The notes beneath the pieces are model-generated. The model was not told the DNA's origin, did no database searches, and was given only the letters and a program-made list of their open reading frames with translations. Of a stretch of DNA of 46,963 nucleotides, positions 1 through 46,963 are shown piece after piece. A program made the position numbers and the translations under genes. The first letter of the stretch is position 1. Every line of letters begins with the position of its first letter. This stretch comes from a virus: positions 1 through 46,963 of the IMG/VR virus record IMGVR_UViG_3300014913_000020; one strand, given 5' to 3'.

Positions 1-117
1 AGATGGAAAATTGATAAAGCCGATACCCGCCGAGGCGAATCTTGTGTCTTGGTGGCAGTCGCAAAGCTCAATGTTGATCGGATGGACACCCCCGCACTGG
101 AAGCCTGGGTTGTTTAG
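1..117 (+). CDS. possible 3' end of a gene cut by the window edge
   Basis: A frame open from base 1 to a TAG at 115-117 encodes 38 residues ending in LEAWVV. No family is recognised. If the molecule is circular it joins in frame to the ATG at 46856, giving a 74-residue protein with a Cys pair near the join. The frame starting at base 2 is also open, to 148, so the choice of frame is uncertain. Confidence 0.3.
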   Translation, partial: RWKIDKADTRRGESCVLVAVAKLNVDRMDTPALEAWVV

Positions 118-148
118 GCTTGGGTTTCAGGCGCGGAGCGAAATTAAG

Positions 149-409
149 TGAATCACAACCCCGCCAAAATTCACCAGTGAGATGGGGGAATGAGGCGGGT
201 TGAGATAGCCGATTGTATGTCGGCAAATATATCCACATTTTATCAGTCTCATAGTGATTGATAGAGAATACCAAATAGAATCCTATTTCTATGGTTGGGC
301 TACTCTCTAGGAAGGCAGGCGGCGAGTATAAGCAGTTCAGTCTATAATTTGAGTTTGTAACGCCTCTTTTGTGGAGGTGAGGCAAGCCAAAAAATGTAGT
401 ATAATCTTA
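149..409 (+). other. non-coding control region with inverted repeats
   Basis: No convincing gene is visible. The stretch holds a hairpin at about 264-311 (TAGAGAATACCAA against TTGGGCTACTCTCTA, with an inner AAATAG/CTATTT stem), two TATAAT hexamers (343-348 and 400-405) without good -35 partners, and TGAGGCGGG at 191-199. That last segment is complementary to the left arm of the terminator at 410-431, so it could act as an antiterminator arm. Confidence 0.5.
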
Positions 410-437
410 CCCGCCTCAGCACTGAGGCGGGTTTTTC
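410..437 (+). terminator. intrinsic terminator
   Basis: CCCGCCTCAG (410-419) pairs perfectly with CTGAGGCGGG (422-431), followed by TTTTT (432-436). It separates whatever lies to the left from the promoter at 452. Confidence 0.8.
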
Positions 438-451
438 TGTTGGGGAGCGTC

Positions 452-480
452 TTGACTTGCCTATTCCAGCGTGGTACAAT
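452..480 (+). promoter_or_regulatory. sigma70-type promoter for the 595-2814 operon
   Basis: TTGACT (452-457), 17 bp spacer, TACAAT (475-480). It lies just downstream of the terminator at 410 and starts a transcript at about 486 that begins with a structured leader. Confidence 0.8.
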
Positions 481-484
481 AGAG

Positions 485-594
485 AAGCTAAAGACACACT
501 AGAAATATAGCTTTCTCGGCTTTTTGTGTCATTGTGTCTTTAGCAGGTTCATCGACACGAAAGGCCGAGAGAGCTATTTTTTATGGAGGGAATT
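485..594 (+). promoter_or_regulatory. structured leader L1 with interleaved inverted repeats
   Basis: Arm A GCTAAAGACACA (487-498) pairs perfectly with A' (533-544). Arm B AGCTTTCTCGGC (509-520) pairs with B' GCCGAGAGAGCT (564-575), 11 of 12. The order is A-B-A'-B', so one arm of each helix lies within the span of the other. B:B' is followed by T6 (577-582), like an intrinsic terminator, and then at once by the GGAGG ribosome site (584-588) of the gene at 595. Leaders at 32999, 34164 and 35176 share the plan. Whether it is an attenuator or a pseudoknot is inference. Confidence 0.65.
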
Positions 595-1008
595 ATGGAA
601 ATAACAGAATCAGAATGGGGCATTCTTTTCGAGTCGCTGCGCTACACAAAAGAGGCGTTCCAAAAGTATGAGTATTACCCGTCTAGGGAGTTCAAGCAAG
701 GCAGAATTAAAGAGGTTGATTCGCCGGCAGAAAAGTTGAAGGCGATAAAAACGCCGCCTATTTTGACGGGAGAAGAAGAATCTGTAATTGATGAATGTTT
801 TGGCGGCGACTTTGGCGGAATTATACATGCCGAAACAAGAAACGGGCTTTTCATTTTTATGCGCACGGTTTTGGGAGAGGACTGTCTTGAAGTGCGAACA
901 GTGCAAGAATTGAAAGACGGAATAGCTGGCGCACAAAAAGAACTGGCAGAAAATCCAGCAAAAAGCGACGGCGAACTATATGATGTTTTGTCGGAATGGA
1001 TAGGCTGA
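595..1008 (+). CDS. hypothetical protein, 137 aa
   Basis: First gene after the 452 promoter and leader L1. The ATG at 595 is chosen over the in-frame ATG at 583 because GGAGG at 584-588 then lies at normal distance. The product is acidic, soluble and without signal peptide or membrane segment; the N-terminal part (ITESEWGILFESL) is helical and the C-terminus ends in a DVLSEWIG helix. No family recognised. Its stop is 1 nt before the next start, so it is translated together with the ParB-methyltransferase gene at 1010. A role linked to that enzyme is possible but unproven. Confidence 0.8.
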   Translation: MEITESEWGILFESLRYTKEAFQKYEYYPSREFKQGRIKEVDSPAEKLKAIKTPPILTGEEESVIDECFGGDFGGIIHAETRNGLFIFMRTVLGEDCLEVRTVQELKDGIAGAQKELAENPAKSDGELYDVLSEWIG

Positions 1009-1009
1009 A

Positions 1010-2404
1010 ATGATACCAAAGATTGATCCAGAATTTCAAGATTTATTGAGAACGCTAACAACAGAAGAATACAGTCTACTTGAGAAAAGCATACTGTTTG
1101 AGGGCATACGCGATCCCCTTGTGGTTTGGCGTGGCTTGCTAGTTGACGGGCATAATCGCTTTGGAATTGCAGAAAAACACAACCTAGAATACAAAACCGT
1201 CAACCTTGACTTGCCCGATAGAATATCGGTTAAAATTTGGATGTATCGAAACCAGCAAGCTCGCAGAAATAACACCCCTCAATATCTGTCGTATTGTCGG
1301 GGCAAGCAGTATGAATTGGAGAAGCTCCAGCAAGGCGGCAATAGGGGAAACCAATATTTGGCAAAAGATCAAAATGATCTTTTGCCACTCCCAACAGCCC
1401 AGCGCATAGCCAAAGAAACCGGCGTTTCAGCACCCACAGTCAAACGAGATGCGGAATATGCCAAAGCGGTTGACAAGATAAAAGAGGTGGCCGGAAAAAA
1501 GGCACGGGACGCTATTCTTTCCGCCGAAGTGCGCATGACTAAAAAAGAAGTCAAAGAGACGGCGAAGCTCGCAGAAAGCGATCCGGCGTTGGTGGTAGCG
1601 GTGGCTACTGGCGAAAAGACAATCAAGGCAGCTAAGAGAGAAATCAGAAAAGAAAAGCCACGCCCAACCCCAACACCTGCCACAAAAAGCCCACGCATAA
1701 TAGTTGCCAAAGCCCACGCAATGCCCCAAGTAAAAAGCGAGACAATCGACATTATCATTACCAGCCCCCCATACAACTTGGGCGCGTCAAGCTGGCCTAT
1801 GGGCGGCGACGGTAGAACGCCCAGAGGTGACGGGATTGGATATATAGATGATATGAAAGAACTTGAGTACCAATCGTGGCAAATCGCTTGCCTGAAAGAA
1901 ATGTACAGAGTCGCCAAACCCGGCGCGTCTTTGTTCTACAACCACAAAAACAGAAACAAAAACGGCCGCGTTATTTCTCCTTTTGAATGGCTACTCGACA
2001 AGGGCAACCAGTGGATAATACGTCAAGAAATCATTTGGGACAGAGGCAGCACGCACAACCACAGCGCATCTTTGTTCTGGCCCCACGATGAGCGCATTTA
2101 TTGGATGACAAAGGGCAAGCCAACGTTACCAGATCGGCCGGTTGGAATGCCCACGATATGGAAGTTTCACGGGCCGGTGGCAGGGACTTGGCACCCCGCT
2201 CCATTTTGTGGCGAATTGCCTAGAAAATGTCTTGACGCAGTCGGGCGCGAGGGGGTGACAGTACTCGATCCATTTGCAGGCAGTTGCACGACATTGCAAG
2301 CTGCGCTGATGTTTGATTATGATGCGGTTGGCGTTGACATTTCAAAGGAATATCTTGAGCGGGCAAAAAAGGAGAATGGATGGACGAAAAACTTAGAAAT
2401 TTAG
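1010..2404 (+). CDS. ParB-domain / DNA methyltransferase fusion
   Basis: 464 residues. The N-terminal ~100 residues resemble the ParB/sulfiredoxin fold (EYSLLEKSILFEGIRDPLVVW, then VDGHNR), followed by a helical, Lys-rich linker. The C-terminal half is an amino-DNA methyltransferase: catalytic motif IV TSPPYNLG at about 251-258 precedes the SAM-binding motif DPFAGSCT at about 419-426, the beta-class order of N4-cytosine/N6-adenine enzymes. Such fusions are common in phages and usually act as solitary methylases that protect phage DNA. It overlaps the next gene by 25 nt. A second fusion of this type lies at 4736. The target sequence cannot be told. Confidence 0.92.
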   Translation: MIPKIDPEFQDLLRTLTTEEYSLLEKSILFEGIRDPLVVWRGLLVDGHNRFGIAEKHNLEYKTVNLDLPDRISVKIWMYRNQQARRNNTPQYLSYCRGKQYELEKLQQGGNRGNQYLAKDQNDLLPLPTAQRIAKETGVSAPTVKRDAEYAKAVDKIKEVAGKKARDAILSAEVRMTKKEVKETAKLAESDPALVVAVATGEKTIKAAKREIRKEKPRPTPTPATKSPRIIVAKAHAMPQVKSETIDIIITSPPYNLGASSWPMGGDGRTPRGDGIGYIDDMKELEYQSWQIACLKEMYRVAKPGASLFYNHKNRNKNGRVISPFEWLLDKGNQWIIRQEIIWDRGSTHNHSASLFWPHDERIYWMTKGKPTLPDRPVGMPTIWKFHGPVAGTWHPAPFCGELPRKCLDAVGREGVTVLDPFAGSCTTLQAALMFDYDAVGVDISKEYLERAKKENGWTKNLEI

Positions 2405-2814
2405 AAGGTTCAAAAAAGCACGATGTTTTTAAGCGTATGCACAAAAGCATAAACAAGTATTTTTATGCCACCGACGGCGACTTGTGTTTAATTAGCAAAA
2501 AACCACCGGGAACAGTTGCGTACTTAGATTATAAAGATTCAGGTGACAAAGTGACGTTTTCAGAGGCGATACAATATAATGAATGGATGAATCTAGCTCC
2601 GGTTTACATTGTGGTGGGTGCAAATCCAGAAAGCGGACAATTTAAGATATCGCGTTATCTTGGCGCAAATTGGAAGCCAGAACCGCCGACTGTGAAATAT
2701 GGGGAGGTGATCTACACAAAAAACTGGAAGGATTTTGAAATCTGGGAGGAGTCGCTACGTGCAGAATATACCAAGCGTGGCGGCTGGCACTCGCTCCAAC
2801 CAAATCAAAGCTGA
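2380..2814 (+). CDS. hypothetical protein, possibly nuclease-fold
   Basis: 144 residues, start ATG 2380 after GGAGAATGG, overlapping the 3' end of the methyltransferase gene by 25 nt. The middle (VAYLDYKDSGDKVTFSEAI, then PVYIVVGA) has a strand-Asp-X-Lys-strand pattern reminiscent of PD-(D/E)XK nucleases, but no complete motif can be claimed. Coupling to a methyltransferase would fit a restriction-modification-like pair. Equally it may be an unrelated phage accessory protein. Last gene of the operon; a promoter follows immediately at 2822. Confidence 0.75.
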   Translation: MDEKLRNLEGSKKHDVFKRMHKSINKYFYATDGDLCLISKKPPGTVAYLDYKDSGDKVTFSEAIQYNEWMNLAPVYIVVGANPESGQFKISRYLGANWKPEPPTVKYGEVIYTKNWKDFEIWEESLRAEYTKRGGWHSLQPNQS

Positions 2815-2821
2815 ATTACTC

Positions 2822-2850
2822 TTGACAACCCCTCCCAAAAATGATACTAT
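2822..2850 (+). promoter_or_regulatory. sigma70-type promoter
   Basis: TTGACA (2822-2827), 17 bp, TACTAT (2845-2850). The next 130 nt contain no real ORF and end in a terminator at 2944, so this promoter seems to serve a small RNA. Confidence 0.7.
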
Positions 2851-2856
2851 GTAGGT

Positions 2857-2978
2857 GACAGGTTCTAATTGCTTTCCTGTCAATTTCTGTTTTTGGTTAT
2901 GTTGGACATTTGAATACTCCTTTTCAAAATGCGCAAAGCACGGCCCGCCTGAGTAGACACAGGCGGGTTTGTGTTTTA
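2857..2978 (+). ncRNA. candidate phage small RNA, ~120 nt
   Basis: The segment lies between a good promoter (2822-2850) and an intrinsic terminator (2944-2977), with no ORF longer than a few codons. It can form TGACAGG/CCTGTCA (about 2857-2883). TGGACAT (about 2904-2910) can pair with ATGTCCA just after the terminator hairpin. Function unknown; the call rests only on promoter, terminator and lack of coding. Confidence 0.45.
2944..2977 (+). terminator. intrinsic terminator
   Basis: CCCGCCTG (2944-2951), 8-nt loop, CAGGCGGG (2960-2967), then a T-rich tail TTTGTGTTTT. Confidence 0.75.
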
Positions 2979-2989
2979 TGTCCACTATC

Positions 2990-3018
2990 TTGATTTTCGA
3001 TTCCGTTTGTGATATACT
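2990..3018 (+). promoter_or_regulatory. sigma70-type promoter for the lysis-like operon
   Basis: TTGATT (2990-2995), 17 bp, TATACT (3013-3018). It lies directly after the terminator at 2944-2977 and about 90 nt before the first membrane-protein gene. Confidence 0.75.
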
Positions 3019-3026
3019 AGATTTAC

Positions 3027-3082
3027 GCCCCGCCTCACACTCTGCAAAATCAGGGCTGGCGACACAACTCGTGGGGTGGGGC
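3027..3082 (+). promoter_or_regulatory. leader hairpin before gene 3103
   Basis: GCCCCGCCTCAC (3027-3038) pairs with GTGGGGTGGGGC (3071-3082) over 12 bp with two G-U pairs. It sits in the 5' UTR, 20 nt before the start, just upstream of the GGAGG site. It lacks a T-run, so it is more likely an RNA-stability or translation element than a terminator. Confidence 0.5.
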
Positions 3083-3102
3083 TGAATAGAAATGGAGGAA
3101 AT

Positions 3103-3297
3103 ATGGACGCAAAAAAGTTTTGGGAGTCTAAAACATTCTGGTTTTTTCTTTTAACGCTGCTTGTATCTATAGCTGGCGTTTTTGGTTTTGGTGGATTTGA
3201 GCCGACCGCCGAACAATTAGAGATTACGGGGGCAGTCGTGGCGATTGTTGGTATCATTTTGAGATTTGTCACCAAAGAGCCTATAAAGTTGAACTAG
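3103..3297 (+). CDS. small membrane protein, holin-like
   Basis: 64 residues; start at ATG 3103 because GGAGG lies just before it (an in-frame GTG at 3076 lies within the leader hairpin). A charged N-terminus (MDAKKFWESKT) is followed by a hydrophobic helix FWFFLLTLLVSIAGVFGF, then a second helix ITGAVVAIVGIILRFV and a short basic tail. Two membrane passes, small size and charged ends are usual for class II phage holins, and an RlpA-like secreted protein is encoded nearby. Holins have little sequence signature, so the function is inferred. Confidence 0.75.
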   Translation: MDAKKFWESKTFWFFLLTLLVSIAGVFGFGGFEPTAEQLEITGAVVAIVGIILRFVTKEPIKLN

Positions 3298-3300
3298 TCA

Positions 3301-3642
3301 ATGTCACTATTCCAAATCATCACCCTCGTTATAGCATTGCTCGCAGCGGGGCTTTTGCTTTGGGGGGTGTGGCGAGACGTTACTCGCCGAGAACGCAGAG
3401 AACAGACGCGCGAAATCAGAAACGCTCAAATGGTGGAAATGATGCGCAGTGTATCGCAGATGGCCGATGCCACCGTGAGGTATTTGGAGGCGCAGGGCGC
3501 TGGGCAGCGCAAACATTTTGAGGAGAGCATTGAGAATTTCTTTCAATTGCACAAAGGGCAGTCTGATATACTGAAAAAAATAGACGCGCAACACGAACTC
3601 ACGCGGGGGGAATTGGGCTATGGGAGGCGTAAAAGTGATTAA
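3301..3642 (+). CDS. membrane-anchored coiled-coil protein
   Basis: 113 residues. One N-terminal membrane helix (residues ~3-22, IITLVIALLAAGLLLWGVW), then a basic, heptad-rich region (RRERREQTREIRNAQMVEMM) predicted to lie on the cytoplasmic or periplasmic side. The topology recalls an i-spanin or a phage membrane accessory protein, but no family is recognised. Start 3 nt after the previous stop; the 3' end overlaps the next gene by 23 nt. Confidence 0.75.
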   Translation: MSLFQIITLVIALLAAGLLLWGVWRDVTRRERREQTREIRNAQMVEMMRSVSQMADATVRYLEAQGAGQRKHFEESIENFFQLHKGQSDILKKIDAQHELTRGELGYGRRKSD

Positions 3643-3916
3643 AGTACCAATCACAATAGCCGGCGGTGTCGTTGCCGGAATCATAGGGCACCAATTCAGA
3701 GAGCCAATAATCAGGCCATTCGACACACCAACAGCCCGTATAGCCTGTTATACCGCCGGGCATTTGATTTGTTCTATCGTTGGCGCGTTCATATTTTTGG
3801 CGATGGGCAATACAAGAGAAGACGCAGCGAGTTTTTTTGTAGCATCATTGCTGGCGGGTGGCGGAGTGGGGGCGGGTGTAGCACTAGGTACGTATCTCGA
3901 AGCTGGCAAAAAATGA
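3620..3916 (+). CDS. small membrane protein, glycine-rich
   Basis: 98 residues. ATG 3620 lies within the previous gene. Two or three hydrophobic segments: ITIAGGVVAGIIG, ICSIVGAFIFLAMG and ASFFVASLLAGGGVGAGVALG. The Gly/Ala-rich last helix and position in a row of small membrane proteins suggest a holin or antiholin. Function inferred from context only. Ends with AAATGA, where the next ATG overlaps. Confidence 0.72.
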   Translation: MGGVKVIKVPITIAGGVVAGIIGHQFREPIIRPFDTPTARIACYTAGHLICSIVGAFIFLAMGNTREDAASFFVASLLAGGGVGAGVALGTYLEAGKK

Positions 3917-4203
3917 CAGATCTAATCGAATTGCTCCAACAGTCCATTTCCGAACTAGAGCAAACCGGTAGTGAGCTCAGAACTGGCGTACAAACCGCAT
4001 TGATTTTGATACGCAGCCCGGTAGGTGTTGTGCGGGATTTGAACGTACAAGATTTGCCGGATGCGCCAACGCTCAAAAAGAGTTTGACGGCATTGCGTGC
4101 CACGCTTGAACATACGCAAGAGGTTGCGATGAGAATGATAGACAAAATTACAGTAGCGAGCGGTACAACACAGATGCTGATAGATGAAATACAAAATGAC
4201 TAA
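3913..4203 (+). CDS. hypothetical helical protein, 96 aa
   Basis: ATG 3913 overlaps the previous stop (ATGA), so translational coupling is expected; an upstream in-frame ATG at 3769 lies inside the previous gene and is ignored. The sequence is almost entirely amphipathic helix (LIELLQQSISELEQTGSEL, then TLKKSLTALRATLEHTQEVA), with no membrane segment and no recognised family. It sits between two membrane-type proteins and could be a soluble partner of the lysis block. Confidence 0.72.
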   Translation: MTDLIELLQQSISELEQTGSELRTGVQTALILIRSPVGVVRDLNVQDLPDAPTLKKSLTALRATLEHTQEVAMRMIDKITVASGTTQMLIDEIQND

Positions 4204-4648
4204 TCCATTCACGTTTCTCCCCAAGCCCGGCGCGGTTCTCCCGCTGCGCCGGGTGAGGTGGGCTATTCTAATCCTGATTAGTCTAATTCTCTGCACGCCC
4301 GCCCAGGCGCAAGGGCCAGAGGTAGCCACGTGGTATCATTATTCAGGCAATGTCACCCGCTCAGGATATTGGTACGATGAAATTAATGTGCCATTCGTGG
4401 CGGTAGACGCTGGGCAAGTTCACCTGCTGCACCACATCGTAACAGGCAGCGCAAACAGCAAACGATTCAGGGCCGTAATTTTGGATACTGGCTATTTCGC
4501 AGGGCATTGTGTCGAGCAGGCTACCGGGTGTTATCCTATCGTTTTGGATATGAGTCGGGAAATGTACGAGGGGTTGGGGTTGGCGGGGCTGTCGGCGGTG
4601 TTGGATTGGTGGGCAGTGGATAAAAGTGTTTGGTGGGGGAAATTATGA
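4196..4648 (+). CDS. secreted RlpA-like double-psi beta-barrel protein
   Basis: 150 residues with a signal peptide or anchor (RWAILILISLILC, cut probably after AQA). The mature part shows the RlpA pattern: ATWYHYSGNVTRSGYWYD near the N-terminus, VILDTGYF (the conserved Asp of the barrel) and PIVLDMSREMYEGLGL, the usual helix after the barrel. RlpA proteins are lytic transglycosylases acting on peptidoglycan, so this may be the phage lysin. ATG 4196 overlaps the previous stop. A GTG at 4253, just after a CCCGGCGC/GCGCCGGG hairpin (4226-4253), would give a shorter, cleaner signal peptide. Confidence 0.75.
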   Translation: MTNPFTFLPKPGAVLPLRRVRWAILILISLILCTPAQAQGPEVATWYHYSGNVTRSGYWYDEINVPFVAVDAGQVHLLHHIVTGSANSKRFRAVILDTGYFAGHCVEQATGCYPIVLDMSREMYEGLGLAGLSAVLDWWAVDKSVWWGKL

Positions 4649-4728
4649 ACCGGGGGCTTTTAGCAATTTGTGTGATTATCGTGGTGCTGGGCATTGGTTA
4701 TCTGGCAAGTCAGCATCCGTCGTGGTGA
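4645..4728 (+). CDS. tiny single-pass membrane protein, 27 aa
   Basis: ATG 4645 overlaps the TGA of the RlpA-like gene and the frame closes at 4726-4728, 7 nt before the next start. The product is one hydrophobic helix (LLAICVIIVVLGIGYLA) with a short SQHPSWW tail. Its size, coupling and place at the end of the lysis block suggest a holin modulator or membrane micro-protein. No family recognised. Confidence 0.6.
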   Translation: MNRGLLAICVIIVVLGIGYLASQHPSW

Positions 4729-4735
4729 GGTTGGT

Positions 4736-5998
4736 ATGAGTGAAAAAATAGAACAAGCGAAATTATCAAGTTTGATACCAGACAGCCGCAACGCCAATGC
4801 TGGCACAGAGCGCGGAACGTATATGCTAGACTATTCCCTGCGCAACTTGGGAGCCGGGCGTTCAATTCTCATTGATAAAGAAGGCCGCATCATTGCAGGG
4901 AACAAAACCGCAGAGGCGGCGGGGGCTATCGGGCTTGACGATGTGATCATTGTCGAGACAGACGGCACAAAACTTGTAGCGGTGAAGCGAACCGATTTGG
5001 ACTTGACAACCGATGAAGAGGCACGGTTAATGGCGTATGCTGATAACCGGGTGAGTGAGGTTGGGTTCGAGCTTGACTTGGAAGAGTTGCAGATTGATAT
5101 TGGGGAGGGGCTGGACCTGTCGGGGCTGTTTACCGATATTGAAATAGACGAGATGTTCCCAAGCGATGAGGAGAAACCCGATCCAGGCGCACAGGTTGAT
5201 AAGGCTGAAGTGTTGTTGGAAAAGTGGGGGGTTGAAAGAGGCCAGATATGGACGGCTGGACGGCACAGAATTATGTGTGGGGATTCTACGAGCGCGGAAG
5301 ATGTGGGGCGGCTGATGGAGGGAGAGGTCGTCCGGCTTGCAGTGCTTGATCCACCTTACGGCGTGGATTATGCCGACAAGAATAAATTCCTTAATGTGGC
5401 TGGCAAGGGCAGCCACATCCAAACAGATATAATTGGCGACAAGCTAGAAAAAGGCGACAAAGCAAAAATACAAAAAATGTGGAAAGATTCATTTTTTCAG
5501 ATGTCGGAGAATATGTCGCCGGGTGCGGTTGTTTATTGTTTTATGCCGCAAGGCGGCGACCAGATGATGATGATGATGATGATGGACGGTGCGGGAATTG
5601 AGCCGCGCCACGAGTTGATATGGGTTAAAAACAACCACGTTTTAGGGCGTGTTGATTATGCCTACAAACACGAGCCGATATTGTATGCTTGGAAAAAAGG
5701 CGGCCATCATTTCTATGGAGATTTTCAGACATCGGTGCTAGAGTTTCCAAAGCCGCACAAAAGCGATTTGCACCCCACAATGAAACCTGTTGATCTTCTA
5801 AAAAGACTTGTGCAAAATTCTAGCAAGCGCGGCGAGAACGTGCTTGATTTGTTTCTTGGAAGCGGAAGCGTATTGATAGCCTGCGAGCAAACCAACCGCA
5901 CCGGTTACGGAATGGAAATCGCAGAGAAGTATGTTTCAGTTTGCCTTGAACGGCTTTCTGGAATGGGGTTAGAATGTACTCTTTTGGAGGTTAAATAA
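4736..5998 (+). CDS. ParB-domain / adenine-type DNA methyltransferase fusion
   Basis: 420 residues; ATG 4736 follows a weak ribosome site and is closer to the family start than the in-frame ATG at 4694. N-terminal ParB-like domain (KLSSLIPDSRNAN, GRIIAGNKT, then VKRTDLDLTTDEEARLMAYADN). The C-terminal methylase has motif IV DPPYGVDY at about 205-212 and SAM motif LDLFLGSGSV near the end, the beta-class order typical of N6-adenine phage enzymes. A run of seven Met codons (5564-5584) lies in the middle. It overlaps the convergent HNH gene by 8 nt. Confidence 0.92.
   Translation: MSEKIEQAKLSSLIPDSRNANAGTERGTYMLDYSLRNLGAGRSILIDKEGRIIAGNKTAEAAGAIGLDDVIIVETDGTKLVAVKRTDLDLTTDEEARLMAYADNRVSEVGFELDLEELQIDIGEGLDLSGLFTDIEIDEMFPSDEEKPDPGAQVDKAEVLLEKWGVERGQIWTAGRHRIMCGDSTSAEDVGRLMEGEVVRLAVLDPPYGVDYADKNKFLNVAGKGSHIQTDIIGDKLEKGDKAKIQKMWKDSFFQMSENMSPGAVVYCFMPQGGDQMMMMMMMDGAGIEPRHELIWVKNNHVLGRVDYAYKHEPILYAWKKGGHHFYGDFQTSVLEFPKPHKSDLHPTMKPVDLLKRLVQNSSKRGENVLDLFLGSGSVLIACEQTNRTGYGMEIAEKYVSVCLERLSGMGLECTLLEVK
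5564..5584 (+). repeat. ATG trinucleotide microsatellite, seven copies
   Basis: Seven perfect ATG units, in frame, encode seven consecutive Met residues (about 277-283) between the catalytic DPPY motif and the C-terminal SAM motif. Length change would alter the protein without breaking the frame. Confidence 0.85.
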
Positions 5999-6668
5999 AT
6001 TGACCGTTTTTGCCACGATTACGCAAAGACCTAGCTTTTTTTACCTTTTCAGACTTGCGCAAAGCGCAGCTTCGGCAGTAGGGAGTTTTACCCCTGCCTG
6101 TGATAGTTTTTCCGCAAGCGGCGCACTTGAGCTTTTTTGCACCAATCGGATTCATAGGTCTCTCGCCGTGCGCTATGGTATGGCAAGCCCAACAAAGAGT
6201 AATTCCGTTTTCTGCGACATAGGCAAGGGAGGGGTATTCTCTCATTGTTTTGACGTGGTGGGCGTGGAGGCTTTTTTCGCTGCCGCAGTGCTGGCATTTA
6301 TAATCATCTCTCTTAAAGACAATCCGTCTCCATTTTTTATATTCATACGTTCTGTGATTCGGGAAAGTGTGTATTTTTCTTGCGGCTGTATACCGGCACT
6401 CATTGCCACAATATTTAGTAAAGACGCCTCCTCTCTGTGGAAATTTCTTTCCGCAATAGTTGCACGTAAGAATTGGCGGCAATCTGGCTTTGCCTCGACA
6501 CTGGACACAGGTTACTCTTGTGTCAGTGAGGCTTTTTATAATCTTTTTGCCACATACAGCGCAGTGACTGGTACGGCAGGGCAGGCAGTGTATGTTTTTG
6601 GAGCTTGTAATTTTGAATGGTTTTCCGCAAGATTTGCAATTTCTAATCATCGTGTAGTCTTGTTTCAT
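5991..6668 (-). CDS. HNH homing-type endonuclease with zinc ribbons
   Basis: 225 residues, the only convincing gene on the - strand. The first ~100 residues carry several CXXC pairs (CKSCGKPF, CAVCGKK, CNYCGKKF), then the HNH core: WRRIVFKRDDYKCQHCGSE, LHAHHVKTMREYP and NGITLCWACHTIAHG. A final CAACGK/CRSC zinc ribbon closes the protein. It resembles free-standing phage homing endonucleases, inserted next to conserved genes, here beside the terminase. Start at 6668 after AGGAGAG. It has its own consensus promoter (6690-6718), consistent with an independent mobile gene. Confidence 0.93.
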   Translation of the reverse strand: MKQDYTMIRNCKSCGKPFKITSSKNIHCLPCRTSHCAVCGKKIIKSLTDTRVTCVQCRGKARLPPILTCNYCGKKFPQRGGVFTKYCGNECRYTAARKIHTFPNHRTYEYKKWRRIVFKRDDYKCQHCGSEKSLHAHHVKTMREYPSLAYVAENGITLCWACHTIAHGERPMNPIGAKKLKCAACGKTITGRGKTPYCRSCALRKSEKVKKARSLRNRGKNGQFI

Positions 6669-6689
6669 TTATGTCTCTCCTTTCCACAT

Positions 6690-6718
6690 ATTATATACCA
6701 TAGTATGCGGAATGTCAA
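6690..6718 (-). promoter_or_regulatory. sigma70-type promoter for the HNH gene
   Basis: On the - strand TTGACA (6718-6713), 17 bp, TATAAT (6695-6690): full consensus. It lies about 20 nt before the HNH start and faces away from the terminase operon. Confidence 0.8.
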
Positions 6719-6751
6719 GAGATTATCAGATATGGGCCTTAACTGCGCCCT

Positions 6752-6784
6752 TTTGGGATAAAATTTGGGATATAATTTGGGATA
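6752..6784 (+). repeat. three TTTGGGATA iterons upstream of small terminase
   Basis: The 9-mer TTTGGGATA occurs at 6752, 6764 and 6776, exactly 12 bp apart, ending 21 bp before the small terminase start. Phased direct repeats next to the small terminase gene are typical of packaging (pac/cos) recognition or of an operator. Which applies cannot be told. I see no clear + strand promoter between them and the gene. Confidence 0.6.
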
Positions 6785-6805
6785 TATTGACAGAATTTAC
6801 AAAAT

Positions 6806-7168
6806 ATGACTAAACCGCAGAAATTCACAGCAGAGCAAATTATAGAGGCTTGCAAAGGCACGGGCGGCATAAAGGCCGTTGTTGCCAAAAAATTGCATTG
6901 CAGCAGGGAAACCATTTGCAACTATGCCAAAAAATATATCACGGTTCAACGCGCCCTAGATCAAGCCGATCAAGAAGCAACCGACTTGGCCGAATCCAAA
7001 TTCTTGCAGATGATAAACGCGGAACACTGGCCCGCTATCAAATACCGACTGGCGACAAAAGGTAAAGATCGCGGCTATACTGAACGCCAAGAAATCACCG
7101 GCGCGGAAGGCAAAGACTTGATACCCAAAAACACATTAGTCATAATCGAGTACAACGATGCCGACTGA
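6806..7168 (+). CDS. terS: terminase small subunit
   Basis: 120 residues. N-terminal helix-turn-helix: FTAEQIIEACKGTGGIKAVVAKKLHCSR is read as an Ala-Val-Ala-type DNA-binding HTH, followed by TICNYAKKY. A central oligomerisation helix (ALDQADQEATDLAESKFLQMI) and an AIKYRLATKGKDRGYTERQEITG segment follow; the last is a signature common in phage small terminases. It recognises packaging sites and feeds DNA to the large subunit. It overlaps the large subunit by 11 nt. The ribosome site is weak; the iterons at 6752-6784 lie just upstream. Confidence 0.85.
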   Translation: MTKPQKFTAEQIIEACKGTGGIKAVVAKKLHCSRETICNYAKKYITVQRALDQADQEATDLAESKFLQMINAEHWPAIKYRLATKGKDRGYTERQEITGAEGKDLIPKNTLVIIEYNDAD

Positions 7169-8495
7169 GCACCGCTTCACGCTGCCAATCACCAAAGAGT
7201 CAACATTGAAAGCATTTGTAAAAGCAGCCTGGGGCGCAACTATTCCCGACGTACAAGTGTGCCCAAATCACACCACACCCTGGCGGGCTTTTGCCGACGC
7301 TTATTTTGCAAGAAATACCGTGTCGGTGTGGAAAGCGTCACGGGGCTTTGGGGGCAAGTCTTATCTTTTGGCACTCTTGGGATTGACTGAGGCGGTAACG
7401 CTCAGGGCCGATGTAAACATACTTGGTGGTTCTGGTGAGCAGTCTGATAACGTGCTAAAATACAACATCGAGCATTGGGCGCGAAAGTCCGCGCCCTCTC
7501 ATTTGTTGGCTAGTGAGCCATACAAACACGAGACGGTGCTGACAACCGGCAACACGATTCGCTCTTTGGCGGCATCTATGCGTAGTGTGCGGGGCCCACA
7601 CCCGCAAAAATTACGACTTGACGAGATTGACGAAATGGACATAACCATTTTTGACGCGGCGATGGGGCAGCCGATGAGCAAAACGCGAGACGGGGTATTG
7701 ATACCGCAGCAGACGGTAGCCAGTTCTACTCATCAATACGCCAACGGCACGATGACAGAGATTCTAAAACGTGCTAAGGAAAAGGGGTGGGATACAAAAA
7801 TATGGTGCTATAAGGAGACAAGCGCGCAGCCTGGCGGGTGGCTAACGCCGCAAGAAGTAGAGGCCAAACGCAAAGATGTAACCGCTGCAATGTGGGAGGC
7901 AGAATACGATCTGCAAGACCCATCACCAGAAAGCCGAGCCATTGCACCAGAAAAAGTAAAGCAAATGTTCAAGCGCGAACTTGGCGAGTATGCAGGCTAC
8001 AACGGAGAATTGATAATCGCAGAACCGCCACAAGAGAACGCACAATATGCGACTGGTGCAGATTGGGCCAAAAAACAGGACTGGACGGTGATTATCACCC
8101 TGCGCACCGATTGCGATCCCTATCGAGTAGTGGCGTTTGAACGATGCGGGCGGCTACCCTGGCCGGTGATGGTGGGCAAGTACACCAAGAGAATCGAGAC
8201 TTACAGCGGACAATCAGCCCACGATCAAACAGGGCTGGGTGACGTGATCGGTGATTATATGTGGGCTGACAGCGAGGGCGTGATTATGGCAGGACGAAAA
8301 CGTAGCGATATGCTCTCTAATTACATATCAGCTATAGAGCGCGGTGAAATCGTATCACCTCATATCGATTTTATGCACGGCGAACATTTGTACACATCGG
8401 TTGATGACGTTTACGGTAGCGGGCATTTGCCCGACAGCATAGCGGCTGGGGCTTTGGCATTGGTGGCTGTGGGGAGTGGAGTGGGAGTGTGGTAG
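7158..8495 (+). CDS. terL: terminase large subunit
   Basis: 445 residues. The ATPase domain has a Walker A-like KASRGFGGKSYLL at about 59-71 and Walker B LRLDEIDEMD at about 151-160, with a VASST coupling motif later. The C-terminal nuclease domain is of RNase H type, with acidic residues in GADWAKKQDWTVII, TGLGDVI and a final HLPDSIAAGALAL helix. This motor cleaves and pumps phage DNA into the prohead together with the portal. Size is slightly short but the domain set is complete. Followed 10 nt later by the portal gene. Confidence 0.94.
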   Translation: MPTEHRFTLPITKESTLKAFVKAAWGATIPDVQVCPNHTTPWRAFADAYFARNTVSVWKASRGFGGKSYLLALLGLTEAVTLRADVNILGGSGEQSDNVLKYNIEHWARKSAPSHLLASEPYKHETVLTTGNTIRSLAASMRSVRGPHPQKLRLDEIDEMDITIFDAAMGQPMSKTRDGVLIPQQTVASSTHQYANGTMTEILKRAKEKGWDTKIWCYKETSAQPGGWLTPQEVEAKRKDVTAAMWEAEYDLQDPSPESRAIAPEKVKQMFKRELGEYAGYNGELIIAEPPQENAQYATGADWAKKQDWTVIITLRTDCDPYRVVAFERCGRLPWPVMVGKYTKRIETYSGQSAHDQTGLGDVIGDYMWADSEGVIMAGRKRSDMLSNYISAIERGEIVSPHIDFMHGEHLYTSVDDVYGSGHLPDSIAAGALALVAVGSGVGVW

Positions 8496-8505
8496 GAAAA
8501 AAACA

Positions 8506-9888
8506 ATGACAATAATACAACGACTTAAAAACCTATTCAAAGCAGCACCACCAACAAGCAGCCCGTTCTTCTGGCCGTCGTGGAGAACTGGCAAACCGCA
8601 GTGGAACATGACGAATTATGATGCTTTTGTGCGTGAGGGCTTTTCCCTCAACGCCCTGATTTATGCTGCCATAATGTACAAAGCACGCGCAGCGTCTACC
8701 GTCCTGCTGCGAGCATACACCGGCGATGTCAACAATCCTGAACCACTGCCGCCAGACGATCCGCTTTCGATGCTTGTTGCAAGGCCGAACAGACACCAGT
8801 CCTGGATTGAATTTCTTATGCAGCGCATTGTGTACTTGAACCTGTCCGGCAATAACTATTCATTTATGTCACGTGGCGCGGGCGGCGAGATTGAGGCAAT
8901 TTATAATATGCGACCTGACCGCGTTTTCATTTTGCCTGGAAAAGTTGACGGTGTTTTCACGGTGATTGGCTATATTTACACGCCAGAAGGCACGAGCGCA
9001 TTTGCGAAACTAGATACGCCGGACAAGCTGGCACGCATAGACGAAGGCAAGGCGTTTTTGATTACACCTGACGATATGGCACACGTTAAATTACCAAATC
9101 CAGGCGATCCACTTGAAGGTATGGGGTATGGATTATCGCCACTTGCACCAGGAGGTCGAAACACAGACGTTGATAATCGGGTGACATATTTCCTCAAGAG
9201 CTTTTTTGATAGGGGAATGATGCCAATGTTGGCGTTGGTTTCCAAGAACTCATTGAACGATCCAATTGCTGCACGGCTGAAAGAACGATGGAAAGAATTG
9301 TATAGCGGTATTGAGGGCTGGTTTGAGCCGATGGTACTGGATCACGGCGTTGAAATCAAGAAACTATCTAGCAACTTTGACGAGATGGGATTCGAGGGAA
9401 TAGATAAGCGCAACGAATCGCGTATTGTAATGCCGTTTGGCGTGCCACTTATCCTCATTGGTTCACGGCTGGGGCTGAATCGCTCAACCTACTCAAACTA
9501 TGAACAGGCGCAAAAGGCGTTCTGGACTGATACCCTGTTGCCAGAGCTAAAACTATTTGAAATCGAAGATCAATACTTTTTGAATCAGCCAGAACGCGGC
9601 GTATTCGTACAAAATGACTTGAGCGCGGTGGCAATCCTGCAAGGCGACATTATCGAGCAGACGGACGCGGCCTTCAAAATGTGGCAAATGGGAACGCCGG
9701 CGAATATGGCTTTCTCTCAGGTTGGTATCCAGATACCGCCTATTCCTGGCGGCGATATTGGCTATATTTCCGGCGCATTTCTGCCCGCAGGATCTACTAT
9801 TACCCCTACTGTGCAGTCACCCGCGAGTGTTGACGAAGATACCCGAAAAGATATTATACCATTTCGTAAAAAAAAAGTCGTTCGCTAG
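8506..9888 (+). CDS. portal protein (HK97 type)
   Basis: 460 residues from ATG 8506 (an in-frame ATG at 8476 overlaps the terminase and lacks a ribosome site). Features typical of HK97-like portals: NALIYAAIMYKARAASTVLLR near the N-terminus, PLSMLVARPNRHQSWIEFL, LNLSGNNYSFM, and VPLILIGSRLGLNRSTYSNY in the clip/crown region. It forms the dodecameric DNA gate at the capsid vertex. The gene ends in Lys codons within a run of nine A (9868-9876), and the next open frame lies at -1, suggesting slippage to a portal-MuF fusion. Confidence 0.93.
   Translation: MTIIQRLKNLFKAAPPTSSPFFWPSWRTGKPQWNMTNYDAFVREGFSLNALIYAAIMYKARAASTVLLRAYTGDVNNPEPLPPDDPLSMLVARPNRHQSWIEFLMQRIVYLNLSGNNYSFMSRGAGGEIEAIYNMRPDRVFILPGKVDGVFTVIGYIYTPEGTSAFAKLDTPDKLARIDEGKAFLITPDDMAHVKLPNPGDPLEGMGYGLSPLAPGGRNTDVDNRVTYFLKSFFDRGMMPMLALVSKNSLNDPIAARLKERWKELYSGIEGWFEPMVLDHGVEIKKLSSNFDEMGFEGIDKRNESRIVMPFGVPLILIGSRLGLNRSTYSNYEQAQKAFWTDTLLPELKLFEIEDQYFLNQPERGVFVQNDLSAVAILQGDIIEQTDAAFKMWQMGTPANMAFSQVGIQIPPIPGGDIGYISGAFLPAGSTITPTVQSPASVDEDTRKDIIPFRKKKVVR
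9868..9876 (+). other. A9 slippery run, candidate frameshift/transcriptional slippage site
   Basis: Nine consecutive A encode three Lys codons four codons before the portal stop. A -1 shift here leads straight into the MuF frame, which is open from 9870 and has no ATG or GTG. CGTTC/GAACG can form a short hairpin just downstream. A9 is long enough for RNA polymerase slippage as well as ribosomal -1 shifting. Confidence 0.55.
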
Positions 9889-9971
9889 TCGGTGAACGGC
9901 GGGAGGCAGCTTGGAAGGCTATAGATGATACCGCCCAAGAATGGGAGAGTGAAGGCCAAAGCGCAACACAA

Positions 9972-10805
9972 TTGGCTTTCAACGTTGATGAGCGGAATCT
10001 GCTGGCGATACTCAATCGAGCCAAACAGCGCAGCCTATCACAGAAAGCTACAATTAACTGGACACAAATCAAGATTGATTGGGACGAGTACATTAAAAAT
10101 GGCGCCCCCGAAAATTGGAAAACAGAGTTTACGCCGGTGATTCAAGGGGTGATGACTGATACCGCCGAAAATTGGAATACCGAAATGGGCATCCAATTTG
10201 ATGTGAGAAATTTATTTGTGCCGGAGGTACTAGAGGATGAGGAAGAGTTTTTCAAGCAGTGGTTCGACAAATACCTGGACGTTTTCAGTGATGGTATACT
10301 CGATACCACAAGAATTGACTTGGCGAAACTGCTAGAGCAGGCTGATGCAAACGGCTGGACAGTTGACGAGATGCGGCGGCAGCTTAGTTTGAATTTTGAG
10401 CGATACACTACAGAGGGTTTCTCTGTTGACGGCATGCGACTGAGCGACAAGGAAAAGGCGTGGTTTATGGAACGCCTGCCTCGATTCAGGCTTGAGAATA
10501 TCGCCAGAACAGAGACAATGAAGGCCGCAAATGCCGGTTCATTTGAGCTATTCAAGGCTTGGGAAGTGGTGGAGTTGAAGGAGTGGCTATCTACCAATGA
10601 CAATCGCACCAGGCCAACTCACATCCGGGCCGGTGCGCAATATATCGAGGGTGGCAATCCTGGCCCGATACCGCTTGACGAGCCGTTTATAGTCGGTGGG
10701 CAACAAATGATGTACCCGCTGGATGGTTCGCTTGGCGCACATGTAAAAGAAATAGCACAGTGCCGGTGTAGTGTTGCGCCGGTTGTTTTTGAGGAGGATG
10801 AATAA
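9972..10805 (+). CDS. MuF-type phage head morphogenesis protein
   Basis: 277 residues if a TTG at 9972 is used, but the frame is open from 9870 and the extra 34 codons (REAAWKAIDDTAQEWESEG and so on) look fully coding, with no ATG, GTG or TTG. It is therefore probably made by -1 slippage from the portal gene. The C-terminal half has the MuF hallmark: ARTETMKAANAGSFELFKAWEV, then KEWLSTNDNRTRPTHIRAGAQ and a closing AQCRCSVAPV (CRC) motif. MuF proteins ride in the prohead and portal region. Stop overlaps the next start (TAATG). Confidence 0.85.
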   Translation: MAFNVDERNLLAILNRAKQRSLSQKATINWTQIKIDWDEYIKNGAPENWKTEFTPVIQGVMTDTAENWNTEMGIQFDVRNLFVPEVLEDEEEFFKQWFDKYLDVFSDGILDTTRIDLAKLLEQADANGWTVDEMRRQLSLNFERYTTEGFSVDGMRLSDKEKAWFMERLPRFRLENIARTETMKAANAGSFELFKAWEVVELKEWLSTNDNRTRPTHIRAGAQYIEGGNPGPIPLDEPFIVGGQQMMYPLDGSLGAHVKEIAQCRCSVAPVVFEEDE

Positions 10806-11035
10806 TGAAAACAAAAACCATAACCCGACCCACCCTATCCTATCTCGACGTAGCTATAGCACAAATGCAATTGCAAGGCTGGCGCAAATCGGGCGCGGTG
10901 GTGAAAGTTGGCGACGAATACAGGCAGGAAATGGTAAAAGGCGAATGGAGGCCTGGGGGCAGTGGGACAAAGTTCATTGCAACTTGGCAAAATGAAGATG
11001 AAGAGCCGGAGGTGAGCAGTGAACCGTCGTGGTAA
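10805..11035 (+). CDS. hypothetical protein, 76 aa
   Basis: Start ATG 10805 overlaps the MuF stop. Small soluble protein with a helix (YLDVAIAQMQLQGWRKSG) and a likely beta segment (AVVKVGDEYRQEMV...GTKFIATWQ), then an acidic tail. No family recognised. Position between MuF and protease suggests a minor head accessory protein. Confidence 0.7.
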   Translation: MKTKTITRPTLSYLDVAIAQMQLQGWRKSGAVVKVGDEYRQEMVKGEWRPGGSGTKFIATWQNEDEEPEVSSEPSW

Positions 11036-11040
11036 AACAC

Positions 11041-11070
11041 TTGCAATGGACACGCGAAATGTGGTACAAT
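11041..11070 (+). promoter_or_regulatory. possible promoter for the protease-capsid genes
   Basis: TTGCAA (11041-11046), 18 bp, TGTGGTACAAT with TACAAT at 11065-11070 and an extended -10 TG. In the following leader GGCTA (11078-11082)/TAGCC (11105-11109) and GCCCT (11101-11105)/AGGGC (11121-11125) are short, interleaved and overlap by one base. Extra transcription here would raise capsid protein output. Confidence 0.5.
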
Positions 11071-11161
11071 GAACTGAGGCTAAAGGTAGGCGATATAACA
11101 GCCCTAGCCGGTAGTTTATCAGGGCATAAAAGACTTTTGAATGTTGATTTGAGGAGACAAT

Positions 11162-11992
11162 ATGACCAGAGAGCGAAAAACATTTGAGGCAATCATCACC
11201 GAGGCCGATGAGGAGCAGGGCATAGTCAAGGCCATTTTTGCCGTGACTGGCAACATCGACCAGGGCAACGACCGTATCAAGTCGGGTGCGTTTGCCAAAA
11301 CCATAACAGAGCGTGGGCATAAGGTGCGCGTGCTTGATAACCACAATACGAACTCTGTAAACGATGCCATAGCAAAAACTATTGCTTTGCGCGAAGTCGG
11401 GCGCGTGGAATTGCCAGCAAAAACACTTGAGGCGTTCCCCAATGCCACCGGCGGCGCAGAAATCACCGCTCAATTTATGCTAGACGATGACCGAAGCGCG
11501 GCAGCTTTTAAGCGCATCAAGGGCGGTCTTGTCACCGAATGGTCATTCGCCTATGACGCTTTCGACACCTCGCACGTAGAAGAAACTAAAGACAATCAAA
11601 AAATCATAGTCCGCAATATCGGCACAATTAAATTATACGAGGTGTCGCCTGTTATTTTTGGAATGAACGAGGCCACCAGTACCACGCTGGTGAAAGAAAA
11701 AGACAAACCGAAAGCGGGCCGCGCCATATCTGCCCGCAACGAGGCGCGTATGCGTTCCATTATCGACAGCGTGCAGGCGCAACTAGAACAGCTAGAATCA
11801 ATATTGCCAAGTGCGCAGGTGGAGCAAGAGAGCGAACCGGAAGGCGCAAGCGCGGGCACAGAACCACAAAAAAAAGAAACTCACCAACACGACAGCGAGG
11901 CCGGGCCGGGGGAATCCCCACCCACCGATGCGCAGCCGCCGTTGGTTGACATAGATCAATATTTAAAACAAACCTTTGAGGAGGTACAATAA
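11162..11992 (+). CDS. prohead maturation protease (HK97/S78 family) with scaffold-like tail
   Basis: 276 residues; start ATG 11162 after GAGGAGA. The catalytic region has VRVLDNHNT (His ~61) and TEWSFAYDAFD (Ser ~128), then KLYEVSPVIFGMNEAT, the standard order for HK97 gp4-like serine proteases. The last ~90 residues are acidic and Pro/Ser/Gln-rich with a coiled segment (QAQLEQLESILP), as in protease-scaffold fusions. It cleaves the capsid delta domain during maturation and lies directly upstream of the capsid gene. Confidence 0.92.
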   Translation: MTRERKTFEAIITEADEEQGIVKAIFAVTGNIDQGNDRIKSGAFAKTITERGHKVRVLDNHNTNSVNDAIAKTIALREVGRVELPAKTLEAFPNATGGAEITAQFMLDDDRSAAAFKRIKGGLVTEWSFAYDAFDTSHVEETKDNQKIIVRNIGTIKLYEVSPVIFGMNEATSTTLVKEKDKPKAGRAISARNEARMRSIIDSVQAQLEQLESILPSAQVEQESEPEGASAGTEPQKKETHQHDSEAGPGESPPTDAQPPLVDIDQYLKQTFEEVQ

Positions 11993-11993
11993 A

Positions 11994-13313
11994 ATGAAAA
12001 CAGCTAAAGAACTCTTTGCCGAAGGCACGAAAATGCTGAACGAGGCAAAAGGGCTTCAAATGAAAAAGGACTTTTCAGCCGAGGACGTTGACCAGCGTAA
12101 CAGCCTTCTAAAAGAGGGTATGCGTCTGCGCACAGAATCGGCGAAACTGCGTGATATGGAAAAGGCATTGGCCGAGGTGTACGCGCCGCCTGACGGCAAG
12201 TCTACCGAAAGAACAATGCAGAACTTTCGCGGGCTTGGGCATTATCTGGTAGAGAACTATAAATACTACAAGCCTCGTGCAAAAAACATTCATCCTTATT
12301 TCACCGACAGCGAACCATTCACCGATCCCGCCGAAAAAGACACAAAAGAGCGAGTGTGGGTAGCACAAAAGTCACATCGCAAAGACCTTGTAGAAAGCGT
12401 CGGTGCGTCTGGCGGTTTCCTTGTGCCGCCAGAGTTCCGCGAGGAGCTTTTAGCAATCGCCTACGAAACAAACCCGATCCGGCAACGTGCGACCATTATT
12501 CCAATGCGTCGCCGACAGGTGGTTATCCCGACGCTTGACCAGACCGGCACAACCGGAGGACAAACCCGTATGCACGGCGGCATCGTGGCGACCTGGACAG
12601 AAGAAGCCACCGAAAAAGACGAAACACAACCCGCTTTCCGACAGATTGCGCTTGTAGCTCACAAACTGGTATGCTACACCGAGGCGTCGGACGAATTGCT
12701 TGATGATGAAGCTGTGGGCTTGGTGGCGGTGCTATCTGGCCCGATGGGCTGGGGCGGTGCAATTGAGTGGGAAGAGGAATACACGTTTTTGCGCGGCACT
12801 GGTGCAGGACAGCCGGATGGAGTTATCGATCACGCGGCTACTGTTCGAGTACCACGACTTGGTGCTGGCGCAGTTGCTATCGGGGACTTATTTGATATGT
12901 TGGCCGCACATCACGGCGAACGTCCGATCTGGCACATCAATCGCGGTTTGATTCCACAAATCTTGGGGCTGAACGGCCCAGCGGGAAATCCGAGCTATGT
13001 GTTTATTGATAATGCCCGCGAGGGCATGCCAATGAACCTGTTTGGATTCCCGATCCACTGGACTGAAAAGCTGCCGGTATTGGGCACTCGTGGTGATGTT
13101 TTGCTGGCTGACTGGCGTTATTATTTGGTGGGTGACCGCCAAATGACAACCATTGATAGCTCGCAGCACTATCGCTTCCGCTATGACCTGACCGCGTGGC
13201 GAGCCGTTCACCGCGTGGACGGACAGCCCTGGCTTTCAACGGTAATTACCCTGGCTGATGGCACGACTACAATTTCACCTTTTGTTGTCCTGGACAGCGA
13301 AATAGTGACCTAA
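11994..13313 (+). CDS. major capsid protein (HK97 fold)
   Basis: 439 residues; ATG 11994 after GAGGAGG. The N-terminal ~100 residues are charged coiled coil (delta-domain scaffold), followed by a linker. The HK97 fold starts near SVGASGGFLVPPEF, with IRQRATIIPMRRRQVVIPTLD, then VAHKLVCYTEASDELLDDEA for the spine helix. The C-terminal P-domain region has LLADWRYYLVGDRQMTTID and FRYDLTAWRAVHRVDGQPW. It forms the shell. Cleavage by the upstream protease near residues 90-140 is expected. Confidence 0.95.
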   Translation: MKTAKELFAEGTKMLNEAKGLQMKKDFSAEDVDQRNSLLKEGMRLRTESAKLRDMEKALAEVYAPPDGKSTERTMQNFRGLGHYLVENYKYYKPRAKNIHPYFTDSEPFTDPAEKDTKERVWVAQKSHRKDLVESVGASGGFLVPPEFREELLAIAYETNPIRQRATIIPMRRRQVVIPTLDQTGTTGGQTRMHGGIVATWTEEATEKDETQPAFRQIALVAHKLVCYTEASDELLDDEAVGLVAVLSGPMGWGGAIEWEEEYTFLRGTGAGQPDGVIDHAATVRVPRLGAGAVAIGDLFDMLAAHHGERPIWHINRGLIPQILGLNGPAGNPSYVFIDNAREGMPMNLFGFPIHWTEKLPVLGTRGDVLLADWRYYLVGDRQMTTIDSSQHYRFRYDLTAWRAVHRVDGQPWLSTVITLADGTTTISPFVVLDSEIVT

Positions 13314-13325
13314 AAGGAGGATGCG

Positions 13326-13775
13326 ATGTCTGGAAGTTATACAGAAAGATTTACAGAGGTACATGTGCCTCTTGCTGTTCAGGCCCCGGATGGTTATGCG
13401 GCTGGGGCGCACCCCACTGGCTGGGTGAATATGGAGCGATACCACCGCGCCATTTTGGTTCTGAATGTTGGCGGAATGCAACAGGGCGCAACACTTGATG
13501 CTGCGTTGCAGCAAGCGACCGATGTGGCCGGAACTGGCGCGAAGGCTATCGCTGGAAAGGCGATCACGCAGCTTGCACAGACAGGCGGTGATGGCGATGA
13601 CTTGGTGGCGATTGAACTGCGCACTGAGGAACTGGATGTGAATGGCGGATTTTCATTCGTCCGCGTCAATCCAGTAGTAGGTGTTGATGTTGTGGTATAT
13701 AGCCTGATTTTGTGGGGTATCACATCTCGTTACAATCCTGTACCAGTCACGGACTGGACGGAGATCATACCGTAA
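13326..13775 (+). CDS. probable head decoration / minor head protein
   Basis: 149 residues, 12 nt after the capsid gene with an AAAGGAGG site. Soluble, beta-rich and Gly/Val-rich: YTERFTEVHVPLAVQAPDGY, ERYHRAILVLNVGGMQQGAT, ITQLAQTGGDGDDLVAIELR. Proteins of this size directly after the capsid gene usually decorate the head. No named family is recognised, so the call is from position and composition. Confidence 0.75.
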   Translation: MSGSYTERFTEVHVPLAVQAPDGYAAGAHPTGWVNMERYHRAILVLNVGGMQQGATLDAALQQATDVAGTGAKAIAGKAITQLAQTGGDGDDLVAIELRTEELDVNGGFSFVRVNPVVGVDVVVYSLILWGITSRYNPVPVTDWTEIIP

Positions 13776-14435
13776 ATGGGCAAAGTTTGGGTGCAACTCA
13801 AAACGCCAAAGATTGTATTTGAGGGCGGCACAGGCACGCACTATCTTGCGGGTGACTGGGTGGAAACTGGCAAAATGCAGGCCAAGCAGTGGCTCGCCGA
13901 TGGTAGCGCAGAAGTGCCGCGATCTGACATCAAAAAAGAGATTATCGCCGACTTGGACAACTGCGGGATTGTGGTGTATCGTGGTGACGCTGGACAGGTG
14001 TCGAGCCACGTACATTCTCATTTCCCTGGCCTGTCCGTTGTCGGCGGTGATTTGCGCCTAGAGTTCCCCCAAACTTTGCTTTATGATTCTGCTTGCCCGT
14101 TGAGACTCGATTTATCGGTAGTAGGATTTCACCGACTGACAACGGGCTGGCAGATAGCCGCGCCATTGTGGAATTATCAGCAGTTGGCGCGAGATGTAGG
14201 AAATGAGGGGGAGCGTGCATGCACAAAAAGTGTTATTCACGATCTGCGTGTTCCTATTTACGATACACGGCTGGTATATGTGCGGCGATGCCCGCAGACA
14301 ACCTCGTTTTTGGAACTATGGAAAAGTGAACGGCAAAGCGGAGACGATAAGCTGGCTTTTATGAGGGCTTTGTATCAATCACGGCTTGTGATATGCGCAT
14401 TACCCACCACTTGGAAGGGCAGGCGGGCCAGATGA
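13776..14435 (+). CDS. virion-type N-domain fused to degenerate glycosyltransferase-like region
   Basis: 219 residues, starting at the base after the previous stop. Residues 1-48 (VWVQLKTPK, YLAGDWVETGKMQAKQWLADGSAEVP) resemble small head-associated domains encoded near capsid genes. The remainder resembles the C-terminal part of the next two proteins: YVRRCPQTTSFLELWKSE aligns with their FFRKSPETKAMFEAWREE, and DDKLAFMRALYQS with DQGALLRALCTA. The DxD metal site seen in the neighbours is not visible, so this copy is probably not catalytic. It may tether the glycosylation system to the virion. Confidence 0.72.
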   Translation: MGKVWVQLKTPKIVFEGGTGTHYLAGDWVETGKMQAKQWLADGSAEVPRSDIKKEIIADLDNCGIVVYRGDAGQVSSHVHSHFPGLSVVGGDLRLEFPQTLLYDSACPLRLDLSVVGFHRLTTGWQIAAPLWNYQQLARDVGNEGERACTKSVIHDLRVPIYDTRLVYVRRCPQTTSFLELWKSERQSGDDKLAFMRALYQSRLVICALPTTWKGRRAR

Positions 14436-15052
14436 CAAGAGGCGTGTGTTTTATCGCTTTTGGGAATCGTGCCAGACAGCAGGCCGCGCTCGCCATTGCA
14501 GCATTGCGCGAACACTCAACCATCGACACATTTCTATTTGACGACTTTGCCCCACACCTACCGAAAGAATTTGCAGGGCTTGACGAGGGCTTGACTGATA
14601 TGCAAAAATCACGCTGGGCAAAAGTAACAATGGACTTGTGGACTCCATTCAATTATACGCTGTACCTAGATGCTGATACCCGTGTTCGTGGCGACATATC
14701 GGCAGGATTTGAGAATTTACAGGACAGCTGGGACGTGGTAATGACGGCAAGCAAGAATCAGCACAGCCGCCTACTATGGCACTGCACAGAAGAGGACAAG
14801 CGCGAAACCATTGAGGTGGCTTGTACGAATGAAGTGCTACAATTACAAGCAGGCGTTTTCTTTTTTCGCAAGTCGCCAGAAACGAAAGCGATGTTTGAAG
14901 CGTGGCGCGAGGAGTGGTTGAAATTCAAGTCACAAGACCAGGGCGCATTGTTAAGAGCGTTGTGTACCGCACCGGTGAATATTTGGCTACTCGGTAGGGA
15001 TTGGAATGGTGGCGCGTTGATTGAGCATTTATTTGGGAGGGCTAGAGGTTGA
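14432..15052 (+). CDS. glycosyltransferase, GT8-like
   Basis: 206 residues from ATG 14432 (ATGA overlap with the previous stop). Rossmann-like start RGVCFIAFGNRARQQAALAI, acceptor side KSRWAKVTMDLWTPFNYTLYLDAD with the catalytic LDADTRV (DxD) at about 82-88, then LQLQAGVFFFRKSPETKAMFEAW and SQDQGALLRAL. This matches GT8/GT-A nucleotide-sugar transferases. Substrate unknown. Set among head genes, it probably modifies a virion protein or phage-linked glycan. Closely related to the C-terminal half of the next gene. Confidence 0.82.
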   Translation: MTRGVCFIAFGNRARQQAALAIAALREHSTIDTFLFDDFAPHLPKEFAGLDEGLTDMQKSRWAKVTMDLWTPFNYTLYLDADTRVRGDISAGFENLQDSWDVVMTASKNQHSRLLWHCTEEDKRETIEVACTNEVLQLQAGVFFFRKSPETKAMFEAWREEWLKFKSQDQGALLRALCTAPVNIWLLGRDWNGGALIEHLFGRARG

Positions 15053-16713
15053 ACGTCAATATTGTATGCCGAAACTTCCTAGATGATCGCGTATTGCCTC
15101 GCTTTGCACGACACCTCGCAGAGCGTAACGGCTGGCTGTTGTCACGCAAGCCGAACCCGGCAGCCGATTTGAACTATTGGCTTGCATATTTTGAACGATT
15201 ACAACACCCTGAATTTTCAGCAACACCAACAGCCACGATGTTCACTCATTTGGAAGAGGCCGGAAGCGGCAAAGCAAAAGCGTTTCACGATGTGGCGCAG
15301 GACACCGACTTGCGCATTTCGATGAATCAAATGTACGCCAAAGTTCTGAGAAAATACGGCAAAACTATCACGCCACCACTGCCGCTTGAACTAGGCTTTT
15401 TCACACTCGCCGACAGGCCAAAACGACACAAGCCGGTTGTGGGTTTTGCTGGCTATCAGTACAAATCTGGCAGAAAAGGCGCAGATTTGGCCGGGCGGCT
15501 TGTAAAAGGCTTTGCAAAATGCGCCACGTTTACGGCAAGTGGGCGCAGGTGGCCGTGTGAAACTAAATTGCGAAAATGGGCCGAAATGCCGCGATTCTAT
15601 CAGGGACTTGATGTGTTTGTCTGCACGTCCACAATTGAGGGCGGGCCAATGACAACCCTTGAAGCGATGGCGACCGGCTGCCCGGTGGTGATACCGTCTG
15701 GGGTGGGACTGCACGATCAAATACCAGATACGCTAGGAGTATACCGATACCAAACTGGCAATCAAGCGTCATTATCTCAGGCGTTGGTGTTGGCAATTTT
15801 GGAGCGTGATACCATCAACCGCGAGGCACTGCGAGAGGCAACAAACCCGCATAGCATCCAGGCGTGGGCAGATGCCAACCGTATAGCGTTTGAGTCGCTA
15901 CTTTATGACAGAAAAAAACTTGACACCGCGAAACTGAAAGACGGCAATCACGGCATTTATATGGTAGCATTTGGTGAACCGGCGCGCGCCTGTGCCAAAC
16001 GTGCCATAGAAACGATACGTGAAAATATGCCTGGCTTTCCTGTGGCGTTGGTTTCGGACAGGCCGTTGGGCAATGAACACATAGCGATTCAGGCCAAAGA
16101 TGCTGATATTGGCGGCAGAATTGCAAAGCTCAAAGTATACGATTTAGCACCAAAGCAGTGGAAATACGTGCTATACCTGGACGCTGATATTGAGATACAC
16201 AGCGGAGATCCAAAATTCTACTTTGATATTCTACAAGACGGCTGGGAGTTCGTTATCTGCAAGGATGCGCATCTGCACGAGACTATGTACCATTTTCAGA
16301 GGCGCAATAACAAACGCGAATACCACACCACCATTGATCAGCTAGGCACAACCGAAAGCCTGCAAATCAACGGCGGGGTGTGGGCATTTCGCAGATGTGC
16401 AGCGACAAAGAGATTCTTCGAGCGGTGGTATTCAGAGTGGGCGATACACAAAGGCCGCGATCAAGGTGCATTGATACGCGCACTTTACACAGATCCTCTG
16501 CGTACATTCTGGCTGTGCAACGAGTGGAATACACTAATCACGCCCAAAGGCCAACAATATCCACCCGGTGTGGAAGGCAGCGCGGGGGTGCTACATTTTG
16601 TCGGGCGGGCGCGGCGATGGAAAGGCCAAGTTCCACAGGGCAAGGGGCTAACCGATCCGGAGGCGTGGGATATGGTGCGGCGATTTACGGCGGCAAGAAA
16701 GAGGCGAAAATGA
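15049..16713 (+). CDS. two-domain glycosyltransferase (GT4-like + GT8-like)
   Basis: 554 residues. Start TTG 15049 overlaps the previous TGA (TTGA) behind GGGAGG. The N-terminal half is a GT-B enzyme: VVGFAGYQYKSGRKGADL, then PRFYQGLDVFVCTSTIEGGPMTTLEAMATGCPVV, the donor-binding E-GGP-TLEAMA-G-PV motif of family 4. The C-terminal half repeats the GT8-like domain: YMVAFGEPARACAKRAI, YVLYLDADIEIHSGD (DxD), LQINGGVWAFRRC, GRDQGALIRAL. One polypeptide with two transferase domains suggests two successive sugar additions. Ends in an ATGA overlap. Confidence 0.88.
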   Translation: MNVNIVCRNFLDDRVLPRFARHLAERNGWLLSRKPNPAADLNYWLAYFERLQHPEFSATPTATMFTHLEEAGSGKAKAFHDVAQDTDLRISMNQMYAKVLRKYGKTITPPLPLELGFFTLADRPKRHKPVVGFAGYQYKSGRKGADLAGRLVKGFAKCATFTASGRRWPCETKLRKWAEMPRFYQGLDVFVCTSTIEGGPMTTLEAMATGCPVVIPSGVGLHDQIPDTLGVYRYQTGNQASLSQALVLAILERDTINREALREATNPHSIQAWADANRIAFESLLYDRKKLDTAKLKDGNHGIYMVAFGEPARACAKRAIETIRENMPGFPVALVSDRPLGNEHIAIQAKDADIGGRIAKLKVYDLAPKQWKYVLYLDADIEIHSGDPKFYFDILQDGWEFVICKDAHLHETMYHFQRRNNKREYHTTIDQLGTTESLQINGGVWAFRRCAATKRFFERWYSEWAIHKGRDQGALIRALYTDPLRTFWLCNEWNTLITPKGQQYPPGVEGSAGVLHFVGRARRWKGQVPQGKGLTDPEAWDMVRRFTAARKRRK

Positions 16714-17180
16714 AAATGCTTAATCTTGGCTGTGGAAATCGCATACACAAAAGCTCAACGCACGAATGGATACACCATGACATCACAAAGCACAGGCTAG
16801 AAATTGATATAGTTTGGGATTTGAATATTTTACCCTGGCCCTGGGCAGATGAAGAGTTTGGTTTTGTGGCTGCCGACAGCGTGCTAGAGCATCTCGATCA
16901 CAACCTGCTCATATCTATGAATGAATTGTGGCGCATCCTAAAGCCGGGCGGCAGCGTTCACGTCAAACTACCACACTGGAAACACGATGTTTCGTGGAGC
17001 GACCCGACGCACAGGTGGCCCGTTGGCTTGCGCGTTTTTGATCTACTTTGTCCAGACACCGAGCGCGGCAAAGAATACAATTTTTACACGCCGTATAAGT
17101 GGCGATACACCAAAGTCCCAAGATTGAATAGAGCAAAAAGCAGCGTGCATATCACAATGGAAAAACTATGCCAAAAATAG
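16710..17180 (+). CDS. SAM-dependent methyltransferase, class I
   Basis: 156 residues; ATG 16710 overlaps the preceding stop. SAM motif LNLGCGNRIH at residues 4-13, acidic NLD-like turn, post-motif VAADSVLEHLDH, then LWRILKPGGSVHVKLPHWKH. This is the methyltransferase type 11 fold found in polysaccharide and sugar biosynthesis clusters. In this cassette it probably methylates a sugar. The product is short, lacking an extended C-terminus, and the next gene starts 12 nt inside it. Confidence 0.88.
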   Translation: MKMLNLGCGNRIHKSSTHEWIHHDITKHRLEIDIVWDLNILPWPWADEEFGFVAADSVLEHLDHNLLISMNELWRILKPGGSVHVKLPHWKHDVSWSDPTHRWPVGLRVFDLLCPDTERGKEYNFYTPYKWRYTKVPRLNRAKSSVHITMEKLCQK

Positions 17181-17431
17181 ACAATGATCCTACAAAGCGC
17201 ATAGCCAAGCCTTTCATCATCCTGGCAAATGTCCGCACCGGCGGTACGTTCTTGGCGCATTGCCTGAGCAATCACCCGGAAATACACTGTGATCGCGGCG
17301 AGACTATCCATCACGGCTCGATATGGCGCAAACGGGCGACGGCTACACCGTTTGCTGATTTATTTTATCTGCTATTGCGCCAAGAGGGCTATCACGCATC
17401 GGGATTCAGGATGATCTATCAATGCTCATAA
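17168..17431 (+). pseudogene. sulfotransferase-like N-terminal fragment
   Basis: 87 residues. FIILANVRTGGTFLAHCLSNHPEIHCDRGE matches the 5'-phosphosulfate-binding loop region of PAPS-dependent sulfotransferases (the usual RTGSTLL-L--HP-I pattern with GE), and HASGFRMIYQ fits the following strand. The frame stops at 17429, whereas family members need more than 200 residues. A second open frame (17422-17538, +1) continues at once. I read the pair as a frameshifted, decayed sulfotransferase gene, or a minimal remnant. A sequencing error is also possible. Confidence 0.65.
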
Positions 17432-17538
17432 ATTGGGAGCAAGTACGCGATGCTGTAAAAGAGACAAAGTACGCTGGACACCTTGCCGACGAGGTTGGCT
17501 GGATATTCAAAAATGACAGGTGGTGGAAAAATGGCTGA
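17422..17538 (+). pseudogene. second fragment of the sulfotransferase-like gene
   Basis: Frame from ATG 17422 to TGA 17538, 38 residues (MLINWEQVRDAVKETKYAGH ... WWKNG). It lies +1 to the 17168 frame and overlaps its last codons, as expected from a single-base indel near 17420. Even joined, the protein would be ~125 residues, so the gene is also truncated at its 3' end, where the 17531 gene begins. Confidence 0.5.
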
Positions 17539-17695
17539 TAAAGAGCTAGAGCAAAATGAGCAGCTTGAACAAAAAGACAAAATGCTCTATGTGGAAATAT
17601 CGCCGGACGTATACGCAAAAGCTATATTGGCAGTTGCGGCAGTCGGCACCGTGCAAGTCTCTGCGGGGAATCCAGTACCAACAGTGGAGGTATAA
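17531..17695 (+). CDS. small virion-type protein, paralogue of next gene's N-terminus
   Basis: 54 residues from ATG 17531 (overlaps the previous fragment). The sequence MADKELEQNEQLEQKDKML ... VYAKAILAVAAVGTVQVSAGNP aligns along its length with residues 1-50 of the next protein (MADKTLEQGQQLAATDKVL ... VYALAQLAVLSVG). It is either a partial duplication or an independent small structural protein. Stop and next start share a base (TAATG). Confidence 0.72.
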   Translation: MADKELEQNEQLEQKDKMLYVEISPDVYAKAILAVAAVGTVQVSAGNPVPTVEV

Positions 17696-18471
17696 TGGCA
17701 GATAAAACATTAGAACAAGGCCAACAGCTTGCGGCAACTGATAAAGTGCTGCAAAAAGAAATCTCGACAGGCGTATATGCCCTTGCACAGCTTGCAGTGT
17801 TGTCAGTTGGCGATGAGCCGGTGAGTTTGGCGAATCCCTTGCCAGTCACAGGCGGCGTTTCAGCGGCGGATTTGGCTGTACCGCCTGCGGATAGCGCGTC
17901 CAATATTTTGATGCGTGATGTTGTGGGCAACAAAACAGACACGGGCGCGTTGACGGCTGGCACCGCGTCAGTAGTCGCACTTGCGCGAAAAGGCGCAAAA
18001 GAGGCTTGGGAAACCGAACACCATTTTCACGTCCGCGAACGCTGGTTGGGTTTGGCGGGCGCATCTGAGGGATGGACTCCTTATGCCCTGCCGGTGGGCA
18101 ACGGGGGCACGTTTGGCGCGTGGACTGAAATACTTGACGCTGCCGATACGCCAATAATTGCCGGTTCTACTCATTATGATCCGCATCGGATATTATTGAC
18201 TGATGTGCCACAAGATAAAGAAGTTTTATTCATTCAATTCGCTTGGGGCGCAACCGGCGCAGGGGGATATGGAGACGGCGACTATACCGAGGTGTATGAT
18301 TTTCCAGAAAAACCAACAGCCGGGAAATCTATGCCGCTTTTGATAAAATTTCCGAGATTGCCCACCGACACGCTGCTATGGGCGAGAGCAAAGCAGGAAA
18401 CCGCCGATGCTATTGACGGCACAGTTGATTTTTTCATTGGGATTCACGAATACACCGACCTGGACGTGTAG
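17695..18471 (+). CDS. probable virion structural protein, 258 aa
   Basis: The N-terminal ~50 residues are a paralogue of the preceding small protein. The remainder is beta-rich with many Gly/Asp turns: SNILMRDVVGNKTDTGALTAGTAS, HFHVRERWLGLAGASEGWTPY, ILLTDVPQDKEVLFIQFAWG and a closing DFFIGIHEYTDLDV. Location between capsid and connector genes and domain style suggest a head fibre, decoration or neck protein. No enzyme motif and no signal peptide. Function inferred from place only. Confidence 0.78.
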   Translation: MADKTLEQGQQLAATDKVLQKEISTGVYALAQLAVLSVGDEPVSLANPLPVTGGVSAADLAVPPADSASNILMRDVVGNKTDTGALTAGTASVVALARKGAKEAWETEHHFHVRERWLGLAGASEGWTPYALPVGNGGTFGAWTEILDAADTPIIAGSTHYDPHRILLTDVPQDKEVLFIQFAWGATGAGGYGDGDYTEVYDFPEKPTAGKSMPLLIKFPRLPTDTLLWARAKQETADAIDGTVDFFIGIHEYTDLDV

Positions 18472-18479
18472 GAGTAAAA

Positions 18480-19196
18480 ATGCCATATATCACAGCCGCC
18501 GAAGTGCGAGCGAGAATTGACAAAACGAATATCGATGATGATACGATCATCACGGCCCTGATAACTGCCGCCGAAATTGCAATCAACAACTGGACAAACC
18601 ATCCTGACGGATTTGAGGCGTTGACGGTAGCAACTGCGCGGCTGTTTGTCGGTAATGGCAAGGGCTATTTGTTGATAGATGAAAATGCAGAGGTTGAAAA
18701 AGTCGAGGTAAAAAGTTCTATTTCGGATACAACTTTCACAGAGTGGACAGCACCAGCAACAGCGGTATCACTTGACGGCGATTGGATACCAGGGGCAGGT
18801 GATCCTCAGTCGCCGTTGTTCGGCCAGACACCGTATGATTTATTGCTAGTCGATATCAACGGTGGGGAGAGCCATTTCACAAGTGGCTACCTGGGGCGGT
18901 ATTCGTTTGGCGGCGATTATTCAATGAGCCACAATGCGGCGCGGCATTTGCGGCCAGGACAACCTACCGTGAGAGTGACTGCCAAGTGGGGATACAGTAT
19001 CACACCGCCAGCGACAATAAAAGAGGCTTGTGGTATGCAGGTGGCGCGGTGGTACAAGCGGCTGCAAGGGGCGATGTCTGATAGTCTGGCGAGTACAGAG
19101 TTTGGTGAGATTTCTTATGTGCAGGTTCTTGATCCCGATATCAAAGCAATTTTATTCTCGGGCCGATACGTGAAACCGGCAACGGGGCGGCGATAA
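18480..19196 (+). CDS. head-tail connector / adaptor protein (gp6-like)
   Basis: 238 residues. N-terminus YITAAEVRARIDKTNIDDDTIITALITAAEIAINNWT is the typical first helix pair of gp6-like DNA-packaging/connector proteins, which form a ring under the portal. The middle has an inserted beta region (VEVKSSISDTTFTEWTAP ... ESHFTSGYLGRY), and the C-terminus returns to helix (IKEACGMQVARWYKRLQG) as in the family. Order before gp10-like and terminator genes supports it. Overlaps next gene start by one base. Confidence 0.82.
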   Translation: MPYITAAEVRARIDKTNIDDDTIITALITAAEIAINNWTNHPDGFEALTVATARLFVGNGKGYLLIDENAEVEKVEVKSSISDTTFTEWTAPATAVSLDGDWIPGAGDPQSPLFGQTPYDLLLVDINGGESHFTSGYLGRYSFGGDYSMSHNAARHLRPGQPTVRVTAKWGYSITPPATIKEACGMQVARWYKRLQGAMSDSLASTEFGEISYVQVLDPDIKAILFSGRYVKPATGRR

Positions 19197-19684
19197 TGGG
19201 CATGCGAGTTGAGAAACGCGAATTTGTATCTACACAAAAGAAAATGATTCAAGTTGCTAACGATTTGAGCAAAAGCGGTGGTGCGGTGGTGCGGGGCGTA
19301 GCACGCAGCGCGTTAGTCGTGCAACGTGGCGCGATGAAAAACGCACCGGTTGATAGGGGAATAGGCAGAGCAAGCATCACACCAGATGTGCTTGTGCGTG
19401 ATAATGTGATTCGTGGTGTGGTAGGCAGCAACAAAGCATATATGGCGGCACAAGAAACCGGCACACGTCCATTCTGGCCACCCTGGAAACCTCTTTTCCA
19501 GTGGGCGCGGCGAAAAATGCGCGGCAATCTCAAGCTGGCGGGGGCATTGGCAGCAGGTGCGCGGCGAGCCATAGCGCGAAAAGGTATCAATGCAAAAAGA
19601 TATCTTGCAGATGCCTTTGAGGACAACAGAGAAAAAATACAGCGCATCATAGAAAGGGCTGTCAACAAATCAGTGGAGAAATAA
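19196..19684 (+). CDS. HK97 gp10-like head-tail joining protein
   Basis: 162 residues. The basic N-terminal helix LSKSGGAVVRGVARSALVVQRGAMKNAPVD, then VVGSNKAYMAAQETGTRPFWPPW and a C-terminal helical part, match the gp10-like tail-component family (K-APV-TG-LR ... YA---E-GT---PA-P). It fits the head-tail interface, between the connector and tail terminator genes. Confidence 0.85.
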   Translation: MGMRVEKREFVSTQKKMIQVANDLSKSGGAVVRGVARSALVVQRGAMKNAPVDRGIGRASITPDVLVRDNVIRGVVGSNKAYMAAQETGTRPFWPPWKPLFQWARRKMRGNLKLAGALAAGARRAIARKGINAKRYLADAFEDNREKIQRIIERAVNKSVEK

Positions 19685-20152
19685 ATGGGAACGACAAGCA
19701 TTGTAGAAATCTGTACGACAATAAAAGAGTGGATGGACGAACTCGCCGACACCGTGATTGCAAACGGCTTTCATCAAGTGCAAAACTATGACGAAATTTC
19801 AGAGGGCATAAATGATCCGCCGACTTGTCAGGTGTACTGGCAGGATTTGACTTATGATACACTTGGAAACACCACAGCGTATGCGATCGGAAAGACAAGG
19901 CGAGCGAGACAACTCACATTTCACATTGACGCATTTTGCCAGAGGCGAAATAACATAGACGAGAATATGGGGAATACGCATCGGTTCGCCGATCTGATTT
20001 GGAACAAGTTGGAAGAGAAGGACGTGTGCAATGCTTTCGGACAGCTTCAAATACAGCTTGTGGGGCCGGTTGAGGTGCGGCGGGTGGTATTCGATTATGC
20101 GACTGTACTTTATCCAGGCGTACAAGTGATTTTAACGGTGGAGGTGATTTGA
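19685..20152 (+). CDS. tail terminator-like protein
   Basis: 155 residues, starting directly after the previous stop. Alpha-beta pattern (IKEWMDELADTVIANGFHQVQNYDEI, PPTCQVYWQDLTYDT, RQLTFHIDAFCQRRNNIDENM, FADLIWNKLEEKDV) resembles gpU/tail-terminator or neck proteins that cap the tube. Position between gp10-like and tube genes supports this. No motif is decisive. TGATG coupling to the next gene. Confidence 0.75.
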   Translation: MGTTSIVEICTTIKEWMDELADTVIANGFHQVQNYDEISEGINDPPTCQVYWQDLTYDTLGNTTAYAIGKTRRARQLTFHIDAFCQRRNNIDENMGNTHRFADLIWNKLEEKDVCNAFGQLQIQLVGPVEVRRVVFDYATVLYPGVQVILTVEVI

Positions 20153-20493
20153 TGTTGTATCGAGCGTTGATAAGTCTAGCCTATGGAAAAGCCACAATCG
20201 AAAAAGGAGCAATTCACACGCTGACAAAAATCAAGCCAGAGAATATAGCGACACTTTTGCGGCGTGGCAGGATTGCCATATACCAAGCTCCACCACTGGC
20301 GCAACTATCGGACAGGTGGAAACGGCGCGAGCGCACACTGAGAAAATTCGAGATAGGCACGATTGAAATGTTAGATATGCCACTGGTAGAACTGGCTGAA
20401 AAGCTAGGCAAGCCAGAGGCTTTATTGAAACGCTGGCGGTGTGAACTGCTAGACGTTCTCGGAATAAAAGAACCGGCTACACGGCGCGGTTGA
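20152..20493 (+). CDS. hypothetical protein, 113 aa
   Basis: ATG 20152 overlaps the previous TGA. Basic protein: MLYRALISLAYGKATIEKGA, LTKIKPENIATLLRRGRIAIY, then a C-terminal helical pair LPLVEL-like (MPLVELAEKLGKPEALLKRWRCELL) that looks like a short HTH. No family recognised. Lying between terminator and tube, it might be a tail assembly helper or a small regulator. Confidence 0.7.
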   Translation: MLYRALISLAYGKATIEKGAIHTLTKIKPENIATLLRRGRIAIYQAPPLAQLSDRWKRRERTLRKFEIGTIEMLDMPLVELAEKLGKPEALLKRWRCELLDVLGIKEPATRRG

Positions 20494-20504
20494 AGAGACA
20501 AATA

Positions 20505-20520
20505 ATTACCAGGAGGTAAT
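20505..20520 (+). promoter_or_regulatory. hairpin enclosing the ribosome binding site of the tail tube gene
   Basis: ATTACC (20505-20510) pairs with GGTAAT (20515-20520); the loop and right arm contain AGGAGG (20511-20516). Folding would hide the ribosome site of the gene at 20522, so translation could be tuned by unfolding. Confidence 0.55.
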
Positions 20521-20521
20521 A

Positions 20522-20983
20522 ATGGCACAAACATCAACATCACTGCCGCTGGGTTGCGGCAAACTTGAAATTGACGTAGGTTGCGTTGATTCGTGGACTG
20601 ACGTATCAGGCAGCAGCACATCACTTGACCAGATTACACAGGACAGATTGACCGGTGAGGCGTATACGCTGGAAGGGCTGGGCGCGATTGTCAACGGCGG
20701 CAAACTCCAACCATTCGATGCTACATTTGTGATCGTCTACACGGAAACGGTGGGCGAAGCGTGGCTGTTGATATTGGCGGCGTGGGAGGCGGTATCTTGT
20801 GACTCTCGTTTCTGTGTACGATGGTCACCCGGTGGCGGCAATGTCGGCGATCTGGTTTACACTATCAACGGCGTACTGTCCAGCATCACCTATCCAAATA
20901 ATAATGCCAGCGAGGGCGGCGTGATTATGGCTGGGTTTAAGGTGCGCAGCGCGTCAATCACCCGCGACACCATCACAAGCTAG
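20522..20983 (+). CDS. major tail tube protein
   Basis: 153 residues after a strong AGGAGG site. Beta-rich sequence with the tube-protein layout: an N-terminal strand KLEIDVGCVDSWTDVSG, LTGEAYTLEGLGAIVNGGKLQPFDATFVIVYTE, then DLVYTINGVLSSITYPNNNASEGGVIMAGFKVRSASITRDT. The last part (change of a Gly-rich loop into a long beta strand) is characteristic of lambda gpV/HK97-type tube proteins. It is expected to be highly expressed and lies directly before the two tail chaperone frames. Confidence 0.82.
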   Translation: MAQTSTSLPLGCGKLEIDVGCVDSWTDVSGSSTSLDQITQDRLTGEAYTLEGLGAIVNGGKLQPFDATFVIVYTETVGEAWLLILAAWEAVSCDSRFCVRWSPGGGNVGDLVYTINGVLSSITYPNNNASEGGVIMAGFKVRSASITRDTITS

Positions 20984-20991
20984 GAGAGTAA

Positions 20992-21309
20992 ATGCCAGAA
21001 AACAAACCAGTTAGGCGTAAGTCGATCCGTGTGAAAACAGACGAGATCCAAGAAAACTCTTGGATTGAATACGTGCCTTTTTCGATTGCCGACAGGTACA
21101 GCGAGACCAGAGAACCGGCGGCTGATGAGGTAAAAAAGCGTGTTATCGGTTGGAATTTTGCTGATGAGAATGGCGAGCCGCTGCCGCAACCACAAACCGA
21201 AACGACAGAAGACGCACCAACACCATTCGATATGCTAACAACTTTTGAGTGGGTAGGACTGATTGAAGCTGTGTATGGCGGACACGGGCCAAGCGACCTA
21301 AAAAACTGA
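20992..21309 (+). CDS. tail assembly chaperone (gpG-like, upstream frame)
   Basis: 105 residues. The order tube, this gene, a -1 frame, tape measure matches the lambda G/GT arrangement. The N-terminal basic part (VRRKSIRVKTDEIQENSWIEYVPFSIAD) and PFDMLTTFEWVGLIEAV at the C-terminus are usual in chaperones. It ends CTA AAA AAC TGA: A AAA AAC directly before the stop is a classical -1 slippery site. Confidence 0.8.
   Translation: MPENKPVRRKSIRVKTDEIQENSWIEYVPFSIADRYSETREPAADEVKKRVIGWNFADENGEPLPQPQTETTEDAPTPFDMLTTFEWVGLIEAVYGGHGPSDLKN
21300..21306 (+). other. -1 programmed frameshift site A AAA AAC
   Basis: The heptamer lies in the codons CTA AAA AAC immediately before the stop TGA of the chaperone gene. 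The -1 frame is open from 21267 to 21515, so slippage yields a GT-type fusion (..KK LRARVMVWANAP..). Confidence 0.75.
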
Positions 21310-21320
21310 GAGCGCGGGTA

Positions 21321-21515
21321 ATGGTGTGGGCAAACGCGCCAGATGCCATACCCGCTCCGAGCGAGGTTATTTTGCTGAAGCTCACAAAGATGTTTCCGGG
21401 TGCGCTGCCCTCTGCAATTCTGCAAGAGGACTATAACACTATCATACGGCTGATGGAAACCGACAGCGCAGAAAAGGAAGTACACGCTTTCAAGAGGAAA
21501 TTACGTGCCAGCTAA
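21321..21515 (+). CDS. tail assembly chaperone, T-like frame (made by frameshift)
   Basis: 64 residues if the ATG at 21321 is used, but the frame is open upstream to 21267 and overlaps the end of the G-like gene, so it is most probably translated only as the C-terminal part of a -1 fusion. SEVILLKLTKMFPGALPSAILQEDYNTIIRLMETDSAE is helical, as in gpT. The GT product binds the tape measure during tail assembly. Its end overlaps the tape-measure start. Confidence 0.75.
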   Translation: MVWANAPDAIPAPSEVILLKLTKMFPGALPSAILQEDYNTIIRLMETDSAEKEVHAFKRKLRAS

Positions 21516-23475
21516 AAATAAAATCCAAATTGAAATTGATGTCACAAGCAACGGTGAGATACTGCTAAAAACCGCTGACGGTGTTGAGCAGTTTGGAAAG
21601 CGATCAGAGGAGGCGGCCAAAGGCTCTAAAATCCTGGACGGTGCAATGGAGCGCATCGGGCAAAAGGCAACCGATCTAGTTGCTCAACTGCCTGCGATGA
21701 TTGTGGATTTGGGCAAGCTAGGCGTCCAATCTGAGGCCACCGCTTTCAGATTTGAAAAATTCGCCGGTTCTGAGGAGCGTGCTACTGAACTGCTTGGCGC
21801 GTTTGTGGACGCTACCGACAATACGATTAGCAGAATGGACGCTATGGCGGGCGCGGGGAGACTGCTGCAAATGGGGCTTGTCTCAAATGCTGATGAAATG
21901 AGCAGTGTCGCGGCAATGGCTACTAAACTCGGCGACCAGACTATGGACGCGGGCGATAGGGTGGCCGATTTTGCGGCTCTTTTAGCTAATCAAAGCATAC
22001 CAAGATTAGACAATTTTGGTATAAGTAGCGGCAGAGTACGCAATCGCATCAAAGAGCTACAAGCTGCTACCAAAGATATGAGCCGTGAGGAAGCGTTCAA
22101 AATCGCCGTGATGGAGGAGGGGCAAAAGTCGCTCGACACTCTAGGCGATTCAACCGAACTTGCAAAAGTGAAAGTTGATAAACTCACAGCAGCATTTGAT
22201 GATGCTAAAGTGGGCATTGGCGAGATGATAGCTGAAATCGCGCTGGGCAGCGTTGAGGTTGATGGACTCGCCGAAAGAATCAGGCTTTTGCCAGAGACGA
22301 TAAACCAGATTGGCATTATCACAAGTGGGTTTACCGAGATGATTGAGCCGGTGTCAAAAGTCGGCAAGTTTATTTTTGATTGGCTGACCCCGATTGGCTT
22401 GGTAATGCAAGGCGTGGGCGCGTTGGGGAAGGGACTAAAAAATGCCTTTGACGCAGCTACACCGGCGATAGCCAAAGCCCTGGCTGGTACGGATGCGGTA
22501 CGAAAGGCCGTTGAGGACGCATACCCGCCAGTGACGGAACTGAGCAATGCTTATGATGAGCATTTTATCAAAGTTCGTAATGCCGTCGAGGCACAAAATG
22601 ATTATAAAGATGCACTAAATATTTCAAAGTCTGAGGTTGGTGACTCTGTGCCGGTATTCGATCAATACAGTATGGCAATTGCGGAATCTATGGCGGCACA
22701 GGATAATGCGGCAATAGCGGCGGTAGATTACAAAATAGCGCAAGAGGCTTTGCGTATAGAGCACGACGCGCTGACGCTGGCAACAAAAGAACTCGCAGCA
22801 TCACAGTTAGATTTGGCGGCTAATCTAATGGACGCATCAAGCGCACAAATCGCACAGGCGGCAATCACCGAACTAAAAGCCGCCTATGATGCAGGCGATA
22901 TTTCAATCGGGCAATACAACGCGGCGGTGAGTGAGACGCAGCTTGCTTTTGGATTGGCAACACCTGAATCTATGGCACTCGCAACTGGAATCACGAACTT
23001 GACAACGGGGCTAGGAGAGGGAAAAGTCAGCGCGGGGCATTTTAACGAATCATTGGCGGCATTGATTGTGCAAGCCGAACTTGGGACGACAGGCATAAAA
23101 ACATTATCAGATGGTATCACGGCTATTCCTAATAGAAAAGTCGATATAGAAATCAATGTGAGAAAAACTGGTTATGGCGGCACACTCGGAGGGGAGAGCG
23201 CGGAGGCAGTAGCAGCAGCAGCCGTCACCGGAGATCCATCTGGTGGGCTAGGCGGCGCAGGCGGCAGAGGCTTTGCCAAAGGTGCGGATTTTACCGTACC
23301 TCCTGGATTCGAGAACGATTCTTTCGGCCCACTTTTTGTCAGCAGTGGCGAGCGCGTAACCATACAGCCGCGCAACGAAACAAACAACTATTTCAATCAA
23401 ACCATAAACAGCCGTGCGTCAACAGAGCAATCAAGCGGTGGATTTAGAATGATGCAGTCTATGGTGGGGCAATGA
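21505..23475 (+). CDS. tail tape measure protein
   Basis: 656 residues; GTG 21505 start inside the previous frame. Long helical protein: KILDGAMERIGQKATDLVAQ, the tape-measure core LGVQSEATAFRFEKFAGSEERATELLGAF, GRLLQMGLVSNADEMSSVAAM, and a hydrophobic segment IGLVMQGVGALGKGLKNAFDAA. The C-terminus is Gly/Ala-rich and ends NNYFNQTINSRASTEQSS. At roughly 0.15 nm per residue the tail would be near 100 nm. Position after the chaperones is standard. Confidence 0.9.
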   Translation: MPAKNKIQIEIDVTSNGEILLKTADGVEQFGKRSEEAAKGSKILDGAMERIGQKATDLVAQLPAMIVDLGKLGVQSEATAFRFEKFAGSEERATELLGAFVDATDNTISRMDAMAGAGRLLQMGLVSNADEMSSVAAMATKLGDQTMDAGDRVADFAALLANQSIPRLDNFGISSGRVRNRIKELQAATKDMSREEAFKIAVMEEGQKSLDTLGDSTELAKVKVDKLTAAFDDAKVGIGEMIAEIALGSVEVDGLAERIRLLPETINQIGIITSGFTEMIEPVSKVGKFIFDWLTPIGLVMQGVGALGKGLKNAFDAATPAIAKALAGTDAVRKAVEDAYPPVTELSNAYDEHFIKVRNAVEAQNDYKDALNISKSEVGDSVPVFDQYSMAIAESMAAQDNAAIAAVDYKIAQEALRIEHDALTLATKELAASQLDLAANLMDASSAQIAQAAITELKAAYDAGDISIGQYNAAVSETQLAFGLATPESMALATGITNLTTGLGEGKVSAGHFNESLAALIVQAELGTTGIKTLSDGITAIPNRKVDIEINVRKTGYGGTLGGESAEAVAAAAVTGDPSGGLGGAGGRGFAKGADFTVPPGFENDSFGPLFVSSGERVTIQPRNETNNYFNQTINSRASTEQSSGGFRMMQSMVGQ

Positions 23476-26400
23476 GGAATGTTTTGCTTGCTGCGCTTTT
23501 TATGATTCTACTCATTGCGCCAGTGGCCGAAGTTCAAGAACCAGAACACAAACTTTTTTTAACGAATATCGCAAGGAAATATGACATGGCATTTCCAACA
23601 ACAGGAATACTAGAAACTTTTACCGGCGCAAATGGTACAACGCCGCCAAATGCAAATTGGACTAATGATGTAATTGGCGCGGGTGCTGGAAACGGCATAG
23701 AAATTCAGAGCAATGAGGGTGCGGCTGTGGGCGGCGGCGTTGATTCTGCGTATTGGAACGCGGGAACAGATGGTCCCAATTGTGAGATTTATATGGAAGT
23801 ACCGACACGCCCCGCTGATACGTTTGACGTGTCACTTTTTGCGCGTGTGCAAAATCCAGGCATAGCCGCAACTGTGGCCGGGTATGTTCTATCGTTCACT
23901 CGTGATGACGGTGCGGGTGATGATCTGCGATTGAGACGCGCCGATGCCGGTTCAGTATTTACGACTATTGGCGCACCAATCACGGTTGTTTTTTCTGACG
24001 GCGATTGGTTCGGCTTGAGGATAGACGGCAGCACATTTGAAATCTGGCATAATCCGATAGGCACTGGCGTATGGGTACAAGTCGGCACACGCACAGACGC
24101 AACGTACAGCGTAGCTGGAAACCTTGCTATTGTCAGCACCAACGCAACTGCGCGAGTTGATAATTTTGGCGGCGGCACTATAGCGGCATCCAGCACAACC
24201 ACCACAACCGGATTGTGGGACATAGCATTACCAGAAGAAGCCACAAATATGGCATTGAATCCAAGTTTTGAGATTGTCGGTAATTTTGCGGCTGTGGGCG
24301 GCGGCGCGATGACACAGGTAGCTGAATACGGTTGGGTGGGGCTTTACGGCGCACGCATCCAAACGGCAGGAGACGACGAGGGCGGCAGCGTCACTTTGTC
24401 GGCACTCACAAATGCGATCCACTATGTCACTATCCGAGTGCGCGGCGCATTGCCCACAGCGTGGGATTGGTCGCTTGATGACGCTGCATACTATGCGCCT
24501 GATTTACTGCTAGACTATGACGGTACATGGTATCTGTACGGCTTAGAATTTTCAGCAGCAGAGGCCAATGGCAGTACACGGCTATATATTCGTCAATCAG
24601 GCGCGGGCGCAGGAGATTTCTATATCGACGGGGTGAATGTCACGCTGGGCAATTACCCGACATCACATGTTGACGGCACGCAGCTTGGCTGTGAGTGGAA
24701 CGGAGCGGCGCACGCCAGCACCTCGATGCGATCTGGGTGGAGCAGAGCGGGCGGGCGGTGGCTCAATTTAGATGCTGACTTTGGATTCCACATCACAGAG
24801 ATGATAGATTCTGGTGTGCCGCCGATAACGAATATTAGCGATACCTATGCGCTGGCAGCCGGTGGACAGGTGCAAGGCGTTAAAGTACACGAGCGCAGTT
24901 TTTCTTTGATGGGAAAATTTATTGGTACAAGCCTGACAAATCTAAACGCACTTAGGCAAGCACTTCTGAACGCCGTCAAACCGGGTGCAGTGCCGGAAAC
25001 CTCAGACGGCCCACAGCCGTTTTTACTGCGCTACACCGGCGCAGCGGTTGTAAAGAAAATCTCTGTGCATTATGAGTCTGGACTTGAGGCGCGTATCAAT
25101 GGGCGATTTGTGTGCAGCGAATTGATACCGCTTCGGGTGTTTGCCGATGATCCATATTTTTATGAGATTGGGAATAGCGCGGCTAGTTTGGATACGAATG
25201 ATAGCGCGACAACTCGGTATTTGGCGGGACGGCTGCGCTCAACCGGACAATGGGACGATTTGGGATTGTCTGCGAATCCGACAACAAACGGAAGCATTTT
25301 TGCCGTTTTGGTATCACGCGACAAGGACGTATACTATTTTGGCGATTATACGGGATTGAACGGGGTTGCTGGGCGCGACTATGGAGCAAGATATGATCCG
25401 TCAACGCAAACTTGGGCAAGTTTAGATGGTGCATCCGCGCTCAATGGCCGCGTGTGGGATGCTGCTGAAGCCCCTAATGGGTTGATATATCTTGTTGGCG
25501 CGTTCACAAATGCTGGGGGCGTTGCAAATGCCGACTATTTTGCTATTTATGATCCAGATGCCGATACTTTCTCTACATTCGGAGCAATTGGTACGGGCGC
25601 AACCATAACGGCACTATATGGAGTGGCAATTGATAATGAAGGTGACGTTGTTGTTGTTGGAGATGGTACAAATTTTGCTGGCGTTGCTGCTGCGGATTAT
25701 ATCGGCAAATGGGATGTAAGCGCGGGGGCTTGGGTCGCTGTTGGAGTTCCAAATGCAGGGGCGGCGGCTATTGTATCTATAAGAGAAGTGGCAATTTCAA
25801 CAACTAATACATATTATGTTGTTGGTGAATTTGACAATCTTGGAAACATAACGCTTGCGGATAATGTAGCAATGTACGATGGCGCGTGGGGCGCAGTTGG
25901 CGATTTGTCGTCAATGATATCTACAATCCTATACACGGTAGACATCGATCAGGCAAATAATATTTATGTAGGAGGAAACATAACAGGGCCGATTGGGTTA
26001 AATATCTTAAAGTGGGACGGCGGCCAATGGAGCGGTATGGGCGGAGGGACAAATGGAACTGTATGGAAAATACAAGTTTTGTCGTCCGGCGAGATAATAG
26101 CTGCCGGAAGCTACGCCACAATAAGCGGCATTAACGCAGATCGCATTGCTATTTATAATGGTTTTAGTTGGATACATTATGATATTGTGCTTCCTGGGTC
26201 TGCGATTATGCGCGGCATACGCCTATCAGAAGTCGATCCAGTAATCAATACCCGCGATACCTGGGTTGGTTTTTCAACAACCGGCACATCCTATTTTTCC
26301 GGCTCCGCCACCATCACCAATTCAGGCACAGAACGCGCTTTGCCAACATTTTCAATCTATCGCACCGGCGGCACAACGGCGGTTGTCAAGCAGATTAGAA

Positions 26401-26657
26401 ATGAAGAAACCGGCAAGACGCTTTCGATAGATTACGATTTACAAGACGGCGAAACGTTGACTATCAACCTGGAAACTTTGGCAATCACATCCTCATACTT
26501 TGGCAACGTACCCGGCGCAATTCTGCCCGGCAGCGACACGGGAACATTTGAACTGTTGAGCGGGGATAACCAGATTACCGCTTTTGTAGACGTAACCGGC
26601 GCACCGACAATAACGGCGTGGGCAGAATACAAGGACACGTATGGGAGTTTTGACTAA
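23472..26657 (+). CDS. distal tail (Dit-like) protein with carbohydrate-binding-like and propeller-like insertions
   Basis: 1061 residues. ATG 23472 (ATGA overlap) adds a signal-peptide-like start (LLAALFMILLIAPVAEV); an internal ATG at 23586 after AAGGAA would remove it. Then come a LamG-like jelly roll (~residues 40-240), a second beta domain (NMALNPSFEIVGNF, ~250-400), a Dit-like part (VHERSFSLMGKF, LRQALLNAVKPG, ~470-580), a repetitive region of ~590-905 with VGGNITGP/VGAFTNAGGVAN-type blades, and the classical Dit C-terminus (ATITNSGTERALPTFSIY, GETLTINLETL, LLSGDNQITAFV). The propeller splits Dit between its two halves. Confidence 0.82.
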   Translation: MRNVLLAALFMILLIAPVAEVQEPEHKLFLTNIARKYDMAFPTTGILETFTGANGTTPPNANWTNDVIGAGAGNGIEIQSNEGAAVGGGVDSAYWNAGTDGPNCEIYMEVPTRPADTFDVSLFARVQNPGIAATVAGYVLSFTRDDGAGDDLRLRRADAGSVFTTIGAPITVVFSDGDWFGLRIDGSTFEIWHNPIGTGVWVQVGTRTDATYSVAGNLAIVSTNATARVDNFGGGTIAASSTTTTTGLWDIALPEEATNMALNPSFEIVGNFAAVGGGAMTQVAEYGWVGLYGARIQTAGDDEGGSVTLSALTNAIHYVTIRVRGALPTAWDWSLDDAAYYAPDLLLDYDGTWYLYGLEFSAAEANGSTRLYIRQSGAGAGDFYIDGVNVTLGNYPTSHVDGTQLGCEWNGAAHASTSMRSGWSRAGGRWLNLDADFGFHITEMIDSGVPPITNISDTYALAAGGQVQGVKVHERSFSLMGKFIGTSLTNLNALRQALLNAVKPGAVPETSDGPQPFLLRYTGAAVVKKISVHYESGLEARINGRFVCSELIPLRVFADDPYFYEIGNSAASLDTNDSATTRYLAGRLRSTGQWDDLGLSANPTTNGSIFAVLVSRDKDVYYFGDYTGLNGVAGRDYGARYDPSTQTWASLDGASALNGRVWDAAEAPNGLIYLVGAFTNAGGVANADYFAIYDPDADTFSTFGAIGTGATITALYGVAIDNEGDVVVVGDGTNFAGVAAADYIGKWDVSAGAWVAVGVPNAGAAAIVSIREVAISTTNTYYVVGEFDNLGNITLADNVAMYDGAWGAVGDLSSMISTILYTVDIDQANNIYVGGNITGPIGLNILKWDGGQWSGMGGGTNGTVWKIQVLSSGEIIAAGSYATISGINADRIAIYNGFSWIHYDIVLPGSAIMRGIRLSEVDPVINTRDTWVGFSTTGTSYFSGSATITNSGTERALPTFSIYRTGGTTAVVKQIRNEETGKTLSIDYDLQDGETLTINLETLAITSSYFGNVPGAILPGSDTGTFELLSGDNQITAFVDVTGAPTITAWAEYKDTYGSFD

Positions 26658-27799
26658 TGGCTGATTATGAACTTTGGATGACGAATAGCAAAGGCGTGAG
26701 GCTATCGGCTGGCCCGCTTAATCACAGCTTGGGTTTTACCTGCTCAAAAGTCGCCAATAATGTCGGGCGGCTGGAAATGCGCTTGCCTGTCAATTTCAGC
26801 CGCGATCTGATTATTCCAGATTCGACTATGGTGCAAGTCTGGCGCACGCCGCCGGGTGGGGCAAGCTCTTTGTGGAATACATACAATATAGACGGCTTTG
26901 AGTTCTCACATTCTGGTTCAATCGAAAAGATAGAGATTTACGGCGCTGATATGATGGACATACTCAGACGGCGCATTGTGGCATATCTGTCAAATTCTGC
27001 ACATCACGGCGTAAAAACCGCAGATGAAGCAGATGATATAATGAAGGATTTGATCAATGAAAACTATATCGATCCGCTTTACACAGAGGATTTGATACCA
27101 GATCCAGACAGGGATGTATCTGATTATCTGAGCATTGCCGCAGATTTGGCGGCAGGCGTGATAATCACTGGCGAATGGGCGTGGGGCGATATTCTGCGCA
27201 GACTCATTATCATTAGTAATATGTCACGACAAGGCGGCACAGAAGTGTTTTTTGATATTGTGCCAGACGTGATCGGCTCTAATTCGATGACGTGGAAATT
27301 CATCACCAAAACCGGACAGCCAGGCGCAGATTTGACTAGCGGTGCGAACCAAGTTGTTTTTTCGCAAGAGCGTAAAAATATGATCAATCCGTCCTACTCG
27401 GAGGATTGGGCTGATAGTGTCAATTACGCCTATGCAGCCGGGCGGGGAATTGACAGCGCAAAAATATTCAGGCGGGCAAGCGATTCAGCAAGAGAAAAAC
27501 GCGGGATCTGGGCGCGGCGCGAATCATTGGTACACGCGATGAATCAGGGAAATGATGCCGATGCGATCCAAGATGTCGCCAATTCAGCTATAGATGAAAA
27601 CAGGCCGGTGATTAGATTTACAGCCGAACCCATCTCGCTTCCAGGCTCACGTTTTGGTGTTGATTGGAATTGGGGCGATAAAGTGATCTCCAAGTATCTC
27701 AATTTTGAATTTGAAACTATTATTCGTGCTGTTCAAATTATTGTCACGCCGGACGGCGGCGAGCGTGTGAGATCGGTTCTCGATTGGAGGGCAGCGTGA
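26657..27799 (+). CDS. tail hub protein, ReqiPepy6 Gp37-like
   Basis: 380 residues; start overlaps the previous stop (TAATGG). The layout MADYELWMTNSKGVRL, then DGFEFSHSGSIEKIEIYGADMMDILRRRIVAY and later KNMINPSYSEDWADSVNYAYAAGRG matches siphovirus Gp37-like baseplate/hub proteins, whose beta domains form the tail-tip ring beneath Dit. C-terminal FGVDWNWGDKVISKYLNFEF is typical too. Followed directly by the fibre gene with a GTGA overlap. Confidence 0.85.
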   Translation: MADYELWMTNSKGVRLSAGPLNHSLGFTCSKVANNVGRLEMRLPVNFSRDLIIPDSTMVQVWRTPPGGASSLWNTYNIDGFEFSHSGSIEKIEIYGADMMDILRRRIVAYLSNSAHHGVKTADEADDIMKDLINENYIDPLYTEDLIPDPDRDVSDYLSIAADLAAGVIITGEWAWGDILRRLIIISNMSRQGGTEVFFDIVPDVIGSNSMTWKFITKTGQPGADLTSGANQVVFSQERKNMINPSYSEDWADSVNYAYAAGRGIDSAKIFRRASDSAREKRGIWARRESLVHAMNQGNDADAIQDVANSAIDENRPVIRFTAEPISLPGSRFGVDWNWGDKVISKYLNFEFETIIRAVQIIVTPDGGERVRSVLDWRAA

Positions 27800-28608
27800 G
27801 CATAGCGATGAGGCAAACGCAAAGACAAAATAGAAACTTGGAACGGCTGCTCACTACCGAAATTGGCCGGGAAGACTATGCTGCTTTTTCTCGCATTGTA
27901 TCAAATCGGTACGCCCTCCCCGGCACTCGCGCATTTTGGCCTACCAGCGTAGTGGATTACACTGCACCGCACCTCACCGACATAGCGCATGGCTACGATT
28001 TGACGGCTAATAATGGCGCGGTGGCTGGCTACACCGGACTAATTCCGTACATTTTCACCGACGGCGTGAACCAGTCGTGCAGCCGGGCCGACGCACCTGG
28101 ATGGGCTGACATTATCGGTAATGAAACCATATTCGAGGCGGCTGCGAGGGGATTGACTTTTATCAGCTGGGTACGATTTACAAACGCAATTGCTGCCGAC
28201 GAATCTATTATGTCAAAATGGACGGCGGGCGGAAATCAAAAAGCATATCGACTTTGGCGGCACAATAGCGGCATTTTACGCGGACAAATCACCACAGACG
28301 GTGCGACAAATTTTACCATTGACTCGACTGGCACGCTTGCCGATAGCCTGTGGTATCACGTCGCGCTACAATACAATCCAAGCACGAAATTGTCAGTGTG
28401 GATAAACGGCGTAGAAACCACAATCGGTGTGGCTGTACCGGCTACAATTTTCAATTCCAATAGCATTTTTGAGCTCGGGGCCGCCAATGCAGGCACGGTG
28501 CAATTTATGGACGGGCGGCAGTCAATGGCCTCGCTGCACGCCAATTTTTTATCCAATGCCATTATTGCCACTAGTTTTGAGCAGGAACGAGCTTTATATG
28601 GCGTATAA
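27796..28608 (+). CDS. tail fibre protein with LamG-like domain
   Basis: 270 residues. Start GTG 27796 overlaps the previous TGA and follows GGAGGG at 27785-27790. N-terminal helix (QTQRQNRNLERLLTTEIG) then a concanavalin A/LamG-like jelly roll: RGLTFISWVRFTNAIAADESIMSKWTA, SLWYHVALQYNPSTKLSVWINGV and a final IFELGAANAGTVQFMDGRQSMASLHANFLSNA. Such domains bind host sugars. Probable receptor-binding or side fibre protein. Its 3' end overlaps the SGNH gene. Confidence 0.82.
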   Translation: MSIAMRQTQRQNRNLERLLTTEIGREDYAAFSRIVSNRYALPGTRAFWPTSVVDYTAPHLTDIAHGYDLTANNGAVAGYTGLIPYIFTDGVNQSCSRADAPGWADIIGNETIFEAAARGLTFISWVRFTNAIAADESIMSKWTAGGNQKAYRLWRHNSGILRGQITTDGATNFTIDSTGTLADSLWYHVALQYNPSTKLSVWINGVETTIGVAVPATIFNSNSIFELGAANAGTVQFMDGRQSMASLHANFLSNAIIATSFEQERALYGV

Positions 28609-29209
28609 AATTCTTGCCTTAGTAATTTTGTGCGCTCTGTGTGTCGCTCCTGTGCCAGAGAAAATAGCATTTATCGGCGATTCCTATACTCGCGGAATGT
28701 TGGACGGGCCAACAGATGCTTGGTATGGATTCGCAGGGCGGGTGGCCGATGCTCGCAATGCACGGCACTACCGCTGGTGTCCGGCTACGTTTAGCCGTGC
28801 ATTTGAGATATGGCAGCGAGTGGTAGGCTATCAGCCTGACATCATTGTAATCGAGCTTGGAATACATTGGATAAATGGCAGGGAACCAGAGACTATCATT
28901 GAGGATGCAATACCGCAGATAATGCGCCAAGCCCTCGCTGTCACGCCCCGCGTGATTTTCGTCGCTATTCCCTGGCGAGCTTGGGATTTTGCACGGCGGG
29001 CCGAGGCTGTGCGTATCAATAAAATCATCTATGCCGAGGCTGCGCGGCTGGGTGTGAGCGTGGCTGATTCCTATAGCGAGCTTTCCGTCTGTGGACTGGA
29101 TTGCATAAGCGCTGATGACAGACACCCCAACGCTAAAGGACACCAGATAATCGCCGACAGCGTGCTAGAGATGTTGGTGAGGCGCGTTTTCATTCCTGTT
29201 AAATTCTAG
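28598..29209 (+). CDS. secreted SGNH/GDSL hydrolase
   Basis: 203 residues from ATG 28598, inside the end of the fibre gene. A signal-peptide-like N-terminus (YKILALVILCALCVAPVPE) is followed by block I FIGDSYTRG with the nucleophile Ser at about 29, IIVIELGIHWIN (block III region), and the catalytic DDRHPNAKGH (Asp/His) at about 173-182. Esterase family acting on acylated polysaccharides. Encoded at the tail tip, it may strip surface glycan, though a signal peptide is odd for a virion enzyme. Last gene before two terminators. Confidence 0.85.
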   Translation: MAYKILALVILCALCVAPVPEKIAFIGDSYTRGMLDGPTDAWYGFAGRVADARNARHYRWCPATFSRAFEIWQRVVGYQPDIIVIELGIHWINGREPETIIEDAIPQIMRQALAVTPRVIFVAIPWRAWDFARRAEAVRINKIIYAEAARLGVSVADSYSELSVCGLDCISADDRHPNAKGHQIIADSVLEMLVRRVFIPVKF

Positions 29210-29239
29210 CGGGCACCCCCCTCAACCGCTAGTTTTTTT
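29206..29239 (+). terminator. intrinsic terminator ending the late operon
   Basis: CTAGCGG (29206-29212, containing the SGNH stop) pairs with CCGCTAG (29226-29232), followed by T7. Confidence 0.85.
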
Positions 29240-29242
29240 GAT

Positions 29243-29277
29243 AAAAAGAGCTTGCCTGAAAAGGTAGGCTCTTTTTT
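29243..29277. terminator. second, bidirectional terminator
   Basis: AAAAAGAGCTTGCCT (29243-29257), GAAA loop, AGGTAGGCTCTTTTT (29262-29276), flanked by A-run and T-run, so it can work in both directions. It insulates late and early regions. Confidence 0.85.
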
Positions 29278-29288
29278 AATTCTCAATC

Positions 29289-29422
29289 AAATCTCAATTA
29301 TTTTCGCCAAAAAATAAGTCAAAATACTTTTGCACGTTGTGTATCATTAGGCTATGTGAAAGTGCCAATAATAGCACGGAAAAAAATTGCCTATTGACGT
29401 ATTTATGCTTTTATGATATACT
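29289..29422 (+). promoter_or_regulatory. early promoter block, copy 1
   Basis: TTGACG (29394-29399), 17 bp, TATACT (29417-29422). Upstream it carries AAATCTCAAT (29289), ATACTTTTGCAC (about 29324-29335) and GTATCAT (29341-29347), shared with the blocks at 30284 and 39699. Drives the gene at 29476. Confidence 0.8.
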
Positions 29423-29475
29423 GTTTGCAAGGTACAGAGGAAACATACAGCCGGAAGGCAAAAGGAGAAAATCAA

Positions 29476-29766
29476 ATGGCAAAGTACAATGAACTACAGG
29501 AAACCTACAAAGACGAGATCGCTTCCATCAAGAAACTGAGAATCCAATTATCAAAATTGAGCGAGCAAATGGACAAAGCCCGCCAATCCGACGATCTGAA
29601 AGCACAAGCTAATATTGTTGAAAAGATAGATCAATGCGGCTCCGCTGACAGCGACTTGAGCGAATCGCTCTACCAGAAATTGATAATCGAATACGGCAAC
29701 TGCCCCTTTCCCAAAGTTGTAAATCAAGGCATAGCACGATTTTATGAAATCGCTGGCCTGAGCTAA
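29476..29766 (+). CDS. hypothetical coiled-coil protein, 96 aa
   Basis: Start ATG 29476 after AAAGGAGAAAA (an upstream ATG at 29413 lies in the promoter leader). Residues 1-55 form a charged helix (ELQETYKDEIASIKKLRIQLSKLSEQMDKARQ); the C-terminal half is mixed, with a single Cys in QCGSADSD. No family recognised. First product of early block 1. Confidence 0.75.
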   Translation: MAKYNELQETYKDEIASIKKLRIQLSKLSEQMDKARQSDDLKAQANIVEKIDQCGSADSDLSESLYQKLIIEYGNCPFPKVVNQGIARFYEIAGLS

Positions 29767-29788
29767 CTAGCCAACAAATCAAAAACAA

Positions 29789-29807
29789 GCCCGGTGAAAG
29801 TCCGGGC
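29789..29807 (+). other. GCCCGG/CCGGGC hairpin before gene 29819
   Basis: GCCCGG (29789-29794), 7-nt loop TGAAAGT, CCGGGC (29802-29807), ending 11 nt before the start. Similar hairpins lie at 33824, 40039 and 41203. Confidence 0.6.
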
Positions 29808-29818
29808 CAGGATGACAA

Positions 29819-29950
29819 ATGAAAAAACGAACCACAATCCACATTGATGCGGTAATACTCAAGGCCGCTAAAATCAAGGCAATGCAGGATGATACCAACT
29901 TGAGCGCGGTAATTGAAAAGCTGCTAAAAGAGTATGCAAAGTCAAAATAA
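29819..29950 (+). CDS. ribbon-helix-helix protein, 43 aa
   Basis: ATG 29819 to TAA 29950. KKRTTIHIDAVILKAAKIKAMQDDTNLSAVIEKLLKEYA fits the Arc/CopG fold: a short strand (TTIHID) followed by two helices, the second starting at the usual NLSAVIEKLL. It probably binds DNA as a dimer and may regulate the early promoters. Flanked by hairpins at 29789 and 29958. Confidence 0.75.
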   Translation: MKKRTTIHIDAVILKAAKIKAMQDDTNLSAVIEKLLKEYAKSK

Positions 29951-29957
29951 TCACCCA

Positions 29958-29987
29958 AGAGATTGCCGCCACCGGCAATCTCTTTTT
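29958..29987 (+). terminator. terminator-like hairpin directly before a ribosome site
   Basis: AGAGATTGCC (29958-29967) pairs with GGCAATCTCT (29974-29983), then TTTTT and AAGGAGA, with ATG at 29999. It can end the 29819 transcript or slow entry into the next gene. Confidence 0.7.
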
Positions 29988-29998
29988 AAGGAGACAAA

Positions 29999-30280
29999 AT
30001 GAAAACAGTAGCGGAAACTTGGGATCAGATAATGGCAGATAAAGACGCAGTAGACGAAATGCGCTACGAACTCCACCAAATGGAGCGACAGTCATTTATG
30101 GCAAAATATCAGGATGGAGGCCGCGAGTGCTTTTTTGCCTACAGCCTACTCACCGCCCGTTGGGATGATTGTGCCAAAGATGTTCGGCGGGGCCGGTTGA
30201 CGCAAAAACGCGCTGCCGAAATAATCGCAGACGCCGTCAAGCATCACATTTTGACGGAATTTGCAGCTGAAGGGATATGA
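29999..30280 (+). CDS. hypothetical protein, 93 aa
   Basis: ATG 29999 after AAGGAGACAAA. Charged and mainly helical (WDQIMADKDAVDEMRYELHQMERQS), with a central FFAYSLLTARWDDCAKD stretch and a C-terminal KRAAEIIADAVKHHILTEF helix. No recognised family, signal or membrane segment. Its 3' end is followed within a few bases by early block 2. Confidence 0.75.
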   Translation: MKTVAETWDQIMADKDAVDEMRYELHQMERQSFMAKYQDGGRECFFAYSLLTARWDDCAKDVRRGRLTQKRAAEIIADAVKHHILTEFAAEGI

Positions 30281-30283
30281 TCC

Positions 30284-30407
30284 AAATCTCAATTTTTTTC
30301 ACCGCCTCCCCGCAAAAAATACTTTTGCACCTCACGTATCATACAGTATCATAAGTAGTCAAGCGGGCAACGACTTGCTTGACAGGGTGTGCGTGATATG
30401 GTATACT
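30284..30407 (+). promoter_or_regulatory. early promoter block, copy 2, with inverted repeat over -35
   Basis: TTGACA (30379-30384), 17 bp, TATACT (30402-30407): near consensus. The 25 bases at 30360-30384, from CAAGCGGGC to the -35, are identical to 39775-39799 and contain CAAGC/GCTTG, an operator-like dyad. GTATCAT occurs twice (30336, 30346). Block length equals that of copy 3 (124 bp). Confidence 0.85.
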
Positions 30408-30452
30408 GTTTGCAAGGTAGGAACACAAACGCAGATAAACAGGAGAGAGAAA

Positions 30453-30830
30453 ATGAGATACACACTAGAACTAGAACGCAATCAAAAAGTATACACAATA
30501 GCTGGAATCAGCCGATATAATTTGAATAAAGCTTTGGGTTATGGCCTATTCAAAACTGGCAATCCAGGCCCATATAAACTAGATGATGAGGACTGGAGAA
30601 TCATCAGCAAAAAATATGCCGAATTCATACAGAGCGGTGATTCTAATAGCACAGATTGGCACAGTCACCCAGTCACCGACAAACAGCTAGAGTATTTGGC
30701 AACACTACAAGTGGCAATTCCAGACGGCTACAACCTGACAAAAGGCCGTGCGAGTAGCATCATCAATGCGGTAAAAAACGGTGACGGCATCGGGCAATTT
30801 GGACTGAGTTTTTTAGACGGTAGCAATTAA
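30453..30830 (+). CDS. hypothetical protein, 125 aa
   Basis: ATG 30453 after AGGAGAGAG; a longer frame from 30261 runs through the promoter and is rejected. N-terminus MRYTLELERNQKVYTIAGISR is beta-like, the middle is charged, and the end TDKQLEYLATLQVAIPDGYNLTKGRASSIINAV resembles small phage motifs in which a TxKQ-x-L start leads into a helix pair. Family not identified. Sole or first gene of early block 2. Confidence 0.75.
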   Translation: MRYTLELERNQKVYTIAGISRYNLNKALGYGLFKTGNPGPYKLDDEDWRIISKKYAEFIQSGDSNSTDWHSHPVTDKQLEYLATLQVAIPDGYNLTKGRASSIINAVKNGDGIGQFGLSFLDGSN

Positions 30831-30835
30831 CAAAA

Positions 30836-30867
30836 CCCCCCCCTCCCCAACACGGGAGGGGGGGGGG
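30836..30867 (+). other. strong GC hairpin with C8/G10 runs
   Basis: CCCCCCCCTCCC (30836-30847) pairs over 12 bp with GGGAGGGGGGGG (30854-30865). Long homopolymer runs on both arms. A second small CCCC-GCA-GGGG hairpin follows, just before the start at 30897. Confidence 0.7.
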
Positions 30868-30896
30868 AAGAGGGAACCCCGCAGGGGAGCAGAAAA

Positions 30897-31184
30897 ATGA
30901 ACCAAACAATTAACCAAATAATGAAAAAAATTGATATGGGATTCTGCGGTGAGCGAGTGAGTTTTTTTCACAGCATAAACGCGGTAGACGGCACACCGGA
31001 ACTGATAGCAGAACTGAACCGACTACAAGACAATAAAATCACGGTTAACCTCTTTACTCGAAATCAGTTACGGCGATATGCTGAAGTGCGCGGCAATCCA
31101 TACCTCTATTATACGGTAGTAGATGCCGGGCAAAATATCGGAATTATCAACAGAAAAAAACTGCTTAGAGAGTTGAGAAAATAA
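30897..31184 (+). CDS. hypothetical protein, 95 aa
   Basis: Start ATG 30897 after GGGGAGC. Basic, with strands at NKITVNLFTRNQLRRYAEV and YLYYTVVDAGQNIGIINRKK and a C-terminal LLRELRK. No family recognised. Small basic early phage protein, possibly nucleic-acid binding. Confidence 0.72.
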   Translation: MNQTINQIMKKIDMGFCGERVSFFHSINAVDGTPELIAELNRLQDNKITVNLFTRNQLRRYAEVRGNPYLYYTVVDAGQNIGIINRKKLLRELRK

Positions 31185-31214
31185 CCAAAACAAACCCCCG
31201 GTGAGCGGCACAAA

Positions 31215-31230
31215 CCAGCTTCGATGCTGG
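31215..31230 (+). other. small hairpin before gene 31274
   Basis: CCAGC (31215-31219), TTCGAT loop, GCTGG (31226-31230). The remainder of 31185-31273 has no gene. A GGTTCAAAATT stretch looks faintly like a tRNA T-arm but no tRNA can be folded. Confidence 0.45.
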
Positions 31231-31273
31231 CGTGGGTTATAGGTTCAAAATTAGTTAGTAAAAGGAGAAAAGT

Positions 31274-31597
31274 ATGGAGCAACGAATAACAGTATCTCAA
31301 GCCGCAAAAGAGATCGGCCAGTCCGCAGAATCAATTTATCAATGGATTCGAGACGGCGAAATCAGTACCACTCAGGACGTGAAGGGCAAAAGCGGAATCA
31401 AAATGGTTTTGTTGTCTGAGTGCAAGCGACAGGCTGACAGCACGCCCGTCCGGTTCAGCCTGTCCAACAAGACGCACATGCTAATTGCGCAATCGGCGCA
31501 CGCCGAGAATATCAGCAAGCGGGCAGCTACTGAACTTTTGATAGAGACAGCGGCGCAATGGTACGCGCCAAAGGAGAAAAACGATGAATCAATATGA
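31274..31597 (+). CDS. excisionase-type HTH fused to RHH-like domain
   Basis: 107 residues; start ATG 31274 after AAAAGGAGAAAAG. N-terminus ITVSQAAKEIGQSAESIYQWIRDGEISTTQD is a MerR/excisionase-type winged HTH. The C-terminal STPVRFSLSNKTHMLIAQSAHAENISKRAATELLIETA resembles a ribbon-helix-helix domain. Two DNA-binding modules in one protein point to a regulator of early genes. Overlaps the next gene by 14 nt. Confidence 0.78.
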   Translation: MEQRITVSQAAKEIGQSAESIYQWIRDGEISTTQDVKGKSGIKMVLLSECKRQADSTPVRFSLSNKTHMLIAQSAHAENISKRAATELLIETAAQWYAPKEKNDESI

Positions 31598-31910
31598 TCT
31601 AAAAATAGCGGATATGATTCGCCGCCAGGAGGACTTGGCGGCAATCGGCGGGCAAATGAATCGCTTCATATCGCCAGGGTTCTGCCCACACTGTGGCACG
31701 GCCGACGGTATGCAACCGCTTGACTGGCGTGGGGTGGGCTGGCTTGATGATGAGGATATTTACACCGACAGCACGGGGAACATGTACACTCCGTGTTTCC
31801 ATTGCAATCCGCACGGCGGCACGATACCAGAAGGATACTGGCAAGCCGAACCATACGCCGCTATGGTGTGGGCGATTGCTGACAGGCAAGCCGAACAAAA
31901 CGGGCAATAA
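31584..31910 (+). CDS. zinc-ribbon protein, 108 aa
   Basis: ATG 31584 inside the preceding gene after GGAGAAAAA. The core FCPHCGTADGMQPLDWRG ... CFHCNPHGG holds two CXXC pairs, fit for one zinc ion. N-terminal helix DMIRRQEDLAAIGGQM. Small accessory phage protein; role unknown. Confidence 0.75.
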   Translation: MNQYDLKIADMIRRQEDLAAIGGQMNRFISPGFCPHCGTADGMQPLDWRGVGWLDDEDIYTDSTGNMYTPCFHCNPHGGTIPEGYWQAEPYAAMVWAIADRQAEQNGQ

Positions 31911-31932
31911 CCGCGTTTGACGAGGAGGAGAA

Positions 31933-32178
31933 ATGAACATATCACCAGCAGACTTGTCCCAAACCATAGCCTACCACCGGCGCCGCGCTTTGCACTGGCA
32001 GTGCCGGGCATTGGCAGCACTGCGAGGCGAGACTGGAACGTCACCAATCGCCGATTACCTGTGGGCAGCTATCAGACAGCGGCGAATCATTGTTAAAATT
32101 CGCAAGAAGTATGCGGTGGTTGACGATGTGCCAGAAAAAAAACCGACAATGGAGCAACGTAGTTTATTTGAAATTTAG
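31933..32178 (+). CDS. hypothetical basic protein, 81 aa
   Basis: ATG 31933 after GAGGAGG. Helical and Arg-rich (LSQTIAYHRRRALHWQCRALAALRGETG; AAIRQRRIIVKIRKKYAVV). C-terminus ends MEQRSLFEI. No family recognised. Could bind nucleic acid, by charge only. Confidence 0.7.
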   Translation: MNISPADLSQTIAYHRRRALHWQCRALAALRGETGTSPIADYLWAAIRQRRIIVKIRKKYAVVDDVPEKKPTMEQRSLFEI

Positions 32179-32198
32179 CAGAGACAAAGGAGAACGTA

Positions 32199-32555
32199 AT
32201 GAACGAATACAAAACGCAACTATTGACAGACGTAGTAGAACTACAACACCGCTTCTATTCAGAATGGGAAGACTATGCCAGCGAGCCTGGCAATATCCAC
32301 TGCAAATTTTGCGGCTATACGCAGTACAGCCCGTCAAAAGAATTTCACTCTGAGAACTGCGCCAGGCTGAAATACCTGGCGCACTTTTATGGAGTCAGAG
32401 CCCACCGCACGACAAACCCGAAATACAAACATTGGGTGGCATTTGGCAAAGAGGCGACACGGGCCGGAGTTTGGGGGTGGTGGACAAATGCAGATGAATG
32501 TATGGCGCTTGTACGGCAGGCTATAGAGAAAGAAAAGGAGAACAAAAATGGGTAG
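32199..32555 (+). CDS. zinc-binding hypothetical protein, 118 aa
   Basis: ATG 32199 after AAAGGAGAACG. CKFCGYTQYSPSKEFHSENCA provides CXXC plus His/Cys, likely one zinc finger, followed by HFYGVRAHRTTNPKYKHWVAFG and WWTNADECMALVRQAIEK. Function unknown. Overlaps the next gene by 8 nt. Confidence 0.72.
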   Translation: MNEYKTQLLTDVVELQHRFYSEWEDYASEPGNIHCKFCGYTQYSPSKEFHSENCARLKYLAHFYGVRAHRTTNPKYKHWVAFGKEATRAGVWGWWTNADECMALVRQAIEKEKENKNG

Positions 32556-32790
32556 AGAAATAAAAAGAGTCCCGCTTGATTTTAATTGGCCGTCACCGAT
32601 AACGCCAGTTTTCGCCACGCCGGAGGACTTGGCACAGTGGTGTGTTAAAAATGACAATGGGCGTTATGGATTGGCTGGGCCGGGTTCGCGTCCTGATTAT
32701 GATGGGTGGATGTCATTTATCGAGAGCGGTTGGGAATCAACACTGGCGGTTGAACGGGCCGCCAGTGTTGAGAAGGGGAAATCAGAATGA
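32548..32790 (+). CDS. hypothetical protein, 80 aa
   Basis: Start ATG 32548 inside the previous gene. N-terminus MGREIKRVPLDFNWP is a common phage sequence start; then ATPEDLAQWCVKNDNGRYG and WMSFIESGWESTLAVERAA. No family recognised. ATGA coupling with the next gene. Confidence 0.72.
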   Translation: MGREIKRVPLDFNWPSPITPVFATPEDLAQWCVKNDNGRYGLAGPGSRPDYDGWMSFIESGWESTLAVERAASVEKGKSE

Positions 32791-32987
32791 CTGAGTGCCA
32801 AAGCACAAATCACATAAAATGCTACGATTACGGCGCGGGCGACCCCGTCATCCTGTGGCGGTGTGCCAACTGTAAAAAGTGGCTGTGTTACGCGGACGGC
32901 TGCGCAGACGAGAATTACGAGCTTTGCGATAGTTGCGTGGCTGAAAATAAATCTCGGAAAACGCTTGACATTCACCCCCAATCATGA
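32787..32987 (+). CDS. zinc-ribbon protein, 66 aa
   Basis: ATG 32787 overlaps the previous stop. WRCANCKKWLCYADGC ... YELCDSCVAENK contains seven Cys in CXXC-like pairs, enough for two zinc ions. Role unknown. The promoter for the next operon (32965-32993) overlaps its 3' end. Confidence 0.72.
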   Translation: MTECQSTNHIKCYDYGAGDPVILWRCANCKKWLCYADGCADENYELCDSCVAENKSRKTLDIHPQS

Positions 32988-32993
32988 TACAAT
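32965..32993 (+). promoter_or_regulatory. sigma70-type promoter for gene 33179
   Basis: TTGACA (32965-32970), 17 bp, TACAAT (32988-32993). Overlaps the 3' end of the previous CDS and starts leader L2. Confidence 0.8.
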
Positions 32994-32998
32994 TCAGG

Positions 32999-33178
32999 AG
33001 TAATACCCTGGCGAACACCAAAGCGCCAATGTGGGGCTTTAACAAAACGCATACCAACATACATTTTTTGAAACCCAGTTTTTCACATGTGGTTGTGTAG
33101 TTCCCTCCTGGTAAGAGGGCGGTATGCAGCTACTACGGCCACAGGTGAAAGAGTGGGTTTTTTTGTTGGAGTAAAGAT
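32999..33178 (+). promoter_or_regulatory. structured leader L2 with interleaved inverted repeats
   Basis: 5' hairpin TGGCG (33009)/CGCCA (33024). Arm A GCATACC (33049-33055) pairs with A' GGTATGC (33121-33127). Arm B (33071-33100, starting AAACCCAG) pairs imperfectly over ~25 bp with B' (33130-33160, ending GTGGGTTT), then T7 and the GTTGGAG start region. The order is again A-B-A'-B'. The B loop carries CCCTC/GAGGG around CTCCTGG, an anti-ribosome-site-like sequence. A is only 7 bp, so it is the least certain part. Confidence 0.6.
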
Positions 33179-33733
33179 ATGAAAATACTAGTGGCCTGTG
33201 AGGAGTCACAAACGGTTACTATACAGTTCAGGAATTTGGGACACATAGCCTACTCGTGTGATACCGAGCCGTGTTCTGGCGGGTATCCAGAATGGCATAT
33301 ACAAAAAAATGTGCTGGAAATCCTATCTGATAGTTGGGATATAGTTTTAGCATTCCCTCCCTGCACGCATCTTGCCGTGAGCGGCGCACGCTGGTTTCCA
33401 GAAAAACGCGCAGATGGAAGACAACAGTCAGCTATAGATTTTTTTATGCAGTTCACGAAATTGAAATGCAGTTGGTGTATAGAGAATCCCGTTGGGATAA
33501 TGTCCACAGTGTATCGGAAACCAGATCAAATAATACAGCCCTGGCAATTCGGGCACGGTGAGACAAAATCAACATGTCTATGGCTTCACAATCTGCCGTC
33601 TCTAATCCCAACAAAAATCGTATCAGGGCGAGAGCAAAGAATCTGGAAGATGTCGCCTGGGCCTGAACGTTCAAAAATGCGAAGTAAAACATTTGATGGC
33701 GTGGCTATGGCTATGGCTGCGCAATGGGGATAA
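33179..33733 (+). CDS. DNA methyltransferase-like protein (C5-MTase fold, short)
   Basis: 184 residues. MKILVACEESQTVTIQFRNLGHIAYSCD is a Rossmann-like start with the CEESQ motif found in a common phage family annotated as DNA cytosine methyltransferase-like. WDIVLAFPPCTHLAVSGARWF contains PPC, the catalytic Pro-Cys, and SWCIENPVG is the ENP/ENV motif. No clear target recognition domain, so activity or role is uncertain. It has its own promoter and leader L2. Confidence 0.78.
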   Translation: MKILVACEESQTVTIQFRNLGHIAYSCDTEPCSGGYPEWHIQKNVLEILSDSWDIVLAFPPCTHLAVSGARWFPEKRADGRQQSAIDFFMQFTKLKCSWCIENPVGIMSTVYRKPDQIIQPWQFGHGETKSTCLWLHNLPSLIPTKIVSGREQRIWKMSPGPERSKMRSKTFDGVAMAMAAQWG

Positions 33734-33776
33734 TCATCACCTGAAATGGCGCAAGTGGATTTTTTAGGAGAATGAT

Positions 33777-34166
33777 ATGAGCATCAAAAGAATATCCGCA
33801 GTATGGGACAACAGCAAACAAAAGCCCGGCAAAATTCCGGGCAAGTTTTTAATGGAGGATACAATGAACACCGCACGCGGACACCTAGACTTATCAGAGA
33901 TAAAATGGCTACGCACAACGCTCGCACCGATAAAGTACAAATGTCCGCATTGCGGGAAATCTCTTGAGTACAATTTCGAGGATTTCGAGATAGGCAATTC
34001 TCCGGATACCACAGTAATGAGGGCGGTTGACTGCCTGCACTGTGAAAAAGAAATTGTCATAAAATTGATGATTGATATTCCGGTTACGGTTACGTTGGTG
34101 GCGCAGAATACCAAGCCAAATTTGCCTATTGACACAAACGAGAAAAAAGACTATAATGTTAAGTGA
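33777..34166 (+). CDS. zinc-ribbon protein with alternative starts
   Basis: 129 residues from ATG 33777 (AGGAGAATGAT before it) or 100 from ATG 33864 (ATGGAGGATACA before it), both in frame. The shorter form starts MNTARGHLDLSEIKW and has YKCPHCGKSLEYNFEDFEI ... VDCLHCEKEI, two CXXC pairs for zinc. The 29-residue extension is encoded across a GCCCGG/CCGGGC hairpin, the kind normally found between genes. So the shorter start is likely, with the extension perhaps a leader ORF. Confidence 0.75.
   Translation: MSIKRISAVWDNSKQKPGKIPGKFLMEDTMNTARGHLDLSEIKWLRTTLAPIKYKCPHCGKSLEYNFEDFEIGNSPDTTVMRAVDCLHCEKEIVIKLMIDIPVTVTLVAQNTKPNLPIDTNEKKDYNVK
33824..33850 (+). other. GCCCGG/CCGGGC hairpin with T-run
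   Basis: GCCCGG (33824-33829), loop CAAAATT, CCGGGC (33837-33842), then AAG and TTTTT, immediately before GGAGG and ATG 33864. It lies inside the in-frame extension of the gene. Confidence 0.6.
34129..34157 (+). promoter_or_regulatory. sigma70-type promoter for dcm
   Basis: TTGACA (34129-34134), 17 bp, TATAAT (34152-34157): full consensus, inside the 3' end of the previous gene. Starts leader L3. Confidence 0.85.
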
Positions 34167-34318
34167 GCGAGCAAAAGAAGCTCAAGGGACTGGAAACCCT
34201 AAACAATGACACAACAACCGTTTTTGCGAGTTGTTCTCTGTTCTTAGCCTGTCATTGGGCGATTTCCAGAGAACGAGAACGACTCGCAGCAACGGTTTTT
34301 TGTTTTTATGGAGGATTT
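34164..34318 (+). promoter_or_regulatory. structured leader L3 with interleaved inverted repeats
   Basis: Arm A: CTGGAAA (34190-34196) and CAATGACA (34204-34211) pair with TGTCATTG (34250-34257) and TTTCCAG (34263-34269), a two-part helix. Arm B 34216-34238 (AACCGTTTTTGCGAG...) pairs with B' 34275-34297 (...GACTCGCAGCAACGGTT) over ~23 bp with few mismatches, followed by TTTTTT and GGAGG. The order is A-B-A'-B'. B:B' looks like a terminator in front of dcm. Confidence 0.7.
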
Positions 34319-35047
34319 ATGTTTACATTCGGCAGTTTATTCGCCGGGATAGGCGGTTTCGATCTTGGCCTAGAACGTGCCGGTATGACTTGCAAATGGC
34401 AAGTTGAAATCGATCCATTTTGTTTGAAAGTTTTATCGAAACACTGGCCTAGTGTGCTAAAGTTTGAGGATGTGCGGAATGTCGGAAGTGACAACCTGGA
34501 ATCAGTTGACCTTATTTGCGGGGGGTTTCCCTGTCAAGACATCAGCAACGCCGGGAAAAGGGAAGGCATCAAAGGCAAGAAATCGGGACTATGGGCAGAA
34601 TATCGGCGCATCATTTGCGAAATTCGACCCCGTTATGTTCTTGTGGAGAACGTCGCAGCACTGCTTACTAGGGGGCTTGAAACAGTTCTCGGAGACTTGG
34701 CCGCGAGCGGGTATGATGCGGAATGGCAGTGTTTACCGGCGGCCGCCTTTGGCGCACCTCACAGACGTGACAGGTTGTTTATTATTGCTCACTCCATTGA
34801 CAATAGACGCAACAATGAGCAAATCCTTGCGGGGAAATTACAAGCGCAAAAACAGAGCCAATCATTATGGCAGTCTTTCGGAACAGTTGATAACAAAATA
34901 TGGCTTGAGGATTACTGTGGGCTTTCAAGAAATGTTGATGGGATTCCCCACCGGGTGGACAGACTTAAATCACTCGGAAACGCCATAGTGCCACAAATAC
35001 CGGAATGGATAGGCAGGCAGATTATGAAAGTTGAGGCAGCGCAATGA
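34319..35047 (+). CDS. dcm: DNA cytosine-5 methyltransferase
   Basis: 242 residues. Classical motif order: FAGIGGFDLGL (I, ~9-19), IDPFCLKVL (II), VDLICGGFPCQDISNAG (IV, Pro-Cys ~71-72), VLVENVAAL (VI, ENV ~110), AAAFGAPHRRDRLFIIA (VIII, ~149) and SLGNAIVP (X). The target-recognition region is short, so specificity is unknown. Probably a solitary methylase that blocks host restriction. ATG 34319 follows GGAGGATTT and leader L3. An ATGA overlap links it to a 23-codon ORF. Confidence 0.94.
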   Translation: MFTFGSLFAGIGGFDLGLERAGMTCKWQVEIDPFCLKVLSKHWPSVLKFEDVRNVGSDNLESVDLICGGFPCQDISNAGKREGIKGKKSGLWAEYRRIICEIRPRYVLVENVAALLTRGLETVLGDLAASGYDAEWQCLPAAAFGAPHRRDRLFIIAHSIDNRRNNEQILAGKLQAQKQSQSLWQSFGTVDNKIWLEDYCGLSRNVDGIPHRVDRLKSLGNAIVPQIPEWIGRQIMKVEAAQ

Positions 35048-35115
35048 CAGAACCAAAAATGATTTTCAGACGGGCCAAAGACAAAGAAAACCCGTTTGTG
35101 ATGGTAGACTTTTAA
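35044..35115 (+). pseudogene. 23-aa remnant resembling the N-terminus of a replication-initiation protein
   Basis: ATG 35044 overlaps the dcm stop; TAA 35113-35115. MIFRRAKDKENPFVMVDF is the start seen in phage DnaD/winged-helix replication proteins (KDKENPFVMVD precedes the conserved LSWKAKG). The rest of the gene is missing and a promoter follows at 35141, so it may be the stub left when the primase module was brought in. Confidence 0.5.
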
Positions 35116-35140
35116 ACTTTCAAAGTGCCAAAATTTCCGG

Positions 35141-35169
35141 TTGACACGGCTTGAATTTTTTGGTATACT
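35141..35169 (+). promoter_or_regulatory. sigma70-type promoter for the replication operon
   Basis: TTGACA (35141-35146), 17 bp, TATACT (35164-35169): near consensus. Starts leader L4. Confidence 0.85.
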
Positions 35170-35175
35170 GAATAG

Positions 35176-35375
35176 CGTAATTGGTTAGCTGGATTTGGCA
35201 ATCTGGCAAATGATAACCGAACAGCAAAACATACAAAAGGCGATTACCAAGAGAATAGTTAAATCTTGAAACCCATAGCGATATGGGCGGCTCCAAGTCC
35301 TTTTGTATGTGGAGCTTGCCAGGCTCTTAAACGAGCCGCCTATATCGTTGCGGGTTTTTTTATTTGGAGGACAAC
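35176..35375 (+). promoter_or_regulatory. structured leader L4 with interleaved inverted repeats
   Basis: 5' hairpin TTGGTTA (35181-35187)/TAACCGA (35214-35220) with inner ATTTG/CAAAT. Arm A ACATACAAAAGG (35229-35240) pairs perfectly with A' (35299-35310). Arm B 35272-35293 (CCCATAGCGATATGGGCGG..) pairs with B' 35333-35354 over 22 bp, followed by T7 and GGAGG. CTGGCAA (35203-35209) also matches TTGCCAG (35316-35322). The clearest of the four leaders. Confidence 0.75.
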
Positions 35376-36359
35376 ATGGACGAAACTGTACCAACAAAAC
35401 AATTTCTTGATGTTTTGCATCGTGGGGGGAACTGGGCTTTTTTATGGAAACCGAACACGCCAAAGGGGCATCTTACCTACTGGTACAGAGTGGCGAAAGG
35501 CTTGCCACCATTCCACAATAAAAGCGATGTGTACTTTGGGGTTAATCCTTGCGCAGAGATACCAACCCACAACAGCAAGGGTGAACCAACACCTGCTAAA
35601 TATGTGCGATCACAAATTCCGATTGTGCAAGGGCAAAATTGCCTGTACAGCGAGTTCGATGCCCGTGATTATGGGGACAAGGCAGAAATAAGAGCGCACC
35701 TCGACACACTTCCCTTTTCTCCAAGCGTTATCATAGACAGCGGTGGAGGATACCACGCATACTGGATTTTATCAGAATTTTGCGAGTTTGCCGCAAACGC
35801 AGACAGGGAAAAGGCAAAGTATCGGCAGTGGGCTTGGGTAGAATTTACTGGTGGTGATAGAGGCTCAAAATGTTTGACTAGAGTCTTGAGGATACCCGCC
35901 ACACTCAACACAAAGTACACTCCCCCCAGACATGTTTCATTTGCTAAAATTGATCTCTCAATAACCTATCAGTGGCAACAAATCGACAGCGTGATCGCCG
36001 ACATTGTAACCAGGCTGCACACAGCCGTTGAACGAAACCATAGACGCGGCAACGGGCCAACGTTAGACGGGAAGCGGTTGACGAAATACGTCAAGGCCAC
36101 CATAGTCGGGATACTGGATAAAGTACAGAGTGCTGAAAACGGAAGCAGAAACAGCCTCTTGCATTGGGCGGCGTGTCGTTTAGGAGAACTGGCTGCAACG
36201 AATTGGGCTGGGCTGGATATGGCGCAGGCATTTGATTTATTGTTTCAAGTATCCCCCCTCAAAGACGGCGAAAGCAAAGCCACAATACAAAGCGGACTGA
36301 ACAAAGGCGCACAGAATCCAGCCGAACAGCCGCGCTATAATATGGAGCAACCGCTATGA
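35376..36359 (+). CDS. primase-polymerase (AEP / RepB-like)
   Basis: 327 residues; ATG 35376 after GGAGGACAAC. AEP features in order: DVYFGVNPC (motif region before catalytic acids), YSEFDARDYG with an acidic DxxD pair, PSVIIDSGGGYHAYW (GGGYH nucleotide-binding loop) and SKCLTRVLRIPATLNTK (the RIPGT-N-K motif of RepB-type primases). The C-terminus is helical, with GESKATIQSGLNKG. It should make primers and perhaps extend them at the phage origin. ATGA overlap with the helicase gene. Confidence 0.85.
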   Translation: MDETVPTKQFLDVLHRGGNWAFLWKPNTPKGHLTYWYRVAKGLPPFHNKSDVYFGVNPCAEIPTHNSKGEPTPAKYVRSQIPIVQGQNCLYSEFDARDYGDKAEIRAHLDTLPFSPSVIIDSGGGYHAYWILSEFCEFAANADREKAKYRQWAWVEFTGGDRGSKCLTRVLRIPATLNTKYTPPRHVSFAKIDLSITYQWQQIDSVIADIVTRLHTAVERNHRRGNGPTLDGKRLTKYVKATIVGILDKVQSAENGSRNSLLHWAACRLGELAATNWAGLDMAQAFDLLFQVSPLKDGESKATIQSGLNKGAQNPAEQPRYNMEQPL

Positions 36360-37573
36360 CCGAAAAGGTAGACGCTACTCAGATCGTTGAGGATATTTTA
36401 ACTGGAAAAAACGTGGGGACATTCTCACATAGCTACATCACTTTTCCTCTTTTCTGCAAAACGTTAGAAATGATGAAATATAGCATCAGAACCAATGCTT
36501 GTAATGATGACATAGAGGTAAACGGCAGGGTGTTGACCGACTTACTAGAGGGCACAATCAAGAGCCGACTTGTAGATTTTGCCAGAGATAACGGGCTAAA
36601 ACTCCCCAAAGATGACATCCGAGATCACATGCTGCGGCTGGCTGCGAAGCAATCATATCATCCAATCAGAGAGTATTTAGAGTCTTTGGAATGGGACGGG
36701 CAAGACCATATAATTAACTTGGCTGGATATTTCACAGACAAAGAGCAACTTTTTGCCCGTTGGCTGCAAGCCTGGTTGGTTGGTGCGGTAGCCAGAATAT
36801 ACGAACAATGGCAAAACCCAATGCTTGTACTTGACGGCCCTCAGGACTTGGGAAAATCGCATTTTGCGGAATGGCTATGCTCGCCTCTCCCCTTGATGTT
36901 TAAGGAATCCTCAATATTGCCAGAATACAAAGCGCACAGGATTGCACGGGTTGAAAATTGGGTATGGGAGGTTCAAGAACTTGGCGCAACTACTCGTAAG
37001 GCCGATCAGGAGAGCCTCAAAGCATTTCTATCGGATAAGATGACAAAAGACTTAAAGCCCTATGGCGTACACCCTATTCACAAAACAAATGCCGCCTCGT
37101 ACATTGGTACAATAAACAATGAGGCCGGATTTTTAACCGACAGAACCGGCAACCGTCGGTACTTGGTATGCGCCCTAACAGGCATTGATTGGGGTTACGC
37201 ACAAAAAATTGACATCGATCAAGTGTGGGGGCAGGCATACCATTGGTACACAACCGGCAACGATTGGAAATTGACAGATGATGAAAAAGCCTACCGCGAT
37301 ATGACAAATGAGGAATATCTGGTTGATGATCCAATTGAAATTATACTGTCTGAGGAAATGAAATACACAGGAGACGACAAAGATCGCGTTTCCTCAAATG
37401 ATATTCAGACAATGCTAGTGAGTCGAGCAATCAGGCCAACCAGATCGGCAGCGCGATCCGTCAAGGGTATACTTGTGTCGTGGGGCTGTGAACACAAAAA
37501 TATGCGCATAAACGGAAAGCAGAGCAAGGGCTACAACAAAGTCAAAATGTCGGGATTGGGGATGTTACCGTAA
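36356..37573 (+). CDS. VirE-type (superfamily 3-like) replicative helicase
   Basis: 405 residues. P-loop VLDGPQDLGKSHFAEWL at about 157-173, Walker B/acidic region ENWVWEVQELGATTRKAD and a later TNNEAGFLTDRTGNRRYLV (arginine finger region, NRR), as in virulence-associated E/D5-like phage ATPases. The N-terminal ~150 residues are helical and hold a PIREYLESLEWDGQDHI segment. With the preceding primase it forms the replication module. Its last codons contain the first origin iteron (GTTACC, 37564). Confidence 0.88.
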   Translation: MTEKVDATQIVEDILTGKNVGTFSHSYITFPLFCKTLEMMKYSIRTNACNDDIEVNGRVLTDLLEGTIKSRLVDFARDNGLKLPKDDIRDHMLRLAAKQSYHPIREYLESLEWDGQDHIINLAGYFTDKEQLFARWLQAWLVGAVARIYEQWQNPMLVLDGPQDLGKSHFAEWLCSPLPLMFKESSILPEYKAHRIARVENWVWEVQELGATTRKADQESLKAFLSDKMTKDLKPYGVHPIHKTNAASYIGTINNEAGFLTDRTGNRRYLVCALTGIDWGYAQKIDIDQVWGQAYHWYTTGNDWKLTDDEKAYRDMTNEEYLVDDPIEIILSEEMKYTGDDKDRVSSNDIQTMLVSRAIRPTRSAARSVKGILVSWGCEHKNMRINGKQSKGYNKVKMSGLGMLP

Positions 37574-37716
37574 ATGTTACCTGTTACCCCTGTTACCCTA
37601 TTTTTATATATAATAGAATTTTTTTGTTTACATAACAGAGTACCATACGTACCACAAAAAATTTCCTTATATAGGGAAATAGGGTAACTACGGTAACAGT
37701 AACACTTTAGGGTAAC
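37564..37716 (+). repeat. candidate replication origin: GTTACC iterons in a large dyad
   Basis: GTTACC occurs at 37564, 37576, 37583 and 37592; its complement GGTAAC at 37683, 37692 and 37711. The segments 37582-37603 and 37677-37698 are inverted repeats matching at 19 of 22 positions. They enclose 73 nt that are strongly AT-rich, with TTATATATAATAG and a small ATTTCC/GGAAAT hairpin. It follows the primase and helicase genes and precedes a DNA-binding RHH gene, the usual setting of an iteron origin. Confidence 0.7.
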
Positions 37717-37768
37717 ATTTTCTCTCACTAGCCCACAAAAAAACTTGTGTCACATGTAGTCACTTTTC

Positions 37769-37797
37769 TTGACAGTACAACCGAACTATGGTACAAT
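37769..37797 (+). promoter_or_regulatory. sigma70-type promoter for gene 37824
   Basis: TTGACA (37769-37774), 17 bp, TACAAT (37792-37797), 26 nt before the RHH gene and directly after the origin-like region. Confidence 0.85.
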
Positions 37798-37823
37798 ATC
37801 AAGACAAAATATCAGGAGGATAA

Positions 37824-38036
37824 ATGAGAGAAGACGAAAAGAGAACTGAAAGTTTTGAGTTCAAAATGAGACATGACGAAAAGGAGAATTTGCGGCAACG
37901 GGCAAAGGAGAACTATATGTCAATGTCCGATTTTGCCAGGGTAGCAATAGAGGAGTATTGCAAGCTTCTTGATGATGAGGCCGATGCTATTCTGGCAGAA
38001 CAGGAATCGGTTTATCAGTCAGGTATCAGATCGTAG
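37824..38036 (+). CDS. ribbon-helix-helix protein, 70 aa
   Basis: ATG 37824 after AGGAGGAT. ESFEFKMRHDEKENLRQRAKENYMSMSDFARVAIEEYC is the MobC/CopG-type pattern: one strand and two helices with SMSDFARVAI at the second helix. Acidic C-terminal tail. Likely a DNA-binding dimer; being next to the iterons, it may bind them or its own promoter. Confidence 0.78.
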   Translation: MREDEKRTESFEFKMRHDEKENLRQRAKENYMSMSDFARVAIEEYCKLLDDEADAILAEQESVYQSGIRS

Positions 38037-38063
38037 GCGGCAACTAGCCGCAAGGAGAACAAA

Positions 38064-38213
38064 ATGCTAAAAGCAATTATCAGCACAAAAGTTAATCATT
38101 TTCATCCAAACTATGGACACTGGTGTGTTTTGGAGTGCGGGCATACAGTCTACCACAAGGGCCGGGTGACAGCGAAGCGGAAACAGTGTAAAGATTGCAA
38201 GGAGAGCAAATGA
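38064..38213 (+). CDS. small zinc-ribbon protein, 49 aa
   Basis: ATG 38064 after AAGGAGAAC, TGA 38211-38213. GHWCVLECGHTVYH and RKQCKDCKES hold CX4C and CXXC pairs, fit for one zinc ion. Short but with a clear ribosome site. ATGA overlap with the next gene. Confidence 0.68.
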   Translation: MLKAIISTKVNHFHPNYGHWCVLECGHTVYHKGRVTAKRKQCKDCKESK

Positions 38214-38374
38214 ATTACGAAGCACTATACAAAGAATTTGGCCAGCAACAAGTCGGCATTATTCGCCGTGAACTGACACAAAAAAACGGCAAACCGCCGG
38301 GATATATTCAATTGTACGCGGCTCTGTGTCTCGCGCAGGGACACCAAACGCCGCCGACAAAGCAAAAAGCATAG
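38210..38374 (+). CDS. hypothetical protein, 54 aa
   Basis: ATG 38210 overlaps the previous stop; TAG at 38372-38374. MNYEALYKEFGQQQVGIIRREL is helical, then PGYIQLYAALCLAQGH. No family recognised. Supported by coupling, a sensible ribosome context (GGAGAGC) and codon use like its neighbours. Confidence 0.65.
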   Translation: MNYEALYKEFGQQQVGIIRRELTQKNGKPPGYIQLYAALCLAQGHQTPPTKQKA

Positions 38375-38406
38375 GCCGGTAACACGGCGCAAAGGAGAAT
38401 TTCAGA

Positions 38407-39315
38407 ATGACATTAACATTTGAAAGAGCGACAAAAGAACAAGCAAAACTCAGACTAGCCATATTTGGCCCGTCTGGAAGCGGGAAAACGTTCACATCAC
38501 TGCGCATAGCCACCGGACTTGGCGGCAAAATCGCAGTCATTGATACCGAGCGCGGCAGTGCATCCAAATACGCGGGGCGGTTCGAGTTCGATGTTTTGGA
38601 ATTGCCGAAACCAGACATTGACACCTACATTCAAGCAATCCGAGCAGCGCAAAACGCCGGGTACGACATCCTCATCATTGATTCACTCACTCACGCTTGG
38701 AAAGACTTGATCGCGCAAGTGGACAAGTGGGCGCAGCAGTCTTTTGGTGGCAACAAATGGGCTGGGTGGAGCAGGGGAACACCAAAACAAGCATCGTTCG
38801 TTGATACCATTCTAGGCTACAACGGCCATATCATAGCTACGATGCGCACAAAAACCGAGTGGGCAATCGAGAAAGACAGCAAGGGGCGAAACAAGCCTGT
38901 TCGACTTGGCACATCACCAGAGCAGGGCAAAGGCATTGAATACGAGTTCGATATGCTGATTGAAATTGACGTGCAGCATTTGGCGAAAGTCATCAAAGAT
39001 CGTACCGGGCAATACCAAGATGCGATAATTGAGATGCCGGGGGAACAACTCGGTGAGGACTTGAGCGCGTGGCTATCAATCGGCGCAACTCCCCGACATT
39101 GGATAGAGCGCGGCGACACGGCTGAAAAGTTTTGGTTATTTGGCGAAGGTAAACTAAAAACACGCGAGGCTGTCCTGGAAGCTCTTGAGGTGTCCGATAT
39201 GCGAGACTATGCCGGAGACAAAATGAGCGCGGTTGATTTGATTATCGCGGCTGCTGAAAAACTTAAACCAACAGAAGCAGACAAGTCAGCAAAACCGGCC
39301 CGATTGGAGAGATGA
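38407..39315 (+). CDS. RecA-like ATPase, Sak4-type recombination protein
   Basis: 302 residues. P-loop IFGPSGSGKTFTSL at about 19-32, AVIDTERGSASKYAGRF (nucleotide-dependent loop), a Walker B DILIIDSLTHAWKDL, and GHIIATMRTKTEW, the layout of phage AAA_24/Sak4 ATPases that assist single-strand annealing. N-terminal MTLTFERATKEQAKLRLA is usual. The C-terminus has ATPRHWIERGDTAEKFWLFG-type content and a helical tail. Role: recombination or replication restart. Confidence 0.85.
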   Translation: MTLTFERATKEQAKLRLAIFGPSGSGKTFTSLRIATGLGGKIAVIDTERGSASKYAGRFEFDVLELPKPDIDTYIQAIRAAQNAGYDILIIDSLTHAWKDLIAQVDKWAQQSFGGNKWAGWSRGTPKQASFVDTILGYNGHIIATMRTKTEWAIEKDSKGRNKPVRLGTSPEQGKGIEYEFDMLIEIDVQHLAKVIKDRTGQYQDAIIEMPGEQLGEDLSAWLSIGATPRHWIERGDTAEKFWLFGEGKLKTREAVLEALEVSDMRDYAGDKMSAVDLIIAAAEKLKPTEADKSAKPARLER

Positions 39316-39316
39316 G

Positions 39317-39700
39317 ATGAACAAAATATACGATGGATTAGTAGCAGTAGTTGAACGCAAAATTGAAGCACGGGACTATGGGCAAACTGTGGAGGACTTA
39401 TTTGTCACGCCCGACAAGCTGTTTGATGCTGCGAGTGATGAGATCAAGCGTCTACAAGCCGAACTCAAAGCCCTGCGCGACTGGCGCACACCGCCATACA
39501 GCGAGTCGCAACAAGCCCAAGCCCCACCGAAACCGGAGGGCGAAACTGAGGAGTTGGAGCTTGGCGAACCAGAACCGCAGAAATGCCAGCACGTCGGCCA
39601 CAACTGGAACGCCGTGTATCAGTGTCGTGGCTGTGGTGAAATCGTACCAGAAAAACAGGCACAGGAAATGGAACGCCGCGAATGTGGATGTCTGGACTAA
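39317..39700 (+). CDS. hypothetical zinc-binding protein, 127 aa
   Basis: ATG 39317 after AGATGAG, immediately behind the ATPase gene. N-terminal helical region (IYDGLVAVVERKIEARD; SDEIKRLQAELKALRDW), a Pro/Gln/Glu-rich linker (PPKPEGETEELELGEPEP), then QKCQHVGHNWNAVYQCRGCGEIV and RRECGCLD with several Cys and His for zinc. No named family. May partner the ATPase. Confidence 0.73.
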   Translation: MNKIYDGLVAVVERKIEARDYGQTVEDLFVTPDKLFDAASDEIKRLQAELKALRDWRTPPYSESQQAQAPPKPEGETEELELGEPEPQKCQHVGHNWNAVYQCRGCGEIVPEKQAQEMERRECGCLD

Positions 39701-39822
39701 ATCTCAATTTTTTTCAACGCTTTTTTGCCCCAACGAGTTTTTAATATCTTGTATCATAAAGCATTGCTTATATCCAAGCGGGCAACGACTTGCTTGACAA
39801 ATAAAATGAGATGTGATATACT
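39699..39822 (+). promoter_or_regulatory. early promoter block, copy 3
   Basis: TTGACA (39794-39799), 17 bp, TATACT (39817-39822). Shares AAATCTCAAT (39699), GTATCAT (39751-39757) and the 25 bases 39775-39799 with copy 2, at the same 124-bp spacing. CAAGC/GCTTG dyad overlaps the -35. Confidence 0.85.
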
Positions 39823-39875
39823 ATTTCCAATGGGCAGCAAAAACAAATTGAGCAGATAAACAAGGAGAAAACAAA

Positions 39876-40031
39876 ATGAACCGCCAAGATCTGAACAAAA
39901 AAATCAATCACCATCTGGAAGCTGCGAGAGCAGCGAAGACAGACGGCTGGGAAAAGATGGAGAACTTTCACAACAAAAAGGCCGCCGAATTGGTGAGATT
40001 GCACAGGGCCTTGTTTCAAAATAACCAATAA
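39876..40031 (+). CDS. hypothetical helical protein, 51 aa
   Basis: ATG 39876 after CAAGGAGAAAAC; TAA 40029-40031. Nearly all helix and basic: DLNKKINHHLEAARAAKT and KKAAELVRLHRALF. First gene of early block 3. No family recognised; the ribosome site and context resemble those of gene 30453. Confidence 0.68.
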   Translation: MNRQDLNKKINHHLEAARAAKTDGWEKMENFHNKKAAELVRLHRALFQNNQ

Positions 40032-40038
40032 TCAAAAA

Positions 40039-40058
40039 GCCCGGTGTCAAAGCCGGGC
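40039..40058 (+). other. GCCCGG/CCGGGC hairpin before gene 40083
   Basis: GCCCGG (40039-40044), 8-nt loop, CCGGGC (40053-40058), then AATTTTC and the AAAGGAGAAG ribosome site. Confidence 0.6.
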
Positions 40059-40082
40059 AATTTTCAAAAAGGAGAAGACAAA

Positions 40083-40319
40083 ATGTCAGTTAGTGTGAAA
40101 AACGTACAGGAATACGGAACTGCCGGTTTTGCGGCAATAGTGACGGTAGATGGGCTGAATGAGTGGGGACAGCCCCGCGAGCCGGTTGAAGTCAACACTA
40201 ATCGCAGCGGTAATGGGCTGTGGATTGAAGGCAAACAGGTTGCGGGCACAAGCCAATTTTCAGTACGCACAAAAACAAAAGCCGCCTTTCGAGCAGCAAT
40301 GTACAGATGGTTCAAATAG
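40083..40319 (+). CDS. hypothetical protein, 78 aa
   Basis: ATG 40083 after AAAGGAGAAG; an upstream ATG at 40044 crosses the hairpin and is rejected. Beta-rich: VKNVQEYGTAGFAAIVTVDG, VEVNTNRSGNGLWIEGKQV and a C-terminal KAAFRAAMYRWF helix. No family recognised. Small early protein with features of a DNA or cofactor binder, but nothing decisive. Confidence 0.72.
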   Translation: MSVSVKNVQEYGTAGFAAIVTVDGLNEWGQPREPVEVNTNRSGNGLWIEGKQVAGTSQFSVRTKTKAAFRAAMYRWFK

Positions 40320-40334
40320 TTTCTCAATTCCCTA

Positions 40335-40360
40335 CCTCGCCCAAAGCAATTTGGGCGGGG
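40335..40360 (+). other. GCAA-tetraloop hairpin between genes
   Basis: CCTCGCCCAAA (40335-40345) pairs with TTTGGGCGGGG (40350-40360) over 11 bp with one G-U pair, closed by a stable GCAA loop. No T-run follows, so it is not an obvious terminator. Confidence 0.55.
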
Positions 40361-40420
40361 ACGGGAGCGGAGAAACGCCCTAAGCGAAAAAGCACAATTA
40401 TTCAAGATAAGGAGAACGAG

Positions 40421-40657
40421 ATGGTAATGAGCGGAGTAATAGGTGGAAGCGGCAATTGGATGGCCGAAGAACAAATTGGAACAGGTAGATTTGCTGAAAA
40501 AACAGGACGCAGTTGGAGTGGCCGCGTATCTCGCAAAGCTGGAACGAAAGAGGCAATTCCGGTAATCAAGCGACAAATCAACCAGCAAATTGCACAAGGC
40601 ATAGAAGCCGCCCAACGCACGTTGGGCGGCGGCCAAGTGTTTGAGTTCGAGATGTAA
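40421..40657 (+). CDS. hypothetical protein, 78 aa
   Basis: ATG 40421 after AAGGAGAACGAG; the longer ORF to 40307 crosses a hairpin. Gly-rich N-terminus (VIGGSGNWMAEEQIGTG), then RSWSGRVSRKAGTKEAIPVIKRQINQQIAQGIEAAQ. Basic and helical. No family recognised. Confidence 0.7.
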   Translation: MVMSGVIGGSGNWMAEEQIGTGRFAEKTGRSWSGRVSRKAGTKEAIPVIKRQINQQIAQGIEAAQRTLGGGQVFEFEM

Positions 40658-40663
40658 CAATGT

Positions 40664-40810
40664 TGGATAGTGGTACGTTCTCTGCTGGCAGTATAGGCCA
40701 ATCTCCGATTTGCCAAAATTGGAATGGCCGTTAAATTGCAATTTGGCAATTTGCAAAGATTGAAGCGAGCTAACTCGTTTCCTGTCAGCAGAGAGCGCAT
40801 CACTATTCCA
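40664..40810 (+). other. structured 147-nt non-coding element with 24-bp closing helix
   Basis: TGGATAGTGGTACGTTCTCTG-side arm (40664-40687) pairs with 40786-40810 over 24 bp with one mismatch and one bulge. Inside: GGCCA (40696)/TGGCC (40725), TTGCCAAA (40710-40717)/TTTGGCAA (40742-40749), CAATCT (40699)/AGATTG (40757) and a CGAG-CTAA-CTCG hairpin (40766-40777). GGCCA and CAATCT share bases and the pairs interleave, so not all can form at once. No ORF. Could be a structured RNA, a mobile miniature element with terminal repeats, or a DNA site. Confidence 0.5.
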
Positions 40811-40870
40811 GACAGCCGGACGGGGTAATTTCCGGTAAGTTTAATTTAGTTAAGTGAAGGAGAAAACAAG

Positions 40871-41176
40871 ATGAAGAGGGCAGAGTTATACCGGGCGATT
40901 CGGGGAACATCTGGTGCGGAGCGCGCACAATACCGGCAGCAGCTTTCCGAACTGATGTCGCTGCCGACGCAGCAGATTCATAATAACCGATGCGGAGACG
41001 GGGCGTGTAGCAAATGCTATACATACAATGAGGTAGCGGATTGCGTCGCGTCAGCACTGCCGGGCTGGAATGGTAGATGTCCGTACCAGGACGGCAATAT
41101 CTGCGGCGATAATGAAACGCCGCGAGATAGCAATGGGCAGTTCATGAGCCGCGAAGAATATATTAAGTGGAAATAG
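40871..41176 (+). CDS. Cys-rich hypothetical protein, 101 aa
   Basis: ATG 40871 after GAAGGAGAAAAC. N-terminal basic helix (KRAELYRAIRGTSGAERAQYRQQLSEL); then a Cys-rich core NNRCGDGACSKCYTYNEVADCVASALPGW and GRCPYQDGNICGDN, likely zinc-binding. Lies right of the structured element at 40664. No family recognised. Confidence 0.72.
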   Translation: MKRAELYRAIRGTSGAERAQYRQQLSELMSLPTQQIHNNRCGDGACSKCYTYNEVADCVASALPGWNGRCPYQDGNICGDNETPRDSNGQFMSREEYIKWK

Positions 41177-41202
41177 CACGAAATAGTACACCAAAAAACC
41201 GA

Positions 41203-41222
41203 GCCGGGCGATTCATCCCGGC
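41203..41222 (+). other. GCCGGG/CCCGGC hairpin before gene 41235
   Basis: GCCGGG (41203-41208), 8-nt loop, CCCGGC (41217-41222), then AGAGGAGG, with the start at 41235. Of the same family as the GCCCGG hairpins. Confidence 0.55.
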
Positions 41223-41234
41223 AGAGGAGGCGAG

Positions 41235-41834
41235 ATGATAGGCCAACTCATAAAAACCGAGAATAACGGTGAACTCCAAACCCACACGATCACCCGCGCG
41301 ACAAAAACCCGCGCTTGCTGGCCGGGCGGCAGCATTGCCCAAGCGAACTTGTGCAGAGTTGGCACATTCTGGCTAGAGATGGCACCGCCGGAGGCCACCA
41401 CCAAAACAGAGGCCAAGCAAAAAAGCCAGCGCGGTAAAAAGCTGCATTTTGTAGAGGATGGAAAGACGTGGGGGAATCTGCCATATTGCGCCGATTTTCT
41501 TGATGGGCAGTACAGCGATGCAATTGTACACTCGTGGCGCAACTGCGGACTCGTGAAGGCCGTTAAGAGAGAATTTTGGTTTTTTCGAGTATCGGATGTT
41601 GTGCAAGCCTGCCGCCTGCGTGATTCAATTGGCCGACTTGTGGACGGTAGGCAATTTTATAGTTTGGTGGAAACTGCGCGGCGCGTTGGGGTAACGCCCG
41701 GCTGCGTTGGCGGGTGGGTAACGCGGGGATATATCGAAGTTGATAGGCCAAAATCGGCGGTGCTGGTTATTTGTTGGGCTGATGTTGTCCAGCATTGCAA
41801 ATCGATTGGAAGGGAGATAGAGAATGAAAGTTAA
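41235..41834 (+). CDS. hypothetical protein, 199 aa, possible HTH
   Basis: ATG 41235 after AGAGGAGGCGAG. The N-terminal third is basic and contains KTRACWPGGSIAQANLCRVG. The middle reads GKTWGNLPYCADFLDGQYSDAIVHSWRNCGLVKAVKREFWFFRVSDVV and the later SLVETARRVGVTPGCVGGWVTRGYIEVDR looks like a MerR-type winged HTH. So a regulator is possible. No family recognised. Overlaps the next gene by 11 nt. Confidence 0.72.
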   Translation: MIGQLIKTENNGELQTHTITRATKTRACWPGGSIAQANLCRVGTFWLEMAPPEATTKTEAKQKSQRGKKLHFVEDGKTWGNLPYCADFLDGQYSDAIVHSWRNCGLVKAVKREFWFFRVSDVVQACRLRDSIGRLVDGRQFYSLVETARRVGVTPGCVGGWVTRGYIEVDRPKSAVLVICWADVVQHCKSIGREIENES

Positions 41835-42342
41835 AATTTTACGAGAAGCGGGATACACTGAGGCAATGCTGGGCTTGTCACTGAGCCACAACCAACTAGT
41901 GGACAAAATGCCAGGGGTAGCAGCGAAACTTGCACACCGCGATGGTGGACATAACAAGTTTTTGGAAAGTATGGCGGTGTGGCTGGATGTTACCGGGCCG
42001 CGTTATTGGTGGGCGCAATTTGATACGTATCGGGTGGGGGTGACAAAACAGAGTGAGAGTACAATGCATACACTTATGAAGCGGCAATTACAATCCTCTG
42101 ATTTTGAACGCGCAATCAACCTCGATATTTTGGATGTTTTGCACCGCCGACAGAGAATGGGAGAATTTAGAAGTTTGAAAAATGAACTGCCAGAGGGATT
42201 TTTACAACGCCGTATCATTTGTACAAATTACAAGGCATTGCGAAATATCTATAGCCAGCGACACGATCACAAGTTGCACGAATGGCACTTTTTTTGTGAT
42301 GCTATTTTGGCACAGTTGGAACACGGAGAGTTTATAAAATGA
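41824..42342 (+). CDS. ThyX-like phage protein
   Basis: 172 residues. ATG 41824 after GGGAGATAGAGA. The C-terminal LPEGFLQRRIICTNYKALRNIYSQRHDHKLHEWHFFCDAIL resembles the NYRSL-RL-AQ-E-R region of flavin-dependent thymidylate synthases, and SESTMHTLMKRQ recalls the substrate region. A full RHR-type FAD motif is not seen, so I would not call an active ThyX. Such relatives are frequent in phage genomes beside nucleotide genes; a dCTP deaminase lies at 43148. Confidence 0.7.
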   Translation: MKVKILREAGYTEAMLGLSLSHNQLVDKMPGVAAKLAHRDGGHNKFLESMAVWLDVTGPRYWWAQFDTYRVGVTKQSESTMHTLMKRQLQSSDFERAINLDILDVLHRRQRMGEFRSLKNELPEGFLQRRIICTNYKALRNIYSQRHDHKLHEWHFFCDAILAQLEHGEFIK

Positions 42343-42611
42343 GAGCCGCAAAAGTTGACGCAAACCAGAAAGAAATTGTCGCAGCTTTACGCGCAGTCGG
42401 CGCAACCGTTCAACACCTGCATATGGTGGGGCGTGGGTGTCCTGATATTTTGGTTGGGTATTCTGGCAAAAACTATTTGATTGAAATTAAAACAGTGCGC
42501 GGCGAGTTGACGCCACAAGAAGGGCGTTTTATTGCTGACTGGCGCGGGCAAGTTTGCGTGATTCGTACAATTAGAGGTGCGCTTGAGGAAATTGGTGCAG
42601 CGTGGGGATAG
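42339..42611 (+). CDS. VRR-NUC domain nuclease
   Basis: 90 residues, ATGA overlap with the previous gene. NQKEIVAALRAVGATVQHLHMVGRGCPDILVGYSGKNYLIEIKTVRGELTPQEGRFIADW has the fold's catalytic D (CPDILV) and ExK (IEIKT) pattern, PD-(D/E)XK superfamily, with the VxR/G motif. VRR-NUC proteins are single-domain nucleases, related to Holliday junction resolvases, used in phage replication or packaging. Confidence 0.9.
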   Translation: MRAAKVDANQKEIVAALRAVGATVQHLHMVGRGCPDILVGYSGKNYLIEIKTVRGELTPQEGRFIADWRGQVCVIRTIRGALEEIGAAWG

Positions 42612-42622
42612 TTTAATCATTG

Positions 42623-42651
42623 CCCGGTGCGCTCTGTGCGCCGGGTTTTTT
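42623..42651 (+). terminator. terminator-like hairpin directly before a ribosome site
   Basis: CCCGGTGCGC (42623-42632) pairs with GTGCGCCGGG (42636-42645), two G-U, followed by T6 and ATTTGGAGG for gene 42666. Confidence 0.7.
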
Positions 42652-42665
42652 ATTTGGAGGATGTT

Positions 42666-42926
42666 ATGAGTTTTGATCCAATGCCAGAATGGACACTGAG
42701 TGTATTGTTTCCAGAGCGTGGAAAATTCGCGTGTCCAGCGTGTAATAAATCGCCGACACCAAAGCATTTCGCCGCCGTGACAACCGCGTTATTTTTTTGC
42801 GGTGCATATCAGGCGCGGCACATTCCCCCCACCCTGATTTTCACTTGTGACAATCCAGACTGCCCGCGATGCGACAAAGATTTTGAGTATTCATTGTCGG
42901 TGGCGGTTACGGCGACGGCAAATTAG
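42666..42926 (+). CDS. zinc-binding hypothetical protein, 86 aa
   Basis: ATG 42666 after GGAGGATGTT. KFACPACNKSPTPKHF ... LIFTCDNPDCPRCDKDFEYSL has CXXC and CX4CXXC pairs for one or two zinc ions. No family recognised. Lies between two terminator-like hairpins. Confidence 0.7.
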   Translation: MSFDPMPEWTLSVLFPERGKFACPACNKSPTPKHFAAVTTALFFCGAYQARHIPPTLIFTCDNPDCPRCDKDFEYSLSVAVTATAN

Positions 42927-42937
42927 GACAATTTCAC

Positions 42938-42964
42938 GGACAAAAAACAAGCCGTTTTTTGTCC
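42938..42964 (+). other. A/T-rich hairpin before gene 42978
   Basis: GGACAAAAAAC (42938-42948), AAGCC loop, GTTTTTTGTCC (42954-42964), perfect 11 bp, directly before AGGAGG and ATG 42978. Confidence 0.6.
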
Positions 42965-42977
42965 ATAGGAGGATATT

Positions 42978-43145
42978 ATGTATACACTATTAAGATTTCT
43001 TTTACCTGAATACATACCAGAGGTGGGTATTATTGTACGAATATTGATTCTTGCGCTTCAAATCTATATTGGAATACTATCCAGAAAATTAGACGAAGAA
43101 AAACACGGACGCAAAATGGACGCGCTTTTACGGAAGGACAGATAG
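42978..43145 (+). CDS. small membrane protein, 55 aa
   Basis: ATG 42978 after TAGGAGGATATT; TAG 43143-43145. Hydrophobic stretch EVGIIVRILILALQIYIGIL forms one membrane helix, then a basic C-terminal tail (SRKLDEEKHGRKMDALLRK). No family recognised. Confidence 0.68.
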   Translation: MYTLLRFLLPEYIPEVGIIVRILILALQIYIGILSRKLDEEKHGRKMDALLRKDR

Positions 43146-43147
43146 TA

Positions 43148-43621
43148 ATGATACTCAATGATACGGCGATAAAACTTTGGGCAAAACGTGGCGGGGTATC
43201 GCCATTCAATCCGAGGCTGGTGAATCCGGCAAGTCTGGACTTGAGACTTGGCGATGAATTTATCAATCTGGATACCGGCAAGCGATCCAGGCAGCGAATA
43301 ATCACCTTGCGCCCAGGCTGCGCAATTCTGGCAACGACACTAGAATACATCAAAATGCCACCGTTTTTGTGCGGGGTGGTGTATCTCAAATCTAGCCTAG
43401 CACGCCAGGGACTAGATCACGCTTTGGCCGGTTGGATAGATCCCGGATTCAAAGGGCAACTAACGCTCGAATTTCACGCACATTGCCCGATTGCGCTACA
43501 AGTCGGGCAACCGGTGATCCAACTGGTTCTGCAAATGATTGCGGAGCCGGAACTAGACTATTCCAGAACAGGCCGATACCAGGGACAGACTGGCCCGACT
43601 ATGGCGAGGGAAACGAGATGA
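43148..43621 (+). CDS. dcd: dCTP deaminase
   Basis: 157 residues; ATG 43148, 2 nt after the previous stop. Trimeric dCTP deaminase/dUTPase-fold motifs: NPASLDLRLGDEF (residue ~26), CGVVYLKSSLARQGLDHALAGWIDPGFKGQLTLEFHAH with the Ser and catalytic Glu, and the C-terminal GRYQGQTGP strand. It deaminates dCTP to dUTP, feeding dTTP synthesis; ThyX-like and nuclease genes lie nearby. May also support use of unusual pyrimidines in phage DNA, but no further evidence. Confidence 0.93.
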   Translation: MILNDTAIKLWAKRGGVSPFNPRLVNPASLDLRLGDEFINLDTGKRSRQRIITLRPGCAILATTLEYIKMPPFLCGVVYLKSSLARQGLDHALAGWIDPGFKGQLTLEFHAHCPIALQVGQPVIQLVLQMIAEPELDYSRTGRYQGQTGPTMARETR

Positions 43622-43839
43622 CACGAGTGCAAATTCAACGAATCGGAAACCCGCATTTTGCGTTATTGTGCGCGATGATAGAGCAATGCCACCGCGATAT
43701 TGCCGACTTCAAAATAATGTATGCTCGGTGCCAGAAATTGCCTAATATTACTGAGCAGCAAAATCACGATCTTGTTGAGTTGGCACGCGCCAGCGTGTCG
43801 GCAAAAGATTTCCTGCCTAATTTGCCGATTAGGGGTTGA
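43618..43839 (+). CDS. hypothetical protein, 73 aa
   Basis: ATG 43618 overlaps the dcd stop; the longer ORF from 43432 lies in another frame of dcd. Helical (FALLCAMIEQCHRDIADFKIMYARC) with LVELARASVSAKDFLP at the end. No family recognised. The next promoter's -35 overlaps its stop. Confidence 0.7.
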   Translation: MTRVQIQRIGNPHFALLCAMIEQCHRDIADFKIMYARCQKLPNITEQQNHDLVELARASVSAKDFLPNLPIRG

Positions 43840-43864
43840 CGGCCTTTTCTTTTTTTGGTATACT
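43836..43864 (+). promoter_or_regulatory. sigma70-type promoter for gene 43894
   Basis: TTGACG (43836-43841), 17 bp, TATACT (43859-43864), 30 nt before the start. Confidence 0.8.
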
Positions 43865-43893
43865 AAAAGGAAAAAGCAGAAAAGGATAAAAGT

Positions 43894-44211
43894 ATGGCGA
43901 TGAAAGAGGTTAAATTTTTAGCAACACCCGGAGAGCACGCACGAATCAAGGCGCAAGTAGCGCGGGAGCGTACCACGTTTACCGGCTTGTGTCTTAATGA
44001 GATTTTGCGCAGAGTTGAGCGGGGCACGCCTAGCTTGGATTTGGAGCGCAAAAATGCTGTGCTGAAAAAGGAAAATGCAGAATTATGCCAACGCCTAGCC
44101 GCCCGCATCAAGGCCGAAGGCAATCGCATAGGCTGCACATCCTGCGCCAATGTTGAGGATTGCACCGCAGAGCCGCCGGTGTGCAAGGGGTATTTGGAGG
44201 ATGAAAAATGA
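43894..44211 (+). CDS. RHH-like N-terminus plus coiled coil, 105 aa
   Basis: ATG 43894 after AAAAGGATAAAAGT. KEVKFLATPGEHARIKAQVARERTTFTGLCLNEILRRVE fits a ribbon-helix-helix/MobC-like DNA-binding unit; residues ~50-75 form a Lys/Glu coiled coil (DLERKNAVLKKENAELCQRL); the end has four Cys (CTSCANVEDC, CKGYLED) for zinc. Likely a DNA-binding regulator. Confidence 0.72.
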   Translation: MAMKEVKFLATPGEHARIKAQVARERTTFTGLCLNEILRRVERGTPSLDLERKNAVLKKENAELCQRLAARIKAEGNRIGCTSCANVEDCTAEPPVCKGYLEDEK

Positions 44212-44239
44212 ACATATTGAATAAATTGACGGTGCGGCG

Positions 44240-45034
44240 ATGAGTGAGAAATTCTGGAAACCAAAACCAACCGAACCTATGCGCGATTTGGCTATGTACT
44301 CTTTGGCAATTCCGATTTTCATTAGCGCGTTTGGATTTTTCATAGTCGGCGTGTTTGCATTTTCATTTGACGCGATCCAGGAAATACCGGCAAGCGTACA
44401 GAACTGGTTGACAATCGCAGGATCTGCATTGGTGGTATTTGGCGCGGAGTTGAACACGCCGGGAACGTTTGTGGCAGTGTTTCGGAAATGGCAGAAAGAC
44501 AAATCGGCAAATATATTTGATTGGTTGGCGGTTGGTTTGTCGGGTGTTGGGACCCTGGCAAATTTACTAGTTGTTTTCGCGTTGTTGATCCTGAGCAGCG
44601 ACAAATTTACGGGCAACGCCGGCTGGCTGTCGGTGGTTATGAATTTCGGCCCGCTAGTTGCAGCCTTTGCGGTGGCGTGTGACTATTATGGCAGCCTGAT
44701 TGAATTGGGTTTTCTGTTTGGCGCATATGAGTTGCGCTATGAGAAGTGGCTTGATGAAAAACGGGCGTTTGAATTGCAAGAGGAACAAAAACCATTTACC
44801 GGACGTGATGAGCAGTTTGCAGAATTGCGGCAAGAGTTTACAGAATTGGCGCAACGTTTGAACGCGCTCCCGAAACCGCACCCGCGAAAACAGGATTTTG
44901 AGAACTGGCTTGCAGAGCTGAACGGTGACGGTGCAAAGTTGAAAACCGTTGACGATGTGATGCAGGCAATGTCGGCGGTTGGTTGGAGTCCAGAGAAGCG
45001 GGATATTGTGCGGTGGTTTGAGGTGGAAAAATGA
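44240..45034 (+). CDS. multi-pass membrane protein with C-terminal HTH-like tail
   Basis: 264 residues; ATG 44240 in CGATGAG (a 10-codon ORF at 44208-44240 precedes it). Membrane helices: LAMYSLAIPIFISAFGFFIVGVFAF, WLTIAGSALVVFGAEL, WLAVGLSGVGTLANLLVVFALLIL and VVMNFGPLVAAFAVACDYYG. Then a charged coiled region and LKTVDDVMQAMSAVGWSPEKRDIVRWFEV, a small helical domain like a short HTH. No family recognised. Together with the next gene it may form a membrane-bound complex. Confidence 0.75.
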   Translation: MSEKFWKPKPTEPMRDLAMYSLAIPIFISAFGFFIVGVFAFSFDAIQEIPASVQNWLTIAGSALVVFGAELNTPGTFVAVFRKWQKDKSANIFDWLAVGLSGVGTLANLLVVFALLILSSDKFTGNAGWLSVVMNFGPLVAAFAVACDYYGSLIELGFLFGAYELRYEKWLDEKRAFELQEEQKPFTGRDEQFAELRQEFTELAQRLNALPKPHPRKQDFENWLAELNGDGAKLKTVDDVMQAMSAVGWSPEKRDIVRWFEVEK

Positions 45035-45744
45035 GAGGACGCAGCGGCGGCAGTTATGATTATTTCGGGCCGGGCGAGCGCACCAGAGGCTTGCCACCGT
45101 CCGAGATTGACACGCCGTTAAGGGCTGCAAAATTGCTTGCCATTGCGTGGCCCGTATTTTTTGTATTTGGGTACGTTTTTGGCACGTTGTTATGGATTCA
45201 AGCCAAAAATATGAAACACATAGCCTGGACAGGATACCAGATACAAGAGTTTTATGTGATGAACTGGCCGATCTTAGTTGCCGTCTGGCTGTTGGGGCCA
45301 ATGTTAGCAGCGGCGATTTTGGTTTATCGGTTCTTTATGGAGGTGGTGTTCAAGGATTGGCTACCGCATCCTGAAAAACCAGAGATTGTATACGCCGAGA
45401 CTGAACAAGAGTTTGAGGAAATACCGCCGCAACTTTACCAAGTGAGTGGACACGCCATAATTGGCAAAAAACACGTATATACTGGATTCAGTCTCACAAA
45501 AGAGGGCGAACTCGGGCTACACAAAATGTGCAAAGCCATAATCGCCGATGACAGGCTAAATTTTTCCAGCGCCGAGGCAAAGCGGCACGGGATAGAAATA
45601 TCGGAATGGAAAAAAATCATAGAGAGCTTCGACGGTAGCGGGTTGGCCGAGAATGTTGGGCCGCGATTAACACCGCGACTGACAGCAGCCGGACGGGCAA
45701 TGGTGCGGAATTTTGCCAATACTACCCCCCCCGCCCGAAACTAG
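45031..45744 (+). CDS. two-pass membrane protein with winged-helix-like C-domain
   Basis: 237 residues, ATGA overlap with the previous gene. Helices AAKLLAIAWPVFFVFGYVFGTLLWI and WPILVAVWLLGPMLAAAILVYRFF, then a soluble domain: FSLTKEGELGLHKMCKAIIADDRLNFSSAEAKRHGIEISEWKKIIESF resembles a winged helix (as in small DNA-binding proteins). A membrane anchor plus DNA-binding-like domain is unusual. Function unknown. Confidence 0.75.
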   Translation: MRGRSGGSYDYFGPGERTRGLPPSEIDTPLRAAKLLAIAWPVFFVFGYVFGTLLWIQAKNMKHIAWTGYQIQEFYVMNWPILVAVWLLGPMLAAAILVYRFFMEVVFKDWLPHPEKPEIVYAETEQEFEEIPPQLYQVSGHAIIGKKHVYTGFSLTKEGELGLHKMCKAIIADDRLNFSSAEAKRHGIEISEWKKIIESFDGSGLAENVGPRLTPRLTAAGRAMVRNFANTTPPARN

Positions 45745-45777
45745 CTACATTGCATCTGAAAATGTGCTGGTGGGGGT

Positions 45778-45800
45778 AGATAGCAGATAGATAGCAGATA
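45778..45800 (+). repeat. tandem repeat GATAGCAGATA x2
   Basis: Two perfect 11-bp copies (GATAGCAGATA) stand back to back, between the membrane gene and gene 45815, just before its AAAAAGGAGAAGG site. Confidence 0.65.
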
Positions 45801-45814
45801 AAAAGGAGAAGGGG

Positions 45815-46189
45815 ATGGAAAAAACTTGGAACGTTTACTTGGAAATGACAGATGGAAATTGCCCCTTTTGGGTCGATATGGGGCGAGGTCGCGGTGGTGG
45901 GTGTGGGCTTGGCGACGCTGACTGCACATTTGAGGACTGTCCGGCGCGGGTGCAAAATGAACCAGTCACCGCCGAGTGGCTAGAGTCGGTGGGGGCGGAA
46001 CACAAAACACGCAAAGTTTTATCGCTTCACGTGGCGCATCGTCTGCACTTGTGCGGCGCGATTGGCAGCGGGTGCGTTACGGTTGTGCTATTGCAGAACG
46101 GGGGGGGGACAGAACTGTCCCACATCCGCACCCGTCACCAATTTGCCCGACTTTATGAGGATTTGTCGGGTAGGGAGTTAGTGGAATGA
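45815..46189 (+). CDS. hypothetical protein, 124 aa
   Basis: ATG 45815 after AAAAGGAGAAGGGG. NCPFWVDMGRGRGGGCGLGDADCTFEDCPARV has four Cys in a Gly-rich, likely zinc-bound, N-terminal part; the rest (VLSLHVAHRLHLCGAIGSGCVTVVLL) is partly hydrophobic. No family recognised. ATGA overlap with the next gene. Confidence 0.7.
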   Translation: MEKTWNVYLEMTDGNCPFWVDMGRGRGGGCGLGDADCTFEDCPARVQNEPVTAEWLESVGAEHKTRKVLSLHVAHRLHLCGAIGSGCVTVVLLQNGGGTELSHIRTRHQFARLYEDLSGRELVE

Positions 46190-46509
46190 AAAAACAAATA
46201 TTCACAGCCATGATGATTATAATACTCCTCATCATAGCCATACCCGCCTCGCTGTGGGGCATAGCCGAAATTGGAAAACAGGCAGCCGCGCAGACTGAGG
46301 CCAAAACCGCACAAATGCGGGTACAAATTGATGTAGATAACGCCGCGCTGATTCGTCAAATTGCCTGGACTGGCGTGCTAGTTTTGCTCGTAAATAGCAG
46401 CCTGACTTCTGGCGCGCTTTTATTTTTGACGTGGCACGGGATAGGATTGCGCGACGGGATCAAAGATTTGGCGACAAAAACCAGGGTGTTGATGAGGAGG
46501 GCAAAATGA
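46186..46509 (+). CDS. small membrane protein, 107 aa
   Basis: ATG 46186 overlaps the previous stop. Helix MMIIILLIIAIPASLWGIA near the N-terminus, a basic/charged central part (KTAQMRVQIDVDNAALIRQ), then helix IAWTGVLVLLVNSSLTSGALLFLTW and a basic tail. Two passes. Function unknown. Confidence 0.72.
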   Translation: MKKQIFTAMMIIILLIIAIPASLWGIAEIGKQAAAQTEAKTAQMRVQIDVDNAALIRQIAWTGVLVLLVNSSLTSGALLFLTWHGIGLRDGIKDLATKTRVLMRRAK

Positions 46510-46766
46510 AAAAATCTAAACTCCAAGCCCAATTGCATAAAGTGATCGCCCACAACGCGCAACAGCAGATAGAGATTTGTAAACTGCGCAGCGAGAACAA
46601 ACAACTGCGCGAAAGCTACGAATACCTGGACACAGAAATAGGCAACTGGATTGAGGATTATCAAAAGCTGAAAACCAAACTCGAAATTGCACAGGCTGAT
46701 GTCGCAAGAATGACAATCAAAATTGCAACACTGGAGCGAGTAATTGTGTTGGCAGGAAAGCGTTAG
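46506..46766 (+). CDS. coiled-coil protein, 86 aa
   Basis: ATG 46506 overlaps the previous stop. Almost wholly helical with heptads: LQAQLHKVIAHNAQQQIEICKL and QKLKTKLEIAQADVARMTIKI. No family recognised. Next to the membrane protein it may bind its soluble part. Confidence 0.7.
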   Translation: MKKSKLQAQLHKVIAHNAQQQIEICKLRSENKQLRESYEYLDTEIGNWIEDYQKLKTKLEIAQADVARMTIKIATLERVIVLAGKR

Positions 46767-46855
46767 TGAATTTTTCGCAACTGCCGACAATCAAATTAAT
46801 CTGATACTTGAGGATTACCCATATTACAAAGCTAAAACGATAGAATGGAGGACAA

Positions 46856-46963
46856 ATGAACAGTGCGGCAGGATACATCGTCAGTGGACTAAATTTAAAA
46901 TTACCAGAGAAATTGAAATCCAAAATAGAGGATATCAATACCGTGTGCTGTTTGAGTGGCAAA
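46856..46963 (+). CDS. gene cut by the right edge of the window
   Basis: ATG 46856 with GGAGG at 46847-46851 starts a frame open to the end: MNSAAGYIVSGLNLKLPEKL ... VCCLSGK, with a Cys pair. If the molecule is circular, this continues in frame through base 1 to the TAG at 115-117 (74 residues). A rival frame (TTG 46744 to the edge, ending VLFEWQ) is also open and looks protein-like, so the choice is not certain. Confidence 0.5.
   Translation, partial: MNSAAGYIVSGLNLKLPEKLKSKIEDINTVCCLSGK

Follow-up and report, generated by a model that had tools for sequence, protein, structure and literature searches.

We identified four leaders in a viral DNA (IMG/VR virus record IMGVR_UViG_3300014913_000020; G+C content 48.7%), analyzed over its entire 46,963 nt and referred to here as the window, that appear to represent a phage-enriched class of gene switch in which the 5′ end of the RNA pairs with the loop of a terminator. 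Members of this class would be repeated within a genome ahead of genes for methyltransferases, primases, and homing-type nucleases, and would conserve the plan of the fold and not the sequence of its arms; we put the probability of this reading at about 55%.

Both strands of the window were searched for stems, with mismatches and bulges penalized, using a stricter detector in place of a first version whose loose bulge penalties were too permissive. Exactly four hairpins followed by a T-run scored above 50, the next best scoring about 30, and all four lie where a prior sequence-only reading had placed leaders with a common plan (485–594, 32999–33178, 34164–34318, and 35176–35375), at exactly four promoter-leader-gene junctions of the window. 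The stems, termed B:B′, contain 24–30 pairs, have fold z-scores of −4.9 to −6.9, and enclose loops of 23, 25, 23, and 39 nt in leaders 1–4, respectively; the one that had been given as about 23 bp near 34216/34275 is a 28-pair stem. Each B′ is followed by a T5–7 run, a ribosome site, and the ATG of the gene. B:B′ with its U-run is, by its anatomy, the intrinsic terminator that had been predicted: a G+C-containing stem and then a run of U. Ahead of each leader, a consensus scan located a near-consensus sigma-70 promoter with 17-bp spacing, again as claimed (Table 1). Two other promoters of the window, at 29394 and 30379, share a near-identical −10 and start region (ATACTGTTTGCAAGGTA) and, in contrast to the four long leaders, drive short ones. 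We also noted a terminator-like CCCGCCTG..CAGGCGGG repeat at 2966–3110 and, before the gene at ~3100, a promoter-like site and a GCCCCGCCTCAC/GTGGGGTGGGGC hairpin that abuts the ribosome site and has no T-run.

Table 1 Coordinates of the promoters, helix arms, and first genes of the four leaders in the window.
Feature	Position	Strand	Remarks
Promoter, leader 1	452..480	+	TTGACT-17-TACAAT; consensus scan
Arm A, leader 1	487..498	+	starts at predicted +1; 12-bp perfect complement of 533-544
Arm B, leader 1	507..530	+	terminator left arm; 24-pair stem
Arm A′, leader 1	533..544	+	within terminator loop
Arm B′, leader 1	554..577	+	then T-run, GGAGG; z −6.9
First gene, leader 1	595..1008	+	gene call; no family assignment
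Promoter, leader 2	32965..32993	+	consensus scan
Arm A, leader 2 (weak)	33049..33055	+	7 bp; pairs with 33121-33127
Arm B, leader 2	33071..33102	+	30-pair stem; z −4.9
Arm A′, leader 2 (weak)	33121..33127	+	pairs with 33049-33055
Arm B′, leader 2	33128..33160	+	then T7, GGAG
DNA methyltransferase, leader 2	33179..33733	+	phrog_757
Promoter, leader 3	34129..34157	+	12/12 consensus
Arm A, leader 3	34190..34211	+	two parts: 34190-34196, 34204-34211
Arm B, leader 3	34216..34245	+	28-pair stem; z −5.9
Arm A′, leader 3	34250..34269	+	34250-34257 and 34263-34269; fills terminator loop
Arm B′, leader 3	34269..34297	+	then T-run, GGAGG
C5-cytosine DNA methyltransferase, leader 3	34319..35047	+	PF00145
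Promoter, leader 4	35141..35169	+	consensus scan
Outer arm A2, leader 4	35203..35209	+	pairs with 35316-35322; read in sequence, inside duplex-fold match
Arm A, leader 4	35229..35240	+	12-bp perfect complement of 35299-35310
Arm B, leader 4	35269..35293	+	24-pair stem; z −5.4
Arms A′ and A2′, leader 4	35299..35322	+	A′ 35299-35310; A2′ 35316-35322
Arm B′, leader 4	35333..35357	+	then T-run, GGAGG
Primase-like gene, leader 4	35376..36359	+	then VapE-type helicase 36356-37573

The terminator loop of the window leaders is complementary to sequence upstream of B, giving a second helix, A:A′, that crosses the first. The two 12-bp perfect A:A′ helices that had been described, at 487/533 and 35229/35299, are exact and non-random by both ungapped-helix shuffling and duplex energy (p = 0.001 and 0.0015 in leader 1; p = 0.0006 and 0.017 in leader 4), and leader 4 contains the A2 pairing as a nested extra beyond the earlier claim. 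The inner A:A′ part of leader 3 (34204–34211/34250–34257) is marginal, with p values of 0.04 by shuffling, 0.10 in a further test, and 0.065 by duplex energy, and a second part, 34190–34196/34263–34269, is nested with it. No excess over chance was found for the A:A′ of leader 2 (shuffle p = 0.11; duplex p = 0.74). B:B′ is secure in all four window leaders and A:A′ in two, such that the promoters, the terminators, and two crossing helices of the sequence-only reading stood, its interleaving beyond shuffled sequence is borderline in leader 3, and its A:A′ of leader 2 is unsupported. The main A and A′ arms lie wholly outside B and B′ in all four leaders, the lone overlap being between the outer A′ part of leader 3 and the edge of B′. 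As had been claimed, the arms differ from leader to leader, and no sequence motif is common to the four.

The first gene behind leader 1 likely starts at 595; an ATG at 583 overlaps its ribosome site. The next gene, 1010–2404, encodes an N6/N4 DNA methyltransferase with a ParB-like part. The assertion that all four leaders precede DNA-modification or replication operons fits the genes at 33179, 34319, and 35376 directly, and that at 595 through this following methyltransferase. The phage carries two separate ParB-like/N6-N4 methyltransferase fusions (1010–2404 and 4694–5998) in addition to the methyltransferase genes at 33179 and 34319.

Roughly 30 leaders built in this way were found in other uncultured viral contigs, several of which contain more than one copy. 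Viral contigs and GTDB genomes were scanned for the pattern of a promoter, 90–150 nt, a T-run, and GGAGG, which yielded comparable sets of leaders from the two sources, and a promoter-anchored search was added because a T5 requirement missed members with T4 runs. When the sequence upstream of each terminator was shuffled and the terminator kept, A:A′ was significant at p < 0.01 in 21 of 100 viral and 0 of 64 bacterial-genome promoter-to-ribosome-site leaders with a terminator, a many-member comparison built on pattern-selected contigs. Among loci unselected for promoter or ribosome site, A:A′ reached p < 0.015 at four of seven terminators with both a promoter and a ribosome site, and at none of 101 with neither. 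In a swap test, upstream segments scored a mean of 27.5 against the loop of their own terminator and 14.2 against those of other members, with 21 of 30 own-loop scores above the 99th percentile of the foreign scores. A phage with a protein 64% identical to that encoded at 7158–8495 carries this plan twice, once ahead of a Dam-type methyltransferase and once ahead of a gene whose translation, judged by eye, looks like that of a primase, with zinc-ribbon and TOPRIM-like sequence; a Pfam search returned no confirmation of the primase reading.

Most of the genes behind the leaders encode DNA methyltransferases, primase or replication proteins, or HNH endonucleases. The last of these follow the leaders of L230, L295, L444 (at 3880), L458, L495, and L512, and a weak NUMOD3 match follows that of L452; behind others lie an N6/N4 methyltransferase (L473), a gene with a CHC2-type primase zinc finger (L453), a helix-turn-helix gene that may be of replication type (L444 at 4923), and genes without a family assignment. 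The association with methyltransferases and primases that had been pointed out is thus found within a broader range, as HNH/homing-endonuclease genes lie behind many of the leaders. Neither the 327-aa primase nor the 141-aa gene matched anything in homologue searches, and the helicase had no match in ten related records; methyltransferase searches gave many homologous genes, but without such a leader. No named phage was found to resemble those multi-copy contigs that were tried or the HNH protein of L458, and the feature lists of two named phages with related methyltransferases contain no comparable leader feature.

Seven of the leaders form a homologous subfamily, with the consensus A..CGG-AUUUUUUAUG-B-GUAGG..GAAAA..UAACCG..A′-CCGAA-B′-U-run; an overly strict regular expression for this GUAGG subfamily gave no matches. 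Its A:A′ is 98.2% paired, with 13 of 18 pairs altered on both sides; none of 500 shuffles was as good, and slid registers paired near 50%. For B:B′, 61 of 61 cells are paired as compared to 36% with swapped partners. The alignment was segmented by hand along the helices, so that these pairing counts lean towards structure, and its register was set independently by the conserved loop motifs. Two paralogous leaders of L444 are 91% identical, and where they diverge in A:A′, in its inner extension, and in B:B′, the changes compensate each other; the pairing read from their alignment matches a one-base insertion on the opposite arm. Compensatory changes in homologous leaders are hence present for both helices, and the order A-B-A′-B′ with both helices conserved, as in an H-type pseudoknot, is seen by covariation, which bears on conservation of the helices and not on their simultaneous formation. 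The family, defined by plan and not by sequence, extends to other uncultured phages. In L444, the leaders of the genes at 3880 and 6979 contain a third complementary pair, GTTTGYC/GGCAAAC, with one half immediately 5′ of B and the other separating A′ from B′; it crosses both other helices and is possibly part of the antiterminator.

Across members, arm A is 66% purine and begins 4 to 8 nt past the −10 box, i.e., at about +1, in 23 of 33. In L473, L457, and L201, arm A was seen by eye inside the loop of an upstream hairpin, so that it would meet the terminator loop as a kissing loop rather than in a plain pseudoknot. When stability is computed without pseudoknots, B:B′ folds are the more stable in 21 of 34 members and A:A′ folds in nine; while B′ is only partly transcribed, A:A′ is usually the leading fold. 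By an optimistic geometric estimate, loop lengths permit both helices together in 28 of 33 members, so strict exclusion of A:A′ and B:B′ is not required; the loops of some members are too short for both.

The promoter, terminator, ribosome site, and crossing helices are conserved as a plan with covarying arms, and from this anatomy we tentatively propose, at slightly under even odds, that each leader acts in cis to attenuate transcription of a single phage gene, with a 5′ segment controlling the terminator via its loop. In the RNA started at the strong promoter, A would come first, often from +1, and pair with A′ in the terminator loop; A:A′ would form before B:B′ because B′ is made last. By keeping B in a closed loop, A:A′ could delay or block full pairing of B:B′ at the U-tract, so that RNA polymerase reads through into the gene. 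If A were occupied or elongation slowed, B:B′ would win and transcription would end before the gene, the whole amounting to a race between A:A′ and B:B′ during transcription. Since the copies do not share their arm sequences, a general signal (elongation rate, a phage-modified polymerase, or occupation of the 5′ end by a ribosome or an RNA-binding protein) is more probable than one small ligand.

The same two helices might instead coexist in a cooperative pseudoknotted terminator, where A:A′ joins B and B′ across a long loop and yields better termination or a stabler end product, leaving the gene off by default until an antitermination factor on RNA polymerase opens it. This arrangement, which we consider rather unlikely, would fit the 28 members whose loops are, by that optimistic estimate, long enough for both helices, and threading is easiest with A at the free 5′ end. 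Control of the lambda-Q type has the same promoter-leader-terminator-gene layout, and in the GUAGG subfamily B:B′ has only 6–13 bp and closes a long loop, which would make it a weak terminator alone. However, the 24–30 pairs of B:B′ in the window need no help, and the members with short loops could not hold both helices. Chance, i.e., ordinary terminators with complementary sequence nearby, would fit the non-significant A:A′ of leader 2 and the marginal one of leader 3, but the swap tests, the covariation, and the contrast between viral and bacterial genomes refute it for the family; it is very improbable overall and could account for leader 2 only.

Stable, functional RNAs of 100–180 nt, terminated, closed at both ends, and followed by a gene expressed via leak-through, would explain why the GUAGG leader is uniform at ~100–110 nt, why the 5′ end is buried in A:A′, and why short loop motifs are conserved. 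We find such small RNA genes improbable, as the A:A′ signal in unselected loci is tied to a ribosome site abutting the T-run, and the arm sequences differ even inside one phage. More doubtful again is a classical riboswitch or leader-peptide attenuator with interleaving as a by-product: although one subfamily has conserved unpaired motifs (GUAGG..GAAAA..UAACCG and poly-U), there is no ligand-binding core or motif common to the window leaders and no Rfam match. In L452, L495, and L512, a frame opened by an AUG downstream of the conserved poly-U run reaches or passes the gene start, as a leader peptide might, but L544 and L454 either lack such a frame or have an early stop in it. Attenuation by the 5′ segment, if confirmed, would constitute a modular switch in uncultured phages that is recognizable by topology and missed by sequence-based RNA family searches, would show gene-by-gene gating of DNA-modifying and DNA-cutting enzymes by phages, and would offer a clean test system for crossing-helix competition during transcription.

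An Rfam covariance-model search gave no matches at the gathering score and only low, sub-threshold scores at a relaxed threshold, and a search of open-access papers found no description of such leaders, in agreement with the statement that no named RNA is known to have the A-B-A′-B′ plan; of the earlier interpretation, a family with a common plan is retained, and its gene range was too narrow. Like terminator/antiterminator attenuators (T-box, trp-type), the leaders have a promoter-proximal terminator abutting the gene and a competing upstream pairing. The classical antiterminator takes bases of a terminator arm, which was not found in the window leaders, whose A and A′ cross B and B′ without using their bases, save at the edge in leader 3. 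The lambda pR′-tR′ or Q-dependent late leader and other phage antitermination leaders likewise consist of a strong promoter, a short leader, and a terminator before phage genes. Leaders of the lambda Q type serve the late operon singly and are not known to have crossing helices, whereas the present design recurs in several copies, ahead of early-type DNA enzymes. H-type pseudoknot riboswitches and kissing-loop RNAs share the two crossing helices and, in some members, an A within a hairpin loop; here, in contrast, the arms vary freely, no aptamer is common, and the second helix is the terminator itself. HEARO and omega RNAs (Rfam) are structured RNAs that also precede HNH endonuclease genes, as several members do, but the present leaders do not match them in Rfam, pair their arms with themselves, and stand before methyltransferases and primases as well. 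In their working the leaders look attenuator-like, without the shared arm of classical attenuators, and seem to be a kind of phage gene switch that has not been described before.
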